Source of the DNA: Firmicutes bacterium ADurb.Bin193
GTDB lineage: Bacteria > Bacillota > Clostridia > Monoglobales > Firm-18
DNA: 64,000 nucleotides
Direction of reading: 5' to 3'
Assembly (NCBI GenBank): GCA_002070105.1
Contig: MWCQ01000003.1
Coordinates: 1-64,000 of the forward strand
This document shows positions 1 to 64,000 of this stretch, in pieces; the first letter of the stretch is position 1; each line of letters begins with the position of its first letter. Below the pieces are notes generated by a model. The model searched no databases. It had not been told where the DNA came from and saw only the letters and a program-made list of their open reading frames with translations. Position numbers and translations under genes: made by a program.

Positions 1-2
1 AC

Positions 3-146
3 AAATTCTATTCGCTGGAGGATTTCAAGGCTCAGCTTGCGGTGCACAACCGCAATTACAATAACTTCCCTATGCGTCCGCTAAAATGGCAATCGCCAAA
101 AACTGTTTTGCAAAATTTTTTGACCGATGGTGTAACATATCATTGA
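3..146 (+). CDS. Transposase, C-terminal fragment (IS3/IS481-like)
   Basis: The reading frame is open from the window edge and ends in TGA at 144-146, leaving 47 residues of a C-terminus. It contains NRNYNNFPMRPLKWQSP, the end of an integrase-core (DDE) transposase of the IS3/IS481 type, where a YN..RP...W.SP stretch precedes the stop. The catalytic residues lie upstream, outside the window, so completeness cannot be judged. The exact IS family is uncertain. Confidence 0.75.
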   Translation, partial: KFYSLEDFKAQLAVHNRNYNNFPMRPLKWQSPKTVLQNFLTDGVTYH

Positions 147-156
147 CAAACCTACA
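131..156. repeat. Probable terminal end of the insertion sequence
   Basis: The transposase stop lies within a segment reading TGTAACATATCATTGACA followed by AACCTACA. IS481/IS3-type elements usually end just after the transposase stop in an imperfect inverted repeat of this kind. The partner repeat lies outside the window, so the boundary near 156 is inferred. Confidence 0.3.
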
Positions 157-208
157 TTTATATATCTCGAATTTAAAAATTTTGCAATATAAGTCACATT
201 TTAACATT

Positions 209-943
209 TTATTTATACTGTTTGTATTGATTAATATAATATGATTTCTTCAAAACCTTTTCATCCTCATAAGCGTTGCGGATGATTTTAATTATTCCCA
301 AGTCCCCTTCATACGCCCTGATATGCTTTTCCAAAGAGGCGAGAACCGTGTTAACCTTCTGGTCGCATTCACTTTCCAAAGCCGAGATTTCGCCTAAGTA
401 TTTTGTGGCGATTGCCTGCTGAGCTGACTTTCTCTTTTCCGGGGGTAAAGCCTTATATTCAGCAATTACTTGCCTTTCCAAATCCCCCAATGCGCTTATA
501 AAGGTTGCCTTCAAAACATACATCTCCGAAATATGCTCATTTATTCCTTTGCTAAGCTCATCCTCATCGTCGGCAATGGTGCTTTGACCGGGCAAAGTTA
601 CATCACCCGAAGGGGGAGTTGCCCCGCTGCTTTGTTCTGCGGTTTTTTGGTCGCCGCCCGTTATCCTGCTTATTGCCTCCTCAACGCTAATCTCACCGCG
701 CCTTATTTGTTCTTCCTCATCGTGCGTAAAATCCCTGATTACTCCCGCTTTGCCGGTATACGCCTCAACCTCTTTTTCAACGGCCTTCTTGTTGCTCTCA
801 ATTTTCTGTGCAAGCTCATCACTGCTATATCTTATTGATGCAACAAATGATACAATGTTGTTCCTCTGCCAAAATGCCAATCCGCCGACAGCGACAATCA
901 GCACCAGAAATATGACCGAAAAAATCTTCAACGCCCTTTTCAT
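209..943 (-). CDS. Membrane-anchored protein of unknown function
   Basis: This is a 244-residue protein. Residues 1-6 are basic, and about 7-25 form one hydrophobic segment (signal anchor). The rest is hydrophilic and rich in Glu, Lys and Ala, with predicted helices at about 40-100 and 130-235 and a Gly/Pro/Ser-rich linker near 105-120. The bulk therefore probably sits outside the membrane as a coiled-coil-like domain. The start follows a GGGAGGG ribosome site. I recognise no family. It follows the SLH gene on the same strand but is separated from it by a stem-loop, so it probably has its own transcript. Confidence 0.6.
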   Translation of the reverse strand: MKRALKIFSVIFLVLIVAVGGLAFWQRNNIVSFVASIRYSSDELAQKIESNKKAVEKEVEAYTGKAGVIRDFTHDEEEQIRRGEISVEEAISRITGGDQKTAEQSSGATPPSGDVTLPGQSTIADDEDELSKGINEHISEMYVLKATFISALGDLERQVIAEYKALPPEKRKSAQQAIATKYLGEISALESECDQKVNTVLASLEKHIRAYEGDLGIIKIIRNAYEDEKVLKKSYYINQYKQYK

Positions 944-1015
944 GCCGATATCCCTCCCTTGGGCAACAAAATGTTAAAAGCATACAAATGTCTATAAAAT
1001 ATCTATACAGGCTAC

Positions 1016-1048
1016 AAACCGCAGTAAAACTTCTTTTTACTGCGGTTT
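1016..1048 (-). terminator. Stem-loop terminator after the SLH gene
   Basis: A 13-bp perfect inverted repeat (AACCGCAGTAAAA at 1017-1029, TTTTACTGCGGTT at 1035-1047) with a 5-nt loop lies between the SLH gene and the membrane-anchored protein gene. The T-tract is short, so efficiency is uncertain. Confidence 0.55.
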
Positions 1049-1083
1049 AATAGATAACCCAGTCAGTTTTTTATGTGATTTAA

Positions 1084-2736
1084 TTATTTCTGGACATATA
1101 CAATTTTCTTTAATGACACTTTATCAAGCGGAATATGTATATCCTCTATTTTCTGACCAGTTACGATATCCCCGTAAAACACAAGACCCTTTTCTGCGGG
1201 CGGAGCGTTCTCAACATCAAACCTGCCTTTGAAAATATCCTTTAATGACAAGTTTGACGGGTTTTCTAAAATCTCGCATTTTATTCTTATGGTTGCTCCG
1301 TTCCCGTTATCGCACACAAGTGAGGGATAGTATGTAATCGCGATTTTTACATCTGTGTCACGCTCTATTGATTTATCCAAATCATTTAGCATATTTATAA
1401 AAACAAAACCGAATTCCCTTGAAAAGTTATATGAGTCAACAGGTTTCTTTTCTGCATTGCTGTCGGCAAACGGCTCGGTATAAACTTCATTCGGAATACC
1501 CTCAAGTATGCACCTGAAATCCTTGTAATTTTCGGGATATCCGCTTATGTCTTTTCTGATTTTCGAATTTTTGATTATCTGCTGAGTTTTATTGAATTCC
1601 GTCGTAAATTCCGACTCGGAACCGATAAGATTGTCAAGCTGAAGAAGAATACAGGTAAATTCCTTTAGCGTTACCGGCTTATCGGGAGAAATCGACCCGT
1701 CGGCATAAAGCGAAACGCCGTTTTCGAAGGAGTATGTCAGGCAAATATTCTCCATTGTCTTTTCAAGCGGACCGATATCTTTGTAATAATTGTCCGTTCT
1801 GCCATAGCGAACCGCCGTGCGGGATTTCCTTATCATGTTGTAGGTAAGCGCAACAAGCGTATCGCGCACATTGGCGGGCTTATCGATAAATTCCTTATTT
1901 ATTTTATCCTCACCTATACAGTTGGTTCCGATTATGTATAGATCAGATGAATATTCATGCTCAAAAGGCTTCTTGGTCGGGTATTTCGAATATGTAAGAT
2001 TATACTCCTCAGAGCCGAGGCGTACAGCCGCCCTCGCCATCTCACCGTTTGTAATGGTTTTGTTTTCGTCATATTGCATATTGTCAAAAAGCCTTACGCT
2101 TTCAAAAAACCTCTTCAGACTTTCGGAGGATACGGTGTCAACAAAATTTTTCTTCGGGCTGTTTTCATTTATGCTTCTCGCCCTGACAATAAGAACGGCA
2201 GCCTCCGCTCTTGACAATGAATCACCAAGTCTAAGATTCATTCCGTCATCTCCGACCATAATCCCATTCGTATAACCCCATGCAACAGGGTCCTTATCGG
2301 CGCTTTGAGCTGTTACAATCGAAGGGGCAATTACGCCCTTTACGCTTCCGTTACGCTTCCATATAAGTCTTAATACATCGCCTCTTGTAATGGCGGCTTC
2401 AGGATTAAATTTATTATCCTCACCCTCAAGACCGGAAGTCATTATATATTCATAGCCCCAATAAGACGGAGGAACATCACTAAAATCCCTTGTTCGCCTG
2501 TCCGAACCCATACCGAGCATTTTCACGAATTCAGCGCGTGATACGGTATTTGCGGGCTTAAACTGACCATCGTCAAACCCCTTAACCGTTCCGTCTTCTA
2601 CCAAAGCAGCAACAGCCGTATATGCCCAGTGGTCCTGTGCAAGGTCGGGAAAAGAAGCCTGCGCACCCATAACCGATAGTGCAGTCATTAAAGAGATACA
2701 AATAAGTGTTGCACAGAATAAAGCTTTTCTCAACAT
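1084..2736 (-). CDS. SLH-domain cell-surface protein
   Basis: This is a secreted protein of about 550 residues. An ATG 12 codons further upstream is possible, but the ATG at 2736 is preceded by TTAGGAGAG at good spacing and opens directly with a signal peptide (LRKALFCATLICISLMTAL...A). Two clear S-layer homology motifs follow: FPDLAQDHWAYTAVAALVEDG with GFDDGQFKPANTVSRAEF, then FSDVPPSYWGYEYI. A third is weaker. SLH domains bind pyruvylated secondary cell-wall polymer and anchor proteins at the surface. The C-terminal about 350 residues match nothing I know. The gene lies downstream of the kinase/PqqD peptide operon on the same strand, but the gap of about 165 bases makes co-transcription uncertain. 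Confidence 0.8.
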   Translation of the reverse strand: MLRKALFCATLICISLMTALSVMGAQASFPDLAQDHWAYTAVAALVEDGTVKGFDDGQFKPANTVSRAEFVKMLGMGSDRRTRDFSDVPPSYWGYEYIMTSGLEGEDNKFNPEAAITRGDVLRLIWKRNGSVKGVIAPSIVTAQSADKDPVAWGYTNGIMVGDDGMNLRLGDSLSRAEAAVLIVRARSINENSPKKNFVDTVSSESLKRFFESVRLFDNMQYDENKTITNGEMARAAVRLGSEEYNLTYSKYPTKKPFEHEYSSDLYIIGTNCIGEDKINKEFIDKPANVRDTLVALTYNMIRKSRTAVRYGRTDNYYKDIGPLEKTMENICLTYSFENGVSLYADGSISPDKPVTLKEFTCILLQLDNLIGSESEFTTEFNKTQQIIKNSKIRKDISGYPENYKDFRCILEGIPNEVYTEPFADSNAEKKPVDSYNFSREFGFVFINMLNDLDKSIERDTDVKIAITYYPSLVCDNGNGATIRIKCEILENPSNLSLKDIFKGRFDVENAPPAEKGLVFYGDIVTGQKIEDIHIPLDKVSLKKIVYVQK

Positions 2737-2901
2737 AAGTAACTCTCCTAACAGAAATTTTTTCTTTAGCATGAGTAAACGCTGATTAATTTAGTAACAT
2801 CAATAAAACTAAAGCTTCACAAAGATGTCCCCTGTTTTAAAACTTGTTTAGACGGCGGGTTCCGGTTCGTTCCTCAAGCGGAGGATATATCACCCGTTTT
2901 A

Positions 2902-3765
2902 TTATAATCCCAATTCGTTTTTAACCATACGGACCGCTTCCTCCGACACATTGCAGGACAACTGATATATCGGAACTTCCCTAACCATTTTTCCGATAAA
3001 ATCAAGGCTTAACTCCAAAAGCTCAGGCATTACGGATTTTCTTGTTTCGTTAAGCAACCTTGTAAAAGCCTGTCCGCCGCTGAGTTTTCTTATTGCATTG
3101 TCACTGTTTTGTTCAATAAAAACAATAGCGCGAAGCGGGGCAACGCAATTTTGGTTTATAGCAGTACTGCCGCTCCACGGCGTCCCGAAGACATAGAATT
3201 GATTATCAATAATCCTAAGTGCCGGAGTATCATCGTTAATAATCCTCGTACTGTCCTTATAATACTTTTTCCACAACGATGTGTGTGTGGATTTCCCGCT
3301 GCCTGAAGGGCCGGAGAACAAAATAGCGTTGTTGTTATAATCCAAAGCAGAGGAATGAAAAACAAGCCCGTTGTGCTTAAGCAGTATGTAGTAAAAAAAT
3401 TCCCCCGCAACAAAAAAAATTCTTCGCTCATTCGTTATATTAAATTCGTTTTCAAAATTGTAAAGCTGAATCTTGATTTTTGTCATATCCTTATCCATTT
3501 CGACAAGTGATACGCATTCACCGGTTATCGGGTGCTTTTGAAAAGCGGCATACCCGCCGCAGTCCGTTTCGATCCAGTTCCATCTGTGGATTCTCTTATA
3601 TACCTTCCCTTTCGGAAGGATTATGTTGTCATTGCTTCGATAGAATATGTCAACATCGCTGCGTCCCCGGTTATGAGCAGCATACTCGTTCATTCGCATG
3701 CGAAAGAAATCATAATCTATACCTTTGTAATCCAGAACTAAATTCGCAATTCTGTAACGGCTCAA
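2902..3765 (-). CDS. HPr-kinase-like kinase (PadeK-type accessory kinase)
   Basis: This protein of about 287 residues carries an HprK-type P-loop (FSGPSGSGKSTHTSLW), a following acidic INDDTPAL motif and GTPWSGS, the arrangement of the HPr kinase/PEP-carboxykinase fold. In paeninodin-type lasso clusters, relatives of this family phosphorylate a C-terminal Ser of the precursor peptide. The classical N-terminal domain of HPr kinase is missing, so carbon catabolite control is unlikely. I prefer the TTG at 3765, which follows AAAAGGGTG and begins LSRYRIANLV; an ATG at 3816 has no ribosome site. It is the last gene of the peptide operon, separated from the precursor by a long perfect stem-loop. 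Its substrate is inferred from position. Confidence 0.75.
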   Translation of the reverse strand: MSRYRIANLVLDYKGIDYDFFRMRMNEYAAHNRGRSDVDIFYRSNDNIILPKGKVYKRIHRWNWIETDCGGYAAFQKHPITGECVSLVEMDKDMTKIKIQLYNFENEFNITNERRIFFVAGEFFYYILLKHNGLVFHSSALDYNNNAILFSGPSGSGKSTHTSLWKKYYKDSTRIINDDTPALRIIDNQFYVFGTPWSGSTAINQNCVAPLRAIVFIEQNSDNAIRKLSGGQAFTRLLNETRKSVMPELLELSLDFIGKMVREVPIYQLSCNVSEEAVRMVKNELGL

Positions 3766-3910
3766 GATACAACACCCTTTTAGCTTATACAATTCATGAT
3801 ATACGCTTTTACTCATAATTTTACAGCCGGATAAAAAAGCGACCTATGTCAAGCCGATGCATTTTCCGACATTTCACAGTTATTCCATATTAATTAAATC
3901 AGTCAATAAT

Positions 3911-3944
3911 ACCATAAAGCCAAGGCAAGCCTTGGCTTTATGGT
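3911..3944. other. Perfect 15-bp stem-loop between precursor and kinase genes
   Basis: The arms ACCATAAAGCCAAGG and CCTTGGCTTTATGGT flank a 4-base loop without mismatch. It begins 8 bases after the precursor stop. No T-tract follows on the minus strand, so it looks less like a simple terminator than an attenuator or a 3'-end stabiliser that would raise precursor mRNA over kinase mRNA. Confidence 0.7.
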
Positions 3945-3952
3945 CTGTTATT

Positions 3953-4117
3953 TTATTCGCTTAGCGAACCTTCACCTAAATTCAATATTTCCATTTGAGG
4001 ATTTGAAAGTGAAGCAGGATCTCCTAAGTTATATGTTGTGGTGTTACCATAGTTCGCTATGTTTTCCGAAACCCGGATTTGAACTATCTCTAATGTCGGT
4101 TTCTGATACTTTTTCAT
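3953..4117 (-). CDS. Small precursor-like peptide with lasso-type leader (54 aa)
   Basis: This 54-codon gene has one of the strongest ribosome sites in the window (GGAGGAGG, 6 bases before ATG). It begins MKKYQKPTLEIVQI. Precursors of paeninodin-family lasso peptides begin the same way, and the YxxP..L leader motif is what their PqqD-like partner binds. The presumed core is polar and rich in Ser, Thr, Asn and Gly, has no Cys, and ends GEGSLSE. Its neighbours encode a PqqD-like protein, a peptidase, an ABC exporter and a kinase, so it is the likely substrate of all four. No lasso leader protease or cyclase is present, so a simple lasso product is not supported. A non-modified structural peptide remains possible. 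Confidence 0.8.
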   Translation of the reverse strand: MKKYQKPTLEIVQIRVSENIANYGNTTTYNLGDPASLSNPQMEILNLGEGSLSE

Positions 4118-4142
4118 TATATCCTCCTCCTATTCCTAATTA

Positions 4143-5240
4143 TTAATTAAATTCAACCGGATCACCATAATCAACCGTAATGTTACCCTCTGAATCCTTA
4201 GTCATTAAATACAATCTTGTATAGTATTTTTCGGTTGGGCTAAGGTAACCCTTGCCACCGTCTTCCAATTTTACCGCAAATCTGCCGTCCCAACCTCTGT
4301 TTAAGGCCTTGTATTTGTTAATTCCGGTTGCTTTATCTGCACCATCATTAAATCCGTCAACAACATTATCGCCAAACGAAACCTTTATTGTAGCATCGAA
4401 GGAGGACATGTCAGCATTATAAGCAGGATTGTAATAAAGAACTATGCCGAATTCATATTCATCATCATCCAGTGCCGGATCAACGGTAACCACACCAAAG
4501 GTTATGGCAGTATCGCCTGCAGTATGGTCAAAGACAGAACCTCCGCCAATCCAATTGCTTGCAGGTTCACCGGCAGGTTTAAATGTAACCGCCAAAGTAG
4601 TACTTCCGTCATCGGCAATACCGGTAGCGGTAAAGTATCCGAATCCGCCTGCTCCGATAATTACATTGTTAAGCGAAACCGGAACGCCTTTGTATGTTAT
4701 TGTGTCAATTGAGTATCCGTCATCGGGATCAATTTTGAAAATCGCTTCGTTTCCGATAACCCAAGCATCGTCAACACTTGCTTCGGAAGTTTCGCTATAA
4801 AGAATTACATCTCCACCGGCACCGGCTGTTACAGCTACATTGAAAGCTTCGAATTCATCTGTACCGCCGCCTGCAACCTCTATAGTATCTGCGCTTGAAC
4901 CTAAACGAACAACGGTTTTGCCAACCTTGTCAAAATCCGCAACATAATTAAATTCAGCGGTTCCGTCAGCCTCTACGCTTTTCTGGTCAACAAAAATAAC
5001 ATTGTTGCCGGCTCCGCCAACCGTCAGAGGTGTTTTAGAGTTATACGCCAAATAAGTAGCCTCCGAACCAGCAGTTGCGTCTTGAACAATTGTATTAACG
5101 GCAACGGTAGCATCCCCCATGTTATAAACCGTTGTTGTGTTGTGAGTTGCTGCTAAAGCACTCATAGCGGTACTTAATATAATCATTGCTACTGCTGTCA
5201 TTACCGCAAAGAATTTCTTAAAAATTTGCCTTTTTCTCAT
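4143..5240 (-). CDS. Secreted acidic beta-rich protein of the peptide operon
   Basis: This 365-residue protein has a classical signal peptide (basic MRKRQIFKK, hydrophobic core, cleavage near LSTAMSALA-A). The mature part is acidic and rich in Gly, Asp, Thr and Val, has no Cys, and is probably all beta. The mature N-terminus reads ATHNTTTVYNMGDA, which resembles NTTTYNLGDPA in the downstream precursor peptide. No known catalytic motif is visible. It lies between the exporter gene and the precursor gene with only 25 bases to the latter, so it is almost certainly co-transcribed. It may be a second substrate or the partner of the peptide; this is inference. Confidence 0.7.
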   Translation of the reverse strand: MRKRQIFKKFFAVMTAVAMIILSTAMSALAATHNTTTVYNMGDATVAVNTIVQDATAGSEATYLAYNSKTPLTVGGAGNNVIFVDQKSVEADGTAEFNYVADFDKVGKTVVRLGSSADTIEVAGGGTDEFEAFNVAVTAGAGGDVILYSETSEASVDDAWVIGNEAIFKIDPDDGYSIDTITYKGVPVSLNNVIIGAGGFGYFTATGIADDGSTTLAVTFKPAGEPASNWIGGGSVFDHTAGDTAITFGVVTVDPALDDDEYEFGIVLYYNPAYNADMSSFDATIKVSFGDNVVDGFNDGADKATGINKYKALNRGWDGRFAVKLEDGGKGYLSPTEKYYTRLYLMTKDSEGNITVDYGDPVEFN

Positions 5241-5278
5241 TAAACTTCCCCCTTGCTAATATTATTATTATAATTATT

Positions 5279-6952
5279 TTATAAAGCTGACAATTTAAAT
5301 TTGCAGTCATTTATCAAAACCGATTTATTGCAAATTTCAAATGCTGCCTTCCTGTGGGAAACAATAATGCAAGTTTTGTCCCTTGTATTCTTAATGTTTG
5401 CAAGCAGAGCGGCTTCCGTTTTTTCATCCAGAGCGGATGTGGCCTCGTCCAGAAGAATAATCGGAGCGTCGTGGTATAATGCCCTTGCAACCGCAATCCT
5501 CTGTATCTGACCTTCCGATAACCCCAGGCCCTTTTCACCCAAAACGGTATCAAGTTTGTCGGGCAGGGAATCGATAAACTCCCAAATCTCAGCCGTTTTT
5601 GCACATTCAACAATATATTCGTCATCTAACGCCTTATCGGAAAAACTTATGTTGTCACGAATTGTACCCGACAGTATCATATTGCCCTGAGGAACATAGG
5701 CGAAAATCCCCCGTGTCCTCCTTCCGAGCGCAATCCTTTCACCGTTTTTCAGTTTTATGTATATTTCTCCGCTTGTAGGCGAGATTATACCGAGTAAAAG
5801 CTTTAGAAATGTACTTTTTCCTATTCCGGAACTTCCGCCGACTGCAATGAAATCGCCCTTTTTTATGATTAAATCCGTTTGATCCAAAACGCCGGTGTTG
5901 TCATATGCAAAAGAAACATTGTTAAATACAATTTCCTCCGCATCGCGGTAAATACGCTCACAGTCAAGTTCGGAGCAGCTACTGTCCTCTTCGTCCGGCA
6001 AGTCTAAAATTTCCATAATCCTTTCGGCGGATACAATCATCGAAAAATACCTCGGAACTATCGATGAAAGACTGCGAAACGGTATTTGAATCTGACCCAC
6101 CAGCTGAAGCATTGCGGTTAAAGTTCCGAATGTAATAACACCCGTCAAAATCCTGTATGCGCCCCATGCAAGCGCAAAGTAAAATACGATTGTTGCCGCT
6201 ATGTAAAACAGAATATTCGCCGCTATACTAACATTATTCCTCTTTATGTTGTATCTGTAATTCTCATTTTGCAACTCTGTCGAGTGATTCACAACGGCTT
6301 TTTCATTGCCGAAGGATTTTATAACGAGAATATTCTGCAAACACTCCTGCATAAACGAACGGGTTTTTCCATCGCTTTCCTGACACTTTTTTTGAAGTCC
6401 CTTCATTCGTCTGCGGTATATATACGAAGCCATCAGTACAACCGGGCCAATCGCCAAACATATTAAAGCAAAAGTCATGTCCAAGGAGAACAAAGCCACA
6501 AAACTTAAGACAATCCTGACCAAAAACCCCAAAACATTCGGAATAATTTCTACCACGGCGCCCGACACGAAGCTTATATCACTGTTGAGCCGATTGATAA
6601 GTTCGCCCGAATGATAATTGTTTACGCTTGTGTAATCCTTCATAAGAAGATTGCCGAAAAGCTTTTTTCGCATTGACATCGCAAATCTTCCGACTATTCT
6701 TATGTCAAGGGTTGAAACCAAAACCTGAAGAACAAGCTGTGCCGCAATGAGGATTGCCAGTTTGATGCTTTCAGTTACAACATTATTGCTTAAACTTCCG
6801 ACCGCGGCATCAATTACATTCTTTGAAACCAATGCGAAGCTTACACTTAACGAGGAAAGCAGTATTCCAAAAATCGAAAGCAATATTATGGCAGGTATTA
6901 TACGCCTTGATTCACCGTATATCCATTTCAGCGCCGAAAAATCGCTTTTCAC
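5279..6952 (-). CDS. ABC exporter, fused membrane and ATPase domains
   Basis: This is a 557-residue half-transporter. The membrane domain spans about 20-300 with six hydrophobic segments. The ATPase at about 330-557 has Walker A GGSSGIGKST, Q-loop YVPQGN, signature LSEGQIQRIAVARAL, Walker B IILLDEATSALDE and switch His in IIVSHRKA. There is no N-terminal C39 protease domain, so leader removal must be done by another protein. The upstream reading frame is open, but I chose the GTG at 6952: it overlaps the TGA of the peptidase gene by four bases (GTGA) and follows AAGGTGG. It probably exports the operon's peptide. Confidence 0.85.
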   Translation of the reverse strand: MKSDFSALKWIYGESRRIIPAIILLSIFGILLSSLSVSFALVSKNVIDAAVGSLSNNVVTESIKLAILIAAQLVLQVLVSTLDIRIVGRFAMSMRKKLFGNLLMKDYTSVNNYHSGELINRLNSDISFVSGAVVEIIPNVLGFLVRIVLSFVALFSLDMTFALICLAIGPVVLMASYIYRRRMKGLQKKCQESDGKTRSFMQECLQNILVIKSFGNEKAVVNHSTELQNENYRYNIKRNNVSIAANILFYIAATIVFYFALAWGAYRILTGVITFGTLTAMLQLVGQIQIPFRSLSSIVPRYFSMIVSAERIMEILDLPDEEDSSCSELDCERIYRDAEEIVFNNVSFAYDNTGVLDQTDLIIKKGDFIAVGGSSGIGKSTFLKLLLGIISPTSGEIYIKLKNGERIALGRRTRGIFAYVPQGNMILSGTIRDNISFSDKALDDEYIVECAKTAEIWEFIDSLPDKLDTVLGEKGLGLSEGQIQRIAVARALYHDAPIILLDEATSALDEKTEAALLANIKNTRDKTCIIVSHRKAAFEICNKSVLINDCKFKLSAL

Positions 6953-7437
6953 AGGCTTTTCCACCTTTGCCCCGACAATGCGCTCCGCAAGCCTTTTAAT
7001 ATTTTGACAATTATAAACCTGTTGGGCATAAACAGAACCCACAGAAAACTGTAAATCTTGTAAAGAGGATTGTTGCAGGAGATATGCTTCCCTTTTCTGA
7101 AAATACTTTCAACGGTAGCAATAACCTGTTTTGGATAAACCGGGTATTCCGTAACCGTTTCAAAGTCACCCGCCAAAACCATCGCACCGTCTTCTTTAAT
7201 CCCCACAACCCTGTGAAGTATGTATTCGCCGTTTTCTCGTTTATAAAGTATAATATCATATTTTGATATGGTTGATTTCTTCTTTATTATTACACTGTCA
7301 ATGCTGGTCCTCAAAAGAGGGTACATACTGTTGCCTGTGATCGTAAGCTTAACGCGCGAGCCGCTGTTTAAAATATCAAGAAACAGAGGAGATAAAGTCG
7401 CAATGCTTTTTGTTAAAGTTTTTTCGTTCTTTTTCAA
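6949..7437 (-). CDS. S26-type signal peptidase-like protein
   Basis: This 162-residue protein has the nucleophile box GNSMYPLL (residues about 36-43) and the second box YILHRVVGI, where His replaces the Lys of bacterial signal peptidase I, as in SipW/ER-type enzymes. GDFE further on matches the family's last box. A hydrophobic stretch near the C-terminus (IYSFLWVLFMPNRFIIVKI) would anchor it. It begins with TTG 7 bases after the PqqD-like gene and overlaps the exporter gene by four bases, so the three are co-translated. Members of this family recur beside PqqD-like and HprK-like genes in Bacillota. It is the best candidate for processing the precursor or the secreted partner. Confidence 0.8.
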   Translation of the reverse strand: MKKNEKTLTKSIATLSPLFLDILNSGSRVKLTITGNSMYPLLRTSIDSVIIKKKSTISKYDIILYKRENGEYILHRVVGIKEDGAMVLAGDFETVTEYPVYPKQVIATVESIFRKGKHISCNNPLYKIYSFLWVLFMPNRFIIVKILKGLRSALSGQRWKSL

Positions 7438-7444
7438 GCTGATA

Positions 7445-7711
7445 TTAAACGACCAGGTCTTTCTCTCTTAAAATTTTAACAAACTCCTCTACATCGCGCC
7501 TTGCGGTTTCTTCGTCTACATCTTCATATTCATTTACAACAGCTTCGATTAACTGTTCCTCGCTCTTGTCCTCGCCGAGTTCTTTCCATAGGAACATGCC
7601 GGTTTTATTCAGAACAATCATAGAGTTGAAATCAACTAAATTTTCACCGACAGGAATAACAACACAGTCCCCTTCTATTTCCTTCAGCAGGAAGCCATCT
7701 TTAATTTTCAT
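7445..7711 (-). CDS. PqqD-like peptide chaperone (RiPP recognition element)
   Basis: This 88-residue protein has the PqqD pattern: a beta-hairpin region with FNSMIVLNKTGMFLWKEL, then helices (LIEAVVNEYEDVDEETARRDVEEFVKIL in part) and a final beta strand. PqqD folds bind the leader of ribosomally made peptides and hand them to modifying enzymes; in lasso systems this is protein B1. The leader motif YxKPxLE of the peptide at 3953-4117 fits this role. It is the first gene of the operon, with GGAGGATAG before ATG and a near-consensus promoter 36-64 bases upstream. Confidence 0.85.
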   Translation of the reverse strand: MKIKDGFLLKEIEGDCVVIPVGENLVDFNSMIVLNKTGMFLWKELGEDKSEEQLIEAVVNEYEDVDEETARRDVEEFVKILREKDLVV

Positions 7712-7746
7712 GAGCTATCCTCCTGTGTTCCTTAATGAATGATAAT

Positions 7747-7775
7747 ATTTTACCATACGAACAAGCATAAGTCAA
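7747..7775 (-). promoter_or_regulatory. SigA-type promoter of the PqqD/peptide operon
   Basis: On the minus strand TTGACT (7775-7770), a 17-base spacer and TAAAAT (7752-7747) precede the PqqD-like gene. Confidence 0.75.
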
Positions 7776-7779
7776 CACT

Positions 7780-7985
7780 TTATTTATTGAAAATAAATAC
7801 AAAAATAATTATTTCTTTTGAACATATCATACAAAGTATAACAAAAGTTCCGACATAAATCGCGTTTTTTCAAATTGCGCAAGTATGCACAATTTTTGCG
7901 CTTTTAACAAGGCTTCTTTGAAGCCGGTTTTAGCCGAAACAACTTGTACACCAGAATTATATACTAAATAATGGAATAAGTCAAG
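7780..7985 (-). promoter_or_regulatory. Upstream promoter and hairpin-rich leader of the peptide operon
   Basis: A second promoter, TTGACT (7985-7980), 17 bases, TATAAT (7962-7957), reads toward the PqqD-like gene about 245 bases away. The transcript would contain GGCTTC-AAA-GAAGCC (near 7910-7925) and a GCGCAA/TTGCGC pairing near 7875-7902. No convincing reading frame lies in it. It is either a cis-acting leader or a small RNA. Confidence 0.5.
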
Positions 7986-8022
7986 CCCCTTTTTTAAAAA
8001 AATTGATAATAAATTGCGTGCA

Positions 8023-8361
8023 TCAGGGGAAAACGACAATCAGTAACATTTTGAAACGCTCAGGCGCTTGTACGGCATGAGGAATACCGGCAGGCATAAC
8101 AACAGCTTGTCCCTTTGACGGATTATACATTTTCCCTCCGACGGTTATATTTGTACTTCCGTCCAAAACATAAACAAGCGCATCGCCGCCGGACTCATGC
8201 GTGCTTATTTCCTCACCTGCGTCAAACGCGAACAGTGTAATGCTGACCGATTTATTTTGAACCAGCGTTCTGCTGACTATCTGACCCTCATGATAAGAAA
8301 CCAAATCAGCCATCTCCACAACCGTTTCAAAATCAATGTTTTTAAGAAATTTCTTATTCAT
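8023..8361 (-). CDS. Cupin-domain protein
   Basis: This is a 112-residue single-domain cupin. The family's two motifs are visible: HESGGDALVYVLDG (G(X)5HXH(X)3-4E type, here with one His) and PSKGQAVVMPAGIPHAV (G(X)5PXG(X)2H). Small cupins of this kind bind a metal and often a sugar or small ligand; the substrate cannot be read from sequence. The ribosome site is GGAGGGAAGGG. It is monocistronic, with its own promoter at 8448-8476. Confidence 0.85.
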   Translation of the reverse strand: MNKKFLKNIDFETVVEMADLVSYHEGQIVSRTLVQNKSVSITLFAFDAGEEISTHESGGDALVYVLDGSTNITVGGKMYNPSKGQAVVMPAGIPHAVQAPERFKMLLIVVFP

Positions 8362-8447
8362 AAATCCGCCCTTCCCTCCTGCCGTTTTATATTTCCATGC
8401 GCCTTTCAGGGTATTTCATACATTAAAGATATATTTTTACTCTAATA

Positions 8448-8476
8448 ATATTATCATACACCTTCTGTTTTGTCAA
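8448..8476 (-). promoter_or_regulatory. Promoter of the cupin gene
   Basis: TTGACA (8476-8471), a 17-base spacer and TAATAT (8453-8448) on the minus strand. Confidence 0.7.
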
Positions 8477-8486
8477 ATCAAAGTAC

Positions 8487-8577
8487 AAATGTAACATTGG
8501 TTTTTATTGCAATTTTTCGTATTTTTTAGTGTTATTTGTTACATTTCACTTGACAATCATTAACAAAGTAATATAAA
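8487..8577 (+). promoter_or_regulatory. HD-GYP promoter with flanking inverted GTTACA boxes
   Basis: TTGACA (8550-8555), a 16-base spacer and TATAAA (8572-8577) form the promoter. Exact 10-base inverted copies AAATGTAACA (8487-8496) and TGTTACATTT (8537-8546) lie upstream. The second ends 3 bases before the -35 box. The same core is found at the LytTR, GGDEF/EAL and NHL-protein promoters. Confidence 0.6.
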
Positions 8578-8597
8578 ATATACAAAGGATTGAATAT

Positions 8598-9311
8598 GTG
8601 TTAGATTTTTTAAAGGGTGATAATGTGAAAGAAACACGCGATCTTAATAAAATTGTTGAGTCGGGTGATATGGGTAGCTTGTTTTCATCGGCGGAAACCA
8701 CCATTGATTTGCTTTCGTCACTTATCGAGTGCCGTGAGCTTAATGACCCGTGGCATATAAGCCGTCTACGCACCTATACCGAGATTTTGCTTAAATATAT
8801 GTTCAAATACAAAAACGAAAAATTCAAACTTTCATACAGGGATATCGAAATATATTCAAAGGCTACGACTCTACATGACATAGGCAAAATAACCATACCC
8901 GACAGTATTTTGCTGAAAAAGGGAATGCTTACACCCATCGAACGCGAAACCATTAAGCTTCATAGCTTGCGAGGGGCGGAGATAATCGAACAGCTTTCCT
9001 CAAGCCTTAACAGTACCTATTTTAAGGCTTGTTACGATATTTGCAAGTATCATCACGAAAGATGGGACGGAAGCGGCTATCCCGAAAGACTGAAGGGTGA
9101 AGAAATTCCGCTTTGCGCCCGTGTTGTCGCCATTGCCGATGCGTATGAGGCGCTTACCAGCGCAAGGCCGTATAAGCCAAGCTTTTCTCATAAAATCGCC
9201 GTTGAGATGATTGAAAACGGTGATTGCGGAATGTTCGACCCCAATATACTCGAATGTTTTAAGGCTGTAAAAAACAAATTTGAAAAGGTCGCAGGGAAAT
9301 ATATTGATTAA
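8598..9311 (+). CDS. HD-GYP domain c-di-GMP phosphodiesterase
   Basis: This 237-residue protein is nearly all HD-GYP domain. The metal ligands are present: an early His (PWHISRL), LHDIGK, IKLHSLRGAE and KYHHERWDGSGYPERLKG, plus VAIADAYEAL. Such proteins hydrolyse cyclic di-GMP. There is no sensor domain, only a short N-terminal extension. The GTG at 8598 follows AAAGGAT; a second GTG at 8625 with AAAGGG upstream is an alternative. It converges with the exopolysaccharide locus, whose output it could lower. The pyrimidine-rich stem-loop at 9343-9393 ends it. Confidence 0.88.
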   Translation: MLDFLKGDNVKETRDLNKIVESGDMGSLFSSAETTIDLLSSLIECRELNDPWHISRLRTYTEILLKYMFKYKNEKFKLSYRDIEIYSKATTLHDIGKITIPDSILLKKGMLTPIERETIKLHSLRGAEIIEQLSSSLNSTYFKACYDICKYHHERWDGSGYPERLKGEEIPLCARVVAIADAYEALTSARPYKPSFSHKIAVEMIENGDCGMFDPNILECFKAVKNKFEKVAGKYID

Positions 9312-9342
9312 ATCAAACAAAGTTTTTCAGCGAGTCATACAT

Positions 9343-9393
9343 AAACGCCGATTGAGCGCTTTGAGCGCGTTCAGTCGGCGTTTCGGTTTTTTG
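9343..9393 (+). terminator. Terminator after the HD-GYP gene
   Basis: AAACGCCG and CGGCGTTT arms with an inner GCGC pairing are followed by a T-rich tail (CGGTTTTTTG). Confidence 0.75.
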
Positions 9394-9437
9394 ATAGAGT
9401 TAAATCAGTGCTTTTTAAAGGTGGCTATATTTCGGCC

Positions 9438-10439
9438 TTACTTAAAGACCGGTTTGTTGTTTTTAAATTCACCCTCATAATCGATGGTAGTCCCGTCAAT
9501 ATAAAGCCTTCCTATACCCTCATACATATTTTTTGTCCACTCGCCCTCATAGCGCAGCTTTCCGCTTATATACTCCACCCCATAGCCTTCCCTCAGATTC
9601 TGTGCCCAATACCCCACATATCTGCTTCGGTCTCTGCTGAAGATAAATTCCCCGTATCCGCTTCTGTTTCCGTCAAGCCACTGACCGAAATACCGGTCGC
9701 CGCTGTACCAGCTGAAAACGCCGTATCCGTTCATCTGTCCGTTTTTCCATTCGCCCTTGTACTCGTCTTTGTTCTTCCACTTTATTTCGCCGTATCCGTG
9801 GAAGCCCCCCTTCAGCCAGCCCCCCGTATATGTATAGGAATTCTTATATTCCAGACGCCCGAATCCGTCAAACTGTTCGTCCTTCCATTCTCCCTCATAC
9901 CTGTTTTTGTTTTTCCATGTCATTACTCCGTAGCCGTTGGGAGTATCATCCTTCCACGAACCTTTATAGACATTCCCGTTTTCGTATTTCATAACGCCGT
10001 ATCCGTTTCTTTTCCCGTTCTTTACACCGCCGATATATACACCCTTATCGTAATGAACAACCGCGTTTTCGGTAACATAAACCTGTGTCTGCGCGGTAAT
10101 ACCCCGTACCGTCAGGTTTATAACCGCAACTCCGTTTGAAATCCCCGTAACAATGCCGTCATCCGAAACAGTGGCTATTCCGGGATTCTTGCTTTCATAA
10201 ACCATATCCTTTTTGGTGTAAAAGGGGATAAATCCGACCTTTTTAATTATTTTGGTGGTTTCGTTTTGGTTGATTTGAGCAGATTGAGGTTTTATGCTCA
10301 TGCCGGAATAAAACGGATTGATGTTTCCACCTACATACATAAAGCAGAATGTGACAAAAATAAGCAAAGCCCCCAAAAGCAAAGCACTGCGGGCTTTATT
10401 CTGACAAATTAATTTGCATATCCCTCTGAGCAATTCCAT
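9438..10439 (-). CDS. Membrane-anchored Big_2 and MORN-repeat protein
   Basis: This 333-residue protein has one membrane segment at about 17-37, a bacterial Ig-like (Big_2) domain at about 48-125 (NPGIATVSDDGIVTGISNG is typical), then about nine MORN repeats of the Y.G.W..G..NGYG.. form to the end. The topology places the repeats outside the cell. MORN repeats form an elongated beta-meander used for binding lipids, proteins or wall surfaces. It is the last gene of the exopolysaccharide locus, 15 bases after the GH114 gene, with AGAGGTG before ATG. Two other MORN proteins occur in the window. Confidence 0.8.
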   Translation of the reverse strand: MELLRGICKLICQNKARSALLLGALLIFVTFCFMYVGGNINPFYSGMSIKPQSAQINQNETTKIIKKVGFIPFYTKKDMVYESKNPGIATVSDDGIVTGISNGVAVINLTVRGITAQTQVYVTENAVVHYDKGVYIGGVKNGKRNGYGVMKYENGNVYKGSWKDDTPNGYGVMTWKNKNRYEGEWKDEQFDGFGRLEYKNSYTYTGGWLKGGFHGYGEIKWKNKDEYKGEWKNGQMNGYGVFSWYSGDRYFGQWLDGNRSGYGEFIFSRDRSRYVGYWAQNLREGYGVEYISGKLRYEGEWTKNMYEGIGRLYIDGTTIDYEGEFKNNKPVFK

Positions 10440-10454
10440 AACAGGAACACCTCT

Positions 10455-11213
10455 TTATGCCCCATAATGCTTCGGTGCCCGATAGTACAAAAAGCCTTTC
10501 ATTTTCGATAGTTTTTTTATAGCAAAGGATTTAAGGCAAGTAAGATCCGCTGTTTCCTCCTGCAGGACAAAAACTGTTATACCTTTCTCCTTCGCAACGG
10601 AGGCAAGTTTTTTAAATGCGCTTAATGTCCAGATTAAATTCCCCGCCGTTTTAAGCGGCGGGTTTTCAAAGCAAATCCCGTCAACAAGCCCCGCTGTAAG
10701 GTCGCAAAGCTTTAAAAGAGCGTTGTTTTGTATAATGCTTTTGTCGGGAAATCGACTTTTAATCTCCCGCATAAGCTCTGCCGCAGAGGATATCAGCCTT
10801 TGCCTATATTCCTCCTCAATATTCAGAAGCTCTATGTTTCCGGCAGTATCGAGGAAAAACCCGTCAAAACCCGCCTTTGCATAATCCTCCGCCCTTATCA
10901 AAAGCAATTCTCTTATTCTGAATTTTGTTATGTCCATATAATATGTGCCGTATTCGGTGTTCATAATCGGCGTACCGCCGGATTTTACAAAATCGTCTTC
11001 CGCCAATATGCCGAAAAGCGAATCATCGGGGTGCATCTCTACAATACTTAAGTACGCCGATAGAACCTTTCCGGCACTTTTTAAGGCTTTTATCTGATCA
11101 TCCGTGTACCCCTTCGGCTCTAATATCAAAAGGTCGAATCCTTCAAAATCCTTTTTGCCGCCAAGGCCGTAGTACGCCGCAAAACTGTTTATCCCGCAAA
11201 GCCCGCCGCCCAA
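10455..11213 (-). CDS. GH114-type hydrolase (PelA-like module), no signal peptide
   Basis: This 252-residue protein matches the GH114/TM1410 TIM-barrel family (endo-alpha-1,4-polygalactosaminidase; also the hydrolase module of PelA). Visible motifs are FDLLILEPKGYTDDQI, VLSAYLSIVE, YYMDITKFRIREL and the acidic strand GFDGFFLDT. Known members cut polymers rich in galactosamine outside the cell, yet this one starts with MGGGLCGINSF and has no export signal. The TTG start is supported by AAGGAG located inside the last codons of the upstream gene. It may act inside, use another route, or have a mis-assigned start. A secreted relative is encoded at 27810-29870. Confidence 0.75.
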   Translation of the reverse strand: MGGGLCGINSFAAYYGLGGKKDFEGFDLLILEPKGYTDDQIKALKSAGKVLSAYLSIVEMHPDDSLFGILAEDDFVKSGGTPIMNTEYGTYYMDITKFRIRELLLIRAEDYAKAGFDGFFLDTAGNIELLNIEEEYRQRLISSAAELMREIKSRFPDKSIIQNNALLKLCDLTAGLVDGICFENPPLKTAGNLIWTLSAFKKLASVAKEKGITVFVLQEETADLTCLKSFAIKKLSKMKGFLYYRAPKHYGA

Positions 11214-13046
11214 TTAAGCCATACTCCTTACCCGATTTTTTCTTCCGAGATATTCCGTATATATAAAGCAGGTTTCGCACTTGTTTCCGTGTGCCATACA
11301 GGCATTTCCCTCGGCCTCCCAGCATCTTTTGTCCTTTTTCATCTTTGCCGGGCATTTGTTGCAGATTTCCGCCGAAACACAACGCATATTCCAACAGTAA
11401 TCCAGGGAACAGTCACAGTCTTCGTATTGTGCCCTCGTTCTTTCAATCCATCCCAAAAACGCATATACGATATCAGCATCAAGCTGTGTTCCCGCTACTT
11501 GCTTCAAGGCTTCTGTCGCTTCCTCGTATGTGCTTGCTTCTCTGAAAGTTCTGGGTGAAATTTTAGCAATGAAAAACTGCGCAACGGCAAGAACTTTTGC
11601 TCCGATCGGAATATCGGCGCCCTTCAGTCTGTGCGGATATCCGAAGCCGTCAATCCGCTCATGGTGATATCTTACCATATTCGCTACATTAAGGTCGCCG
11701 TAAATTGCCTCAATAATATCCGCTCCGACCTCCGAATGAAGCTTTATAACCTCGTAGTCATACTCCATGTATTTGCCTTTTGCGAGGAAGATGTCATAGG
11801 ACAGCATAGATATACCGATATTGCTTAAAAATGCTGCCAAAGCTATGTTTTCAACCTCCGTCTGCCCAAGCTTAAGCTCCTGGGCTATTGCCGTCGCATA
11901 ATACTCCATAAGGTATGAAAAACCCACCGTATAAGGACTTAAATCGTCAACAAGCGTGGATATAAGTTTTAATGTTTCAATATTGCTTTGGGAGTGTGTC
12001 GAAATCTGAAACGAGCGCTTAAAAACATCCGATATTTTTGAAAACATAAGCAGGAGGGATGAGGTCTGATAATCGTCTATTTCGTATGCCTGGTCGTACC
12101 AAAAGCCCGCAATACCTTTGTTTTCGCCAAAATTTACATTAAACAGAATAATCTGTTTGACACCCTCGGAAGCAAAATACACTGGAATATTTGAAAACGC
12201 CGCATCCTTTTTATTAAGCGTAGCAATCTTTTTTTCACCCAGAATTTGCTTGAAAAACGCATGCAATTCCGAATCGTACTTAAACATCAGGCTGTTTTCC
12301 TTGGATATTCCCGTTTCGACATCGACTTCAAGTGAATGTTCGCTGTCCCTTATAAAAAACCCGCCCTTTGCGTTTATCGTTCGGGTAAACATACCTATTG
12401 CCATTTTGAATATGCCGTTGCTGCTTATAATGCTTGCAACGCTCCGCGTTGCCTGCTTTGCCGCCTCAAGAACCTTGATTTTGTCGTTAAGTTTTTCAAG
12501 CGACACAACAAGAGAAACAACCGGCTCAAAGCCTTTTGCAAGCTTATCGGCGGTCTTCAAAACGCCGGAATTAAGCTTAAACTTCTCGTCCATCTTAAGC
12601 TGCAACAGAGCATTGCCGCCTTTGATGGGTATACTTAAAATTTTCATTTTGCCGGATTCCGAAAGTGATATTTCGTCTTTAATCTCGTCGGCGCTTACCG
12701 TAACGGGAAACGCAAAGGTAACTTTTTTGACCGGTACGAGTCCCGAATATGACAAGTTAAGGCTGCCGTCGGATGTGTTTTTGTAATGTACCGACTTTAA
12801 CACAAAAAGTTTGTTTTTATTGTCAAACAAATAAAAGGAATATTCCTCTGCCTTTATATATGATGCGACAACAGAAAAAATTTCGCTTACTATCTTTGCC
12901 GAGCTATCAGTCTTTTTGCAGCAACCCATAATCTTTTTAAGACGCTCGCTCTCAAGTGACAGATTTCTTTTGGAAATAAAGAAGAAAGTCACCACTAAAA
13001 TTATTACAACCGCCGACATTACAGAAACAAACAGAACCTCTCTCAT
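11214..13046 (-). CDS. GAF/degenerate HD-GYP protein with Cys-rich two-CW tail
   Basis: This 610-residue protein has one N-terminal membrane segment (4-26), two regions with GAF-like character (about 45-190 and 195-350), an HD-GYP domain (about 365-530) and a Cys-rich tail. In the HD-GYP domain the HD dyad is replaced (AFLSNIG instead of LHDIG), the first His is Phe (GFSYLM) and the late Asp is Gln (VAQFF), while HHERIDGFGYPHRLKG is kept. It is therefore probably a non-catalytic c-di-GMP or protein receptor. The tail has CWNMRC, CNKCPA, CWEAEGNAC and KCETC, like two-CW metal- or redox-binding motifs. It overlaps the next upstream gene by ATGA and sits among polymer-synthesis genes, where it could play the role of PelD. 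Confidence 0.75.
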   Translation of the reverse strand: MREVLFVSVMSAVVIILVVTFFFISKRNLSLESERLKKIMGCCKKTDSSAKIVSEIFSVVASYIKAEEYSFYLFDNKNKLFVLKSVHYKNTSDGSLNLSYSGLVPVKKVTFAFPVTVSADEIKDEISLSESGKMKILSIPIKGGNALLQLKMDEKFKLNSGVLKTADKLAKGFEPVVSLVVSLEKLNDKIKVLEAAKQATRSVASIISSNGIFKMAIGMFTRTINAKGGFFIRDSEHSLEVDVETGISKENSLMFKYDSELHAFFKQILGEKKIATLNKKDAAFSNIPVYFASEGVKQIILFNVNFGENKGIAGFWYDQAYEIDDYQTSSLLLMFSKISDVFKRSFQISTHSQSNIETLKLISTLVDDLSPYTVGFSYLMEYYATAIAQELKLGQTEVENIALAAFLSNIGISMLSYDIFLAKGKYMEYDYEVIKLHSEVGADIIEAIYGDLNVANMVRYHHERIDGFGYPHRLKGADIPIGAKVLAVAQFFIAKISPRTFREASTYEEATEALKQVAGTQLDADIVYAFLGWIERTRAQYEDCDCSLDYCWNMRCVSAEICNKCPAKMKKDKRCWEAEGNACMAHGNKCETCFIYTEYLGRKNRVRSMA

Positions 13047-15148
13047 TCAGTACTTACCTCCTCTGCCCTCTGTGCTAAATTTATTGGTTTGGTTCCATCT
13101 TGCTTTAACATATACACTTTTAAAATATCGTTTTCAAAATAGACCGTAAACTGCCCTTTGCTGTTCATGTAATCCTCTGCCCAGAAGTAAGCCTTAGCCT
13201 CAATAATCCTGCGGTTGTTGTAGTTTGTGTAATACCTGTCCATTACATTCCCCACCTCAGGGAATGGTTGCTCGGCGTCCTCCGGTGATACATGCTCTGT
13301 CAAATAATACGGCTCCGCCTGATTAAGCGGCCTTTTTTCAACAACGATAAAAAGATAATCCGTCGGAAATACAACCTCTTCCTTGGGCTCTACCTGTGTA
13401 TCCTTTACAAATTCCCACAGGTTATAATGCCACCCATAGCCCATGCTTTGGGAATACTGCTCAACCGTCGAAACAATCGTCCAATTGAGTATCGGAAACT
13501 CTTCCTTAATTTTATAATAAATGTAAGCCGTTTCATCATATTCAAGCTTTGCTCCGCGCGCAAAAAGAACATCGGTATTATTTATATTGAACGCGATTGC
13601 AATAATCAAGGCCGAACCTCCAAGCTTTAATATGTATCTTATAAGCCTGTGGAGCGGAATAAATTCTATGAGATAAACCGTAAACGCATACAAAACCGCC
13701 GTCGTAAGCACTAAAAAGGTACTTGCGCGGTATGCTTCCATTACCGAGAAAAAGCCTATGTCAAGCGCGCGAATTTGCGTATAAACAGCAAGATTTAAAA
13801 AAGCAACGCCTAAAAACAGCTTAATCTTCCCCGTATATTCGGGGGTTTTCTTAAACGCAAGCCTTATAATCGCAAACACGATAATCAGTGCGGCGCATAT
13901 TAAAAGTGCTAAAAGCGTCCTGTTGGTTTCGGTAAAACGGAAAATCTCGACTTTCCAGTCAAGCCCCGTGTCAATAGCGGCGCTCTCCGATACATATCCG
14001 TAAGACAGCTGATGGAATTTCATGCCCAAAGAAAGCGCAATCAAAATGGGGGTCAAACCGATTATACCCGCAGAGCTCATAAACAATACAACCTGTCCGA
14101 AGGTTTTGCCGTAAAACAGCTTTCTTATATGGAACAGAGAGATAAACACATAAGCCACCCCAACGGCAACCGCCGCATAAAAGTGTATGAAAACAGTGAT
14201 TGCCAAAACCTCGGCGGCGAGGGCAAGATATTTTTTCCTGCCCGTATTATAAAACAAATTGAGAAAATGTATTCCCGGAAGCAAGAACACCGTAGCATAC
14301 TCCTGCGGAAGCGCAGACAGCTGGCGCCAGATGTTGCTTGCCGTATCCGGAAATTCCGTTCCCAGTGCAAACACAAATACGCCGGCGAAAATAATCGCAT
14401 ACTGGTTTTTTAGGTTCTTTTTCAAAATATAGTACACGGAGAGCACAAGAAGGAAGCTTCCGATCGCCCCGAAAAACCTTATAAGCGAAGCCGGATCTAT
14501 GAAGAAAAGCTTATTCAAAGCCGAAACAATCGCCTCGTACCCATAGGGGTAAACACCGTCACGATAAATTTGATTTATATTGAGATATTTGGTCCACGCC
14601 AAATGCACATAACAGTCGGACGCGCCATAGTACAGATAATTAATCGCATGGCGAAGCCGAAGCGCAAGCGCCGCCGACAAAAGACCGACCATTAAAATCC
14701 CGTCAAACGGGTGAACAAAAGCATGAACAATAAGGCTTTTTAACTTTGAAGGTATCGCTTTAAGATACTCCGCCGTTGTTTTTTTAAAGTTTCCCAAAAG
14801 CCCAAGTCTTCCGTCCGCCAAATCCAGCAAAAATGCAGGCACGCTCTTGTTGTGAGCATCCTCGATTTTTACGGCCCCGCGCTTTTGGTACATAATAAAA
14901 TAAGCAATAAGAAGAATCGCTATAATGATAAACAGTGAAATTGTTTCGTAGATTTTTAAGGAAACAAGAAGATGAACCAAAATAATGATGCCGAAATGAC
15001 CGTGCACCATTGAAATAAAAATCTTATCGATCCATTCGTCTGCGTACTCGTCAAAATCAACCGTCTTAGAAGGCAGGAAAATATAAAGCAGGAAAAAAGC
15101 AAGTATTATTTTTATAAAAAGCAAAACCGTGGTATATAACGGAAACAT
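13043..15148 (-). CDS. Polytopic GT-C-like membrane protein (paralogue 1)
   Basis: This 701-residue protein has about 13 hydrophobic segments and a C-terminal hydrophilic domain of about 150 residues. A conserved extracytoplasmic stretch after the fourth to fifth segment reads SDCYVHLAWTKYLNINQIYRDGVYPYGYE. This acidic residue/GVYP.G layout is typical of GT-C-fold glycosyltransferase-like proteins that use lipid-linked sugars. It shares organisation and the G(V/I)YP.G region with the next gene, so the two are probable paralogues. Start ATG follows AGGAGGAG. Its 3' end overlaps the degenerate HD-GYP gene by four bases. The precise substrate is unknown. Confidence 0.65.
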   Translation of the reverse strand: MFPLYTTVLLFIKIILAFFLLYIFLPSKTVDFDEYADEWIDKIFISMVHGHFGIIILVHLLVSLKIYETISLFIIIAILLIAYFIMYQKRGAVKIEDAHNKSVPAFLLDLADGRLGLLGNFKKTTAEYLKAIPSKLKSLIVHAFVHPFDGILMVGLLSAALALRLRHAINYLYYGASDCYVHLAWTKYLNINQIYRDGVYPYGYEAIVSALNKLFFIDPASLIRFFGAIGSFLLVLSVYYILKKNLKNQYAIIFAGVFVFALGTEFPDTASNIWRQLSALPQEYATVFLLPGIHFLNLFYNTGRKKYLALAAEVLAITVFIHFYAAVAVGVAYVFISLFHIRKLFYGKTFGQVVLFMSSAGIIGLTPILIALSLGMKFHQLSYGYVSESAAIDTGLDWKVEIFRFTETNRTLLALLICAALIIVFAIIRLAFKKTPEYTGKIKLFLGVAFLNLAVYTQIRALDIGFFSVMEAYRASTFLVLTTAVLYAFTVYLIEFIPLHRLIRYILKLGGSALIIAIAFNINNTDVLFARGAKLEYDETAYIYYKIKEEFPILNWTIVSTVEQYSQSMGYGWHYNLWEFVKDTQVEPKEEVVFPTDYLFIVVEKRPLNQAEPYYLTEHVSPEDAEQPFPEVGNVMDRYYTNYNNRRIIEAKAYFWAEDYMNSKGQFTVYFENDILKVYMLKQDGTKPINLAQRAEEVSTE

Positions 15149-15160
15149 TGCATTCTCCTC

Positions 15161-17095
15161 CTATTCCAGCCATATTCCGTTCATGACATCTTCCCTGCCG
15201 GGCTGTTGATTTATCCTCCATACTTCCAGACCGTTTTCCTTATAATACAGCCAAATGTTGCTGTGTGTTTCCTTGAATTCCTCCAGCCACCTTGCAATAT
15301 CGTATTGCTCGTCGTTGTCGTTTTCATAAAATATCAGAGTATCCTGAGTGCTGTTGTTTTTGGAAAACAGACCGCCTCTGTCGGTAAGCCTTTCGCTATA
15401 GGGGTTATACCTAGTCACAAACTCGTCGATCGTCATATGATAACCCTTACCGTAAGCAAGTGCGGCGCCCTCCCTGCGCGATACCATCATCCAGCGGGTA
15501 GGCCTGAATGTCTTGGTTATGGATATATATTGCTTCGGAAGGTATTCGGGCATATACCTTTTCGCAGTCAGAGGCGAGACGGGAAAAACCGCCGCCACCG
15601 CTCCGATTGAAACGGCAAGGACGATGTATTCAAGCCTTTTCATCTTTACAAGCCTTCCGAAAGCTTTAACAACCGCCGATGCCGCAGACACCAAAACCAC
15701 AGGAATCAGAAGTAACCACAGCAGGGCAGCAGCATTCGTTAAATAACCGTTCATCAAAAGGGGCGAGAAATAATATGCCGAAAATCCGCCGCAACCGAAA
15801 AGCACAATCCATATCTTTGCCGTAAACTCATTTTTATCTTTGACAACCATAGCGGCGTTTATAAGTAGCAATCCCAGTGCGCAAAAAGCAATGTAATCAA
15901 TTGTTCTTATAAATGGTATGCCCGCTCCCGCCTTTGAATCGGGGGAGAAAAGCGTCTGCAATGCGATAATGTCAAATTCCTTTCCGTATAAAAGCCCCAA
16001 AAAGACAGGTAAAGATGCGATAATCCCCGCCGACGCAATAATTGCAGCAAGCCGCAAAACCCTTATAAAATTCCCTTTAATGTCACGCAAAAACGAGGAA
16101 ATAGCAAGGGTTACGGCGCCCGCTATAATAAAAGCAAAGCCCATGGGATGAACAAAACCCGCCGCCGCCGTGCCCAAAAACAATGTAATCAAATCTTCCT
16201 TGCGGCAGTGGCACATATATTCGTACAAAAAGTACAAAACGGGAAAAGCCAGAACTATCGACATCTGAAGCGGACTCGGCACGATTCTTAGCGGGGCGGT
16301 AATGTCGGAAAAGCATCCGAGCCAGCCGAAAATCAAAGCCGCAAAAATTCCGCCCGCCTTGCCGGAGCCTGTCCGTGAAACAAAAAAGGCAATTCCGAGC
16401 CCTATTAAAAGAGCATTTATCGGACCGGCAAAATTGACGATAAACAAGTGGTCGGTTTGTGCGAATTTTTGCAATACGGATAGCAGTATATAAAAGCCCT
16501 GCGGATAAATTCCGTCCGCAAACAGTATCCTTTGTCCGATATGCTTGGTGCGTATAAGGGTTGCATACCCGTCAAATTCGGCGGGCGAAAGTCTGAAAAA
16601 CGACTCGTATAAGCTTAAATAACCGATGTAGGCAAAAACTATTACAAACAATATAACACCCGTTGCGGTGCCGATATCGCCAAAGCACACCGAGAGAACA
16701 CGGTGAAACGCATTAACCCTTTTCTCCCACCAAAGAAGGAGTTTGCCTTGTATCCGCTCAACCCTTTCGACATGGTTTATAAGAAGAATATTTACATCGT
16801 CTTTTAAATCCCGCGAGATGTCTCCCTGAGAAATTCTCTTTTTATTGTACTTGTATGCCCCGAAAACAAGCATAACCGCCGCAACGGTGAGAAACTCAAA
16901 AAGCTTTAAGGCAACCGTTACATACCCCGAAACAATAAGCCAGAAAACCAGTCTTATATAATTGGAAACCGCGTTTTTTGCCCCTTCACCTTCATTATAC
17001 ACGAAGATAATCCTTGGCACAACAAAAAACAGCAATATAAAAGCAAAAATAAATTTTATAAAATAAGGTACGGCATACGGCGCAAAATCACTCAT
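15161..17095 (-). CDS. Polytopic GT-C-like membrane protein (paralogue 2)
   Basis: This 644-residue protein has about 13 hydrophobic segments and a hydrophilic C-terminal domain ending in LYYKENGLEVWRINQ. The loop FDGYATLIRTKHIGQRILFADGIYPQGF aligns with the same loop in the adjacent 701-residue protein, and the N-terminal segments are also alike. A GT-C-type glycosyltransferase role in polymer assembly is inferred. Twelve bases separate it from paralogue 1, and GGAGGATTC precedes its ATG. A pair of this kind is not part of the canonical Pel set. Confidence 0.65.
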   Translation of the reverse strand: MSDFAPYAVPYFIKFIFAFILLFFVVPRIIFVYNEGEGAKNAVSNYIRLVFWLIVSGYVTVALKLFEFLTVAAVMLVFGAYKYNKKRISQGDISRDLKDDVNILLINHVERVERIQGKLLLWWEKRVNAFHRVLSVCFGDIGTATGVILFVIVFAYIGYLSLYESFFRLSPAEFDGYATLIRTKHIGQRILFADGIYPQGFYILLSVLQKFAQTDHLFIVNFAGPINALLIGLGIAFFVSRTGSGKAGGIFAALIFGWLGCFSDITAPLRIVPSPLQMSIVLAFPVLYFLYEYMCHCRKEDLITLFLGTAAAGFVHPMGFAFIIAGAVTLAISSFLRDIKGNFIRVLRLAAIIASAGIIASLPVFLGLLYGKEFDIIALQTLFSPDSKAGAGIPFIRTIDYIAFCALGLLLINAAMVVKDKNEFTAKIWIVLFGCGGFSAYYFSPLLMNGYLTNAAALLWLLLIPVVLVSAASAVVKAFGRLVKMKRLEYIVLAVSIGAVAAVFPVSPLTAKRYMPEYLPKQYISITKTFRPTRWMMVSRREGAALAYGKGYHMTIDEFVTRYNPYSERLTDRGGLFSKNNSTQDTLIFYENDNDEQYDIARWLEEFKETHSNIWLYYKENGLEVWRINQQPGREDVMNGIWLE

Positions 17096-17124
17096 GAAAA
17101 GAATCCTCCATCCCGTTTTTGCCT

Positions 17125-18741
17125 TTATACCTGGAAATACAGATAATAATCCAGCTTTTTGAACACTTCAAGTATCCGCCGCGAACTGATTACTAAAAAC
17201 ACAACGGAGCCTATGAAAAGTCCGATTACCGCAAAATAGTATTCAATCCACCTGCTTAAAAGAAATCCGACCACAATATTAACAATAAGCGAAATCAAAA
17301 CCGACTTTCCCGCCATCTCCGGCTGAGAAAGGGAAAACAGAGTGACACAGTTCATAAGCGCAACGCATACCGTGCCATAGCTTATAAGCCCGATAACAAA
17401 CACAAAGTGGGTGACATAGCTCTGCAAAAATCCGCTTCGAAAGCCCGGCGGCGGGTAAAGGTCAAGGTGCCGTATAACTAAATAAGTGACAAGCGCGCTT
17501 ATGACCGAAACCGTGGCGACAAGCAAAAGGCGCCTGAAATAGATTCGCCGAAATTGCCTGCTGATAACTGCCGTATCCGTGCCGTAGGAGTTTTTTTGTC
17601 CCTCGGCAAGCTCGTCCATCAGCTTACTGACAACAACCTCGCAAAATCCCATAGGAACAACCATCATAATAAGCGCAAAGTCAAGCCCAAGCTCATACGC
17701 GCCGCGGAACCAGATTATATACGGCATATAGGACTGGCTTGTGGACCAGCCGATAATCCTGTCCATAAACAAAAATGCAAAGTATAAAAACCCATAGGCA
17801 AAGAACGGGAAGGTCGTATAAAGCGTTATTGATTTTTTCGGCAGTGCAGGCTCTATACCCTTAGGCATTTTGCTCTCCGCCACGCGGAATAAATAAAAAA
17901 TCAGAATCAGCCCGACGGCAGCCACAATTAAAAGAGCTATAATCTGTGCAGGAATAATGAATTCCATTCCGAAAATTCTGGTCAGAAGCCAAACAATCCC
18001 AATACCCGCAACAATAAGCCCCGCAAAGGTAAACTCGCGCTCTAATATATACATAACCGTAACCGAAAACCATATCGCGCTCAAAAAAACATAGTATAAG
18101 ATGATAATAATCATCATGTCATAGGGAAAGGCCTCAAAAACAAGGTTAAACAAAAGAAAGGACAGCAAAATAAGAGTAGTCAGTATGTAACCGAGTTTTA
18201 TAAAATATGCCGTTATTTTTCGTGCAAGATTATAATAGTTCTGTCTTAAATACAAAAACCCTCGCCGCGCGATTGCCTGCATAAATCCGCCTACCGTCAA
18301 AAAGCTGAAGATTGTGCCTATCGCGATACAAGTCGCAATCTCAACGGAAAGAAATTCATACGACCAAAGGGAAAACCTAAGCGTAAGCATCGAAAGCACG
18401 GATATAGCCATAGGCAAAGCAAACACAGCCCCGCGTATAAAGCTTTTAATAACAATGTTAGCCTTATGCGTGAGAGTGTGCCTTTTCTTTTCCTCAAAGG
18501 ACGAGAAGCTTACATCCTCATTAATAACGCTGTAAATTTCAACCGCAAGCTCAAAAACATCGTCCATACCGAAGGTGGCGTTTACCCTGCTGTCGTTCCA
18601 ACCTATTGATTCGAGCACCGCCGCCACTTCGTAGTAATTCTCCGGATATGGCTGCTTTTCAACAACATCACTAATAAGATTGTTAAATATGCTTTCCCGT
18701 GTCTGGGAATCCAAATAAATTGTGTCATCTCTCATACTCAT
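17125..18741 (-). CDS. PelG-like polysaccharide exporter/synthase membrane subunit
   Basis: This 538-residue protein has about 95 cytoplasmic N-terminal residues and then about 12 membrane segments. The segment FAYGFLYFAFLFMDRIIGW resembles the conserved region of PelG, the Wzx/MATE-like partner of the PelF glycosyltransferase. The presence of a PelF-like gene and a GH114 gene in the same operon supports this. The long N-terminal extension (PENYYEVAAVLESIGW and following) is not usual for PelG and may be a docking domain. It lies 12 bases after the DivIVA-like gene at 18754. The assignment rests on context plus a short motif. Confidence 0.6.
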   Translation of the reverse strand: MSMRDDTIYLDSQTRESIFNNLISDVVEKQPYPENYYEVAAVLESIGWNDSRVNATFGMDDVFELAVEIYSVINEDVSFSSFEEKKRHTLTHKANIVIKSFIRGAVFALPMAISVLSMLTLRFSLWSYEFLSVEIATCIAIGTIFSFLTVGGFMQAIARRGFLYLRQNYYNLARKITAYFIKLGYILTTLILLSFLLFNLVFEAFPYDMMIIIILYYVFLSAIWFSVTVMYILEREFTFAGLIVAGIGIVWLLTRIFGMEFIIPAQIIALLIVAAVGLILIFYLFRVAESKMPKGIEPALPKKSITLYTTFPFFAYGFLYFAFLFMDRIIGWSTSQSYMPYIIWFRGAYELGLDFALIMMVVPMGFCEVVVSKLMDELAEGQKNSYGTDTAVISRQFRRIYFRRLLLVATVSVISALVTYLVIRHLDLYPPPGFRSGFLQSYVTHFVFVIGLISYGTVCVALMNCVTLFSLSQPEMAGKSVLISLIVNIVVGFLLSRWIEYYFAVIGLFIGSVVFLVISSRRILEVFKKLDYYLYFQV

Positions 18742-18753
18742 ATAACTGCTGTG

Positions 18754-19824
18754 TTACTTTGGGAGACGCATATTGATTATAAGTTCGGGCAGCTTTGCCT
18801 CTCTCTCCGCCAAAGCAACATCCTCCTCCGATAAGACCTTTCCCTTGGGAATTATAACATTGTTATTGCTGTCTAAAACCTCTTCCCCCGCGATTTTACC
18901 GATGATAAGCGTATTTCTCATCTTTTTTATATCCCTGCTGTCCGGTGCGGAGTTTTCGGAATCCTGAACCTTGGGTTGCTCATCCTTTATGGTTTCTGGT
19001 TCCGTTACAATGCTTCCGTAATGCGAGTCCTCTTGTTCCAGTATCTCTCTTTCATAGTCATAAATGCCGTCGTAGAATGGGTCTTCTTGAGATTCATCAT
19101 CGATTTCGCTATCAAAAAAGCTTTTGACCTCCTCTTCGGGCTTTTCAATGTCATCATCCTTGCGGTCGTGCTTTTTCTGGAACTTTAGTAACTTCGGCAA
19201 ATGACTCAGGGACATACCGTCAGCGGTAATTTTATCGCTTCTTATGTTTTCCAAAACCTTTTCAAGCTCCTCGGCTTCTTCGTCGGAAGCAGCCACATCA
19301 CTGCGAAGAGTCTTTTTAACTTTCGGGATTTCATCCAAAAGACTTTCTTTTCCGTCCTTTTTTGATGTAACATTGTCGATATTGTCTTTTAAAATACTTA
19401 AGACATCCGACAGCAGAGCTTCTATTCTCTTTTTCTTCTCATCTATGTCATTTTGAAGGCTTTCGATAACCCTGTCGTACTCCTCCATTTTCTTGTTCGC
19501 ATTTTGAACAAGCTGAGCGGCTTCCTCGTCAGCCATCATATTAATAAGCGCCACGGTTTTTTCAAGCCTTCGGAGGGCATCGTCAACAGTCTTTGAAGAG
19601 GTTGGAGCACCGCTTTCAACAACCTCGTCTTCATACCGTATTTCTTCTTTTTTAAGCTCCTCAAGCTGGAGCAGCAACTTTTCCCGTTCCTTAACAAGCC
19701 AGTCATAGTCCTTTTCCAACTCTTCAAGCATTTTGCAATGCTCTTTTATAAGACCATCTATATAATTGTTTACATCAAGCTTGTTAAGTCCAAAGAATCT
19801 TGTGGAGATATTACCTACTCTCAT
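18754..19824 (-). CDS. DivIVA-like coiled-coil protein with C-terminal beta module
   Basis: This 356-residue protein has no membrane segment. The N-terminus (RFFGLNKLDVNNYIDGL, about 9-25) has the F.GY..DEV..FL layout of the DivIVA membrane-binding domain. A heptad-rich coiled coil follows at about 25-155, then an acidic linker, then a short module (IGKIAGEEVLDSNNNVIIPKG) near 300-350 that resembles the LAEDV..SNG..LLPKG element found beside HD-GYP domains. DivIVA proteins recruit partners to curved membrane. The same N-terminal layout recurs in the proteins at 19921 and 24725. It probably tethers the polymer machinery to a cellular site. Confidence 0.65.
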   Translation of the reverse strand: MRVGNISTRFFGLNKLDVNNYIDGLIKEHCKMLEELEKDYDWLVKEREKLLLQLEELKKEEIRYEDEVVESGAPTSSKTVDDALRRLEKTVALINMMADEEAAQLVQNANKKMEEYDRVIESLQNDIDEKKKRIEALLSDVLSILKDNIDNVTSKKDGKESLLDEIPKVKKTLRSDVAASDEEAEELEKVLENIRSDKITADGMSLSHLPKLLKFQKKHDRKDDDIEKPEEEVKSFFDSEIDDESQEDPFYDGIYDYEREILEQEDSHYGSIVTEPETIKDEQPKVQDSENSAPDSRDIKKMRNTLIIGKIAGEEVLDSNNNVIIPKGKVLSEEDVALAEREAKLPELIINMRLPK

Positions 19825-19920
19825 AGAAATGCCTCTTTCCTTTAAGTGACAGCTTTAACCGTAACCACGGCTCAAAATCCGCTTTCACTTATAATACGGG
19901 CACATACCAAACCCGCAGGT

Positions 19921-20352
19921 TTAATAGTCTTTAGCAACGGAATCCACATAATTGATTAGATTCTGAAGGTCATTTTTCATCTCATTTGCTTTCTTTTCGC
20001 GAAGAAGTATGAGCGATTTTCGTTTTTCCAAAGTCATTGTAATATTCTTTTGGATTTTAGTTACCTTCTCGGTCGCTCTGATATGGGCATCGTAAAGAGC
20101 CTGCATTATGGTCTTTTGCTCCTGGCTCTCGGTAGGCTGTGCACTTATGATTCTCTTTTTGACGACAATCTTCTTGTTGTCCTTTTGGTGTTCGATTTTT
20201 TCTTTAAGTTCTTCTATCTCTTTTTTTAGTTCCTCAATTTTTTCCTCAAGCTCTTTTTTCTTAATTTCAAATTCATTGTTGAGATTTTCTACATACCGTT
20301 CGACCTCTAAGGCACTATATCCGAACAATGTAACACGGTCAGTAATAGGCAT
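19921..20352 (-). CDS. Small DivIVA-like coiled-coil protein
   Basis: This 143-residue cytoplasmic protein has a DivIVA-like start (VTLFGYSALEVERYVENL), a long Glu/Lys coiled coil at about 25-65, a basic linker with KKRI, and a second helix at about 85-140. The length is between GpsB (about 100) and DivIVA (about 165). The ribosome site is GAGGTGAG. It lies between the PelF-like gene and a larger DivIVA-like gene in the same orientation, suggesting a scaffold for the polysaccharide complex rather than a general division role, though the latter cannot be excluded. Confidence 0.65.
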   Translation of the reverse strand: MPITDRVTLFGYSALEVERYVENLNNEFEIKKKELEEKIEELKKEIEELKEKIEHQKDNKKIVVKKRIISAQPTESQEQKTIMQALYDAHIRATEKVTKIQKNITMTLEKRKSLILLREKKANEMKNDLQNLINYVDSVAKDY

Positions 20353-20410
20353 TACATCTCACCTCTCATTCTTCTTAGTTTATGCTGTTTTGCTTATAAA
20401 TCCGAAGGAA

Positions 20411-22135
20411 TTAAATACCGGTCATTGCGCTGCTCTTTATAACTTCAAGTTCCGCCTTGTCATGCTCCCCTAATCTTTTATATGAGTTTGCTATCTCAAG
20501 CATCAAAACCGGTACGGAAGGCGAGTTGGGCGAAGCGTTTATAGCCTCGCGGAACTGTTCTATCGCTTCCCTTACATAACCCATGCTAAGTAGGGTATAT
20601 CCTTTTTCCGCATAAAACTTTTGCTTTTGCAAAAGAGTAATCGGAAGAACCGTTTTAATTTCTCGGTCAGCGGTCATCAGCCTCATATAAGAATTATAGT
20701 GATTTTCCAAAACCTTTTCAATCGAAAAAAATTCAAGTGCTCTTTTTCGTGAGGCAATCGATTTTTCCTTTATCAAATCGGGATCCTTAAGGAAGGTAAG
20801 AATCCCCTCCGCAATCTCCTCAGGTGCGCCGGGGGTTGCAAGAATTCCGCAGTCGCCAAGCGCCTCCTTAATCCCGCCCACATCCGTGGAGACCACGGGT
20901 TTTCCGCTCATCATCGCCTCCACCACAGAGTACGGAAACGCCTCCGATATGCTGGTCAGTACAACTATGTCACCTGTATTATATGCCTCAGGGGCATTGT
21001 CTGTGTGTCCCTCAAAAATAAAATTGTTTTCCAATCCGAGTGTCTTAACCCGTTTTTTGCATTCCTCATAGTATTCATCAACCGAAACCGAACCATAGAG
21101 CGAAACCTTTATATCCGGAATCTCCTTTCGGGCAATGTTGGTTGCTTCAATAAGAGTAAGGATATCCTTAAGCGGGTCTATTCTCGCTACCGAAACCACG
21201 GTAGGTTCCCTGTACTTTCTTTTTACATCCTTGGGTGTAAAAGTCTTGTTGTCCACCCCGTTGTAAATAACATTTATCTTGTCGCTGCCAACTCCGAACC
21301 GTTCCTCCCACCTTGTATTGTACCTGCAAACAGGGGCAACAGTATCGGCATACTCGTAATTAAGACTGATTATCGAGTTAATCATTCTTATAAAAAATGT
21401 ATTGAGGAAAGACGGATATCCGCGCTTTGAAAGCGATAAATACTGTTCTCTTATATAAACGCCATGCTCCGTAAGCATATACGGTGTATTATACTCTATT
21501 TTCGCAAGAACGCAGGGTATTCCGCAAAACGCAGCCGCGGCGGAATGGGTTACATCCGTCTTGGGAACGGGTGTGTTTAGGATTACCATAAACCTGTAAA
21601 GCCATCCGAGGCTTTGAATGAGGTCATACACACTCGGTTGATCAAGACCGTTTTCCGGAACCGATGCGTAATCGTATACCATGGATTTGTATACATCCCA
21701 TGTAATTTCGGATTTGAAGCTTTTTTTGTACTCATACTCCTTAAAATACAAATACATTGAGTGAAGCGCACCGCCAAGCCTGGTAGGATTTTTTTCAAGG
21801 CTTATTACTTCGCTTATAAGTGTTCGAAAGAGCGGTATAAACTTGTTTCTTACCACATCATCGGTGGTTCTGTTCTTTGATATATAAACCTTTGAAAAGG
21901 GAACATCAAGGTATTCGCTCGGCTCCTCCGTACCCCAAAGCGGAACTTTTATAAGAGTTGCGGACAGGGGCAAGGAGTATATCTGGGATAAAAAAGGGTT
22001 CATCATAACACTATACACGGTATAATCCACTTGTCTAAGCTGATTAACCAGTATGTCACACCATGTGCTTACGCCTTCGGGGTGGAACGGATATGTTCCC
22101 TCCGTAGATAGCATTACATTAATCTTTTTATCCAA
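20411..22135 (-). CDS. PelF-like GT4 glycosyltransferase with C-terminal TPR
   Basis: This 574-residue protein begins with VMLSTEGTYPFHPEGVSTW, the hallmark N-terminus of PelF (EGTYPYV.GGVS.W). The GT-B donor half has VVSVARIDPLKDI and the GT4 E..7..E motif SEAFPYSVVEAMMSGKPVVSTDVGG. PelF uses UDP-GlcNAc in the cytoplasm to build the Pel polymer. Residues about 500-574 form two TPR-like helical hairpins (GYVREAIEQFREAINASPNS). In classical Pel systems the TPRs are on PelE, so this is an unusual fusion. I chose the TTG at 22135 preceded by AAAGGGGG; another TTG at 22156 has no site. Confidence 0.85.
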   Translation of the reverse strand: MDKKINVMLSTEGTYPFHPEGVSTWCDILVNQLRQVDYTVYSVMMNPFLSQIYSLPLSATLIKVPLWGTEEPSEYLDVPFSKVYISKNRTTDDVVRNKFIPLFRTLISEVISLEKNPTRLGGALHSMYLYFKEYEYKKSFKSEITWDVYKSMVYDYASVPENGLDQPSVYDLIQSLGWLYRFMVILNTPVPKTDVTHSAAAAFCGIPCVLAKIEYNTPYMLTEHGVYIREQYLSLSKRGYPSFLNTFFIRMINSIISLNYEYADTVAPVCRYNTRWEERFGVGSDKINVIYNGVDNKTFTPKDVKRKYREPTVVSVARIDPLKDILTLIEATNIARKEIPDIKVSLYGSVSVDEYYEECKKRVKTLGLENNFIFEGHTDNAPEAYNTGDIVVLTSISEAFPYSVVEAMMSGKPVVSTDVGGIKEALGDCGILATPGAPEEIAEGILTFLKDPDLIKEKSIASRKRALEFFSIEKVLENHYNSYMRLMTADREIKTVLPITLLQKQKFYAEKGYTLLSMGYVREAIEQFREAINASPNSPSVPVLMLEIANSYKRLGEHDKAELEVIKSSAMTGI

Positions 22136-22172
22136 ACGGTTAGCGCCCCCTTTCAAAAGTGATAAATTCGCT

Positions 22173-22538
22173 TTAATTTATCGTCCTCTTTATTTTTTCT
22201 AATTCAAGCTTAACTATTCCAAGTTCCTGTGTAAGAACACTCACAAGGCGGAAATTTTTCGACAAAACCCGCGTAATTGAGAAAATTATCATAATCAGGA
22301 AAAAGATGATTGACATAAACAGCGTATTCACAGGTTCCTGAATATGCAAAAGTCCCGCAATAAAATCAATTGCCCCCGGCAAAATCGTTATTACAATAAG
22401 CCCAAGCCCGGAAAACAGCCAGATAAGAACATACCGAAGCTCTAAATTTTTATTTCTTACCATTGCTATTATATATATGAGAAAACACAAAGATGCCGTA
22501 AAAAGGATAATCTGTAATTGTTTGTCGAGCATACCCAT
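22173..22538 (-). CDS. DUF2304 small membrane protein
   Basis: This 121-residue protein has three hydrophobic segments and a C-terminal helix (VLTQELGIVKLELEKIK). The motif NLELRYVLIWLFSGLGLI is diagnostic of DUF2304, almost always encoded next to a DPM1-like GT2, as here 31 bases downstream of it. It probably helps the glycosyltransferase work on a polyprenyl-phosphate lipid. The ATG at 22538 follows AAGGAGGCG. Confidence 0.8.
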   Translation of the reverse strand: MGMLDKQLQIILFTASLCFLIYIIAMVRNKNLELRYVLIWLFSGLGLIVITILPGAIDFIAGLLHIQEPVNTLFMSIIFFLIMIIFSITRVLSKNFRLVSVLTQELGIVKLELEKIKRTIN

Positions 22539-22569
22539 AACGCCTCCTTGCAATATAAATCCGATATGT

Positions 22570-23262
22570 CTATTTTTTTGTCATTGCGTCAATCAAAATA
22601 GCAAGAGTAACCTTAATCATATAGTAAACCGAATCAGTCCCTCCGATTGTTGACTTGCCGTTTTTGCGCTCCATCATTGTTACGGGAATTTCCTTTATAA
22701 TAAGATTATTCTTCCCCGCCGTAACAAGCGACTCGGGCTCAGGATAATCCTGCGGATACTCCTTCGCGAAAAGCGCAATCGCTTTTTTGTCACAGGCCCG
22801 GTATCCCGATGTCGGGTCTGTTATCTTCTGACCGAGGACAAACCTTATAATGTTGTAAATAAACGAAATACCGATTCTTCTAACAAAGGACGACTGAAAT
22901 CCCTCGCCTGTTATAAACCGCGAGCCTATGCAAAGATTTGCTCCGTCCCGCAACTGCGAAATCATTTTTTCGATACATGCCGGGTCATGCTGACCATCGC
23001 CGTCCATCTGGATTACTATGTCATAGTCGTTGTAAAGCGCATACTTAAACCCTGTCTGCCTTGCGCCCCCGATTCCCAAATTCGCGGGAAGCTTTATAAC
23101 CTCGCCGACACCGCTTTCGACACAGACACGGTATGAATCGTCCGACGAACCGTCATCGATAACCAGAACATCAATGTCGGGACAGGTCTTTTTAATCCCA
23201 TTCAGAACATGACCGATATTTTTTTCCTCATTGTAAACGGGTATTATAATAAGTTTTTTCAT
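22570..23262 (-). CDS. GT2 polyprenyl-phosphate glycosyltransferase (DPM1-like)
   Basis: This 230-residue GT-A enzyme has IPVYNEEKNI, VIDDGSSDDSY, the DXD-type MDGDGQHDP and DPTSGYRACDK, all in the order of dolichyl-phosphate mannose/glucose synthase-like proteins. It has no membrane segments of its own, which fits its pairing with the DUF2304 gene. It likely charges undecaprenyl phosphate with a sugar, giving a lipid-linked donor that the two GT-C-like membrane proteins downstream could use. That flow is inferred from gene order. Confidence 0.85.
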   Translation of the reverse strand: MKKLIIIPVYNEEKNIGHVLNGIKKTCPDIDVLVIDDGSSDDSYRVCVESGVGEVIKLPANLGIGGARQTGFKYALYNDYDIVIQMDGDGQHDPACIEKMISQLRDGANLCIGSRFITGEGFQSSFVRRIGISFIYNIIRFVLGQKITDPTSGYRACDKKAIALFAKEYPQDYPEPESLVTAGKNNLIIKEIPVTMMERKNGKSTIGGTDSVYYMIKVTLAILIDAMTKK

Positions 23263-23362
23263 TAGTTTACCACCAAGCTTTATAATCTAAAGACCTGTGC
23301 TATAAATAATTGTTTGCGAATATATAATAAGTCGCCGAAACCATAGCACACTGTTTTTTAAA

Positions 23363-24643
23363 TCAGCCCTGTCCGACATAAACATCATCCTGCCAGATAC
23401 CCTCGGTAACCGTTCCGTCGGGCTCGACATTTCTTCCGTATCCGTTCTTTTTGCCGTGTTGCCACTGACCTTCATAGATCTCACCGCTCGCCCAGCGGAA
23501 AACCCCATAGCCGTGGAAGCTGTTTGTGTGCCAATCTCCCTCGTAATAATTGCCCGTTGCCCATACGAACTTGCCCTTACCGTGAAATTCGCTTGCCCAC
23601 CATTCGCCGGTGTATGTGTCTCCGTTTGCCCATACCATAGTACCCTTGCCCTGGAATGAACCGTCAACGATATCGCCCGTGTAATGGTCGCCGTTCGACC
23701 ATATCATTTCCCCCCGGCCGTTCATGTTGTCATTGCTCCAGCCGCCCGTATACACAAAACCGTCGCTGCGCAAAAACCTTCCTTCGCCCTCACGCTTTCC
23801 GTTTAAAACATAACCTTCATAAACGCTACCGTCGGGATAGTTCACTATGCCGTAACCGTTGGGTATGCCGTACTCGCTCTGCCCGATGAACAATGTACCG
23901 TCGTGCATATGTATGTTTGCCTCCCTGTTGTAAAGAGAAGATACTCTGAAAGCGGGAGGAATCAGCATATCGTTTGAGTACCTGAAGTCCGCGCGGGTAA
24001 GCACCGATTGCTGTATATCGTTTGCTTCCACTACATACTCCAAAAATGTGGCTCCGTGCGGAAGCTTTACATCAAGTGACTCCCACACAATACCTATCAT
24101 GTCGTTTTTGGTAAGAATTTTATCGTTTACATATTTTGCATCACTCGGCGAAATCCCTCCGAGATATGAATTGATATATGCCGAAATCGACAGGAATTCT
24201 TCGGGAATCTCATGCTTTAAGCACTTTAAAAGCATTCCCGCAAAGGTTTTCCCGTCAATAAGCCTTTTGGGCATAAGTGAATTCCCCGTAATATCGGGAA
24301 ACAAACCAAGCTTTGCCGCCAGTGCGACATACGACCTTGCCCATATCGAAACCGTATCCTTATCGGTATAGGGATTCAGAGCAATGTTAATCTGATAGTC
24401 GGACATGTTAGTCGCTCTTTTCGCCTGTCCGATAAGTCTTATAAGAAAAACAGCCGCTGTTTCCCTGTCGAGAAACTCTTCCAAGCTAGGCTCAAAACGG
24501 TTTGCATTCGTCCCCATGTAAAGTCTTAACTCATAAAATACCTTCGCCTGTTCAATATAGCTGTTGGAATATTGCGCATATGCCCCCGATGAAAAAGCGA
24601 ATAATGCCAAAAGGCAGATAACAACCAATTTTAGTTTTTTCAT
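23363..24643 (-). CDS. Secreted SLH-like and MORN-repeat protein
   Basis: This 426-residue protein has a signal peptide (KKLKLVVICLLALFAFSSGAYA), an N-terminal half with degenerate SLH-like elements (DRETAAVFLIRLIG; NPYTDKDTVSIWARSYVALAAKLGL), and about eight MORN repeats from residue about 255 to the end (for example GDTYTGEWWASEFHGKGKFVW). It is therefore a wall-associated MORN protein exported from within the exopolysaccharide locus. It may bind polymer or peptidoglycan outside the membrane; no enzyme motif is present. Confidence 0.78.
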   Translation of the reverse strand: MKKLKLVVICLLALFAFSSGAYAQYSNSYIEQAKVFYELRLYMGTNANRFEPSLEEFLDRETAAVFLIRLIGQAKRATNMSDYQINIALNPYTDKDTVSIWARSYVALAAKLGLFPDITGNSLMPKRLIDGKTFAGMLLKCLKHEIPEEFLSISAYINSYLGGISPSDAKYVNDKILTKNDMIGIVWESLDVKLPHGATFLEYVVEANDIQQSVLTRADFRYSNDMLIPPAFRVSSLYNREANIHMHDGTLFIGQSEYGIPNGYGIVNYPDGSVYEGYVLNGKREGEGRFLRSDGFVYTGGWSNDNMNGRGEMIWSNGDHYTGDIVDGSFQGKGTMVWANGDTYTGEWWASEFHGKGKFVWATGNYYEGDWHTNSFHGYGVFRWASGEIYEGQWQHGKKNGYGRNVEPDGTVTEGIWQDDVYVGQG

Positions 24644-24724
24644 CAGGATTTAATTCACCCCGCCTACACTTTAATTACTCCGACAAATACCGAAATTGTT
24701 TTGCGGTGCTTTAATACCATACAC

Positions 24725-26572
24725 TTACAGATAAGCAAACGTTTCCCTTTCGCTTACGGGTCTTGAAAGGTAATATCCCTGGAAATAGTCACAACTCATC
24801 TCCTTAAGCATTGCTCTCTGCTTTTCGTTCTCAACTCCCTCGGCAACAATCTTAAGTCCCAAATCATGTGTTATGCTTATGATGGATCTTATGAAATTAG
24901 CATTCCTTTCACTTGTTATAATATCATCAAGAAATGTTTTGTCAATTTTTACAACAGATACGGGAAGCCTTAAAAGATATGAAAGCGTTGAATATCCCGT
25001 ACCGAAATCATCTATCATTATGGTTATGCCCATATCCTTTAACTGCTGCATTTTAAGGCAGTTTTCGCTGAAGCAATCCGTAAAGCAGGATTCCGTAACC
25101 TCAAACCCGATATAATGCGGGTCTGCCCCCGTTTCATTAATAATTTCTTTTATCGTATCAAGAAAATCCTTTTTTTCTATCTGGGAATTTGAAAAATTAA
25201 CCGAAACAATAATCCTGCGCCCGCTTTTTTCCTTTATCCTATTGGCAAACAGACAAGCCTTTTTAAATATATAGGCGCCAACATCCGAAATAAGCCCTTC
25301 TTTTTCCGCCGTCTTTATAATCTGCACTATCGGTATTCTGTCATATTTCTCGTTTCTCCACCTTAACAAAGCCTCAAAACCAGAAAGCGTATTGTCCGAG
25401 GCCGAAAACAGCGGCTGATAAAAAAGCTCAAGTTCGTCCTTTTCCATTGCCTTTATTATGTCATGTCTAAAATCATTCGAAAGCTTTATTTCATAAATAA
25501 GTTCTTCATTAATAAACTCATAACAGCCCTTGCCTTTTTCCTTCGACTTGTAAAGAGCTATTCCGGCACAGTTCATTATTGTTTTGCTGTCCTGTGCATT
25601 GTGAGGATACAGCGCTATCCCGATATTAGCCGAAAGCTCTGCCTTTCTTCTGCCGTCCTGACCGATATCCGTTTGAATCTGCTCCAGCACAACCGTCGCA
25701 AGCTCAGATACCGCAACTATGTCACTGACCCCGTCATATATAATACCTATCTGGTCATAAGACAGCCTTTCGGTATACAGATTGTAAGGAAGCTCGTTTA
25801 TCTTTTTTATTACCCCGCTCATCACAACATCTTCCTGCGAGGTCTGGGTAAAATAATTGGCTATAAAAAGATTGTTAATCTCAACAAGCAGTACCGCACC
25901 TTTTGCCCCTTCCTTGCTAAGCACGGCGGATATATGGTCATTAAAATCGGTTTTCATGTCGCTGTACGACTTTAAGCTTGTGATAATATTTGTTTCAATA
26001 TCCTTCGGCACAACGGTAAGGTTGGTTTTTGGCCCGGAGATTTTTTTGTCAGCGAAGGATACAACCTTCTCCCTGTTCGGGGCTTTTTTATCAGGTTTTT
26101 TGGTGCTCTCGGAGAAAACCTCATCTATATTTGTCTTCAGGTAGTTTATAACCTCCATAAGAAGCTGTTCGATTTTTTCCTTATTTGTATCAATCTCATT
26201 TTGCAAGGACTCCAAAACAGCATCATAATCGGCAATCTGCGCATTAGCCCTGTTTATCATGCTCTCAATCTTCTGGTCCGCAAGTTCATTAATAAGCGTT
26301 ATGGTTTTGTGTACATTTGCATCGGCCGCCGCCACGGCTTCCTCGTCCGGATTAAACTCAGGCGTTTCATACACATCCTCGTAAACCGTTTCGCCCTCCT
26401 TCATGTCGTCAATTTCAAGAAGGAGCTTATATTTGGTTCTTTCAAGAATTTTTTTCTCTTGAAGCAATTCATTAAGTTTGCTTTTGTGGGATTTGACAAG
26501 CTCGGCTATATACGCATTGACTTCAGATTTTTTAAGGCCGATTGCTTTAGTCGGAATTCTGATGCTATTCAT
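24725..26572 (-). CDS. DivIVA-like, degenerate GGDEF and EAL phosphodiesterase
   Basis: This 615-residue protein has a DivIVA-like N-terminus (KAIGLKKSEVNAYIAEL), a coiled coil to about 155, a GGDEF domain (about 190-345) whose active site reads RLSYDQIGIIY instead of GGDEF, and a C-terminal EAL domain. In the EAL domain FEALLRW, NFSNSQ, EVTES, DDFGTGYSTL, KIDKTF, EGVEN and YFQGYYLSRP are all kept, so c-di-GMP phosphodiesterase activity is expected while cyclase activity is not. The N-terminal fusion suggests a locally tethered enzyme. It is the first gene of the long exopolysaccharide locus and has AAAGGGAG before ATG. Confidence 0.85.
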   Translation of the reverse strand: MNSIRIPTKAIGLKKSEVNAYIAELVKSHKSKLNELLQEKKILERTKYKLLLEIDDMKEGETVYEDVYETPEFNPDEEAVAAADANVHKTITLINELADQKIESMINRANAQIADYDAVLESLQNEIDTNKEKIEQLLMEVINYLKTNIDEVFSESTKKPDKKAPNREKVVSFADKKISGPKTNLTVVPKDIETNIITSLKSYSDMKTDFNDHISAVLSKEGAKGAVLLVEINNLFIANYFTQTSQEDVVMSGVIKKINELPYNLYTERLSYDQIGIIYDGVSDIVAVSELATVVLEQIQTDIGQDGRRKAELSANIGIALYPHNAQDSKTIMNCAGIALYKSKEKGKGCYEFINEELIYEIKLSNDFRHDIIKAMEKDELELFYQPLFSASDNTLSGFEALLRWRNEKYDRIPIVQIIKTAEKEGLISDVGAYIFKKACLFANRIKEKSGRRIIVSVNFSNSQIEKKDFLDTIKEIINETGADPHYIGFEVTESCFTDCFSENCLKMQQLKDMGITIMIDDFGTGYSTLSYLLRLPVSVVKIDKTFLDDIITSERNANFIRSIISITHDLGLKIVAEGVENEKQRAMLKEMSCDYFQGYYLSRPVSERETFAYL

Positions 26573-26733
26573 ACAAATTCACTCCCTTTCCCACAAGCTA
26601 ATGCAAAGCATTTAAGGTGCAAACACCTTCCCAATATCCGAGGCGGAATCCATTTTCGACAAAGCGCCTGATTTCTCATTTTTCGAGAAATTCCTATAAT
26701 ATGTAGAAAAACCCATTTTTCTTCTGTGTTTTC

Positions 26734-26798
26734 ATTATAAAATATATATATGCAATTAAGAAGAGTTTTGTAACATTCAGCTTAATAAATGTAATATT
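26734..26798 (-). promoter_or_regulatory. EPS locus promoter with two direct repeats 21 bp apart
   Basis: On the minus strand TTCTTA (26762-26757), 17 bases, TATAAT (26739-26734) form a promoter with a poor -35 box. On the plus strand TGTAACATT (26769-26777) and TGTAATATT (26790-26798) are direct repeats exactly 21 bp apart just upstream. Two-turn spacing next to a weak -35 is the usual layout for LytTR-type activators, and a LytTR gene starts 780 bases away. Confidence 0.5.
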
Positions 26799-26864
26799 TT
26801 AACCAAAAACAATTCGGTACTTGTCATTTCGCAAGAAATCGCAATAATTCTTATTTTGTCCTGA

Positions 26865-27581
26865 CTAAATTCCGTTATAATCAATAAGATACTTGGTATA
26901 ACATGCGAGCGCTTCCTTCTTGCGGCTTTTGCTTATGGGTATTATCGTGTTGTCGGTGAGATATATATTGTTTTCCACGATTGTCCTTATATGCCCCATG
27001 TGAACAAGAAAGCCCTGGTGCACCCTGACAAATCCGTACTGCTTAAGCTTTTCCTCCTCGATTGAAAGCTTGGAGTAAAAATACATCCTTCCGTTTGTCG
27101 TTACGGCACAGACCTGTCTTTTTATGCTTTCAAGATAGAGTATATCGTCAATGTTACATGTTATAATATTCGACTTGGTATGTATGGTGTACCTTTTTTC
27201 GCCCGCAAAGAGTTGCCGAAACGCCTTGTTATATTCCCTGCTTATCTTTTCCTCCGTATAAGGCTTCATAATATAGCGGAAAGCATCAACCTCATACCCT
27301 TCAAAAACGAAATCCATGCTCTGCGAGGTTAAAATAATCAAAACACTGCTGTCAACATTCCTTATCCTTCTTGCCGCTTCTATTCCGTTTACGCTCTCGT
27401 CTTTTATATCTAAAAAAACAATGTCGAACCTTGCGCCCTTCTTTTCATGTGCGACCGCAAGCTCCTCCGGTCTGCCAAAAACCGTAATTCTAATATCCAT
27501 ATAACTTTTATTACCGGTGTTTATAATGTTTTTCAGTAAATCGATATAATAAGCATCGCTATCACATATCGCAATTTTCAT
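26865..27581 (-). CDS. LytTR-family response regulator
   Basis: This 238-residue protein has a receiver domain at about 1-118 (acidic ICDSD pocket, phospho-acceptor Asp in IVFLDIK, Lys in RYIMKPYTEEK) and a LytTR DNA-binding domain at about 130-235 (YLESIKRQVCAVTTNGRMYF; FVRVHQGFLVHMGHIRTI). LytTR proteins bind direct repeats spaced by about two helical turns. No sensor kinase is encoded nearby, so it is an orphan here. It lies between the exopolysaccharide locus and the divergent GH114 gene, and a GTTACA box sits beside its own -35, so autoregulation is plausible. Confidence 0.88.
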   Translation of the reverse strand: MKIAICDSDAYYIDLLKNIINTGNKSYMDIRITVFGRPEELAVAHEKKGARFDIVFLDIKDESVNGIEAARRIRNVDSSVLIILTSQSMDFVFEGYEVDAFRYIMKPYTEEKISREYNKAFRQLFAGEKRYTIHTKSNIITCNIDDILYLESIKRQVCAVTTNGRMYFYSKLSIEEEKLKQYGFVRVHQGFLVHMGHIRTIVENNIYLTDNTIIPISKSRKKEALACYTKYLIDYNGI

Positions 27582-27635
27582 AACATTACTCCCGACAATT
27601 TTTATTCAGCATTTTACACTATTCCCTATCATAGC

Positions 27636-27678
27636 ATTATATACAATTACAACCCAAAAATCAAGTAATTAATGTAAC
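27636..27678 (-). promoter_or_regulatory. Promoter of the LytTR gene with GTTACATTA box
   Basis: TTGATT (27664-27659), 17 bases, TATAAT (27641-27636) on the minus strand. GTTACATTA (27678-27670) lies 5 bases upstream of the -35. Confidence 0.65.
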
Positions 27679-27716
27679 TTTTTTTCGTTTTTTATTGTTT
27701 TGTGCAAAAACGGCTG

Positions 27717-27745
27717 TTGTCTTTTTTTATAAAATAGGATAGAAT
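27717..27745 (+). promoter_or_regulatory. Promoter of the secreted GH114 gene
   Basis: TTGTCT (27717-27722), 17 bases, TAGAAT (27740-27745), divergent from the LytTR promoter. Confidence 0.6.
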
Positions 27746-27809
27746 TAAATATGTTAAGGTTAAAATAATTCCTTTGTACCGTTTACAAAATTCGGCAGGA
27801 GGGATACTG

Positions 27810-29870
27810 ATGAAAAAAGCAGTCATATTCACGCTTGCAATTATGCTTTGCTTTTCGGGTTTTAAAGTAACGGGTGAGGCTGACATTTACGGGATTATGG
27901 AGCAAAGCGTTGTTTTGAAAATCGGAAGCCCTAAGGCTTTTGTAAATATGTCGGAGGTTCCGGTCGACTCGCAAAATCCTTATACCGCCCCCTTTGTATC
28001 GGAGGGAAGGACACTTGTCCCCGTAAGGTTTGTTGCCGAAAGCTTCGGCGCGGCGGTGGACTGGGACGAACACACCCGGATCGTGTCGGTCAAAACAGGC
28101 AGTAAAAGCGTTTTGCTTCCCGTTAATTCGGACAGTATGATTATCAATGAAAAGGTTGTTCCGTTGGATGTCGGCGCATCTCTTGTCGGTGACAGGGCAT
28201 TTATTCCGATAAGAAGGCTTGCCGAGGATGTTCTCGGCAAAAATGTGTTTTACGACAGGGGGCTTATCATAATAGGCGACTCTGTTTCGGGCATTGCACA
28301 GGGAAGTGAGGAGGTCGGGCTTATCCTCGCAATGTTCAAAACTCAAATTCGGGCGCCCTATATGGTTTACTACGGGTCGCTTGACGAGGGAATCATAGAA
28401 ACCGCAAAAACATATAAAATCGTTATACTTCACCCCTCTCAGGCGAGGCTTGAGCGCAATCAGATTATGCGGATTCAGCAGGGTATTAACCCCGACGACC
28501 CGTCGGATGATGTAAAGGTTATCGGTTATATCTCAATAGGTGAGGACACAAGAACAACAGGAATGACACCACAGCAGATGCGGGACGACCCGCGTTTTAC
28601 GGGAGATAAAACAGGTCCAAGGGTTGACCCGCGCGGCGTATTCCCGAACGGTAATCCTAATCTTGCAGGAATAGGCCCAAAGGGTGTTATGTCGGGCGGC
28701 GGCTTTGCCTCATATTACCTTGACGACAACGATTTTGACGGAAACCCCGATTTTAACAGAGCATTCAACGGGGCATTCGTTAACGCCGGCGACCCTGCGT
28801 GGTATGATGCCCTCTCGGCCATGACATTCGATTCAATCGACGGAGTGTACGGACTTCGCGAAATTCTTACCCTGGATTACGGAAGGGGTTTGGGCTGTGA
28901 CGGTGTTTTCCTTGATACCATCGACACCTGTGCTCCGAACTCATACACCGATGCCTCAAGCTTTAATCAGAGTGAGTTTGAATGGACGGCGCCGGGGTTT
29001 TTGGATTTTATAAAAAGGCTAAGAAACGACTATCCCGACAAAATTATTGTTCAAAACAGGGGGCTGTTTTTCTTTAACCCCAACCTTGGACACTACAAAT
29101 ACAATACAAGACCATACATAGATTATCTTATGTTTGAAAGCTTCAGGCTGGATTCGTCGTCAAGCGCGGCGTTTAATCCCTTGTTTTTTGCGGACAACAG
29201 CAATTATTATGCACCGAAAATAGCTGCGGAGGCAAGCCGCCCCGACGGATTTACCGTCCTCGGACTGAGCTATGCCGAGGGTCCTTCCGATATCATCTCC
29301 TCCGACACGCTTTTGGGAAAATCACAAACAGGGTTGGCGCTTTTGCAGGAGGAAATTGAGCTTTATAAAAAATTCGGTTTTATTCCGTATATTACAAACG
29401 GGTGGGTTACTCTTGTCAACAGCTTTGCAAAGCCCTTTATTAATGATAGTGATTTTTCTCCTCCCGCATGGAGCAGTACATGGAACGCAGACAATGTCTG
29501 GCCCGCGGGCATACCCGAACCCCGCGTGGGAGTGCAGTCTGCCACAGGCGGCAAAAACAGCGTTACGCTTTGCTGGGATGTTGCCCTTGATGAAAATCCC
29601 GTAAAGTATTGCGCTTACTATCAGAAAACTCCCTTTGACTTCGATGCCGACCCCAATCTTGAAAAGGCAACAAAGGTTCCTTTGCTTCCGCGGGTCGGAG
29701 CGGCTTACAAAAACGGCACGGGCAAGGACTCTTTTCCCTTTGATGCGACGATAACGGGGCTTGAATCCGACACCCTGTATTACTTTGTTATTAGGGCGCA
29801 TGACGACTCCGCCAACGAAAACGAGGATAAAAACAGAGTTTATAAAACGGTGGTAACACTTAATAATTAG
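27810..29870 (+). CDS. Secreted GH114-like hydrolase with copper-amine-oxidase-like stalk
   Basis: This 686-residue protein has a signal peptide (1-24), a copper amine oxidase N-terminal-like domain at about 40-150 (GRTLVPVRFVAESFGAAVDWDE; AFIPIRRLAEDVLG), a GH114-like TIM barrel at about 165-540 (VIGYISIGEDTRTTG; GCDGVFLDTIDTC; IVQNRGLFF) and a C-terminal fibronectin-III-like domain (SVTLCWDVALDENPVKY). GH114 enzymes cut galactosamine-rich polymers, so this may trim or release the polymer made by the adjacent locus. An upstream in-frame ATG at 27774 is unlikely because GGAGGG precedes the ATG at 27810. The stalk domain probably holds it in the wall. Confidence 0.8.
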   Translation: MKKAVIFTLAIMLCFSGFKVTGEADIYGIMEQSVVLKIGSPKAFVNMSEVPVDSQNPYTAPFVSEGRTLVPVRFVAESFGAAVDWDEHTRIVSVKTGSKSVLLPVNSDSMIINEKVVPLDVGASLVGDRAFIPIRRLAEDVLGKNVFYDRGLIIIGDSVSGIAQGSEEVGLILAMFKTQIRAPYMVYYGSLDEGIIETAKTYKIVILHPSQARLERNQIMRIQQGINPDDPSDDVKVIGYISIGEDTRTTGMTPQQMRDDPRFTGDKTGPRVDPRGVFPNGNPNLAGIGPKGVMSGGGFASYYLDDNDFDGNPDFNRAFNGAFVNAGDPAWYDALSAMTFDSIDGVYGLREILTLDYGRGLGCDGVFLDTIDTCAPNSYTDASSFNQSEFEWTAPGFLDFIKRLRNDYPDKIIVQNRGLFFFNPNLGHYKYNTRPYIDYLMFESFRLDSSSSAAFNPLFFADNSNYYAPKIAAEASRPDGFTVLGLSYAEGPSDIISSDTLLGKSQTGLALLQEEIELYKKFGFIPYITNGWVTLVNSFAKPFINDSDFSPPAWSSTWNADNVWPAGIPEPRVGVQSATGGKNSVTLCWDVALDENPVKYCAYYQKTPFDFDADPNLEKATKVPLLPRVGAAYKNGTGKDSFPFDATITGLESDTLYYFVIRAHDDSANENEDKNRVYKTVVTLNN

Positions 29871-29901
29871 CACCGAATTTTCACAAAAGGCATATTAGAT
29901 T

Positions 29902-29944
29902 AAAACGGCTGTATTTTCATTGAAGAAAATACAGCCGTTTTTTA
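29902..29944 (+). terminator. Rho-independent terminator after the GH114 gene
   Basis: Perfect 17-bp stem (AAAACGGCTGTATTTTC and its complement) with a 6-base loop and a T-run. Confidence 0.9.
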
Positions 29945-29974
29945 TGCGGTTTTAACCGGAAAGCAGCCTAAAAA

Positions 29975-30045
29975 TTACATTATAAATCCCGTTTCTTACA
30001 TTTTTGTTGAATTTTTTTGACAATGAATTAGAATAAGCATGTAAT
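29975..30045 (+). promoter_or_regulatory. NHL surface-protein promoter with 21-bp-spaced TTACATT repeats
   Basis: TTGACA (30017-30022), 17 bases, TGTAAT (30040-30045). Upstream, TTACATT occurs at 29975-29981 and again at 29996-30002, exactly 21 bp apart in direct orientation. Confidence 0.6.
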
Positions 30046-30072
30046 AAATGGTATTAAGCAGGGAGGGTTTAT

Positions 30073-32400
30073 ATGAGGAGGGCACTCAAGTCTTTTGTAG
30101 CTTCAACTTTAGTTTTGAGCATCTTGTTTATCAATGCCGCGGCGTTTGCCGAACATGAAATTTCGAATCACTATTCCGATTATGCAGCCTACATAAAAAA
30201 GGGCATCAGCTTAAGCGGAACAGGCGCAATTAACGGGGACGCGCTTTCGGCGGAGGGAAATATAAGTCTTACCGTATTCGACGATTCAAATATAATCGAC
30301 GGCACTCTGTATCATAAACACGATGCGATGATAGCCCTTTGCGAAAGTTCACAGATTAAAATGGGAACCGTTTCATTTGACAGTATTGCGTACAGTGCGC
30401 CCGTACCGAGCTTTCCTTCAACCCCTGTCATAAACAATTACGGCGGAACGCTTGTCTGCCCGTGGTACCCCGCTGTTACCATTTCACAAAGTACAAGGTA
30501 TGACAGCCTGACAATAAGCGGCGGTATAACGATTGATACCGGAAGCTCGGATATAATAATAACCACCGACTATCTTACTCTTTCGGGCGGGTATATTAAC
30601 CTTGACGGGTCGGGAGATCTTTACATATTTGTTAACGAAAGCATCAGCATTACAGGCTCGTTTAAATTCAACGAATACGGTAACAGCGACAGAGTTCATA
30701 TACTCGTAAAAAAAGGCGATGTGAATATCAGCAATTACATTGTTTTAAACGGCAATATATATATGGAGCAGGGGAATATATCCTTCCTTTTCGGCGGTTC
30801 GAAAATAAACGGCAACATCGTAGCAACGGGTGACGCGGTCAGCATTGCCAACGAAGCACAGATAACCGGTATTGTGTATGCACCGAATGCCCATATCTAT
30901 ATAACATCGTCGGCACTTGTCACAGGCGTTATGGTAGGTAACAGCCTTGATATAACGGGTCATGCCGATATTGACTACAGTAAGAAAACGCTTTGCATTC
31001 CCGACTTCGGGATTGAGCCTACTCCCACACCATCACCAACACTAACACCTTCGGAAGAGCCGACACCAACTCCCGAACCTTCGGAAGAACCCACACCGAC
31101 ACCGACTCCTTCGGAAGAGCCTACACCGACTCCCGAACCTTCGGAAGAGCCAACAACAACTCCCGAACCTTCCGAAGAACCTACACCGACTCCCGAACCT
31201 TCGGAAGAGCCCACACCGACACCGACCCCTTCGGAAGAGCCTACACCGACTCCCGAACCTACATGCAGTCCGGACCCCGGTGACCCTTCCGACCCGATAT
31301 TCAGCTCTTTACAATACACCGCAGAAACCTTTGCGGGAACGGGAATAGCGGGCTTTAACGGGGATAACGGAAGCATGTCGCCGAGAACACACGCCTCGGC
31401 AACCGATGCAGAGCTTTATCACCCCAGAGGTCTTGCGATTGATGCAAACGGAAGCCTTTACATAGCAGACGAGAGAAACGGCGCGGTAAGAAAGGTTTCA
31501 AACGGCTCAATGACAACCGTTACGGGTAACGGAATTGAAAACGGTTACACATCATCGGACTATACGGGACCCGCTTACGGGCAGGGAATGTATGAGCCCA
31601 TGGCGGTAGCGGTAAGCTCATGCAATTTGCTTTACTTTTTGGATACCGACCACCACATAGTAAGAATGATAGACGAAAACGGGAACCTTAAAACCGTTGC
31701 GGGCGTTTTGGAAATCGGTTCCGCGGGCGGGTACTCGGACGGAGGGGGAGTTGCCCTAAACGCAAAGTTCAACACTCCTCAGGGTATAGCCGTTGACAGT
31801 TTTGGAAATATCTATGTCGCCGATACCAACAATCATATTATAAGAAAAATAACCAAAAACGGCGAGATAATAAACATAGCGGGACAGCCCGGCGTCGGCG
31901 CATTTTCGGGCGACGGCGGCAAGGCAACAGACGCAAGGCTTAACAGACCTATGGGACTTGCCACAGACAGTGAGGGAAACCTGTACATCGCCGACACGCA
32001 TAATCACCGAATAAGAAAAATTAACCTTTCCACAGGTATTATTACAACCGTTGCGGGCAGCGACCGTCTTCCGACAAACAGTGCTACAGCTGACGGAATC
32101 GGAGACTACGGCACTGCAACCTCTGCCGCACTTTTCTTCCCGCATGATGTTGCGGTTGACGCTGCGGGCAACATCTATATAGCGGACAGCCAGAACCACA
32201 GAATCAGAAAGGTAATAAAGTCGTCGGGCAAGATTGTTTCAATCGCGGGCGACGGCTACGGCGGAACCGCCGCAAACAGCGGAGCCGCAACATCGATAAG
32301 GCTTAACCATCCAAAGGGTGTGGAGGTTGACGAAAACGGCTGTGTTTATATTTCAGACACTCAAAACAATGTTATAAGAAAGCTAATCCCTAATATTTAA
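30073..32400 (+). CDS. Secreted surface protein: polymer-forming-like, PT-rich linker, NHL propeller
   Basis: This 775-residue protein has a signal peptide (1-27, ending AAAFA), a beta-solenoid-like region at about 40-310 resembling bactofilin/polymer-forming surface modules (ISLSGTGAINGDALSAEGNIS; KINGNIVATGDAV), a Thr-Pro-Ser-Glu repeat linker at about 317-400 and a C-terminal NHL beta-propeller with at least five copies of the GxxxIYxADTxNHxIRKI motif (for example GNLYIADTHNHRIRKI). NHL propellers are interaction platforms. There is no SLH or sortase signal, so anchoring may depend on the solenoid part. It is likely co-regulated with the c-di-GMP genes through the TTACATT boxes. Confidence 0.78.
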   Translation: MRRALKSFVASTLVLSILFINAAAFAEHEISNHYSDYAAYIKKGISLSGTGAINGDALSAEGNISLTVFDDSNIIDGTLYHKHDAMIALCESSQIKMGTVSFDSIAYSAPVPSFPSTPVINNYGGTLVCPWYPAVTISQSTRYDSLTISGGITIDTGSSDIIITTDYLTLSGGYINLDGSGDLYIFVNESISITGSFKFNEYGNSDRVHILVKKGDVNISNYIVLNGNIYMEQGNISFLFGGSKINGNIVATGDAVSIANEAQITGIVYAPNAHIYITSSALVTGVMVGNSLDITGHADIDYSKKTLCIPDFGIEPTPTPSPTLTPSEEPTPTPEPSEEPTPTPTPSEEPTPTPEPSEEPTTTPEPSEEPTPTPEPSEEPTPTPTPSEEPTPTPEPTCSPDPGDPSDPIFSSLQYTAETFAGTGIAGFNGDNGSMSPRTHASATDAELYHPRGLAIDANGSLYIADERNGAVRKVSNGSMTTVTGNGIENGYTSSDYTGPAYGQGMYEPMAVAVSSCNLLYFLDTDHHIVRMIDENGNLKTVAGVLEIGSAGGYSDGGGVALNAKFNTPQGIAVDSFGNIYVADTNNHIIRKITKNGEIINIAGQPGVGAFSGDGGKATDARLNRPMGLATDSEGNLYIADTHNHRIRKINLSTGIITTVAGSDRLPTNSATADGIGDYGTATSAALFFPHDVAVDAAGNIYIADSQNHRIRKVIKSSGKIVSIAGDGYGGTAANSGAATSIRLNHPKGVEVDENGCVYISDTQNNVIRKLIPNI
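31047..31262 (+). repeat. Tandem Thr/Pro/Glu-coding repeat
   Basis: Imperfect tandem units of about 27-36 bases (CCTTCGGAAGAGCC, ACACCGACTCCCGAA) encode TPSEEPTPTPEP blocks. This is a low-complexity linker inside the NHL surface protein and is prone to length change by slippage. Confidence 0.9.
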
Positions 32401-32414
32401 TATTTTTACTCCAA

Positions 32415-32457
32415 GCAAAGAGAGCTGGAAGGGCTGGTTCCGAAAGCTCTCTTTTGC
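32415..32457. terminator. Bidirectional terminator between convergent genes
   Basis: GCAAAGAGAGCT pairs with AGCTCTCTTTTGC (one bulge); a T-rich tail follows on the plus strand. It separates the NHL gene from the convergent PBP gene. Confidence 0.75.
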
Positions 32458-32478
32458 ATTTTTTGTTTTTAATACGGG

Positions 32479-34860
32479 TTACTCCCCTATATAATCCCCC
32501 TCATACCACTGACCCGACATAACTTCGCCGCTTGCCCATCTGAAGGTTCCGAATCCGTGAAATTTTTCGTTAAGCCACTGCCCTGTATATGAGTTTCCGC
32601 TTATCCACTCAAATGTTCCTTCTCCGTTAAACTTTCCGTCTTTAAACTGTCCCGTATACCTGTCGCCGTTTTGCCAGAGATATGTCCCGAAGCCGTTTAT
32701 TTCGTCATTTCTGAACTCTCCCTTATAGCTGTTGCCGGTTGCACACAGCAAAATGCCCTCACCCTCACGCATATTCCCCGAAAAATATCCGCAATACCTG
32801 TCGCCGTTGGGATAAATCATAACCCCGTAGCCCTCTGCTTTGCCGTCTTTAAGCTCGCCTTCATAAATCCTTTTGTCCGGGAAGGTAATGGTTCCTCTGT
32901 TTTCATCGCGCCTGCTCCACGAAACATCAGGAAAATCCCTGTACGGCAGGTCGCGGTGGATTATATCCATAGCCTTTTTCCATATAACCGCCGCGGGATT
33001 GGGCCGCCCCGCAAGAAGCCGCTCCATCGGCTTTGGAGTGTCATACCCGAACCATACCGCACCTACATAGTAGGGAGTATAACCCACAAACCATCTGTCC
33101 TTGTCGTCAGAGGTTGTTCCTGTTTTCCCCGCCGCAGGCATCTTGACGGAAAGCCGCGCGGCAGTGCCCGTACCGCTTTTTACGGCGGCGGACAGCATCT
33201 GTGTCATATAATAAGCGGCCTGTTCCCTTATCGCAACATGGGATTCGGGGTTTTGTCGATTGTCGAATATCACCTCGCCGCTGTGTGCCACTACCTTTGA
33301 ATAGGTGTGCGGCTTAATATAAATACCCCTGTTTATAAAAGGCACATACGCCGCCGCCATCTCCTGCACGGTTACTCCGTCAGTAAGCCCGCCGAGAGCA
33401 AGCGAGCTGTAATTTTTGTCGCTGTACTCCTTTCCGTCCCGAATTTCCTTATCGGCAAGTGTGGTAATACCCAAATTATTTTCAAGAAAAGAAAATGAAC
33501 GCTCAATGCCCACAAGCGCCAAAACCTTAACCGCAACAACATTTATGGACTGCTCGACGGCTTTTTGTACCGTTACGCTGCCGCGATAGCCCTTGTACCA
33601 GTTTCGGGGTGTCCACCCGCCCACAGTATACGGTGCGTCGGTCAAAACAGATTTCGGCGTTATAATCGCATGGTCTATGGCAGGCGCATAAACCGAAATC
33701 GGCTTAATTGACGAACCGGGCTGGCGTACGGTCTGTGTCGCCCTGTTAAGCGTAAGCATACCCTTTTTCTCGCCCCGTCCGCCGACAATCCCCTTCACCT
33801 CGCCCGAATACGGGTCGATAACAATCATTGCGGCATTGGTCTTATCACCCGAGGCGTCATCGGGAAAATTTTTATCATCGGCAAAAACCTTTTCCAAAGC
33901 CTCCTGAACGCCCATATCAACCGTAGCGTAAATTTTCAGCCCTCCGGTATATATCAGCTTTGACGCCATTGCCCTTGTGTACCCCTTTTTGTTTTGAAGG
34001 TCGTCCATTACATCGGCAACAACCTGGTCTATAAAATAGCCGCATTTGTTGTAATCCCTCTGCTGTGACTCCTTTGTAAATGTTAAAACCTCGGAAATCG
34101 CATTGTCATACTCCTCACGGCTTATGTATCCGTTCTTCAGCATTTCGGACAGAACAATCTCTTTTTTAATCCTGTTTTCATTCTCGTTAATAAAGGGATT
34201 ATACCTTTGCGGAAGCTGTGTAATCCCCGCAATAGATGCCGCCTGCGCAAGCGACAGCTCCGACACATCCTTGCCGAAATAGCTGTATGCCGCCGCCTGA
34301 ACTCCGTAAGCGCCCTCTCCGAAAAAAACGGTGTTGAGATAAAGCTCCAAAACCCTTTGCTTTCCGATCTGCCTCTCAAGCCTGAAGGCAAGCCACATTT
34401 CCTGTATCTTTCGCTTTACCGTAATTTCGTCGTTTTGCGTAAGATTTTTCACAAGCTGTTGTGTAATCGTGCTCCCTCCGAAGGATGTTTCCCCTCGAAA
34501 GATATAGTCAAAAGCGGCATGCAAGGTTCTTTTTATATCAATGCCGTTGTGTCGCCAATACCTTTTATCCTCAATTGAAATAATCGCGTTTTGCATATCG
34601 GACGGAATATCGGATAGCGAAACCCAAACCCTGTTCTTGCCGTCATGAAGCTTTATGAGTATTTCTTCACCCTGCCCCTGTGGCGCTGTCGCATATATAA
34701 ACGATGTAAAGTCAAGCGAAAGCTCCTCTATATTCAGCTTGGGGGCTGTCCTGATACAATTTATAAGGAGGATACCACCGCAAAGCATAAGCATGGTAAA
34801 GCCGAAAAGAACATAGCATGCGGCAACGAAAGCCTTGTTTTTATACAGTAAGGCAAGCAT
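32479..34860 (-). CDS. Class A penicillin-binding protein with C-terminal MORN repeats
   Basis: This is a 793-residue bifunctional murein synthase. It has a membrane anchor at about 10-33, then a GT51 glycosyltransferase at about 60-235 (SIEDKRYWRHNGID with catalytic Glu; FGGSTITQQLVKNL). The transpeptidase at about 300-600 has the nucleophile box GSSIKP, SIN (EQSINVVAVK) and KTG (PAAGKTGTT). Residues about 655-793 are six MORN repeats (GDRYTGQFKDGKFNGEGTF and similar). Class A PBPs commonly end in a disordered or PASTA/Fn3 tail; a MORN tail is not a standard architecture. All catalytic residues are present. AAAGGAGGGGG precedes ATG. The MORN part probably targets the enzyme to a wall site. 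Confidence 0.92.
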   Translation of the reverse strand: MLALLYKNKAFVAACYVLFGFTMLMLCGGILLINCIRTAPKLNIEELSLDFTSFIYATAPQGQGEEILIKLHDGKNRVWVSLSDIPSDMQNAIISIEDKRYWRHNGIDIKRTLHAAFDYIFRGETSFGGSTITQQLVKNLTQNDEITVKRKIQEMWLAFRLERQIGKQRVLELYLNTVFFGEGAYGVQAAAYSYFGKDVSELSLAQAASIAGITQLPQRYNPFINENENRIKKEIVLSEMLKNGYISREEYDNAISEVLTFTKESQQRDYNKCGYFIDQVVADVMDDLQNKKGYTRAMASKLIYTGGLKIYATVDMGVQEALEKVFADDKNFPDDASGDKTNAAMIVIDPYSGEVKGIVGGRGEKKGMLTLNRATQTVRQPGSSIKPISVYAPAIDHAIITPKSVLTDAPYTVGGWTPRNWYKGYRGSVTVQKAVEQSINVVAVKVLALVGIERSFSFLENNLGITTLADKEIRDGKEYSDKNYSSLALGGLTDGVTVQEMAAAYVPFINRGIYIKPHTYSKVVAHSGEVIFDNRQNPESHVAIREQAAYYMTQMLSAAVKSGTGTAARLSVKMPAAGKTGTTSDDKDRWFVGYTPYYVGAVWFGYDTPKPMERLLAGRPNPAAVIWKKAMDIIHRDLPYRDFPDVSWSRRDENRGTITFPDKRIYEGELKDGKAEGYGVMIYPNGDRYCGYFSGNMREGEGILLCATGNSYKGEFRNDEINGFGTYLWQNGDRYTGQFKDGKFNGEGTFEWISGNSYTGQWLNEKFHGFGTFRWASGEVMSGQWYEGDYIGE

Positions 34861-34896
34861 GTATCCCCCTCCTTTCCCCCCAAAGTTAAATACTTT

Positions 34897-36486
34897 TTAT
34901 AAGCTAAACGCCTCCATTATTTCATCATTGCACGGGTCGACAACTGCGGCGCAAAGCCCGCTATTAACGGCCTCTTTAAGAAAATCCGCATTTATTATAT
35001 CAGTTTTTGATATACCCAAAACGGTCTTAACGCCAAGCCTCTCCCTAATCAGTTTCAAAGCCTTAAGCCCTTCATCCGGGTTCCCCGCTCCGGCGCAGAC
35101 ATCAATTATTATGTCCTTTTTGTCGATACCCCGCTCAATAGCGTTTTTAATAATTTTTTCGGCTGTTTCAAGCCTTCCCTCCGCCGTAGGGGGTATTCCG
35201 TTTTCATCAAGCGCAAGTGCTATGACAACGCCGCCGTACTTTTTAACAAGCGGGAAAACGGTGTTCATACTCTCTTTTTTCCCGCTTACGCAGGATATAA
35301 GCGCCTTTCCGTTGTAAAGGCGCAGGGCGCCCTCCAAAACCGAAGGGCTTTCGCTTTCTATCATAAGCGGAAGGCGTGTAAACTGTTGAAGGCTTTTTAC
35401 AGCCTCCGTCATTGCTTCCTCCTCATTAATATCGGGAATTGCCACATTTACGGCAACGATATCTGCGCCCGCGTCCGCCTGTTCCATTGCCTCGTCCGTA
35501 ATAGTATCCATATCGCCCTCCGAAAGAGCGTTCCTGACCGAATCGTTAACATTCGGGTTAATACGCCCGCCTATTATAATCGGCTTTTCATCGAAAATAA
35601 CCGCGCCGGCATAAGAGGACACAACGGTCTGTCCCTTCGGGTTTAGGGGCTTTTGCATTAAATGCCTGGTTTTCTCAACCATCCTTGCAATATGTTCGGG
35701 GGTTGTTCCGCAACATCCGCCTATAATATTTGCGCCCGACGATGCAATTTCCAGCATATCCTCCGCAAACTCCTCAGGACCGACCTCGTAATAAGTCATA
35801 CCGTCTTCGCCGACCTTCGGAAGCCCCGCATTAGGATTTATTATAACGGGAATGCTTGCATAATCGCGCATTGTTTTAAAAAGCCCCTTAATCTGCTTCG
35901 GCCCAAGCCCGCAGTTTATCCCAAGCGCATCAACCCCAAGCCCCTCCAACAAAGCTACGACCGACAAAATATCAGCACCCGTAAGAAGCCTACCCGCCTC
36001 GTCCACTGTTACCGTTGCGTATACGGGAAGCGAGGAGTTCCCCTTCGCCGCCAAAACCGCTGCCTTTAGTTCGTATGTGTCGCTCATGGTTTCTATGAGG
36101 ATTAAATCGGCATCCGTAGCACCTGCGCGCACGATTTCGCCGAAAACTTCATAAGCCCTCTTAAATGAAAGCTCGCCCATCGGCTCCAAAAGCTTGCCCG
36201 TCGGCCCGATATCAAGGGCGACAAGCCTTCCGTCCGCCGCCGCGCGGGCATTTTCAACCGCCGCCGACACAACCTCGCCAACAGTATAGTCCTTCAGCTT
36301 AAGAGAGTTCGCCCCGAAGGTGTTTGTCTTAATAATATCGCAGCCCGCCTCGGCGTACTGCCTGTGAATATCCGTTATCAGACCAGGATTTGTAATATTA
36401 AGAATTTCGGGCATCCCGCCTGCTTTAAGTCCGCTTTTTTGAAGCATCGTACCCATTGCCCCGTCAAAATAAACAAGCCTTTCCAT
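34897..36486 (-). CDS. MetH-like homocysteine/pterin-binding methyltransferase without B12 domains
   Basis: This 529-residue protein corresponds to the first two modules of cobalamin-dependent methionine synthase. The homocysteine module (about 1-290) has FDGAMGTMLQ, KTNTFGAN, and the zinc Cys residues in GINCGLGP and GGCCGTTPEH. The folate-binding module (about 315-529) has IIGGRINPN, DIVAVNVAIP and MIESESPSVLEGAL. The cap, cobalamin and activation domains are absent, so a separate corrinoid protein must supply the cofactor. ATG at 36486 follows AAAGGAG; a TTG six codons earlier is unlikely. It makes methionine from homocysteine with methyl-tetrahydrofolate. The nearby B12-linked leader at 43.5 kb fits a B12 need. 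Confidence 0.85.
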   Translation of the reverse strand: MERLVYFDGAMGTMLQKSGLKAGGMPEILNITNPGLITDIHRQYAEAGCDIIKTNTFGANSLKLKDYTVGEVVSAAVENARAAADGRLVALDIGPTGKLLEPMGELSFKRAYEVFGEIVRAGATDADLILIETMSDTYELKAAVLAAKGNSSLPVYATVTVDEAGRLLTGADILSVVALLEGLGVDALGINCGLGPKQIKGLFKTMRDYASIPVIINPNAGLPKVGEDGMTYYEVGPEEFAEDMLEIASSGANIIGGCCGTTPEHIARMVEKTRHLMQKPLNPKGQTVVSSYAGAVIFDEKPIIIGGRINPNVNDSVRNALSEGDMDTITDEAMEQADAGADIVAVNVAIPDINEEEAMTEAVKSLQQFTRLPLMIESESPSVLEGALRLYNGKALISCVSGKKESMNTVFPLVKKYGGVVIALALDENGIPPTAEGRLETAEKIIKNAIERGIDKKDIIIDVCAGAGNPDEGLKALKLIRERLGVKTVLGISKTDIINADFLKEAVNSGLCAAVVDPCNDEIMEAFSL

Positions 36487-36628
36487 ATTATCCGCTCCTT
36501 TCAACCATTGGAGTACACATAACTCTTTTTTGATGGTTGCATAATAAAGAATCCCTTATAAAAATTATAGAATAAAAGCCAAAATAATGCAAGAAAATTA
36601 AATTTACAGCTTGTCGGCTTACAACACA

Positions 36629-36662
36629 CAAAAAAAAAGACCATCCCAAAAGGACGGTCTTT
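36629..36662 (-). terminator. Terminator of the rpl operon
   Basis: AAAGACCGTCC and GGGATGGTCTTT arms followed by nine Ts on the minus strand, 14 bases after rplL. Confidence 0.9.
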
Positions 36663-36675
36663 CGTTTTAGGTAGA

Positions 36676-37059
36676 TTATTTAATTTCGACAGTTGCACCG
36701 ACTTCTTCAAGCTTTGCCTTAATTTCGTCAGCGGCAGCCTTGTCAACGCCTTCTTTAACGGGCTTGGGTGCGCCGTCAACAAGGTCCTTAGCTTCTTTGA
36801 GCCCAAGACCCGTAAGCTCACGAACAACCTTTATAACCTTGATTTTCTCTGCGCCTGCCGAAGCAAGTATTACATCAAATTCCGTTTTCTCCTCTGCAGC
36901 GGCAGCAGCGCCTCCGTTAGCGGGAGCGGCAGCAACCGCAACCGGAGCGGCAGCGGACACGCCGAATTCTTCCTCAAGTGCCTTTACAAGTTCAGACAAT
37001 TCCAATACGGTAAGAGCCTTTACATCTTCAATCAGTTTCGTTACTTTTTCACTAGCCAT
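36676..37059 (-). CDS. rplL: 50S ribosomal protein L7/L12
   Basis: This 127-residue protein has the N-terminal dimerisation helices ([29 protein letters not shown]), the Ala/Gly hinge and the C-terminal factor-binding domain ([29 protein letters not shown] in part). It forms the stalk that recruits translation factors. Last gene of the rpmG-secE-nusG-rplKAJL operon; AGGAGG site. Confidence 0.98.
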
Positions 37060-37097
37060 AATTATTTATCCTCCTAAATATTAATTTCGATAATTTT

Positions 37098-37622
37098 TTA
37101 CTTCTTTTCAGCTATTGCGCTAAGTGCGCATACCAGACCGCGTATGTTTCCGTTTAAGACATTGACAAGTCCGGATATAGGTGCGTTGAATCCGCGGAGA
37201 ACACTTGCAATAAACTCTTCTTTAGACGGAAGATTAGCAAGCTTTTTAACCTCATCGACCGAAACAACCCTGCCCTCGACAAACCCCGATTTTATTTCAA
37301 CAACCTGGTGCTTTTTCGCGAACTCAACGATTACCTTCGCAGGAGCGATTAAATCGGTTTCGTGAGTGGCAAGCGAGGTCGGTCCGTGTAAAACAGGCTC
37401 AAGCCCGTCAAGCCCCGCTTCCTTTGCGGCAAAGTTGGTAAGAGTGTTTTTGACAACCCTGTACTCAACGCCCGCCTTGCGAAATTCGTTACGAAGGTTT
37501 GTATCCTCCTCAACCGTCAGACCGCGATAGTCGATAAGCACGCCCGCCGCAGAGGTTTTAAGACGCTCGGCTATAGCCGCCACCTTTTCTTTATTCTGTT
37601 GCAAAACCTTTTCACTTGGCAT
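37098..37622 (-). CDS. rplJ: 50S ribosomal protein L10
   Basis: This 174-residue protein is recognisable by GVLIDYRGLTVEEDTNLR, FRKAGVEYRVVKNTLTNFAA and HGPTSLA. L10 anchors the L7/L12 dimers and represses its own operon by binding the leader upstream. Start ATG follows AGGAGG at a slightly long spacing of 11. It lies 38 bases before rplL. Confidence 0.98.
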   Translation of the reverse strand: MPSEKVLQQNKEKVAAIAERLKTSAAGVLIDYRGLTVEEDTNLRNEFRKAGVEYRVVKNTLTNFAAKEAGLDGLEPVLHGPTSLATHETDLIAPAKVIVEFAKKHQVVEIKSGFVEGRVVSVDEVKKLANLPSKEEFIASVLRGFNAPISGLVNVLNGNIRGLVCALSAIAEKK

Positions 37623-37639
37623 AGACTTTTATTTCACCT

Positions 37640-37870
37640 CCTAAAATTCACCTTGAAATACCAGCATCCAACACCCGTCTTGAGGAATAAGATAAAAGCT
37701 ATTCCTTTTTTGCGTAATTTCCTGTAATTAAAAGGGTCCTTCGCATAGAGACATACGAAGAACCCGTAAAAAATCATACAATACAGTTATGAATAATTAC
37801 GCATTTCCTCGTCAGGATTTACAAGGCGCAAAGCCTAACCTGAGTCTATGGATGCAAAAGTTATTTTAAC
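37640..37870 (-). ncRNA. Ribosomal protein L10 leader RNA
   Basis: The 270-base gap between rplA and rplJ holds a long structured leader. On the minus strand GGGTTCTTCGTA and TGCGAAGGACCC form a stem followed by TTTTAATT, a terminator-like attenuator, and GGTTAGGC with GCCTTG lies further 5'. Position and layout match the L10 leader family, which L10(L12)4 binds for autogenous control. Exact borders are approximate. Confidence 0.75.
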
Positions 37871-37894
37871 ACTATTCTGCCAATCTGTCAAGCC

Positions 37895-38590
37895 CTATCC
37901 CGAAATTCTTGCGGGATTTATCTTAATTCCGGGGCCCATTGTTGCGGAAATAGTAACGCTTTTCAGATACTGACCCTTTGCGGCGGCGGGTTTATCCTTG
38001 ATAATTGCGCCGAGAAGGGTGTTGAAATTTTCGATAAGCTTTTCGCTCCCGAATGAAATCTTGCCGATGGGGCAGTGGATAATATTCGTTTTATCCAAAC
38101 GATATTCGATTTTACCGGCTTTAATATCCTGAATAGCCTTTGCAACATCCATTGTAACGGTACCCGCCTTGGGGTTTGGCATTAAGCCCTTGGGGCCGAG
38201 GATTTTACCAAGCCTTCCCACAACGCCCATCATGTCGGGAGTAGCGACAACAACATCATATTCAAACCAGTTTTCGTTCTGAATTTTGGGAATAAGCTCT
38301 TCGGCGCCGACGAAATCCGCGCCCGCCTGCTCCGCCTCCGTTGCCTTGTCGCCCTTAGCAAACACAAGAACCCTGACGGTTTTTCCCGTTCCGTGTGGCA
38401 GAACAACCGCACCGCGGACCTGCTGGTCAGCATGCCTTGAGTCAACACCCAGTCGTATATGCGCCTCAACCGTCTCGTCAAACTTTGCTTTAGCCGTCTT
38501 GTCAATAAGAGCCATAGCCTCGGACGGGTCGTAAAGGCGTGATTTATCAATAAGCTTAACGCTTTCTTGATACTTTTTACCTCTAAACAT
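37895..38590 (-). CDS. rplA: 50S ribosomal protein L1
   Basis: This 231-residue protein has the L1 signature ([20 protein letters not shown] then KGLMPNPK). It forms the mobile stalk near the E site and represses rplK-rplA translation. AAGGAGG precedes ATG. It is preceded by an L1-binding RNA motif. Confidence 0.98.
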
Positions 38591-38603
38591 TATTAAACCT
38601 CCT

Positions 38604-38633
38604 TGTGGTCAGACGGGACATTGTCCCTCCCAC
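38604..38633 (-). promoter_or_regulatory. L1-binding RNA motif before rplA
   Basis: On the minus strand GTGGGAGGGACAAT then GTCCCGTCTGACCACA mimics the L1 site in 23S rRNA, as in known L1 leaders. A second copy lies before rplK. Confidence 0.7.
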
Positions 38634-38649
38634 GAAATTATTGAGTCAT

Positions 38650-39075
38650 TTACTGCTCGACGGTTACGCCCATGCTTCTTGCGGTCCCCGCAATCATAGC
38701 CATAGCCGCTTCAACCGATGCAGCATTAAGGTCGGGCATTTTGAGCTCTGCAATTGCACGCAAATCTGCCTTGCTTATAACGGCAACCTTGGTTTTGTTG
38801 GGAACACCGCTCCCGCTCTCGATTTTGCACGCCTTCTTGATAAGAACTGCGGCAGGCGGAGTTTTTGTGACAAACGAGAAGGACCTGTCTGCGTAAACTG
38901 TTATTACAACCGGAATAACAAGGCCTTCGTCCTTTTTCGTTCTTTCATTGAACTGCTTGCAAAAGTCCATGATATTAACACCGTGCTGACCCAGTGCGGG
39001 ACCAACCGGCGGCGCGGGATTAGCTTTCCCCGCAGCTATCTGAAGCTTTATATAGCCTGCTATTTTTTGAGCCAT
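38650..39075 (-). CDS. rplK: 50S ribosomal protein L11
   Basis: This 141-residue protein, the family's normal length, starts [20 protein letters not shown] with [15 protein letters not shown]. It forms the GTPase-associated centre. Upstream in-frame codons exist, but AGGAGGTG lies before the ATG at 39075. Confidence 0.98.
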
Positions 39076-39125
39076 TTTCAGTACACCTCCTAACTTTATA
39101 CCGGCCTTTATAAAACCGGTATTTC

Positions 39126-39160
39126 TGTGGTACAAACGGGGCTGTACCTTCCCCTCCCAC
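39126..39160 (-). promoter_or_regulatory. L1-binding RNA motif before rplK
   Basis: On the minus strand GTGGGAGGGGAAGG then CCCCGTTTGTACCACA, sharing GTGGGAGGG...CCCGT.TG.ACCACA with the motif before rplA. Confidence 0.65.
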
Positions 39161-39189
39161 TATAAAACCGCAAAAGCGGAATTATACAA

Positions 39190-39711
39190 TCAGACCAAAA
39201 CCTCAACCTGATTAAACTCAAGCTCTACCGGGGTTTCACGCTCAAACATGGAAACGATTACCCTTATTTTCTTCTTTTCCATATTTATTTCGTCAACAAC
39301 GCCCACAAAATTTTCAAGCGGGCCGCTTTTTATCTTAACGCTGTCGCCCAGAGCAAAGTTTAAAACTATTGTCTGGCGCTCAATGCCCATAGCTTCGATT
39401 TCCTCATCGGTAAGCGGAACAGGCTTTGAGGCAGGCCCGACAAAGCCGGTAACACCCCTCGTATTCCTGACCACATACCATGTTTCAGCGGTCATAATCA
39501 TTTTAACAATGACATATCCGGGGAATTTTTTGCGCATAACCGTGCGTTTTTTATCGTCCTTAATTTCGACAACCTCTTCAAGCGGAATCTGAATGTCAAA
39601 AATGAGGTCCTGCATTCCCCTGTTTTCTATTGTCTTTTCAAGGTTAACCTTAACCTTGTTTTCATAGCCCGAATAGGTATGCACTACATACCACTTTGCC
39701 TTACTGCTCAT
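39190..39711 (-). CDS. nusG: Transcription elongation/antitermination factor NusG
   Basis: This 173-residue protein has the NGN domain (KWYVVHTYSGYENKV; PGYVIVKM; VRNTRGVTGFVG) and a KOW domain (GDSVKIKSGPLENFVGVVDE). It binds RNA polymerase and couples it to ribosomes or pausing signals. ATG at 39711 overlaps the secE stop region by 11 bases; a longer frame upstream would run into secE. Confidence 0.97.
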   Translation of the reverse strand: MSSKAKWYVVHTYSGYENKVKVNLEKTIENRGMQDLIFDIQIPLEEVVEIKDDKKRTVMRKKFPGYVIVKMIMTAETWYVVRNTRGVTGFVGPASKPVPLTDEEIEAMGIERQTIVLNFALGDSVKIKSGPLENFVGVVDEINMEKKKIRVIVSMFERETPVELEFNQVEVLV

Positions 39712-40048
39712 TTGACTGCGCTCCCTGTTCCTGAGGAAGTACGCCGTCAGGAACTTCGACCTCGTCCGGAACAGTAGCTTCATCAGGAATTTCAAACTCG
39801 TCCGAAAACTCCGGAATAGCCTGCTCGCCGCTTCTTGCCTGATTTACAACAACGCCCAGGGTCGATTTGAAGCCGACATCAAGAATACCGATAATTATGC
39901 CGACAAACACAAGGCATATAATAACGATCAGGGTATTGTTCTGAATCTGTTTAAGCGTAGGCCAAACGACCTTTTTAAGCTCTGCGCGGACTTCCTTAAA
40001 ATACTTTACGATACCCGCAAATGGGTTAATCTTCTTTTTCCCGCTCAT
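39701..40048 (-). CDS. secE: Preprotein translocase subunit SecE with acidic tail
   Basis: This 115-residue protein has the conserved amphipathic helix and hinge (YFKEVRAELKKVVWPTLKQI) and one membrane segment (TLIVIICLVFVGIIIGIL). The C-terminal about 35 residues are an acidic, Pro-rich tail (EFEIPDEATVPDEVEVPDG), longer than in most Bacillota. It stabilises SecY. ATG at 40048 chosen for the family start. Overlaps nusG. Confidence 0.93.
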   Translation of the reverse strand: MSGKKKINPFAGIVKYFKEVRAELKKVVWPTLKQIQNNTLIVIICLVFVGIIIGILDVGFKSTLGVVVNQARSGEQAIPEFSDEFEIPDEATVPDEVEVPDGVLPQEQGAQSNEQ

Positions 40049-40135
40049 AAAAACCTCCAAGACCTTGTTATTATAACGCATATGCGTTATTGCGAGGCGT
40101 GGAATATACCCGCCTCCCAAAGAACGAACCGATAG

Positions 40136-40285
40136 TTATTTTGTTTCCTTATGTGGAGTATGTTTTCTGCAAAACCTGCAGTATTTGTTCATCTCGATAC
40201 GGTCAGGGGTATTCTTTTTATTTTTCATTGTGTCGTAATTTCTCTGTTTGCATTCCGTGCAGGCAAGCGTTATCTTTACCCTCAT
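40136..40285 (-). CDS. rpmG: 50S ribosomal protein L33
   Basis: This 49-residue protein starts [19 protein letters not shown] and ends in [13 protein letters not shown], keeping the C..C and C..C zinc pairs (third and fourth in KYCRFC). It is the zinc-binding L33 form. GGAGGTTTATTAAC precedes ATG. First gene of the operon. Confidence 0.96.
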
Positions 40286-40348
40286 GTTAATAAACCTCCA
40301 AAATAAATAATTGCAACATAAAAAAACACCTTTTACGGAGCGAATTAT

Positions 40349-40377
40349 AATATATCACAAGTTTAAATATATGTCAA
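40349..40377 (-). promoter_or_regulatory. Promoter of the rpmG-secE-nusG-rpl operon
   Basis: TTGACA (40377-40372), 17 bases, TATATT (40354-40349) on the minus strand. A TATAAT five bases further on is an alternative -10 with long spacing. Confidence 0.65.
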
Positions 40378-40408
40378 CATTTTTTCTCTATTATAATACT
40401 ATAATATT

Positions 40409-41044
40409 TTATTTTAGTATTTTCTTCGTGCTTCGCGGGTATTGCGAAGGGGTTTTTTCCGTCTTTTCTATAATAACTATGCTGTGGGCTATGTCTGTTC
40501 CTTCTATTGTATATCGGTGTATCCGTAAAACCTTCCCGCCGAGTTTCCCGATTAAATCGCTTGCGTTTTGAAGCTCTTCCTCAATATTGCTACCCTTCAT
40601 TGCAAGCATAAGGCCCCCTATTTTTACAAGAGGCAGGCAGTACTCCGCAAGAATGGTCATATTTGCAACCGCACGGCTTACGGCAATATCAAAGACCTCG
40701 CGAAATTCGGGCTTTCTTCCCGCGTCCTCCGCCCTTATATGAACACAGCGAGCGTCGGCATCAAGCCTTGAAATTACCTCCTCCAAAAACCTTATCCTTT
40801 TGCTTAGCGAGTCCATCAGGGTAAGCTTTATATCGGGGCGTGCAATTTTAAGCGGAAGTCCGGGAAAGCCCGCGCCCGTTCCCACATCGACAACGCTTGC
40901 GCCGTTGGGAATAAACGGTGCGCAGGAAAGGCTGTCGGAAAAGTGCTTTGTCCATATTTCGTCGGGGTCCGTTATTGCGGTCAGATTCATTTTTTCGTTC
41001 CACGAAAGGAGAAGCTCACGATACAGCTTAAATTTCTCTTCCAT
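40409..41044 (-). CDS. rsmG: 16S rRNA (guanine-527-N7)-methyltransferase
   Basis: This 211-residue protein has the RsmG pattern: NLTAITDPDEIWTKHFSDSL, the SAM loop VVDVGTGAGFPGLPL, LMDSLSKRIRFLEEV and AVSRAVANMTIL. It methylates G527 in 16S rRNA. I chose the ATG at 41044 with GAGGTG upstream. The longer frame to 41083 would run through the promoter. Confidence 0.96.
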   Translation of the reverse strand: MEEKFKLYRELLLSWNEKMNLTAITDPDEIWTKHFSDSLSCAPFIPNGASVVDVGTGAGFPGLPLKIARPDIKLTLMDSLSKRIRFLEEVISRLDADARCVHIRAEDAGRKPEFREVFDIAVSRAVANMTILAEYCLPLVKIGGLMLAMKGSNIEEELQNASDLIGKLGGKVLRIHRYTIEGTDIAHSIVIIEKTEKTPSQYPRSTKKILK

Positions 41045-41055
41045 AAAATCAAGCA

Positions 41056-41094
41056 CCTCTGTGGCATTATACCACAGAGGCATTACATAATCAA
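41056..41094 (-). promoter_or_regulatory. rsmG promoter with palindromic operator around the -10
   Basis: TTGATT (41094-41089), 17 bases, TATAAT (41071-41066) on the minus strand. A perfect 9-bp palindrome, CCTCTGTGG-N7-CCACAGAGG (41056-41080), is centred on the -10 box. Because the transcript would begin inside the palindrome, this is probably a DNA operator rather than an RNA hairpin. Confidence 0.65.
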
Positions 41095-41119
41095 TATACG
41101 GAAGCTTTATAAATCTAAT

Positions 41120-41797
41120 TCAGCTTATGAAGTCAAAAGGGTTTACATGGATACCGTCTTTTTTCATTTCAAAATGCAAATGAGGAGGCTCAACTATTTC
41201 GGAGGCTGCCGTCGTCCCCACACCGCCTATGACATCGCCCTTTTTAACCTTCTGCCCAAGCTCGGCGATAACCTCTATTTGGAGGTTGCTGTATACCGTT
41301 TCGATTCCGCCGACATGCTGTATTACAACCGTTGCGCCCATCATCTCGTCCCCGAACACATTTGTTACAACACCGTCCGCCGCCGCTTTAACCTGTGTTC
41401 CCACATTGCCTCTTATATCGATCCCCTTGTGAACGCGCCAGTCCTGCATTGTCTGGCTGAATACAAGCTCGTCGCCCGAATACTCCGCCCCAAGCTCTCC
41501 CTGAAGCGGAAGCATAAATACAACTTTTTCGGGCTCATCGGCTGCTGCCGAGGCAACCGCACCTGCAGAGGCCTGCTCATTTTCCTCCCGTAAAGCCGTC
41601 GGGGTATCGGATAATTCAACCTCCTCGTCTGCCGGCTCGTAGACCACGCTTAAGGACTGAGTATCGGCTATGCGGGTTTTTACATTTTTCAGGTTTGTTA
41701 CATATCCCATCACACTCAGAATCCCAACCAAGAGTATAAGGAGTATGTAAACCCCTCTGTTTGTGAAAAGTTTTATTAATTTTGTTTTTATCTTCAT
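41120..41797 (-). CDS. SpoIIQ-like M23 peptidase-family membrane protein
   Basis: This 225-residue protein has an N-terminal membrane segment (about 19-38), a linker, and a C-terminal M23/LytM domain (about 110-220). The metal ligands are in HKGIDIRG (His and Asp) and HLHFEM (last His). The usual catalytic His in the Y.HL motif is Asn here (VYSNLQ), so activity is doubtful. SpoIIQ is the forespore partner of SpoIIIAH in engulfment. CAGGAGGTG precedes the ATG. An RNA hairpin may cover that site. It lies between rsmG and citrate synthase. A wall-binding non-sporulation role is possible. Confidence 0.75.
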   Translation of the reverse strand: MKIKTKLIKLFTNRGVYILLILLVGILSVMGYVTNLKNVKTRIADTQSLSVVYEPADEEVELSDTPTALREENEQASAGAVASAAADEPEKVVFMLPLQGELGAEYSGDELVFSQTMQDWRVHKGIDIRGNVGTQVKAAADGVVTNVFGDEMMGATVVIQHVGGIETVYSNLQIEVIAELGQKVKKGDVIGGVGTTAASEIVEPPHLHFEMKKDGIHVNPFDFIS

Positions 41798-41800
41798 AAA

Positions 41801-41837
41801 AACACCTCCTGAGGATATTATTCCCAAAGGAGGTATT
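41801..41837 (-). promoter_or_regulatory. Hairpin sequestering the SpoIIQ-like ribosome site
   Basis: On the minus strand AATACCTCCT (41837-41828) pairs over 10 bp (one G-U) with AGGAGGTGTT (41810-41801), which contains the Shine-Dalgarno sequence; the loop is 17 bases. Confidence 0.5.
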
Positions 41838-41882
41838 TTATATACATTTTAAAGGTAAATACTTATTCGATGAAACCTTTAC

Positions 41883-43259
41883 CTATCTCTCATTTATAGG
41901 CGTATAGGGTCTTCGCTTTGAAACGCTTTTATACGCCGGACGAATAATCCTTGTGTTTGTCAAAACCTCTTCAATTCGGTGCGCGCACCAGCCCACAACC
42001 CTCGACATTGCAAAAAGAGGGGTGTAAAGGTCGGGCGGTATATCCAGAAGACTGTAAACAAAGCCGCTGTAAAAATCAACATTTGCTGGAATAGGTCTGT
42101 CGGTGTGTTTAAGCTCTGCGAAAAGCTTGGGAACAAGTCGCTCTATCAAATCATAAAGCTCAAACTCGTCAAGGCGCCCCTTCTTTTCGGCAAGCCCCCT
42201 TGCGTTCTCTTTCAAAAGCGCCGTTCTCGGGTCGGACAGCGTATAAACCGCATGACCGAAGCCGTACACAAGCCCCGACCTGTCGTAAGCCTCTTTGTTT
42301 ATAATTTTCGCTATATAAGCGCCGACTTCATTTTCGTCCTTCCAGTTTTTCACATTTGTTTTAATCTCATCCATCATACCGATAACCCGATTATTTGCGC
42401 CGCCGTGCTTCGGTCCTTTAAGCGAGCCTATCGCCGCCGATATTGCAGAGTATGTATCCGTACCAGACGAGGAAACAACATGGGTCGTAAACGCGGAGTT
42501 GTTGCCTCCGCCATGCTCTGCGTGCAAAATCAGGCAAAGGTCGAGAATATGCGCCTCCTCCTGCGTAAACTTGTTGTCGGGACGCATCATGTAAAGGAAG
42601 TTTTCCGCAATGGAAAGCTTTGGGTTGCTTGAATGTATAAAAAGGCTTTTTCCGTCATAGTAATGCGCTTTTGCCTGATGTGCGTATGCAATCATTGTGG
42701 GGAACCTTGCAATAAGCTCAATCGCCTGACGGATAAGATTGTAGGGCGATATGTCATCGGGATTGTCATCATAGGAGTAAAGCGCAAGCACGCTTCTGGC
42801 AAGTTTGTTCATTATATCCCTGCTGGGCGCCTTCAAAATCATATCCTCCGTAAAGTTCCCGGGTAAATCCCTAAATCCCGAAAGATATTTGGAAAATTCG
42901 TCAAGTCTTTCTTTTGTCGGAAGCTCGCCCAAAAGAAGAAGATATATAACCTCTTCAAAACCGAAACGGTTTTCGCTTATGCAGGCACGCACAATATCTG
43001 CAACATCAATGCCCCGATAGCTAAGCCTTCCGTGAACATCCACCTTTTCGTTTTCATCGAATATATAGCCGTGAACCTCACCGATTACGGTAAGCCCGAC
43101 CAAAACGCCTGTGTTGTCCTTGTTTCTAAGCCCTCTTTTAACATTGTATGTTTCATACAGGCTTGGGTCGATAAGCAGATTGGCCTTTATACGCTCTAAA
43201 AATTCATTTATAAAATTCTCCGAATGTTCCTTCGGATTTATACTGTTTTCCTTATTCAT
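41883..43259 (-). CDS. Citrate synthase
   Basis: This 458-residue protein has the family's catalytic His regions (LILHAEHGGGNNSAF; GSLKGPKHGGANNRV) and the Asp-containing C-terminal region (NVDFYSGFVYSLLDIPPDLYTPLFA). It condenses acetyl-CoA and oxaloacetate. The N-terminal extension of about 60 residues (NSINPKEHSENFINEFLERI) is found in type II-like synthases of Clostridia. ATG at 43259 is preceded by GAGGTG. It could pair with the fumarase and Na+-pump decarboxylase genes in anaerobic C4 metabolism. Confidence 0.95.
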   Translation of the reverse strand: MNKENSINPKEHSENFINEFLERIKANLLIDPSLYETYNVKRGLRNKDNTGVLVGLTVIGEVHGYIFDENEKVDVHGRLSYRGIDVADIVRACISENRFGFEEVIYLLLLGELPTKERLDEFSKYLSGFRDLPGNFTEDMILKAPSRDIMNKLARSVLALYSYDDNPDDISPYNLIRQAIELIARFPTMIAYAHQAKAHYYDGKSLFIHSSNPKLSIAENFLYMMRPDNKFTQEEAHILDLCLILHAEHGGGNNSAFTTHVVSSSGTDTYSAISAAIGSLKGPKHGGANNRVIGMMDEIKTNVKNWKDENEVGAYIAKIINKEAYDRSGLVYGFGHAVYTLSDPRTALLKENARGLAEKKGRLDEFELYDLIERLVPKLFAELKHTDRPIPANVDFYSGFVYSLLDIPPDLYTPLFAMSRVVGWCAHRIEEVLTNTRIIRPAYKSVSKRRPYTPINER

Positions 43260-43346
43260 TTTTGTCACCTCACAGTATTATTTTTGTATCTTTGTATAAC
43301 TAAAGCCATAATTTATTTTATTTATAAAATCGAATGAGTATTATTA

Positions 43347-43375
43347 ATATTATACCATATCGGATTTTATGTCAA
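43347..43375 (-). promoter_or_regulatory. Promoter of citrate synthase
   Basis: TTGACA (43375-43370), 17 bases, TAATAT (43352-43347) on the minus strand. Confidence 0.65.
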
Positions 43376-43434
43376 GCGAAATATGTAAATCAATACATTT
43401 TTAGGGGTATACCGGATATTCTTGTAAATATATA

Positions 43435-43463
43435 TTGAAAAGCTAAAGCACTTATGATATAAT
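43435..43463 (+). promoter_or_regulatory. Promoter of the B12-linked operon
   Basis: TTGAAA (43435-43440), 17 bases, TATAAT (43458-43463), giving a 5' leader of about 260 bases. Confidence 0.75.
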
Positions 43464-43469
43464 TGTCGT

Positions 43470-43665
43470 CGTCGGGGAAAGCCTGCATGCTTATGTAAAA
43501 GCTAACGGTTTCTCCCCGCACAGTACAATAAAATACCCAAGGCGCAATGACGGGGGAAGAAGGGTGATGAGTTTATCTCGATTCCCTCACAGTCCCGCTG
43601 CCGTATAGTCGGAATGCCCGCTTTGCAGCCCTTGCCGGTAAACTCTACGAGTGATAGAGGCGGCA
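43470..43665 (+). promoter_or_regulatory. Cobalamin-riboswitch-like leader
   Basis: The leader contains GGGGGAAGAAGGGTGATGA (43552-43570) and, after a stem, CTCACAGTCCCGCTGCCGTA (43587-43606). This matches the conserved GGGAA..GGTG and C.GTCCCGC..C.GT parts of cobalamin riboswitches. The terminal AGCC..GG box is less typical. The regulated genes encode transcobalamin/intrinsic-factor-like proteins, a common B12 regulon. Downstream, GCGCAGAAATTCTGCGC (43676-43692) could be the expression platform. Borders are approximate. Confidence 0.65.
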
Positions 43666-43730
43666 TTATATTCTGCGCAGAAATTCTGCGCGGCTGCCTG
43701 CTTGTCGCTAATTTTCAAGGAGGCTTTTTT

Positions 43731-45962
43731 ATGTTCAAAAACAGCAAATTTTTTGTGGCGCTAATCCTAATCTTTTGCCTTGTTATTCCGCCGGTGCAGG
43801 CCGACCCGGATGTGGAGCAGGCAAGAAATGCAACGCTTGACTTTCTGTCCCAGGAGCCAGCAATTATATCCTTTTGGGATGCTTGCGCTCTGAAGGGCGC
43901 GGGGATTGAGGTCGACGACGGAGTGCGCAATATCGAGGCTATTTATAAGAAAATCCTTGACGAAAAGTCACTGCCTACGGACTATGCGGGCTTTATTTTA
44001 GGGGTTCTTGCCCTGGGCGGCGACCCACGCCGCATTACCGATGAGGTGACAGGCAATTCCGTGGAGCGCCTTGCGGCATTTCAGGACCCCGATAGCGGCG
44101 GATTCAGTGAACTGGCAAATCAGCATGTATGGGCGATGATTGCGCTTGATACTGTAAAAGAGCCCTACGATGTCCAAAAAGCGATTGCCTTTCTTATCAG
44201 TTTGAAAAAACCTGACGGGGGCTACAACGATTATGCCGAAACCTCCGACCCCGATATGACCGCAATGGCGCTTGTTGCGCTTTCAAAGCACAAAGGGAAA
44301 AGCGGCGTAAACGCGGCTATAAAAGACGCAGTGGATTTTTTAATAGGCATCCAGTGTGAGAGTGGCGGATTTTCAAGCTGGGGGGCTGAAAATTCCAACA
44401 CCATCGCAACGGTTATCTCGGGGCTTGTCGCCGTGGGAGAGAATGTTTTTTCTTCCAAATGGAAAAAAAACGGTAAAACAATGGTTGACGCGCTGCTTAC
44501 ATTCGCTCTGGAGGACGGCTCATTTAAATTTTTGGCGGAGGACCCCGAATATAACTTATACGCCACCGTTCAAGCGCTTATCGCCCTTAATGACATTGTA
44601 AACAAAAAAAGCACATGGTCAAGCCTTGAAGTGAAAACGGTTACTTCCAATGTCCGCATTGAAGGTATTTCCGAAACAATATTAAACGACAGCGTCAGCG
44701 TAACTTATGTCAGGCCCAAGGCGGCGGATGCAATCATTGAAATTCTTGAAAGAGAAAACATTGAATATGTTATAACGGATACCATCTTCGGAAAGTATGT
44801 CTCCTCGATAAACGGCGAGGAAGAAAATACTTTCAAGGATTTTGACGGCTGGCAGTTTGCGGTAAACTGTACTCCCGCAAGCGTCGGCATAGCGGATTAT
44901 GACATCGAAGACGGAGACGAAATTGTCCTTTACTACGGAAGTTTCCCGCCAAAAACACTTTTCCCGAAATACACAATTTCGCCCGATACCCTCAAGGCAA
45001 AGGCAGACATAACCTTTACCCTGACGAGCGAATACTTCGACTGGGAGACAAACAAAAATATTACCGTCCCGATTGAAGGCGTTAATGTAATGGTCGGGGA
45101 AAAGACTTATGTTACCGACTCAGACGGTAAAGCAGTCATAGACGATATTGACCAGAGCGGAACCTACAAGGTTAGTATATCAAAGGAGCAGGAAGGAAGC
45201 TATCCGGCAATCGTGCGTATTTCCGAATTTGAGATAAATGTCAAAAAGGCTGACCCGCCCCCGCCTGAGCCTGAGGACGATGACAAAGAAGAGGACAATG
45301 ATGATAACGGCGGAGGGCGCAGAGGAACCTATTTCTCCATTCCCGCAATAAGCATGCTTTCCCCCTCGCCAAGTCCCACGCCGACTCCGACTCCTACCCC
45401 CACGCCAGTTTCCGAGCCAAAGGCAAAAGACCTGTTCCTCGACGGCAATGAAATATCCGATTGGGCGGAAAACTCGGTTGTAAAGGCAAAGCAGTACAAT
45501 ATTATGCAGGGTAATGACAACAACCGATTCAGACCCAGGGACAACATAACAAGGGCGGAGTTTACCGCAATTCTTATGAGGCTTTTGAAAAAGACCGAAA
45601 GCGGAGCCGAAGTAAACTTTACCGATGTGGAAAAAGACAAATGGTATTACGAATATGTCTGCGCGGCGAGCGGTGCGGGATTTATCACAGGCTACGATGA
45701 CGGAACCTTCCGCCCCGAAGGCACCATCACAAGAGAGGAAATGGCGGTAATAATATGCCGCGCGGTTTCGCTTGGTGAGTCTGACATAGATTTTGACGAC
45801 GGCGACCAAATTTCCCCGTGGGCATTATCTTCCGTAAGAAAGGTAAGCGCAAACGCCATTATTACGGGATATGAAGGTAAATTCGACCCCAAATCCGGCG
45901 TAACGCGTGAAATGGCGGCAACCGTTATGGTAAGGCTTTATGAGAGATACTTCTCAAAATAA
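43731..45962 (+). CDS. SLH-anchored intrinsic-factor-like (prenyltransferase-fold + DUF4430) protein
   Basis: This 743-residue protein has a signal peptide (1-23). An alpha-alpha barrel repeat region follows at about 25-325 (LAAFQDPDSGGFSELANQHVWAM; FLIGIQCESGGFSSWG). A DUF4430/transcobalamin C-terminal-like domain lies at about 340-430 (GWQFAVNCTPASVGIADYDIEDGD), then an Ig-like carboxypeptidase-regulatory fold (GEKTYVTDSDGKAVI), a Pro/Thr linker and three SLH motifs (WAENSVVKAKQYNIMQG; DVEKDKWYYEYVCAA; DDGDQISPWALSSVRK). Barrel plus DUF4430 is the layout of mammalian intrinsic factor. It probably captures cobalamin or a related corrinoid on the wall. ATG follows AAGGAGG. A B12-type leader precedes it. 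Confidence 0.82.
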   Translation: MFKNSKFFVALILIFCLVIPPVQADPDVEQARNATLDFLSQEPAIISFWDACALKGAGIEVDDGVRNIEAIYKKILDEKSLPTDYAGFILGVLALGGDPRRITDEVTGNSVERLAAFQDPDSGGFSELANQHVWAMIALDTVKEPYDVQKAIAFLISLKKPDGGYNDYAETSDPDMTAMALVALSKHKGKSGVNAAIKDAVDFLIGIQCESGGFSSWGAENSNTIATVISGLVAVGENVFSSKWKKNGKTMVDALLTFALEDGSFKFLAEDPEYNLYATVQALIALNDIVNKKSTWSSLEVKTVTSNVRIEGISETILNDSVSVTYVRPKAADAIIEILERENIEYVITDTIFGKYVSSINGEEENTFKDFDGWQFAVNCTPASVGIADYDIEDGDEIVLYYGSFPPKTLFPKYTISPDTLKAKADITFTLTSEYFDWETNKNITVPIEGVNVMVGEKTYVTDSDGKAVIDDIDQSGTYKVSISKEQEGSYPAIVRISEFEINVKKADPPPPEPEDDDKEEDNDDNGGGRRGTYFSIPAISMLSPSPSPTPTPTPTPTPVSEPKAKDLFLDGNEISDWAENSVVKAKQYNIMQGNDNNRFRPRDNITRAEFTAILMRLLKKTESGAEVNFTDVEKDKWYYEYVCAASGAGFITGYDDGTFRPEGTITREEMAVIICRAVSLGESDIDFDDGDQISPWALSSVRKVSANAIITGYEGKFDPKSGVTREMAATVMVRLYERYFSK

Positions 45963-45995
45963 GTCAATATATTTTTAAGCAGAGGATTCTAATAT

Positions 45996-46610
45996 ATGAA
46001 AAAATTATTTATTATTAAAATTATTATCCTTTCTATATGTATTGCGGCGGCTTTATCCGCTTGCAGAGGGAGTGGAGCCGATCTTTCGCCCACTCCCTCA
46101 CCCTCACTTGTGCCGCCCGTAATATCCGAATCGCCTGTGCCAAGTGAAGCACCCGACACGATTAAGGCGACTCCGACACCTAAAACCGGTATTTCACCGT
46201 CCATGCCCCAAAGCACCTTAAACCAACAGGCTTTTCAGAGCGAAAGCAAAAGCCCCGCCACTACGCAAAGCAGTGTTCCGGAGCAAAATACCGTTAAAAT
46301 ATCAATTATCGGTGACGGAGAAAGGCAGATTCTTCCCCCTACCGAAGCTACATTCACCGAGGGGCAAACCGTATTTGACATTCTTATGAAGGTTACGAGG
46401 GAAAAGCGTATACAGACCGAATATTCTGGAGTTGGTACAGGCGTTTACATAAAGGGAATAGACAATCTTTACGAGTTTGATATGGGTGCGCAAAGCGGCT
46501 GGCTTTACAGCGTAAACGGAGAGTTCCCGAAAAGGGGCTGCGGCGCATATAAGGTTAAAAAAGGCGATGTTATCGAGTTTAAGTACACCGTTAAGAAAAT
46601 TAATTTATAA
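45996..46610 (+). CDS. DUF4430 lipoprotein
   Basis: This 204-residue protein has a lipoprotein signal (IAAALSAC, lipid-bearing Cys at about 23), a Pro/Ser/Thr-rich linker to about 105, and a DUF4430/transcobalamin-C-like domain to the end (FTEGQTVFDILMKVTREKRI; MGAQSGWLYSVNGEFPKRGC; VKKGDVIEFKYT). It lies 33 bases after the SLH-anchored intrinsic-factor-like gene and is probably controlled by the same leader. It could pass the ligand from the wall protein to a membrane importer, none of which is in the window. Confidence 0.82.
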   Translation: MKKLFIIKIIILSICIAAALSACRGSGADLSPTPSPSLVPPVISESPVPSEAPDTIKATPTPKTGISPSMPQSTLNQQAFQSESKSPATTQSSVPEQNTVKISIIGDGERQILPPTEATFTEGQTVFDILMKVTREKRIQTEYSGVGTGVYIKGIDNLYEFDMGAQSGWLYSVNGEFPKRGCGAYKVKKGDVIEFKYTVKKINL

Positions 46611-46636
46611 TTACGAATCGGTTAAGCGGTAAAACA

Positions 46637-46666
46637 AAAAGAGGGGCTTAGAAACACCCCTCTTTT
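46637..46666. terminator. Bidirectional terminator between DUF4430 and corA genes
   Basis: AAAAGAGGGG and CCCCTCTTTT arms with a 10-base loop between convergent genes. Confidence 0.85.
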
Positions 46667-46680
46667 AATTCGTATATCTT

Positions 46681-47604
46681 CTAAAACATTTTCTTTTTGA
46701 AGAAGTATAACCCGAAAAGCCCCGCAGCTGCAACAGAAAGCAAAACAACAAACCAGAAATGCGGTGCGGGTATTCCGTCTACATTCATTCCGTAAAAGCT
46801 TGCTATCATCGTGGGTATTGCCATTAAAATTGTAACAACCGTAAGGGTTTTCATAACTATATTAAGGTTGTTCGAAATAACCGAGGCAAAGGCGTCCATC
46901 GTTCCGCTTAAAATGTTGCTGTATATGGTTGACATCTCTATCGCCTGCTTAATCTCAATCAAAACATCCTCCAAAAGGTCCTGATCCTCCTCATAAAGCT
47001 TTATTACCTTGCCCCTCAAAATCTTTTCAAGTGTCACCTCGTTCGCTTTTAATGAGGTCGAAAAAAATACAAGGCTCTTTTCAAGGTCGAGAAGCTGAAT
47101 AAGCTCCTTGTTCTTCATCGAAGCATGAAGCTGTTTCTCTATATAATTGCTTATTTTGTCAATCTGTTTAAGATAAAAAAGATACTGTGTGGCTATTTTG
47201 TAGAGCATTTGCAGAATAAACCTTGTTTTAAGATTTATGTGGACATTTTTTACCTTACCCTCCACAAAATCCCTTATTGTCGCCGTTTCCTTCAGGCATA
47301 CGGTTATAATGTTCTTTTCGGTGGTTATAATTCCGAGGGGAACGGTTTCATAGGTAAACAGGTTGTTGTGCTTCTGTGCAAAGGGAATGTCGACTATAAT
47401 GAGGGTGTTCCCATTCTCTGTTTCAACACGGGAGGTTTCCTCCTCGTCAAGAGCCGCCCTTAAAACACCTGTGTCTACGGATAAAAGTCGCGATACATTA
47501 TCGATTTCTTCATCCGAAGGGTTTACAAGGTTAATCCAGCAGTCGTCCGCTATACTATCGGATACCGACAAAGCAGAACCGACCATTTTGTAAATACCTG
47601 TCAT
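46681..47604 (-). CDS. CorA-family divalent metal ion transporter
   Basis: This 307-residue protein has a cytoplasmic alpha/beta domain, long coiled helices (LKQIDKISNYIEKQL), and two C-terminal membrane segments with the signature YGMN (ASFYGMN) that forms the Mg2+ selectivity filter. It mediates passive Mg2+ (or Co2+/Ni2+) uptake. ATG at 47604 is preceded by TAAGGAGGTC, where TAA is the stop codon of a 23-codon upstream peptide. Translational coupling is therefore likely. Confidence 0.92.
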   Translation of the reverse strand: MTGIYKMVGSALSVSDSIADDCWINLVNPSDEEIDNVSRLLSVDTGVLRAALDEEETSRVETENGNTLIIVDIPFAQKHNNLFTYETVPLGIITTEKNIITVCLKETATIRDFVEGKVKNVHINLKTRFILQMLYKIATQYLFYLKQIDKISNYIEKQLHASMKNKELIQLLDLEKSLVFFSTSLKANEVTLEKILRGKVIKLYEEDQDLLEDVLIEIKQAIEMSTIYSNILSGTMDAFASVISNNLNIVMKTLTVVTILMAIPTMIASFYGMNVDGIPAPHFWFVVLLSVAAAGLFGLYFFKKKMF

Positions 47605-47617
47605 TGGCTTGACCTCC

Positions 47618-47689
47618 TTAACAGGCGGTCGCAAATAAGATTATGGCCGCCATATATTTTGTTTTTGTTCTCAAAGGGTCCGCGTCCAT
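47618..47689 (-). CDS. Leader peptide upstream of the CorA-type gene (23 aa)
   Basis: ATG at 47689 follows GGAGGTGAGATT, a strong site. The peptide opens MDADPLRTKTKY and ends in a hydrophobic MAAIILFATAC. Its stop codon TAA overlaps the Shine-Dalgarno AAGGAGG of the transporter gene. In Salmonella and E. coli, Mg2+ transporter genes have leader peptides (MgtL, CorL); acidic residues next to Pro in MgtL destabilise the ribosome when Mg2+ is low. DADP at codons 2-5 has the same character. The hydrophobic tail would also fit a small membrane protein. The peptide is clear from the sequence; its sensing role is inference. Confidence 0.75.
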   Translation of the reverse strand: MDADPLRTKTKYMAAIILFATAC

Positions 47690-47707
47690 AATCTCACCTC
47701 CAAAGGA

Positions 47708-47736
47708 ATTATAATATTTATTGTCACATATGTCAA
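47708..47736 (-). promoter_or_regulatory. Consensus promoter of the leader peptide and corA
   Basis: TTGACA (47736-47731), 17 bases, TATAAT (47713-47708): both hexamers match consensus exactly. The mRNA would start only about 12 bases before the leader ribosome site. Confidence 0.85.
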
Positions 47737-47929
47737 TCGTTTTATTCCTAATAAAATATGTTTGGGTGGTACAGTGCAAACAACCGTTTAAACTACAAAA
47801 GACACTAATAGTTTTTTCATTAACCTATTACTTAATACTTCTTATTTTGGTATCTGCTGTTTTGTCAAAAAATCAAAAATTTTGTCTAAAACACGGAATA
47901 ATTTTAGCAGAAAGCGAAAAACGCAAATA

Positions 47930-47958
47930 TTGCAAGTTAAGGAATAATGTGTTATAGT
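47930..47958 (+). promoter_or_regulatory. Promoter of the small membrane protein gene
   Basis: TTGCAA (47930-47935), 17 bases, TATAGT (47953-47958). The gap 47740-47929 before it is AT-rich and holds nothing I recognise. Confidence 0.6.
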
Positions 47959-48133
47959 ATGATAAAGTATGACATTATTTATCCCGCTTAATGATGTGTG
48001 TCTGTTTTATATTTTTTATTCGTGCCATTATATGCCACGAATAAAACGAATATAAAATTTGATAATAAAAAGTATGGAATATATCGGGGCAAATTTTGCT
48101 GATGTTTTTTTAGATGCCCGGGGAGGGAAAATA

Positions 48134-48412
48134 ATGTTCAAAAAAGCAAAAGCGGCTTTGGTGCTTGCGACCGTTGCCGCCGTCGGAACCGGAGTAGCGT
48201 TCTATTTACGGAAGAAAAGGGTTTGCCTTAATGTTTCGGAGCTTGAAAACGCTGTGTTAAGGCTTTATCCCGAAGCTGAGATAACCTCTATCGAAAAAAC
48301 CATGGCTAAAAGCAATCTTTATATGGTAAAGGCTACAATCGCGGGTAAGGAATACAGGATTTTTGCGACATCATGCGGAAAAATCTTAAACACCCTTCCA
48401 AGCGTAGGATAG
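48134..48412 (+). CDS. Small membrane-anchored protein of unknown function
   Basis: This 92-residue protein has one N-terminal membrane segment (about 6-23: AALVLATVAAVGTGVAFYL) and a small alpha/beta domain (LYPEAEITSIEKTMAKSNLY; ATIAGKEYRIFATSCGKIL) reminiscent of a PepSY-like fold, though too short to assign. GGGAGGG lies before the ATG at 48134. It precedes the phosphoglucomutase gene by 61 bases in the same direction. Confidence 0.55.
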   Translation: MFKKAKAALVLATVAAVGTGVAFYLRKKRVCLNVSELENAVLRLYPEAEITSIEKTMAKSNLYMVKATIAGKEYRIFATSCGKILNTLPSVG

Positions 48413-48473
48413 ATATAGTAACATTTTTTATTCTTTTGCGCCGCCGCACGGCGAATTTGGGGGTTGGCACGAA

Positions 48474-50204
48474 TTGGCAGATTACTTAGATGAGTATGAA
48501 AAATGGCTTTCAAGCGAATATGTAGACGACGATGAAAAAAGAGAGCTTATTGGGCTTAAGGGGAACGATTCGGAAATAAAGGACAGGTTTTACAGGCATC
48601 TTGAGTTCGGAACCGCCGGATTAAGAGGTATAATCGGAGCGGGTACAAACAGAATGAACAAGCATGTTGTAAGAAGGATAACCCGGGGGATTGCGGAGTA
48701 TATCTTAAAATTCGGCGGAGATGATGCAAAAAAAAGAGGCGTTGCGATCGCATACGACTGCCGCCGTTTATCAGATTATTTTGCCCTTGAGGCGGCTTTG
48801 GTTTTTGCGGCCAACGGAATATCTGCATACCTTTTTGACGCCCTTCGCCCCACGCCCGAGCTTTCGTTTACGGTAAGGCATTTAGGGGCGATTGCGGGAA
48901 TAAATATAACCGCATCGCACAACCCTCCGAACTACAACGGCTATAAGGTTTATTGGGAGGACGGGGGTCAGCTTCCGCCCCATATTTCCGATGCGGTTTT
49001 GGAGATTATAAACGCAACACCTCTTTTCCCCGTGCCGACGATGGCAAAAGATGAAGCGATGCAAAAAGGTCTTGTTAAAATAATCGGGCGGGAAGTTGAC
49101 GAGGCATTTATAAACGCGGTTTACAAGCAAGCGATAAACACCGATTCCATAGCTCGAATGGCGGATAAATTCAAGATTGTCTACACCCCTCTTCACGGGA
49201 CGGGCAACAAGCCTGTAAGGGAGATTCTGAATAAAGTGGGCTTTAGAAATGTTTTGGTTGTAAAGGAGCAGGAGCTTCCCGACAGTGAGTTTTCAACGGT
49301 AAAATCGCCCAACCCCGAAAACATTGAATGTTATGACATGGCTTTGGAGCTTGCGAAAAAAGAAGATGCCGACATTATTATTGCCACGGACCCCGACGCG
49401 GACAGGGTCGGCACGCTTGTTAGGACATCTGACGGGGAGTATACCCATATTTCGGGCAATCAGCTCGGCGCAATTCTTGCCCACTATATTCTCTCTTCAA
49501 AAAGCAGCATGGGTACCCTTCCGAAAAATGCGGCGGTCGTTTCGACGGTTGTATCCACAGGTCTTACGAAAGCCGTTTGCAAAAGGTTTGGTGCGACATA
49601 TTTCGAAACCCTTACCGGCTTTAAATTTATCGGTGAGAAAATACATGAGTTTGAGAAGGAAGGCAAATACGAATATGTATTTGGCTTTGAGGAAAGCTAC
49701 GGCTATCTTGCGGGGACCCACGCCCGCGACAAGGACGGAATCGTGGCAAGCATGCTGGTAGCCGAAATGGCGGCTCACTATGCCGAAAAGGGGAAAACCC
49801 TTTTTGATGTAACCCAAGATTTATACAAAGAATACGGATGGTTTTTGGAGGACACCGTGTGTGTTTTTATGGACGGGATTGACGGTCTTGAAAAAATAAA
49901 CGGAATAATGAAGGATTTAAGGGACAAAATGCCTAAGGAAATCGGCGGCCTCAATGTTTTGGCGATCCGCGACTATAAAGCGGGGCTTCGGTATGACCTT
50001 AAAAGCGGTGAGCAAAGCCCCACGGGTCTTCCCGAATCGGATGTTCTTATTTTTGAGCTTGAGGGCGGCACCAATTTTGCCGTGCGCCCATCGGGAACCG
50101 AGCCGAAAATAAAGAATTATTACCTGATATATCATAAAACAAAGGAGGGCGCGGAGGAAATCCTAAGCAGGATTAAATCCGCCGCGGAAAAAATTATCTG
50201 GTAA
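48474..50204 (+). CDS. Phosphoglucomutase/phosphomannomutase
   Basis: This 576-residue alpha-D-phosphohexomutase has the phosphoserine loop TASHNPPNYNGYK, the metal loop DPDADRVGT, the sugar loop GFEESYGYL and the phosphate-binding loop RPSGTEPKIK. The length and GTAGLRG near the N-terminus place it with the PgcA-type bacterial group. It interconverts hexose 1- and 6-phosphates and so feeds nucleotide-sugar synthesis for the polymer and glycosylation systems. The TTG start at 48474 follows TTGGGGG; no ATG with a ribosome site is near. Confidence 0.95.
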   Translation: MADYLDEYEKWLSSEYVDDDEKRELIGLKGNDSEIKDRFYRHLEFGTAGLRGIIGAGTNRMNKHVVRRITRGIAEYILKFGGDDAKKRGVAIAYDCRRLSDYFALEAALVFAANGISAYLFDALRPTPELSFTVRHLGAIAGINITASHNPPNYNGYKVYWEDGGQLPPHISDAVLEIINATPLFPVPTMAKDEAMQKGLVKIIGREVDEAFINAVYKQAINTDSIARMADKFKIVYTPLHGTGNKPVREILNKVGFRNVLVVKEQELPDSEFSTVKSPNPENIECYDMALELAKKEDADIIIATDPDADRVGTLVRTSDGEYTHISGNQLGAILAHYILSSKSSMGTLPKNAAVVSTVVSTGLTKAVCKRFGATYFETLTGFKFIGEKIHEFEKEGKYEYVFGFEESYGYLAGTHARDKDGIVASMLVAEMAAHYAEKGKTLFDVTQDLYKEYGWFLEDTVCVFMDGIDGLEKINGIMKDLRDKMPKEIGGLNVLAIRDYKAGLRYDLKSGEQSPTGLPESDVLIFELEGGTNFAVRPSGTEPKIKNYYLIYHKTKEGAEEILSRIKSAAEKIIW

Positions 50205-50229
50205 TAACGGGAATAGCATAATCGCATTA

Positions 50230-50255
50230 AGAATCTTCGCTACGCTCAGAATGAC
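50230..50255. repeat. Short dispersed repeat-like sequence
   Basis: AAGAATCTTCGCTACGCTCA then GAATGA. This resembles short palindromic elements of the ATTCTTCGCT.CGCTCAGAATGA type seen scattered in many bacterial genomes. Only one copy was found in this window. Confidence 0.3.
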
Positions 50256-50325
50256 AAACTTGCTCATCGGCACAAACTTTTTTAAACCGCGGGCACAGCA
50301 CATTGTACTCACAAAACACAAAAAT

Positions 50326-50368
50326 ATATGCCACATAGCTAATCATTAGCCGTGTGGCATATTTTAAT
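50326..50368. terminator. Bidirectional terminator between pgm and hicB
   Basis: ATATGCCACA and TGTGGCATAT arms, with an inner GCTAAT/ATTAGC pairing, are followed by TTTAATTTT. Confidence 0.8.
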
Positions 50369-50445
50369 TTTAACAAAGTTGCAGAATAGGTCTGCTATTA
50401 ATAATTATGAAAATCAATTGTTAGATTAATTGAATATTATTAAAC

Positions 50446-50820
50446 TTATTTTTTATTGTGATGTTGCTGCCTTACTCCGCCGCTTAAAAGGTATAAGCAG
50501 TATTGATTCATTGAAATTCCTTCCTCTTTAGAGCGCTCCGCAAGAGTTTTGTGTAATGTCTTTGGTATCCTAAGCTTAAACTGTCCGCTGTAATTTTCTG
50601 CGTTTATAGGTTCGGGGATTGGTATCCCATCTTCCAAGCATGCCTCAAACCATGCTTTTTTTGCATCGCCTAACAATCTGAAGCCTTCCTCAATACTATC
50701 TGCACAAGTAAATAATCCGGGTAACTCAGGGCAGGATAATGCATAGCCGCCTTCGGCTTTATCTTCAATGACTTCTACTTTGTAGTTTAAGTTCATATAG
50801 TATTGTAAATCTTTATTCAT
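50446..50820 (-). CDS. hicB: HicB-type antitoxin
   Basis: This 124-residue protein has the partial RNase-H-like HicB domain (YKVEVIEDKAEGGYALSCPELPG in part; ADSIEEGFRLLGDAKKAW) and a C-terminal ribbon-helix-helix (KLRIPKTLHKTLAERSKEEG; SMNQYCLYLL). It binds the HicA toxin and the operator. It lies 2 bases after hicA in toxin-first order. Confidence 0.95.
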   Translation of the reverse strand: MNKDLQYYMNLNYKVEVIEDKAEGGYALSCPELPGLFTCADSIEEGFRLLGDAKKAWFEACLEDGIPIPEPINAENYSGQFKLRIPKTLHKTLAERSKEEGISMNQYCLYLLSGGVRQQHHNKK

Positions 50821-50822
50821 AA

Positions 50823-51077
50823 CTAACCCTCCGTTTCTAAATACTGCTTAACCGCATTACTAACTAATTCAATATATGCTTTGTTCATTGGCTGCTGCTT
50901 CGGTAATGTAATTGGCATACACTTTTCTTTCCTGTAAGTATAGTGACTGCCCCCACTTTTAGGCTGATATTCCTTATATCCCATTTTGATAAGCGCTTTT
51001 GATAAATCGTCAAAACGCAAGTTTTTATTTTCACTTAGAATATCTCGTATTAGTTTATCCCATTTACCCAATAACAT
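50823..51077 (-). CDS. hicA: HicA-type mRNA interferase toxin
   Basis: This 84-residue protein is somewhat longer than typical HicA. It has the dsRBD-like fold with MGYKEYQPKSGGSHYTYRKE; the His of GGSH is catalytic. It cleaves mRNA on the ribosome-free pool. ATG at 51077; a GTG one codon upstream is possible. Confidence 0.92.
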   Translation of the reverse strand: MLLGKWDKLIRDILSENKNLRFDDLSKALIKMGYKEYQPKSGGSHYTYRKEKCMPITLPKQQPMNKAYIELVSNAVKQYLETEG

Positions 51078-51093
51078 CACTTCATCTGTTTAT

Positions 51094-51123
51094 ATTATAA
51101 CATGGTGTCGCATGCGGTGTCAA
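51094..51123 (-). promoter_or_regulatory. hicAB promoter with direct-repeat operator
   Basis: TTGACA (51123-51118), 18 bases, TATAAT (51099-51094). The spacer region carries GACACC-GCATGC-GACACC (51121-51104): two direct repeats around a palindrome, a probable HicB operator. Confidence 0.7.
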
Positions 51124-51166
51124 TATTACAAAAGAAACTTTTATAGTTTAATTTCCTCATTTCATG

Positions 51167-52003
51167 TCAGTCTTCCCCGCCTTCGCCAACATAGGCGTTA
51201 TATACCTCGCGCTTCGGGAGGTTTCTTTGTTTCGCCGCTGTTTTTACCGCCTCTTTTTTGTCCATTCCCTCCGAGATAAGCATATCAATATGCTCGCTTA
51301 CGGTCATTGAAAATTCCTTCTCCTCTTCCTTTACAAGTCCCTCCACAACCAAAACGAACTCACCCTTCGGCCCGGTTTCGGAAAAGTGGGTTATAAGACT
51401 TGAAACAGTTCCCCTTATGACCTCTTCATGCTTTTTTGTAAGCTCACGGCAGGCGGCGGCGCGCCTGTCTCCCAAAACCGCCAAAATATCCTTCAGCGTT
51501 CTGTCAAGTTTGTGTGGCGCTTCATAAAAAACCAGCGTTCTCTTGTCATTTTTTATTTCCTCAAGCCGCGCAAGCCTTCCCGTTTTTTTTACCGTCAAAA
51601 AGCCCTCAAAGCAAAAATTAGAGGTCGGAAGCCCCGATGCCACAAGCGCCGTCACAAAAGCCGTGGGGCCGGGAATCACGGTAAACTCTATACCGTTTTC
51701 TATGCAGAGCTTAACCAAATCTTCACCCGGGTCGGAGATTGCGGGCATCCCCGCATCGGATACCAGTGCGACATTTTTGCCTTCCTTTAGTTTTTTTATT
51801 ACATATTCGCCCTTTTCGCGTTTTTTATGCTCATAATAGCTTGTAAGCGGAACCTTTATATTAAACCTGTTTAAAAGTATTCCCGTTCGCCTTGTGTCCT
51901 CTGCGGCAATAAGGTCGGCGTTTTTAAGGGCTTCAAGTGCCCTTATCGTTATATCATCCATATTACCTATCGGTGTTCCCACTATAAAAAGCTTTCCCGC
52001 CAT
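51167..52003 (-). CDS. rsmI: 16S rRNA (cytidine-1402-2'-O)-methyltransferase
   Basis: This 278-residue protein of the tetrapyrrole-methylase fold has the RsmI features: LFIVGTPIGNMDDITIRALE, AAEDTRRT, SDAGMPAISDPGEDLV and VIPGPTAFVTALVASGLP. Start ATG at 52003 follows CGGAGG. It methylates C1402 of 16S rRNA together with RsmH. Confidence 0.97.
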   Translation of the reverse strand: MAGKLFIVGTPIGNMDDITIRALEALKNADLIAAEDTRRTGILLNRFNIKVPLTSYYEHKKREKGEYVIKKLKEGKNVALVSDAGMPAISDPGEDLVKLCIENGIEFTVIPGPTAFVTALVASGLPTSNFCFEGFLTVKKTGRLARLEEIKNDKRTLVFYEAPHKLDRTLKDILAVLGDRRAAACRELTKKHEEVIRGTVSSLITHFSETGPKGEFVLVVEGLVKEEEKEFSMTVSEHIDMLISEGMDKKEAVKTAAKQRNLPKREVYNAYVGEGGED

Positions 52004-52112
52004 ATTGTTACCTCCGTTATGCAACAATAATCGCATCTCATACCCTTACATTATATATCCGCTTTTGTATTTAAGCAACATAAAAGTTTTCTTTGTACTG
52101 ATATGGTGCGTA

Positions 52113-52140
52113 TTGACATCACGCTAAAAACCACTATAAT
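52113..52140 (+). promoter_or_regulatory. Promoter of the M20 amidohydrolase gene
   Basis: TTGACA (52113-52118), 16 bases, TATAAT (52135-52140). Confidence 0.75.
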
Positions 52141-52204
52141 AGTAGATAGGACTTGCTGAAAGATGAGGTTTTTCAGTTCAGCCTATATAAAGGAGTTGCT
52201 TTTA

Positions 52205-53341
52205 TTGTTTAAGATAACTGCCGAAAAGGAAAAAGAGCTTATACAGTTGCGGCGCCGCCTGCATATGAATCCCGAACTCGGTTTTTCGGAGTATGAAACC
52301 TCAAATCTTATTGCAGAGTATCTTGAAAAATCAGGGGTTGAGGTTACACGGGGCGTTGCAAAAACGGGTGTCGTGGGGCTGATACGCGGAAAGGGCGACG
52401 GAAAGACCCTTCTTCTTCGCGCGGATATTGATGCGCTTCCCATGCAGGAAACCGCAGAGTGCGAATATGCCTCCCTTCGCAACGGGGCAATGCACGCCTG
52501 CGGACATGATGTGCATACCGCCGTGCTTTTGGGCGCGGCAGGCATTCTCTCAGAAACCAGGGGCAATTTCCCGGGAAATATTAAGCTTGTGTTTCAGCCC
52601 GCCGAGGAATCAATCGGCGGCGCGCTCCCCATGATTGAGGCGGGCGTTATGGAAAACCCCCGCGTCGACGGCGCGGCGGCTTTTCATATTTCCGAACTTC
52701 CTTTGGGATCGATAGGAATTAAGAAGGGCTGTGTTACCGCATCGCCCGACCATTTTCACATCAGAATAACGGGCAGGGGAGGGCACGGCGCCTCGCCCGA
52801 AAGCTGTGTAAACCCTGTGGAAATAGGCTCGCGCATAGCCACAAGGCTTAACAATATAAGACTTGACATGCCTTCGGTTGTATCTATATGCGCCTTTCAA
52901 AGCGGTACGGGGGAAAACATTATTCCCGACACGGCACTACTTATGGGGACGGCAAGGGCGCTTGACAAAGCAACACGACAAAGGCTTTATGAGATGATTT
53001 TAAGTATATCGGATGAGGTTGCAACCTCACTCGGCGGCAAGGCGGAGGTTGACTACCGCTTTTTGTACCCGCCCGGTGAAAATGATGCGGATATGACTGA
53101 TATGTTTATTAAGGCTGCCGAGGCGGTAATCGGCAGGGAAAATATTATATATCAGGAAAAGTCTCAAATGGTAGGCGACGATTTTTCTTATTTTGCAGAG
53201 CGGGTTCCCTCTTGCTATGTACAGCTCGGCGGGGCAATAAGACCGCTTCACTCGTCTGATTTTGATGTGGACGAGCGGTGTATTTCAATAGGCGCCGAAA
53301 TAATGTCACACTTTGCACTTAAGTTCTTAGGGAGTATATAG
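52205..53341 (+). CDS. M20D-family metal-dependent amidohydrolase
   Basis: This 378-residue protein has RRRLHMNPELGFSEYET, the metal ligand region NGAMHACGHDVHTAVLLGAA, the ligand Glu pair FQPAEESIGGA, and RGGHGASPESCVNPVEIGS in the dimerisation lid. Members remove N-acyl groups from amino acids or related amides (hippurate, IAA-amino acid, N-acetyl-diaminopimelate). The substrate cannot be read from sequence. The TTG at 52205 follows AAAGGAG; an ATG at 52163 lacks a site. Confidence 0.9.
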   Translation: MFKITAEKEKELIQLRRRLHMNPELGFSEYETSNLIAEYLEKSGVEVTRGVAKTGVVGLIRGKGDGKTLLLRADIDALPMQETAECEYASLRNGAMHACGHDVHTAVLLGAAGILSETRGNFPGNIKLVFQPAEESIGGALPMIEAGVMENPRVDGAAAFHISELPLGSIGIKKGCVTASPDHFHIRITGRGGHGASPESCVNPVEIGSRIATRLNNIRLDMPSVVSICAFQSGTGENIIPDTALLMGTARALDKATRQRLYEMILSISDEVATSLGGKAEVDYRFLYPPGENDADMTDMFIKAAEAVIGRENIIYQEKSQMVGDDFSYFAERVPSCYVQLGGAIRPLHSSDFDVDERCISIGAEIMSHFALKFLGSI

Positions 53342-53358
53342 AGCCGGATAAACTTAAG

Positions 53359-53390
53359 GGGTGCAACGGTTTCAGCCGTTGCACCCTTTT
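53359..53390. terminator. Bidirectional terminator between amidohydrolase and mscL
   Basis: GGGTGCAACGG and CCGTTGCACCC arms, 6-base loop, T-rich tail. Confidence 0.9.
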
Positions 53391-53399
53391 ACTTTTCCG

Positions 53400-53801
53400 T
53401 TACTTTTTGTCTTTTAACAAATCCCGTATTTCCTCAAGGATAACAACCCCTTTGTCTCTTTCGGGGGTGGCCTCCTCCTTTTCCTTCTTGCGTATAAGCT
53501 TCCCGATAATCCTTATAAATATAAAGATTGATGCGGCAATGATTATAAAATCAACAACCGACTGTATAAACATTCCGTATGTCAGCGCAAGCTCGGGGGT
53601 TTCGCCCGTTGCGGGAGTTATAACCCATTTTAAGTCCCTGAAGTTTATTCCCCCGAGTATTATTCCGAAAATAGGCATTATAATATCGTTTACCACCGAC
53701 GACACAATTTTTCCGAACGCGCCGCCGATGATTATGCCGACTGCCATATCAAGCACATTTCCCTTAAAGGCAAACTTTTTAAAATCCTCGATAAATTTCA
53801 T
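53400..53801 (-). CDS. mscL: Large-conductance mechanosensitive channel MscL
   Basis: This 133-residue protein has the MscL N-terminal helix and first membrane segment (EDFKKFAFKGNVLDMAVGII then GGAFGKIV), a periplasmic-type loop, a second membrane segment and a C-terminal amphipathic helix (EEIRDLLKDKK). It opens upon high membrane tension after osmotic downshift. Confidence 0.97.
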   Translation of the reverse strand: MKFIEDFKKFAFKGNVLDMAVGIIIGGAFGKIVSSVVNDIIMPIFGIILGGINFRDLKWVITPATGETPELALTYGMFIQSVVDFIIIAASIFIFIRIIGKLIRKKEKEEATPERDKGVVILEEIRDLLKDKK

Positions 53802-53814
53802 TTATATCCCACCT

Positions 53815-55647
53815 TTACTGTGTGATAATTATGGTGTTTACCGAGTATGTCCCGTAATTATCAATCGCTCCGAGAGCAATAATCGCCCTGCCCGCCGTTA
53901 AGCCCTTGAGTGTTGAAACCTTTGTGGTTGTGTTGTCAATAATGTTTACATTTGACTTAACAATAACGGTTGTGGGCATCGTTTCACCTGTTGCGGGATC
54001 AACCGCGTTTATAACAAGAACATTGTTCGCGGTGTTAACCGCAGTTACAATACCGGTTATCTGTGAGGGAATGATTGTTTTTGATACGGTGATATTGTCT
54101 ATATTATCGCTCTTCAGGTCTATTTTCGCCTTCGCGCCGAGCCTGATATCATAAATGGTGCCTTCGGTGTCGTCAATAATAAACTTTGTCCCCGCAACCA
54201 CGGTGCATTTTGTGGTAACCCCACCGGAGCTTATGGTTATCGAAGGTGAGGACGAAATCACAATCTCTTCTATCGTACCCTCGATCGTTTTGTTGATGCT
54301 TGTGGCGGCAAGTCTTTTAACTCTTCCTGCAGACAGGACAATCTCAACCCTGTCCCCCACTCCAAGGTTTCTATACTCATCTACTGCGCCGTTTCTGGTA
54401 ATAATCGCATTTGCCAAAAACTCATAGGTTTCATAACTGTCGTTATCGAGCTTTACTATAACCGCGGGTATGTCCCCGGATGTTTTAACCTCGGTTATCG
54501 TACCGTAAACCGTAATCTCCTTGGTTTCGGCAACAATACTTATGACCTTTCCGCCCTTTATGCCAAGCTTTACATAATAATTGTTTCTAAGATCGGTAAA
54601 TGCCGAATCCTTATTGTCAATAAGAATTGAGCAGTTGTCCGCAAGAACATACGGAACCAGAGTTTCCTCCAGCGAGCCCGTGGGGGTTATCGAAATGCTT
54701 TTAATACCGGAATTGTTGGCAATCGCACCTATCACACCCGATTTTTCCTCACTGCGCCTTGAGGTCAGAGTCTCAACGAGCCTTATCTTTTCACCCTGAT
54801 AATAAACACGCATTTCATCGCCCGTCTTTATATCATTAAGTGAGCCCTTTTTGCCGTCAATATTTATTATTGCGGACGGAGTAAGGATAAACTCTTCATC
54901 CCTGCCCGCGCCGTCAACCCTTGCGAAAAACCTATTTGATCCTGCCGAAACGGAACTTACGACAACATTGAAGGCATCAATCCCCATCGCCTCCTCGGCA
55001 CGGTACATCATCGTCGCCATCATGGCACGGGTTACCTCATACAGCGGCATAAAAAGGTCTTTTTCCATGCCCTTCATAATTCCGCTTTCACTCACATACT
55101 TTACATACGCCTTTGAAGCCGCGGGAATCTGACTGTCATCGGTATAGTCGAGGACGACCATTGTGTTGCTCAGAGCCTCATCCTCGCCGCCCATAACTTT
55201 GGTTAATAGGACCGCAACCTCAAATCTTTTCATTGCTGTGTTTCTTACATCTTTTCCTATGTAATCGGCAAGCTCCGAAACCTTAAGCGCATTCCAGTAA
55301 AGAAGATACGCCGCTTCCCTTTTATACGGAGTATCATAGCCCGAAAGCTCTTTTTCATAAGCCGCCAAGGCTGCATCCACAAAATCAGCATTTTCTTCAT
55401 TATTAACGCCGAGTATCCTCGCAGAAAGAATTACAGCCTCAAGCTTACTTATGGGATTGTCGGGCTTAAATGTTCCATCGGTATAGCCTTTCAAAAGACC
55501 TCTGTCGACCATCTCTTCGATATAAGGTTCAGCCCATGAATGTCTCAGCAGTACATCGGGAAATGTCCCCGCATGTACAATCGTCACTGTTCCGATGAGC
55601 ATTACCACCGCAAGAGTTGTTGCGATAAAACCTTTTAAGTTCATCAT
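53815..55647 (-). CDS. SLH-domain surface protein with beta-rich C-terminal region
   Basis: This 610-residue protein has a signal peptide (MMNLKGFIATTLAVVMLIG..HA), three N-terminal SLH motifs (FPDVLLRHSWAEPYIEEMVDRG with GYTDGTFKPDNPISKLEA; a second near 100-150; SQIPAASKAYVKYVSESGIMKG), and then about 400 residues of repeated beta segments, each with a D.R.G...I.L..G pattern. GGAGGGAT precedes ATG-ATG at 55647/55644. It lies divergent to a second, longer S-layer-like gene. It is a wall protein of unknown function. Confidence 0.82.
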   Translation of the reverse strand: MMNLKGFIATTLAVVMLIGTVTIVHAGTFPDVLLRHSWAEPYIEEMVDRGLLKGYTDGTFKPDNPISKLEAVILSARILGVNNEENADFVDAALAAYEKELSGYDTPYKREAAYLLYWNALKVSELADYIGKDVRNTAMKRFEVAVLLTKVMGGEDEALSNTMVVLDYTDDSQIPAASKAYVKYVSESGIMKGMEKDLFMPLYEVTRAMMATMMYRAEEAMGIDAFNVVVSSVSAGSNRFFARVDGAGRDEEFILTPSAIINIDGKKGSLNDIKTGDEMRVYYQGEKIRLVETLTSRRSEEKSGVIGAIANNSGIKSISITPTGSLEETLVPYVLADNCSILIDNKDSAFTDLRNNYYVKLGIKGGKVISIVAETKEITVYGTITEVKTSGDIPAVIVKLDNDSYETYEFLANAIITRNGAVDEYRNLGVGDRVEIVLSAGRVKRLAATSINKTIEGTIEEIVISSSPSITISSGGVTTKCTVVAGTKFIIDDTEGTIYDIRLGAKAKIDLKSDNIDNITVSKTIIPSQITGIVTAVNTANNVLVINAVDPATGETMPTTVIVKSNVNIIDNTTTKVSTLKGLTAGRAIIALGAIDNYGTYSVNTIIITQ

Positions 55648-55829
55648 TATCCCTCCGCTATAAATCTTATTTGGCAAAAACACCTGCCGAATCCTTCTGT
55701 GTGCAAGCATAATAACTCATATTCCTATAATACCACACAATACTCCATATTTCAACAACTATTATTCCAAAAGTGGAAAAAATTTAGGCTTGAATCCGTT
55801 GGTGAATTACTGTAATATAGAAAGCGTGG

Positions 55830-56046
55830 TTGACATAATACTGGATAGCAGGAGATTATGTAAACATCTCCGCAGGTACTATGTTCAGCGGAACGGCATT
55901 ATATAAGGAGGAAGGCAGGGTTTTGTGAGGAGCAATACCCCCTCCCCCGAAAAAAACAGGAGGTGAACGGGTTTTTTGAGCAGTGCAGCAGAGTACGGGA
56001 AAAAACGGGATTAACCAAAACCAAATTTCTAAGGAGGAAAAAAACA
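55830..56046 (+). promoter_or_regulatory. Promoter and long leader of the S-layer-like gene
   Basis: TTGACA (55830-55835) with GATTAT (55854-55859) at 18 bases is the likely promoter. The leader of about 180 bases holds three AGGAGG-type sites (55905-55911, 55958-55963, 56031-56037); only the last is next to the gene start. Long leaders with extra ribosome sites often stabilise abundant S-layer mRNAs. The remainder of 55711-55829 shows nothing. Confidence 0.45.
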
Positions 56047-58716
56047 ATGAGCAGATTTAAGCGTATCAGTGCAATTGCTATCGCTTGCACAATGGTATTC
56101 GGACTTTTGACTTCATTCGTAAGCGCTTCGCCGCTTCCTGCGGATGTTGTCGGCACAAAGTACGAAGAACCGGTTGAGCTCTTAAGGGCTCTTGACATTA
56201 TGGTCGGCGACGCCGAAACAGGCGCGTTCAGACTTCAGGACGGAATTCTCCGTTCAGAGTTTGCAAAAATCGCAGTATACCTTGCAGGACTTGCAGAGGT
56301 AGCAGAATCCTCAATGGGAACGACAAAATTCCCCGATGTTGTTGAGGGTCACTGGGCAACAGGATTTATCAATGTAGCGGCTCAACAGGGCTATGTAATA
56401 GGTGACGATGTCGGAACATTCCGTCCCGACGACAAAATAACCTATGCCGAGGCTATTACGGTTATCGTTCGTATTCTCGGTTATGAGCCCAGCGCTATGT
56501 CCGCAGGCGGATTCCCGACAGGGTACACCGTTGTTGCGGGACAGATCGGACTTCTTAAAAACGGCGTAGTATCAACAGGTTCTGATGTTGCGACAACAAG
56601 AGGTACGGTTGCGATAATGGCTGCAAACAGCTTGACAATAAACATGATGGAAAAGACAAGCTTTGGCGTAAACGAGACCTATGAGGTTGTTGACAAGCAG
56701 ATCCTGACCGAAAAGCTTGATGTAACCAAAAACTATGGTCAGATTACAGCAAACTATGTATCATCTCTTACAGGACCATCCTCGCTTCGTGAAGACGAGG
56801 TAAACATTCTTGGCGACAACGGCGAAACAGTAACCTACAAGACAGGTAAGACGAATGCCGCTGACTTCCTTGCAAGAAATGTAATCTACTATGTTAAGGA
56901 CAACGGCGAAAACGAAGATCCTGAGCTTATCCTTGTAAGAAACAACGCAAACAAAAATGACGAGCTTAAAGTTCCGGCGGCAAACATTAAAGTTTTAACC
57001 GGTGATGCAGACGAGGATAAGACACTTGAGTACTGGGAAAACAAAGACACCGACAAGAATGCCAAAAAAGCAACTATAACAGCTGATGCCAAGGTATTCT
57101 ACAACGGTGTTGCTACAAGCGATTATGACCTTTCAAATCTTAATGACCTTGAATCGGGAAGCGTAACTCTTCTTGACACAACAAGGACTGATGAATACAA
57201 CTATGTATTCGTAACAGAGTACAGGAACTTGGTTGTTGACGAGGTTTCTCTTGTAAGCCACCGTGTAAACGACAAGTACAACCTGCTTTCACTTACACTT
57301 GACCCTGAGGACAAGTCGGTTAAGTTCTCAATAACAAAGAACGGTGAGAAGATAGGTCTTGCGGACCTTAAGGAATGGGATGTACTTTCAGTAGCAATGG
57401 ATAATGCTAATCCTGCCGAAGCAACCGTAATCAATGTTGTAGTTTCCGACAAAGCCGTAGTTGGTAAGGTCGAGGAAATTGACGGCGAGAAGAGAATGAT
57501 AGGCGGAGCTCTTTATGAAATAGCTAAGAACTATATCGATGCAAACCAGCCTGAAATCTACCTTGACGACGAGGGAACTTTCTACCTTGATATCGAAGGA
57601 CGAATTGCAGCGGTTGACACAAAAACGGTAGTAGGAAGCAACTATGCTTACCTTGTTGACGCCGAGATGGCGGGAACAATAAACAAGACACTTGAGTTCA
57701 AGCTGTTTAACCAGCTTGGCGAAACAAAAATCTTTAAGGCTGCTTCAAAGGTTAAGGTTAACAACACATCAAGCCTGACCGGCGAACAGGCACTTGAGAT
57801 GATAAAGGGCGAGGGCAACGATGAAGTAACTCCTCAGCTTATAACCTTTGAGACAAACTCAGCAGGCGAGATCACCCTTATCAATACAGCAATGGATAAC
57901 GGAACAGGTCTGCCGGTTAAAAACACCTTCTCACGCGACTATGCATCAGATAGCCTTGAATACAAGAGCGCCTCTAAGAAGCTTGGTAACTTCAATGTAA
58001 ACTCAGGCACAATCGTATTTGATATTCCTGAGGGTGAAACGGACACAGACAACTTTGCGGTAAGGACAATGGATATGTTCGTTGACAAGACAAGCTACAG
58101 TGTAGAGATTTATGACCTCAGCGAAGACTTAACGGCTAAAATAATTCTGGTTAAAGACAGCACAGGCGAAACAAATGCGGAATCGGCCATAGCCGTTGTA
58201 TCGAAGGTAAGCTCCGCGCAGAACGCTGACAGGGTAACCGTTGACAAGCTTTACGCTCTCGAAAACGGCACCACGATTGAGCTCCTTGCACAGGATACAG
58301 CAACTCTTGTAAGAGAAGACGGAACGAAGCTTTCAGCCGGTGATATCATTCAGTACAAGAAGAATGTTCGCGGCGAGATTGAAAAGGTAACCGTTCTGTT
58401 CGACTCAAGAGACAGGGCAAACGATGATATCGAGATTTACAAGGCATATGAAGGAACAGAGATGGAGACGGTTATAGGTACGGTTTCCAAGAAGTTCACA
58501 AACTCAATCAATGTTGTAACAAGCAACATGGCAGAGACAAACTACAACATTGAGAATGCAAAGGTTTACAGCTATGATTACACCAAGCCGTCAAGTTCAC
58601 AGGTAACCGTTGTTGACTCAAGCTATATCACAAAGTATGACGAAGGCGACGCACGAAAAGTATTCCTGAGAATCTATAAGGGCGAGGTAGTTGAAATAGT
58701 AATCATAAAGGAATAA
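56047..58716 (+). CDS. S-layer-like protein with SLH domains
   Basis: This 889-residue protein has a signal peptide (MSRFKRISAIAIACTMVFGL..A). SLH motifs follow: EEPVELLRALDIMVGD with LRSEFAKIAVYLAGL; FPDVVEGHWATGFINVAAQQG with GDDVGTFRPDDKITYAEA; and GYTVVAGQIGLLKNGV. A long acidic, Val/Thr-rich, Cys-free region of beta domains runs to the end. Its size, composition, strong AAGGAGG site and strong terminator fit an abundant surface-layer protein. It may be an acceptor for the PMT-type glycosyltransferase encoded at 60759, which is inference. Confidence 0.85.
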   Translation: MSRFKRISAIAIACTMVFGLLTSFVSASPLPADVVGTKYEEPVELLRALDIMVGDAETGAFRLQDGILRSEFAKIAVYLAGLAEVAESSMGTTKFPDVVEGHWATGFINVAAQQGYVIGDDVGTFRPDDKITYAEAITVIVRILGYEPSAMSAGGFPTGYTVVAGQIGLLKNGVVSTGSDVATTRGTVAIMAANSLTINMMEKTSFGVNETYEVVDKQILTEKLDVTKNYGQITANYVSSLTGPSSLREDEVNILGDNGETVTYKTGKTNAADFLARNVIYYVKDNGENEDPELILVRNNANKNDELKVPAANIKVLTGDADEDKTLEYWENKDTDKNAKKATITADAKVFYNGVATSDYDLSNLNDLESGSVTLLDTTRTDEYNYVFVTEYRNLVVDEVSLVSHRVNDKYNLLSLTLDPEDKSVKFSITKNGEKIGLADLKEWDVLSVAMDNANPAEATVINVVVSDKAVVGKVEEIDGEKRMIGGALYEIAKNYIDANQPEIYLDDEGTFYLDIEGRIAAVDTKTVVGSNYAYLVDAEMAGTINKTLEFKLFNQLGETKIFKAASKVKVNNTSSLTGEQALEMIKGEGNDEVTPQLITFETNSAGEITLINTAMDNGTGLPVKNTFSRDYASDSLEYKSASKKLGNFNVNSGTIVFDIPEGETDTDNFAVRTMDMFVDKTSYSVEIYDLSEDLTAKIILVKDSTGETNAESAIAVVSKVSSAQNADRVTVDKLYALENGTTIELLAQDTATLVREDGTKLSAGDIIQYKKNVRGEIEKVTVLFDSRDRANDDIEIYKAYEGTEMETVIGTVSKKFTNSINVVTSNMAETNYNIENAKVYSYDYTKPSSSQVTVVDSSYITKYDEGDARKVFLRIYKGEVVEIVIIKE

Positions 58717-58753
58717 CAAATTTAGAATTCAACCTCCTGTAACTCACTTTATG

Positions 58754-58782
58754 CCCCTCCGGCTTTTGCCGGAGGGGTTTTT
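58754..58782 (+). terminator. Terminator of the S-layer-like gene
   Basis: CCCCTCCGGC and GCCGGAGGGG arms, TTTT loop, then TTTTTC. The stretch 58783-58977 after it shows no gene I can support. Confidence 0.92.
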
Positions 58783-58977
58783 CTACTTAAGCATAGGTAA
58801 ATCGCGTTTTGGTCGGAATGAATCCGATTTAGGGCAGTGATTCCGACTCCTGCCGAAAACCGGCGTACCCGCCCCCTGCATCCGCCTTTGGGTCAGGCAA
58901 CGGCAAAAGCCACAAAAAGAACCTGAAAACCGTTCGCTTTTTTGGCACGGGCATTTAAGGTGATTTGACAAAAACTA

Positions 58978-59006
58978 TTGATTTTTCGGTTGTGTTATAG
59001 TAGAAT
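58978..59006 (+). promoter_or_regulatory. Promoter of the oadB-oadG operon
   Basis: TTGATT (58978-58983), 17 bases, TAGAAT (59001-59006). Confidence 0.6.
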
Positions 59007-59184
59007 GTCAAAAGCAATTATTAAAGCTTAAAGCACAAAGCTTTTTGACCATGCCGTTTAGCAACAAAGCGCGGTCAGTTATTTTAATGAATAACGCTCC
59101 AGGCGGATTTGTTCCGCTTAAAGCGTAAAATTGCGCAGATGCGCAAGTTTCTATAAGTTCAAATCAAAAGGGAGATGTTATAAC
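59007..59184 (+). other. Structured 5' leader of oadB
   Basis: The leader of about 175 bases contains several short perfect hairpins, including GCGGA-TTTGT-TCCGC (near 59104-59118) and TTGCGC-AGAT-GCGCAA (59133-59148), and a TTGACC/GGTCA pairing around 59045-59080. No known riboswitch class was recognised. Confidence 0.4.
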
Positions 59185-60339
59185 ATGCAGGAGCTTTTTC
59201 AGGGCGTAATCGACCTTGGCGCCCACTGGTGGCAGTACCTTCTTATGTATCTTATCGGCGGTATTCTTATTTATCTTGCAATAAAGAAGGATTATGAGCC
59301 GATGCTTTTATTACCGATCGGGTTCGGCGCCATACTCGTAAACCTTCCCCTTCGCACGGTGTGGGAATTCTTAGACGGAACCGGAACGCATATGGAGCCG
59401 GGCGTCCTTCAGCATTTCTTTAATGTCGGTATTATGACCGAGGTTTTCCCTGTGCTTATCTTCGTGGGCATAGGTGCCATGATTGACTTTACACCGCTTT
59501 TGCAAAACCCTAAGATGATTTTCTTCGGCGCGGCGGCGCAGTTCGGTATTTTCTTTACAGTTCTGGCGGCACTGCTTTTCGGCTTTGACCTTAAAGAGGC
59601 GGCGTCCATAGGCATTATCGGCGCGGCGGACGGTCCGACCTCGATATTCGTGGCATCGCGCTTTGCGCCCGGACTTTTAGGCCCGATTACGGTTGCGGCC
59701 TATTCGTATATGTCGCTTGTACCGATTATACAGCCTCCGGTTATTAAGGCTTTAACCACGAAAAAAGAGCGTATGATAAGAATGGAAAACAGGGATGTTA
59801 AAATCCCCCGTATTGTTCTTATTCTGTTCCCGATACTCATTACCGTTATATCCGGTATAATAGCACCGATCAGCGTTCCTCTAATCGGACTTTTGATGTT
59901 CGGAAATCTCCTTCGAGAGTGCCTTGTACTTGAAAGGCTTTCCAAGGCGGCGCAAAACGAGCTTGCAAGTCTTGTCACACTGCTTCTGGGTATTACAATA
60001 GGCGCAAGCATGCACTACTCCGCGTTTTTAACAATTAAAACGGTTGCCATTATGGCGTTGGGTCTTGTCGCATTCATTTTCGACACGGCGGGGGGGGTAC
60101 TCTTCGCCAAGCTTCTTAACCTGTTCAGCAAGACAAAGATTAACCCAATGGTAGGTGCGGCGGGTATCTCGGCGTTCCCCATGAGTGCAAGGATTGTTCA
60201 ACGGCTTGCCAAGGAGGAGGACCCGTACAACTTTATTCTTATGCCTGCGGTAAGTGCAAATGTTTCGGGACAGCTTGGCTCGGTTGTCGCCGGCGGTATG
60301 GTGCTCGCACTGGTTCCGTGGCTTTTGAAGCTGATTTAG
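59185..60339 (+). CDS. Na+-pump decarboxylase beta subunit (OadB/MmdB/GcdB family)
   Basis: This 384-residue protein with about 10 membrane segments has the family's ion-site motifs: GVMTEVFPVL-like segment (NVGIMTEVFPVLIFVGIGAM in part), IGIIGAADGPTSIF and the C-terminal GAAGISAFPMSARI. The subunit couples carboxybiotin decarboxylation to Na+ export in oxaloacetate, methylmalonyl-CoA or glutaconyl-CoA decarboxylases; which one cannot be told here. Start ATG follows AAAGGGAGATG. A gamma-subunit gene lies 102 bases downstream. The alpha and biotin-carrier subunits are not nearby. Confidence 0.93.
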   Translation: MQELFQGVIDLGAHWWQYLLMYLIGGILIYLAIKKDYEPMLLLPIGFGAILVNLPLRTVWEFLDGTGTHMEPGVLQHFFNVGIMTEVFPVLIFVGIGAMIDFTPLLQNPKMIFFGAAAQFGIFFTVLAALLFGFDLKEAASIGIIGAADGPTSIFVASRFAPGLLGPITVAAYSYMSLVPIIQPPVIKALTTKKERMIRMENRDVKIPRIVLILFPILITVISGIIAPISVPLIGLLMFGNLLRECLVLERLSKAAQNELASLVTLLLGITIGASMHYSAFLTIKTVAIMALGLVAFIFDTAGGVLFAKLLNLFSKTKINPMVGAAGISAFPMSARIVQRLAKEEDPYNFILMPAVSANVSGQLGSVVAGGMVLALVPWLLKLI

Positions 60340-60441
60340 GATAAGCATGTCGTTAAACTTTGGTATGTCCCCCCTTCGTTGCTCACCGGCGGGGCGGAAT
60401 ATAATCAATAACCATGTGAGCGGAAAGGCTGGTAAAGGTAT

Positions 60442-60573
60442 ATGGAATATTTTGATGTCGGATTAAAGCTGATGGGGTACGGTCTTTTAGGGGTATTTAC
60501 AGTACTCATTCTGTTCTATTTTATGATTAAGATAATGATGAAGGTCTTTTCGGAAAAGGAAAACAAATCCTGA
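60442..60573 (+). CDS. Na+-pump decarboxylase gamma-like subunit (OadG-like, 43 aa)
   Basis: This 43-residue protein has one hydrophobic segment (about 12-34) and a charged C-terminus (KVFSEKENKS), the shape of the OadG/MmdD assembly subunit, though it is shorter than most and lacks the long His-rich tail. GGTAAAGGTAT precedes ATG. It follows the beta-subunit gene in the same direction before a terminator. Assignment rests on position, size and topology. Confidence 0.65.
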   Translation: MEYFDVGLKLMGYGLLGVFTVLILFYFMIKIMMKVFSEKENKS

Positions 60574-60608
60574 TTTATTCGGCTTTAACCAAAAACAAAA
60601 AGCCTATA

Positions 60609-60657
60609 CGCACCGCTTCTTCCGCTCTGTTTGGCGGGAGAGGCGGTGCGTTATTCT
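60609..60657 (+). terminator. Terminator of the oad operon
   Basis: CGCACCGC and GCGGTGCG arms with an inner imperfect CTC.GCC stem, followed by TTATTCTTT. Confidence 0.7.
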
Positions 60658-60689
60658 TTATGAAGCGAAAAATAATGTTATTTTTTTCC

Positions 60690-60718
60690 TTGCCCTTGAT
60701 ATCGTTTTATGCTATACT
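60690..60718 (+). promoter_or_regulatory. Promoter of the PMT-type protein gene
   Basis: TTGCCC (60690-60695), 17 bases, TATACT (60713-60718). It supports a start after this point. Confidence 0.5.
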
Positions 60719-60758
60719 GAATACAACAACCGACTATAATGCAATGGGGGATGATGGT

Positions 60759-63752
60759 ATGCAAACGATTTATCTTACTCTTGCAATTTACCTGATATTT
60801 TTCGCTCTTATTTACAGCTTATTATACGAAAAGGACAGCAAAAAAAATATAAAACGAAATACCGATGTCTACCTTCTTTTAGCTTTTGCATTGGTCTTTC
60901 GTTTTATTATTTCCACATCCGTCGAGGGCCACTTAACTGATATAAGCTGTTTCAAAAGCTGGGCTTTAAGGCTTGCGGCTGTCGGTACGCGTGATTTTTA
61001 CGCACCCGATTATTTTGCTGATTATCCTCCGGGCTATATGCTCTTTTTGTATGTGATCGGAAAGATTGCAAAGCTGTTTAATCTTGCGGAGGAACTAAAG
61101 TATTTCACATCTCTTATAAAGCTTCCCGCCATGGTTGCCGATGCGGTGTTTGGACTGGTGCTTTATAAGGCCGCGGCTGAAAACCAGACGAAAAAAGCTT
61201 CCCTAACGCTTACCGCAATTATGGTTTTGTGCCCCGCGATTATAATAAACTCTGCAATCTGGGGGCAGATTGACTCTGTTTTCTCACTGTTCATTGCGCT
61301 GTCGCTTTTGTGTATCTATAAAAAGAGATTCCTTATGGCGGCGTTTTTATATACCTTCAGTGTTCTTATAAAGCCGCAGTCCCTTATGGTTGCACCGGTA
61401 TATCTTTTTACCTATCTTGAAACGGCTGACTGGAAAATGATCGGCAAAAGTATTCTTATCGCCGCCGCAACCGTTATTGCCGTTGCGCTCCCCTTTACGC
61501 GCGGCTTTAACTTTATGTGGCTTATCGACAAATACTCTAAAACCCTTTCATCATATCCGTATGCCACGATTAATGCCTATAACCTTTTCGCCTTTTTCGG
61601 CTATAACTGGGCTGACATCAGCAGAAAATTCCTGTTTTTCCCCATATCCGTATGGTCATACATTGCCATAGGGGTAACCGTGGCATTCTCGGCATGGTTT
61701 TACTTTAAGGCGAAGGACAGGGCAAAGATTTTTTACACCGCATATCTGATTATTACCGTTATGTTTACAATAGGCGTGAAAATGCATGAGCGTTATTTGT
61801 TCCCCGCGCTTTTCTTTTTGGGGCTTACCTATGTGTTTGTAAAGGATAAAAGGCTGATTTTCCTTCTTATCGTTCAGGCCTCGGCGCACTATCTTAATGT
61901 CGGTGATGTCTTTTTAAGCAACATAACCAGCGGGGACATACATAAGGGCATAATTGTTCTGTCATCTCTTATACATATTGCGGCACTTATATGGTCTTTA
62001 TACCTTGCGCGTGATATTTTTCTGCCCCGCTCCGATGTCAGGGGGCAAAAGGCTGTTGTTCAATCCGAGGGGACTGGGACGGCAAAGCTCGTCAGGCTTG
62101 ATATAATAATTATGACGGCGATAACCCTCATTTACGGTGTTGTTGCCTTTACCGGACTCGGTGATACCAAGGTGCCGCAGACTTTTTCGAAGATAGGCGA
62201 CGGCTTTGTTGCCGACTTGGGAAAGCCGCAGGATATCGGCAGTATTATGATGTATCTCGGGATCGGCTCCGGTGAGTATTTAATAGAACAATCCGACGAC
62301 GGAGTGATATGGGAGGAATATTCGACGCTTAAACACTCCTCGGTTTTTATGTGGAACAGGGCGTCAAAGAATACCTCGGCGCGCTATTTAAGATTTTCTT
62401 CTAACGACCCGTCCCTATCCTTCGGCGAGGTCGGGATTTTTTCTCAGGACGGCGAAAGGCTTTTTGCAGTGGCGCATACCACCCTGCCCGAAGCGTTTGA
62501 CGAGCAGGACGCCGTAGTCAAAAAGCCTTCTTACATGAACGGCACTTACTTTGACGAGATTTACCATCCGAGGACAGCGTATGAGATACTCCATCGCCTC
62601 GCTCCCTACGAAACGACCCACCCCCCTTTGGGCAAGCTGATTATGTCGGTGGGTATTATGATGTTTGGCATGACTCCGTTCGGCTGGCGCTTTATGGGCA
62701 CGCTTTTCGGCGTTTTGATGGTTCCGCTTTTTTACCTGATGTGTAAAAAGTTTGTGAGGCGCACGGATATTTCGGCGATTGCCACAATTATTTTCGCCTT
62801 CGACTTTATGCACTATTCCCAGACGAGGCTTGCAACCGTAGACAGCTATGCCGTATTTTTTATAATGCTTATGTACTACTTTATTTGGGAATACTATAAT
62901 ATAGATTTTAACAGGGAGTCCCTAAAAAAAGGACTGATTCCCCTTGCGCTTTGCGGAATATTCTTCGGAATCGGCGCCGCTACAAAGTGGATTTGCCTTT
63001 ACTCAGCGCTTGGGCTTGCCGGAATAATGCTTATCGTTTGGATAAGGGCGTTCTTTGAAGGTCATAAATATCCTGACTTCAACAAAAAACTTATTGGGAC
63101 GATTTTGTGGTGTATTGTGTTTTTTGTGCTGATTCCCGCGGCTGTGTACTTCGCCTCATACCTTCCGCAGATACGGTATGACCTTCACTCCAGAACACCT
63201 GTGGGGTATGTGATTCAGAACCAGAAATATATGCTTGATTACCACAGCAATGTCACGGACCCCCACCCATACTCCTCCGAATGGTACGAGTGGATTGTCG
63301 ACAAGCGGCCTCTGTGGGCGTATATTGATGCGGAGCTTAAAACACAAAACATTATATCAAGCATCTCATCCTTCGGAAACCCTGCGGTGTGGTGGGGAGG
63401 ACTTGCCGCCATATTCGGATGTATATATCTGGGGATAGTAAGAAAAAGCAGGGCGGCTGTGTTTATTCTTATCGCATATCTGTCCCAGCTTGTGCCCTGG
63501 ATTCCGATTAAGCGTGTTTTGTTTATTTACCACTACTTTGCCTGCGTGCCGTTTTTGGTTCTGGCAATCGCCTGCGGGATTAAATATATGCTTGAAAACA
63601 AAAGTCTGAAGATGAGGACTGTTTATGCCTACTGCGCAATTTGTGTGGGACTGTTTATTATGTTTTATCCCGTTATAACCGGAACACCCGTTAGCCCGCG
63701 GTATATATCGGGCGTATTAAAGTGGTTTGATTCATGGACCTTTATGAATTAG
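60759..63752 (+). CDS. Very large GT-C/PMT glycosyltransferase with discoidin-like insert
   Basis: This 997-residue membrane protein has two GT-C halves. The N-terminal half (about 1-430) has many membrane segments and the loop SCFKSWALRLAAVGTRDFYA then DYPPGYM, like mannosyltransferase/EpsG-type GT-C proteins. Residues about 470-590 form a beta domain of F5/8 (discoidin) character (DIGSIMMYLGIGSGEYLIEQ; SARYLRFSS). The C-terminal half (about 600-997) is a protein O-mannosyltransferase (PMT) type: DEIYHPRTAYEIL, PYETTHPPLGKLI, FGWRFMGTLFG, QTRLATVDSYAVFF. It uses polyprenyl-phosphate sugar to glycosylate proteins or polymers. An ATG at 60660 has no ribosome site and precedes the promoter; GGGGGATGATGGT supports 60759. 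Confidence 0.85.
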   Translation: MQTIYLTLAIYLIFFALIYSLLYEKDSKKNIKRNTDVYLLLAFALVFRFIISTSVEGHLTDISCFKSWALRLAAVGTRDFYAPDYFADYPPGYMLFLYVIGKIAKLFNLAEELKYFTSLIKLPAMVADAVFGLVLYKAAAENQTKKASLTLTAIMVLCPAIIINSAIWGQIDSVFSLFIALSLLCIYKKRFLMAAFLYTFSVLIKPQSLMVAPVYLFTYLETADWKMIGKSILIAAATVIAVALPFTRGFNFMWLIDKYSKTLSSYPYATINAYNLFAFFGYNWADISRKFLFFPISVWSYIAIGVTVAFSAWFYFKAKDRAKIFYTAYLIITVMFTIGVKMHERYLFPALFFLGLTYVFVKDKRLIFLLIVQASAHYLNVGDVFLSNITSGDIHKGIIVLSSLIHIAALIWSLYLARDIFLPRSDVRGQKAVVQSEGTGTAKLVRLDIIIMTAITLIYGVVAFTGLGDTKVPQTFSKIGDGFVADLGKPQDIGSIMMYLGIGSGEYLIEQSDDGVIWEEYSTLKHSSVFMWNRASKNTSARYLRFSSNDPSLSFGEVGIFSQDGERLFAVAHTTLPEAFDEQDAVVKKPSYMNGTYFDEIYHPRTAYEILHRLAPYETTHPPLGKLIMSVGIMMFGMTPFGWRFMGTLFGVLMVPLFYLMCKKFVRRTDISAIATIIFAFDFMHYSQTRLATVDSYAVFFIMLMYYFIWEYYNIDFNRESLKKGLIPLALCGIFFGIGAATKWICLYSALGLAGIMLIVWIRAFFEGHKYPDFNKKLIGTILWCIVFFVLIPAAVYFASYLPQIRYDLHSRTPVGYVIQNQKYMLDYHSNVTDPHPYSSEWYEWIVDKRPLWAYIDAELKTQNIISSISSFGNPAVWWGGLAAIFGCIYLGIVRKSRAAVFILIAYLSQLVPWIPIKRVLFIYHYFACVPFLVLAIACGIKYMLENKSLKMRTVYAYCAICVGLFIMFYPVITGTPVSPRYISGVLKWFDSWTFMN

Positions 63753-63889
63753 GTCCGATAAAATTTCAGGTAGGAATTTCGACTATATATGTCGAATATA
63801 TAATACGGAAATCTAAAACACAAAAAGGGCTCTTATGACCGAAGTGCCGACGGTATCGGTTGCTTTTTGTAAGACGGGTTGTGATTACG

Positions 63890-64000
63890 ATGAGAAATAT
63901 TGATGTGAAAACAATAACGGACACGGTGGCAAGGCTTTGCATTGATGCAAACCGCTACCTATGTCCGGATATAAAGGCCGCGCTTGAAAAAGGCCTGAAG
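63890..64000 (+). CDS. Fumarate hydratase alpha subunit (class I), N-terminal part
   Basis: The first 37 codons (MRNIDVKTITDTVARLCIDANR, YLCPDIKAALEKGLK in two parts) match the start of the alpha chain of [4Fe-4S] class I fumarase/tartrate dehydratase. The gene runs off the window end, so the iron-sulfur cysteines are not visible. It interconverts fumarate and malate and would connect with citrate synthase and the Na+-pump genes. The ribosome site is weak (GGGTTGTGATTACG). Confidence 0.82.
   Translation, partial: MRNIDVKTITDTVARLCIDANRYLCPDIKAALEKGLK

Follow-up and report, generated by a model that had tools for sequence, protein, structure and literature searches.

The window, the whole analysed stretch of 64,000 nucleotides from Firmicutes bacterium ADurb.Bin193, carries on its minus strand a single operon that encodes, in this order, a PqqD-like protein, an S26-type peptidase, an ABC exporter, a secreted protein (SEC), a 54-aa peptide precursor (PEP) and a kinase (Table 1). 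ORF and profile checks bear out this six-gene arrangement, which a sequence-only reading of the same DNA had already described. That reading let the operon end with the kinase gene at position 2902; instead, it runs on into a gene for a surface protein with S-layer homology domains (SLHP) and then into one for a membrane protein, which is probably the last gene of the operon. Homologues of the membrane protein follow the SLH gene in four related loci (L032-L035) and are present also in L087 and L180. The ORF of the ABC exporter overlaps the S26 gene and its start codon is uncertain, and translation of the kinase may in truth begin at residue 18, with a TTG codon. Between the PEP and kinase genes a hairpin is found in the window and in most related loci, in several of them with a T run, and it is probably a partial terminator. 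Such an element would permit an excess of SEC and PEP over the kinase, as is expected if the peptide must outnumber the enzyme. A structured RNA was rejected, an Rfam search having given no match, and a defence system was ruled out, the matches being cross-hits of the ABC ATPase only. Elsewhere in the window, the end of an IS3-like integrase (...NYNNFPMRPLKWQSPKTVLQNFLTDGVTYH*) was recognised by eye at the contig edge (1-140, plus strand), as was a secreted protein in which NHL-like repeats are combined with a long (PTPEPSEEPT)n linker (30073-32400, plus strand). Three MORN-like repeat proteins lie at 9438-10439, 23363-24643 and 32479-34860 (minus strand); one of them has a Big_2 domain by profile match, and inspection by eye suggests a putative SLH-like N-terminal part in another and an apparent fusion to a penicillin-binding protein in the remaining one.

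Table 1. Features of the operon and its surroundings, with positions in the window.
Feature	Position	Strand	Basis
PqqD-like discrete RRE, 88 aa, predicted leader-binding protein	7445..7711	-	Pfam PF05402, 65.5 bits (cut-off 23.4)
S26/SipW-like (archaeal-type) peptidase, predicted leader peptidase	6949..7437	-	TIGR02228, 34.6 bits, and catalytic triad
MsbA-like ABC exporter without C39 protease domain	5279..7042	-	PF00664 and PF00005 above cut-offs
SEC, secreted beta-rich protein, mature N-terminus ATHNTTTVYNMGD	4143..5240	-	Signal peptide by inspection
PEP, 54-aa precursor, leader YQKPTLEIVQIRVSENIA, core with NTTTYNLGD	3953..4117	-	Conserved small ORF
Hairpin directly 3' of the PEP stop codon, 17-bp stem, 1 mismatch	3907..3944	-	Similar stems in most relatives
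HprK/PEPCK-fold kinase, 304 aa	2902..3816	-	AF2 model, structure matches and invariant residues
SLHP, surface protein with S-layer homology domains	1084..2772	-	PF00395, 86.3 bits
Membrane-anchored coiled protein, 244 aa	209..943	-	Homologues 3' of the SLH gene in relatives
Promoter-like site upstream of PqqD, TTGACT-17-TAAAAT, extended TG	7747..7775	-	Consensus scan only

The small ORF has a strong ribosome-binding site, and in about 30 loci homologues of it lie next to the same set of genes, in agreement with the sequence-only reading, which had taken it for the precursor of a ribosomal peptide. A lack of conservation of this ORF, which that reading had named as a ground for refutation, is thereby rejected. 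Comparison of the window with four relatives gave pN values of 0.29-0.36 and pS values of 0.59-0.89. Since the gene order recurs in many genomes and the ORF is under purifying selection, PEP is a real gene and not a chance ORF. A known precursor family was ruled out, as none of the eight members searched matched an NCBIfam model. The leader contains YQKP in the window and [YF]xxP in relatives, and is thus of the YxxP type of the linear polyphosphorylated peptides (LPP; Popov et al., May 2026, PMC13381572) and not of the WxxP type of paeninodins (PMC13381572), so that its earlier description as paeninodin-style has to be given up. Across the cassettes the leaders read YxKPxLxVVxLxVxENIA. The cores that follow are highly variable among loci, and T-x-Y/F is present in 25 of 30 cores, as against 7.7 in shuffled cores.

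The PqqD protein is the only one of its genome in a genome-wide profile search, and its nearest solved structure is TbiB1. The S26 protein scores below the family cut-offs (34.6 bits for TIGR02228, cut-off 51.85) and aligns to SipW and archaeal signal peptidases; its triad of Ser (GNSM), His (LHR) and Asp (AGD) is kept in all 16 aligned cassette members, the window included. An equivalent triad (S29/H68/D93) is found in LppS of LPP (PMC13381572), and the S26 gene product is predicted to be the leader peptidase. As the sequence-only reading had it, the ABC exporter consists of membrane and ATPase domains without a protease domain; its best NCBIfam model is MsbA, with a score under that model's own cut-off. 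Sequence searches with the S26 protein and the kinase returned no useful solved relatives, and the sequence matches of the kinase, to ScmC and HprK_rel_A, are weak. The AF2 model of the kinase (pLDDT 93.5), by contrast, is matched by Foldseek to PEPCK and HPr kinase (HprK) with E about 1e-6 and probability 1.00, and VIA aligned 245 residues at an rmsd of 4.7, with a best Z of 14.8. The kinase has the HprK/PEPCK fold, and its H154, Walker A motif (GxGKSTH) and NDD are invariant among 33 homologues. One kinase of the window type was found in a genome-wide search, and on a quick tree kinases of this type group together (6 label changes, compared with 23 in shuffles).

The operon resembles paeninodin-type lasso clusters in its PqqD protein, HprK-like kinase, ABC exporter and aromatic-x-x-P leader, but differs from them in that B2 and the macrolactam cyclase are absent, the leader has Y in place of W, and an S26 peptidase is added. 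The absence of B2 and cyclase, which the sequence-only reading had noted for the operon, extends to the whole genome (completeness 99.8%): B2 (PF13471) was found neither there nor in any of the 27 other cassette genomes, and the lasso cyclase model reached a score of 253 with a cut-off of 525, leaving the genome without a match above cut-off. The sole enzyme of the asparagine synthetase family is the housekeeping asn_synth_AEB (507 bits, cut-off 267). Completion of a lasso pathway elsewhere in the genome, which had been named as a possible objection, is thereby rejected. That the operon is a decayed lasso pathway from which B2 and cyclase have been lost, leaving the PqqD protein, kinase and exporter that it has in common with paeninodin-type clusters, is highly improbable, given that the set without B2 is under selection in many species and that the S26 peptidase is present with its triad intact.

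A closer counterpart is the LPP pathway, whose gene set comprises a discrete RRE, a SipW-like leader peptidase, an HprK kinase, an MsbA exporter and an NTP transferase, and for which experiments showed that the peptidase removes the leader and that Ser3 of the core is polyphosphorylated (PMC13381572). The cassette has in common with it a discrete RRE, a SipW-like peptidase with Ser-His-Asp triad, an HprK-like kinase and an MsbA-like exporter, as well as a linear precursor with a YxxP leader and no cyclase. Because LPP was published with the same enzyme set, the linear, cyclase-less pathway with kinase and S26 peptidase, which the sequence-only reading had proposed, is of a type already described. 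The absence of B2 and the LPP precedent support this part of the proposal, which left out the invariant SEC and the frequent SLH protein, both of them pointers to a role at the cell surface. The precursors differ: those of LPP carry the motif YxxPxVLxHQxIxFETxxS with Ser at core position 3, whereas the cassette leaders have no FET and no Ser at the LPP site, and FET..S is missing from the precursor of the window. Furthermore, the cassette always contains SEC and usually an SLH protein, is found in Clostridia and lies partly at stable chromosomal sites. LPP clusters also hold an NTP transferase, while the operon of the window has none. Its genome has one elsewhere, in a polysaccharide-type locus, and it is conceivable, if rather unlikely, that this enzyme (PF14907) modifies the peptide further in trans, so that the phosphopeptide ends up nucleotidylated or glycosylated. 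The core genes of LPP include one of this family, and in the class sample 17 of 20 genomes with the cassette have NTP_transf_5, compared with 121 of the 371 other genomes (Fisher p 4e-6, a test that ignores the kinship of genomes). Against such a role, the gene lies outside the operon, and when lppN was deleted from LPP in a heterologous host, nothing changed (PMC13381572).

The order PqqD-S26-ABC-SEC-PEP-KIN-SLH recurs across several families of Clostridia. It is complete in 11 loci (the window, L032, L095, L097, L169, L173, L174, L177, L178, L180 and L184), and near-complete gene sets are present in further loci, some of which are cut by contig ends. Cassettes without the S26 gene (L037-L039, L170 and L175) and one without the ABC gene (L176) indicate that neither is strictly needed there. 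SEC adjoins PEP in all intact loci (30 loci counted), and in most cassettes the kinase gene is followed by that of an SLH protein (21 SLHP homologues aligned). Outside the class, one further weak cassette match was found in 398 genomes of the phylum, and SEC is nearly absent. L174, L177, L178 and L184 have the same housekeeping neighbours, and the presence of several copies at one housekeeping site fits a stable envelope function and not a mobile antibiotic cluster. SEC itself has no Pfam or NCBIfam family and no credible Pfam match. Since SEC-like N-terminal domains are likewise present in dockerin proteins that lack the cassette, such a domain by itself does not mark the cassette. An apparent second SEC copy in the same genome was rejected, as it is a dockerin-like protein with a SEC-like N-terminal domain (L188 1444-2067, minus strand; G000:C7:85583-86146).

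Some loci combine the enzymes differently. In L041-L047 and L049 an SLH protein directly precedes a KIN-PqqD-S26 trio without SEC, so the association between these enzymes and S-layer-type proteins reaches beyond the SEC-containing cassette. L121, L129, L148 and L151 have the order KIN-ABC-PqqD-S26 with peptides of another precursor type, MKLYNKPELNVE.FD.ED.IT...GMEF.I...N.F, beside the same enzymes. In L126 (6972-12069), L128 and L091 a radical SAM protein (372 aa in L126) lies between PqqD and cysteine-containing YxKP precursors, and genes for an HprK-like kinase, an S26 peptidase and an ABC protein come next. This LPP-like set, to which the radical SAM protein adds a further modifying enzyme, was seen in Ruminiclostridium and, across an unread gap, in Desulfosporosinus. 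SynChlorMet (ScmC/ScmD) and the Ruminiclostridium sets (L126, L128) resemble the operon of the window in their HprK-like kinase, PqqD protein and short precursors, but carry radical SAM enzymes, which the operon does not.

That the operon serves to make, phosphorylate, trim and export a short peptide is very probable. Taken as a whole, it is somewhat more probably than otherwise an LPP-like peptide pathway that forms part of a cell-surface operon. The PqqD protein would bind the YxKP leader of PEP, the HprK-like kinase would phosphorylate a Ser or Thr of the core, for which the conserved [ST]-x-Y is the best candidate, the SipW-like S26 peptidase would cut the leader off near ENIA, and the ABC protein would export the linear core. 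On the outside, the peptide may act together with the Sec-exported SEC and the wall-bound SLH protein, as part or regulator of a surface structure. Binding, cleavage and phosphorylation of PEP are predicted here from the enzymes and their LPP counterparts, while the partnership at the surface is inferred from the invariant synteny and the motif common to PEP and SEC. Three points weigh against this reading on the biosynthetic side, namely that LppK takes Ser and not Thr at its site (PMC13381572), while the conserved residue of the cassette is mostly Thr, that the FET..S motif is missing from PEP, and that the S26 or the ABC gene is absent from some cassettes. A competing view, to which perhaps one chance in a few may be given, is that the product is a free secreted phosphopeptide, a signal or an antimicrobial, and that SEC and the SLH protein are merely co-expressed as surface, immunity or display proteins, without ever binding it. 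Every biosynthetic part is of the LPP type, the cores vary strongly, and the function of LPP is itself unknown (PMC13381572), all of which this view would accommodate; it sits less well with the position of SEC beside PEP in every intact locus, the stable housekeeping location in several genomes, the occurrence of T-x-Y in both PEP and SEC, and the lack of a regulator gene in the set.

The motif deserves separate consideration. TT-Y is found at the mature N-terminus of SEC in 23 of 28 cases (7.8 in shuffles), and in the window the predicted mature N-termini of both proteins follow the pattern A-x-x-x-N-T-T-T-(x)-Y-N-x-G-D, slightly offset from one another (NTTTYNLGD in PEP, NTTTVYNMGD in SEC; z 7.0). 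Over 27 pairs the likeness is weak, with a mean z of 0.88 compared with 0.06 for other stretches of SEC, and matched pairs differ from mismatched ones with p 0.01 in a statistic that ignores kinship among loci. Co-evolution of PEP and SEC as a general rule was therefore rejected, since the likeness is weak apart from the window, and the shared motif is suggestive. The AF2 model of SEC, built from 10 sequences, is poor (pLDDT 56), and its weak Foldseek matches to FN3/Ig-like and retromer folds are untrustworthy. Both the restriction of the strong likeness to the window and the quality of the SEC model also count against the favoured surface pathway. A related arrangement is tapA-sipW-tasA of Bacillus subtilis, in which a SipW-type peptidase likewise lies beside a secreted beta-rich protein, accompanied by another factor whose N-terminus is similar, a likeness that on the side of the cassettes concerns the window. 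TapA supports TasA filaments via strand complementation, and secretion of TapA residues 44-57 alone suffices for biofilm (PMC10151520). By analogy, the S26 enzyme could serve foremost as a signal peptidase dedicated to SEC, while the peptide, imitating the first strand of mature SEC, would donate a strand to a TasA-like fibre or nucleate it, with phosphorylation controlling the assembly. The peptidase beside SEC and the likeness of the two N-termini in the window speak for such a fibre, which we nevertheless consider improbable: PEP has a YxxP RRE leader and not a Sec signal, its likeness to SEC fades at other loci, S26 is missing from some cassettes, and the model of SEC gives no reliable fold. 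The window also differs from tapA-sipW-tasA in its 54-aa RRE-type precursor, kinase, PqqD protein, ABC exporter and SLH protein, nor did any sequence homology to TasA emerge. A more far-reaching view, also rather unlikely, gives the ribosomal phosphopeptide a structural task: modified by the kinase and delivered by the RRE, S26 and ABC proteins, it would mimic the N-terminal strand of its Sec-exported partner SEC and in this way insert into, or nucleate, a surface assembly anchored in the S-layer.

The type of pathway has thus been known since 2026, while the obligate pairing with SEC, the SLH protein that often accompanies it and a precursor of another kind mark the cassette as a variant. No biological role is known for phosphorylated RiPPs (LPP and paeninodin), and the cassette ties the same enzymes to two identified surface proteins. 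This tie holds in many species, partly at stable chromosomal positions, and provides a concrete, testable target for peptides of this sort. If the reading as a surface pathway is true, RiPP-type processing would extend from secreted small molecules to the building or regulation of the cell surface.
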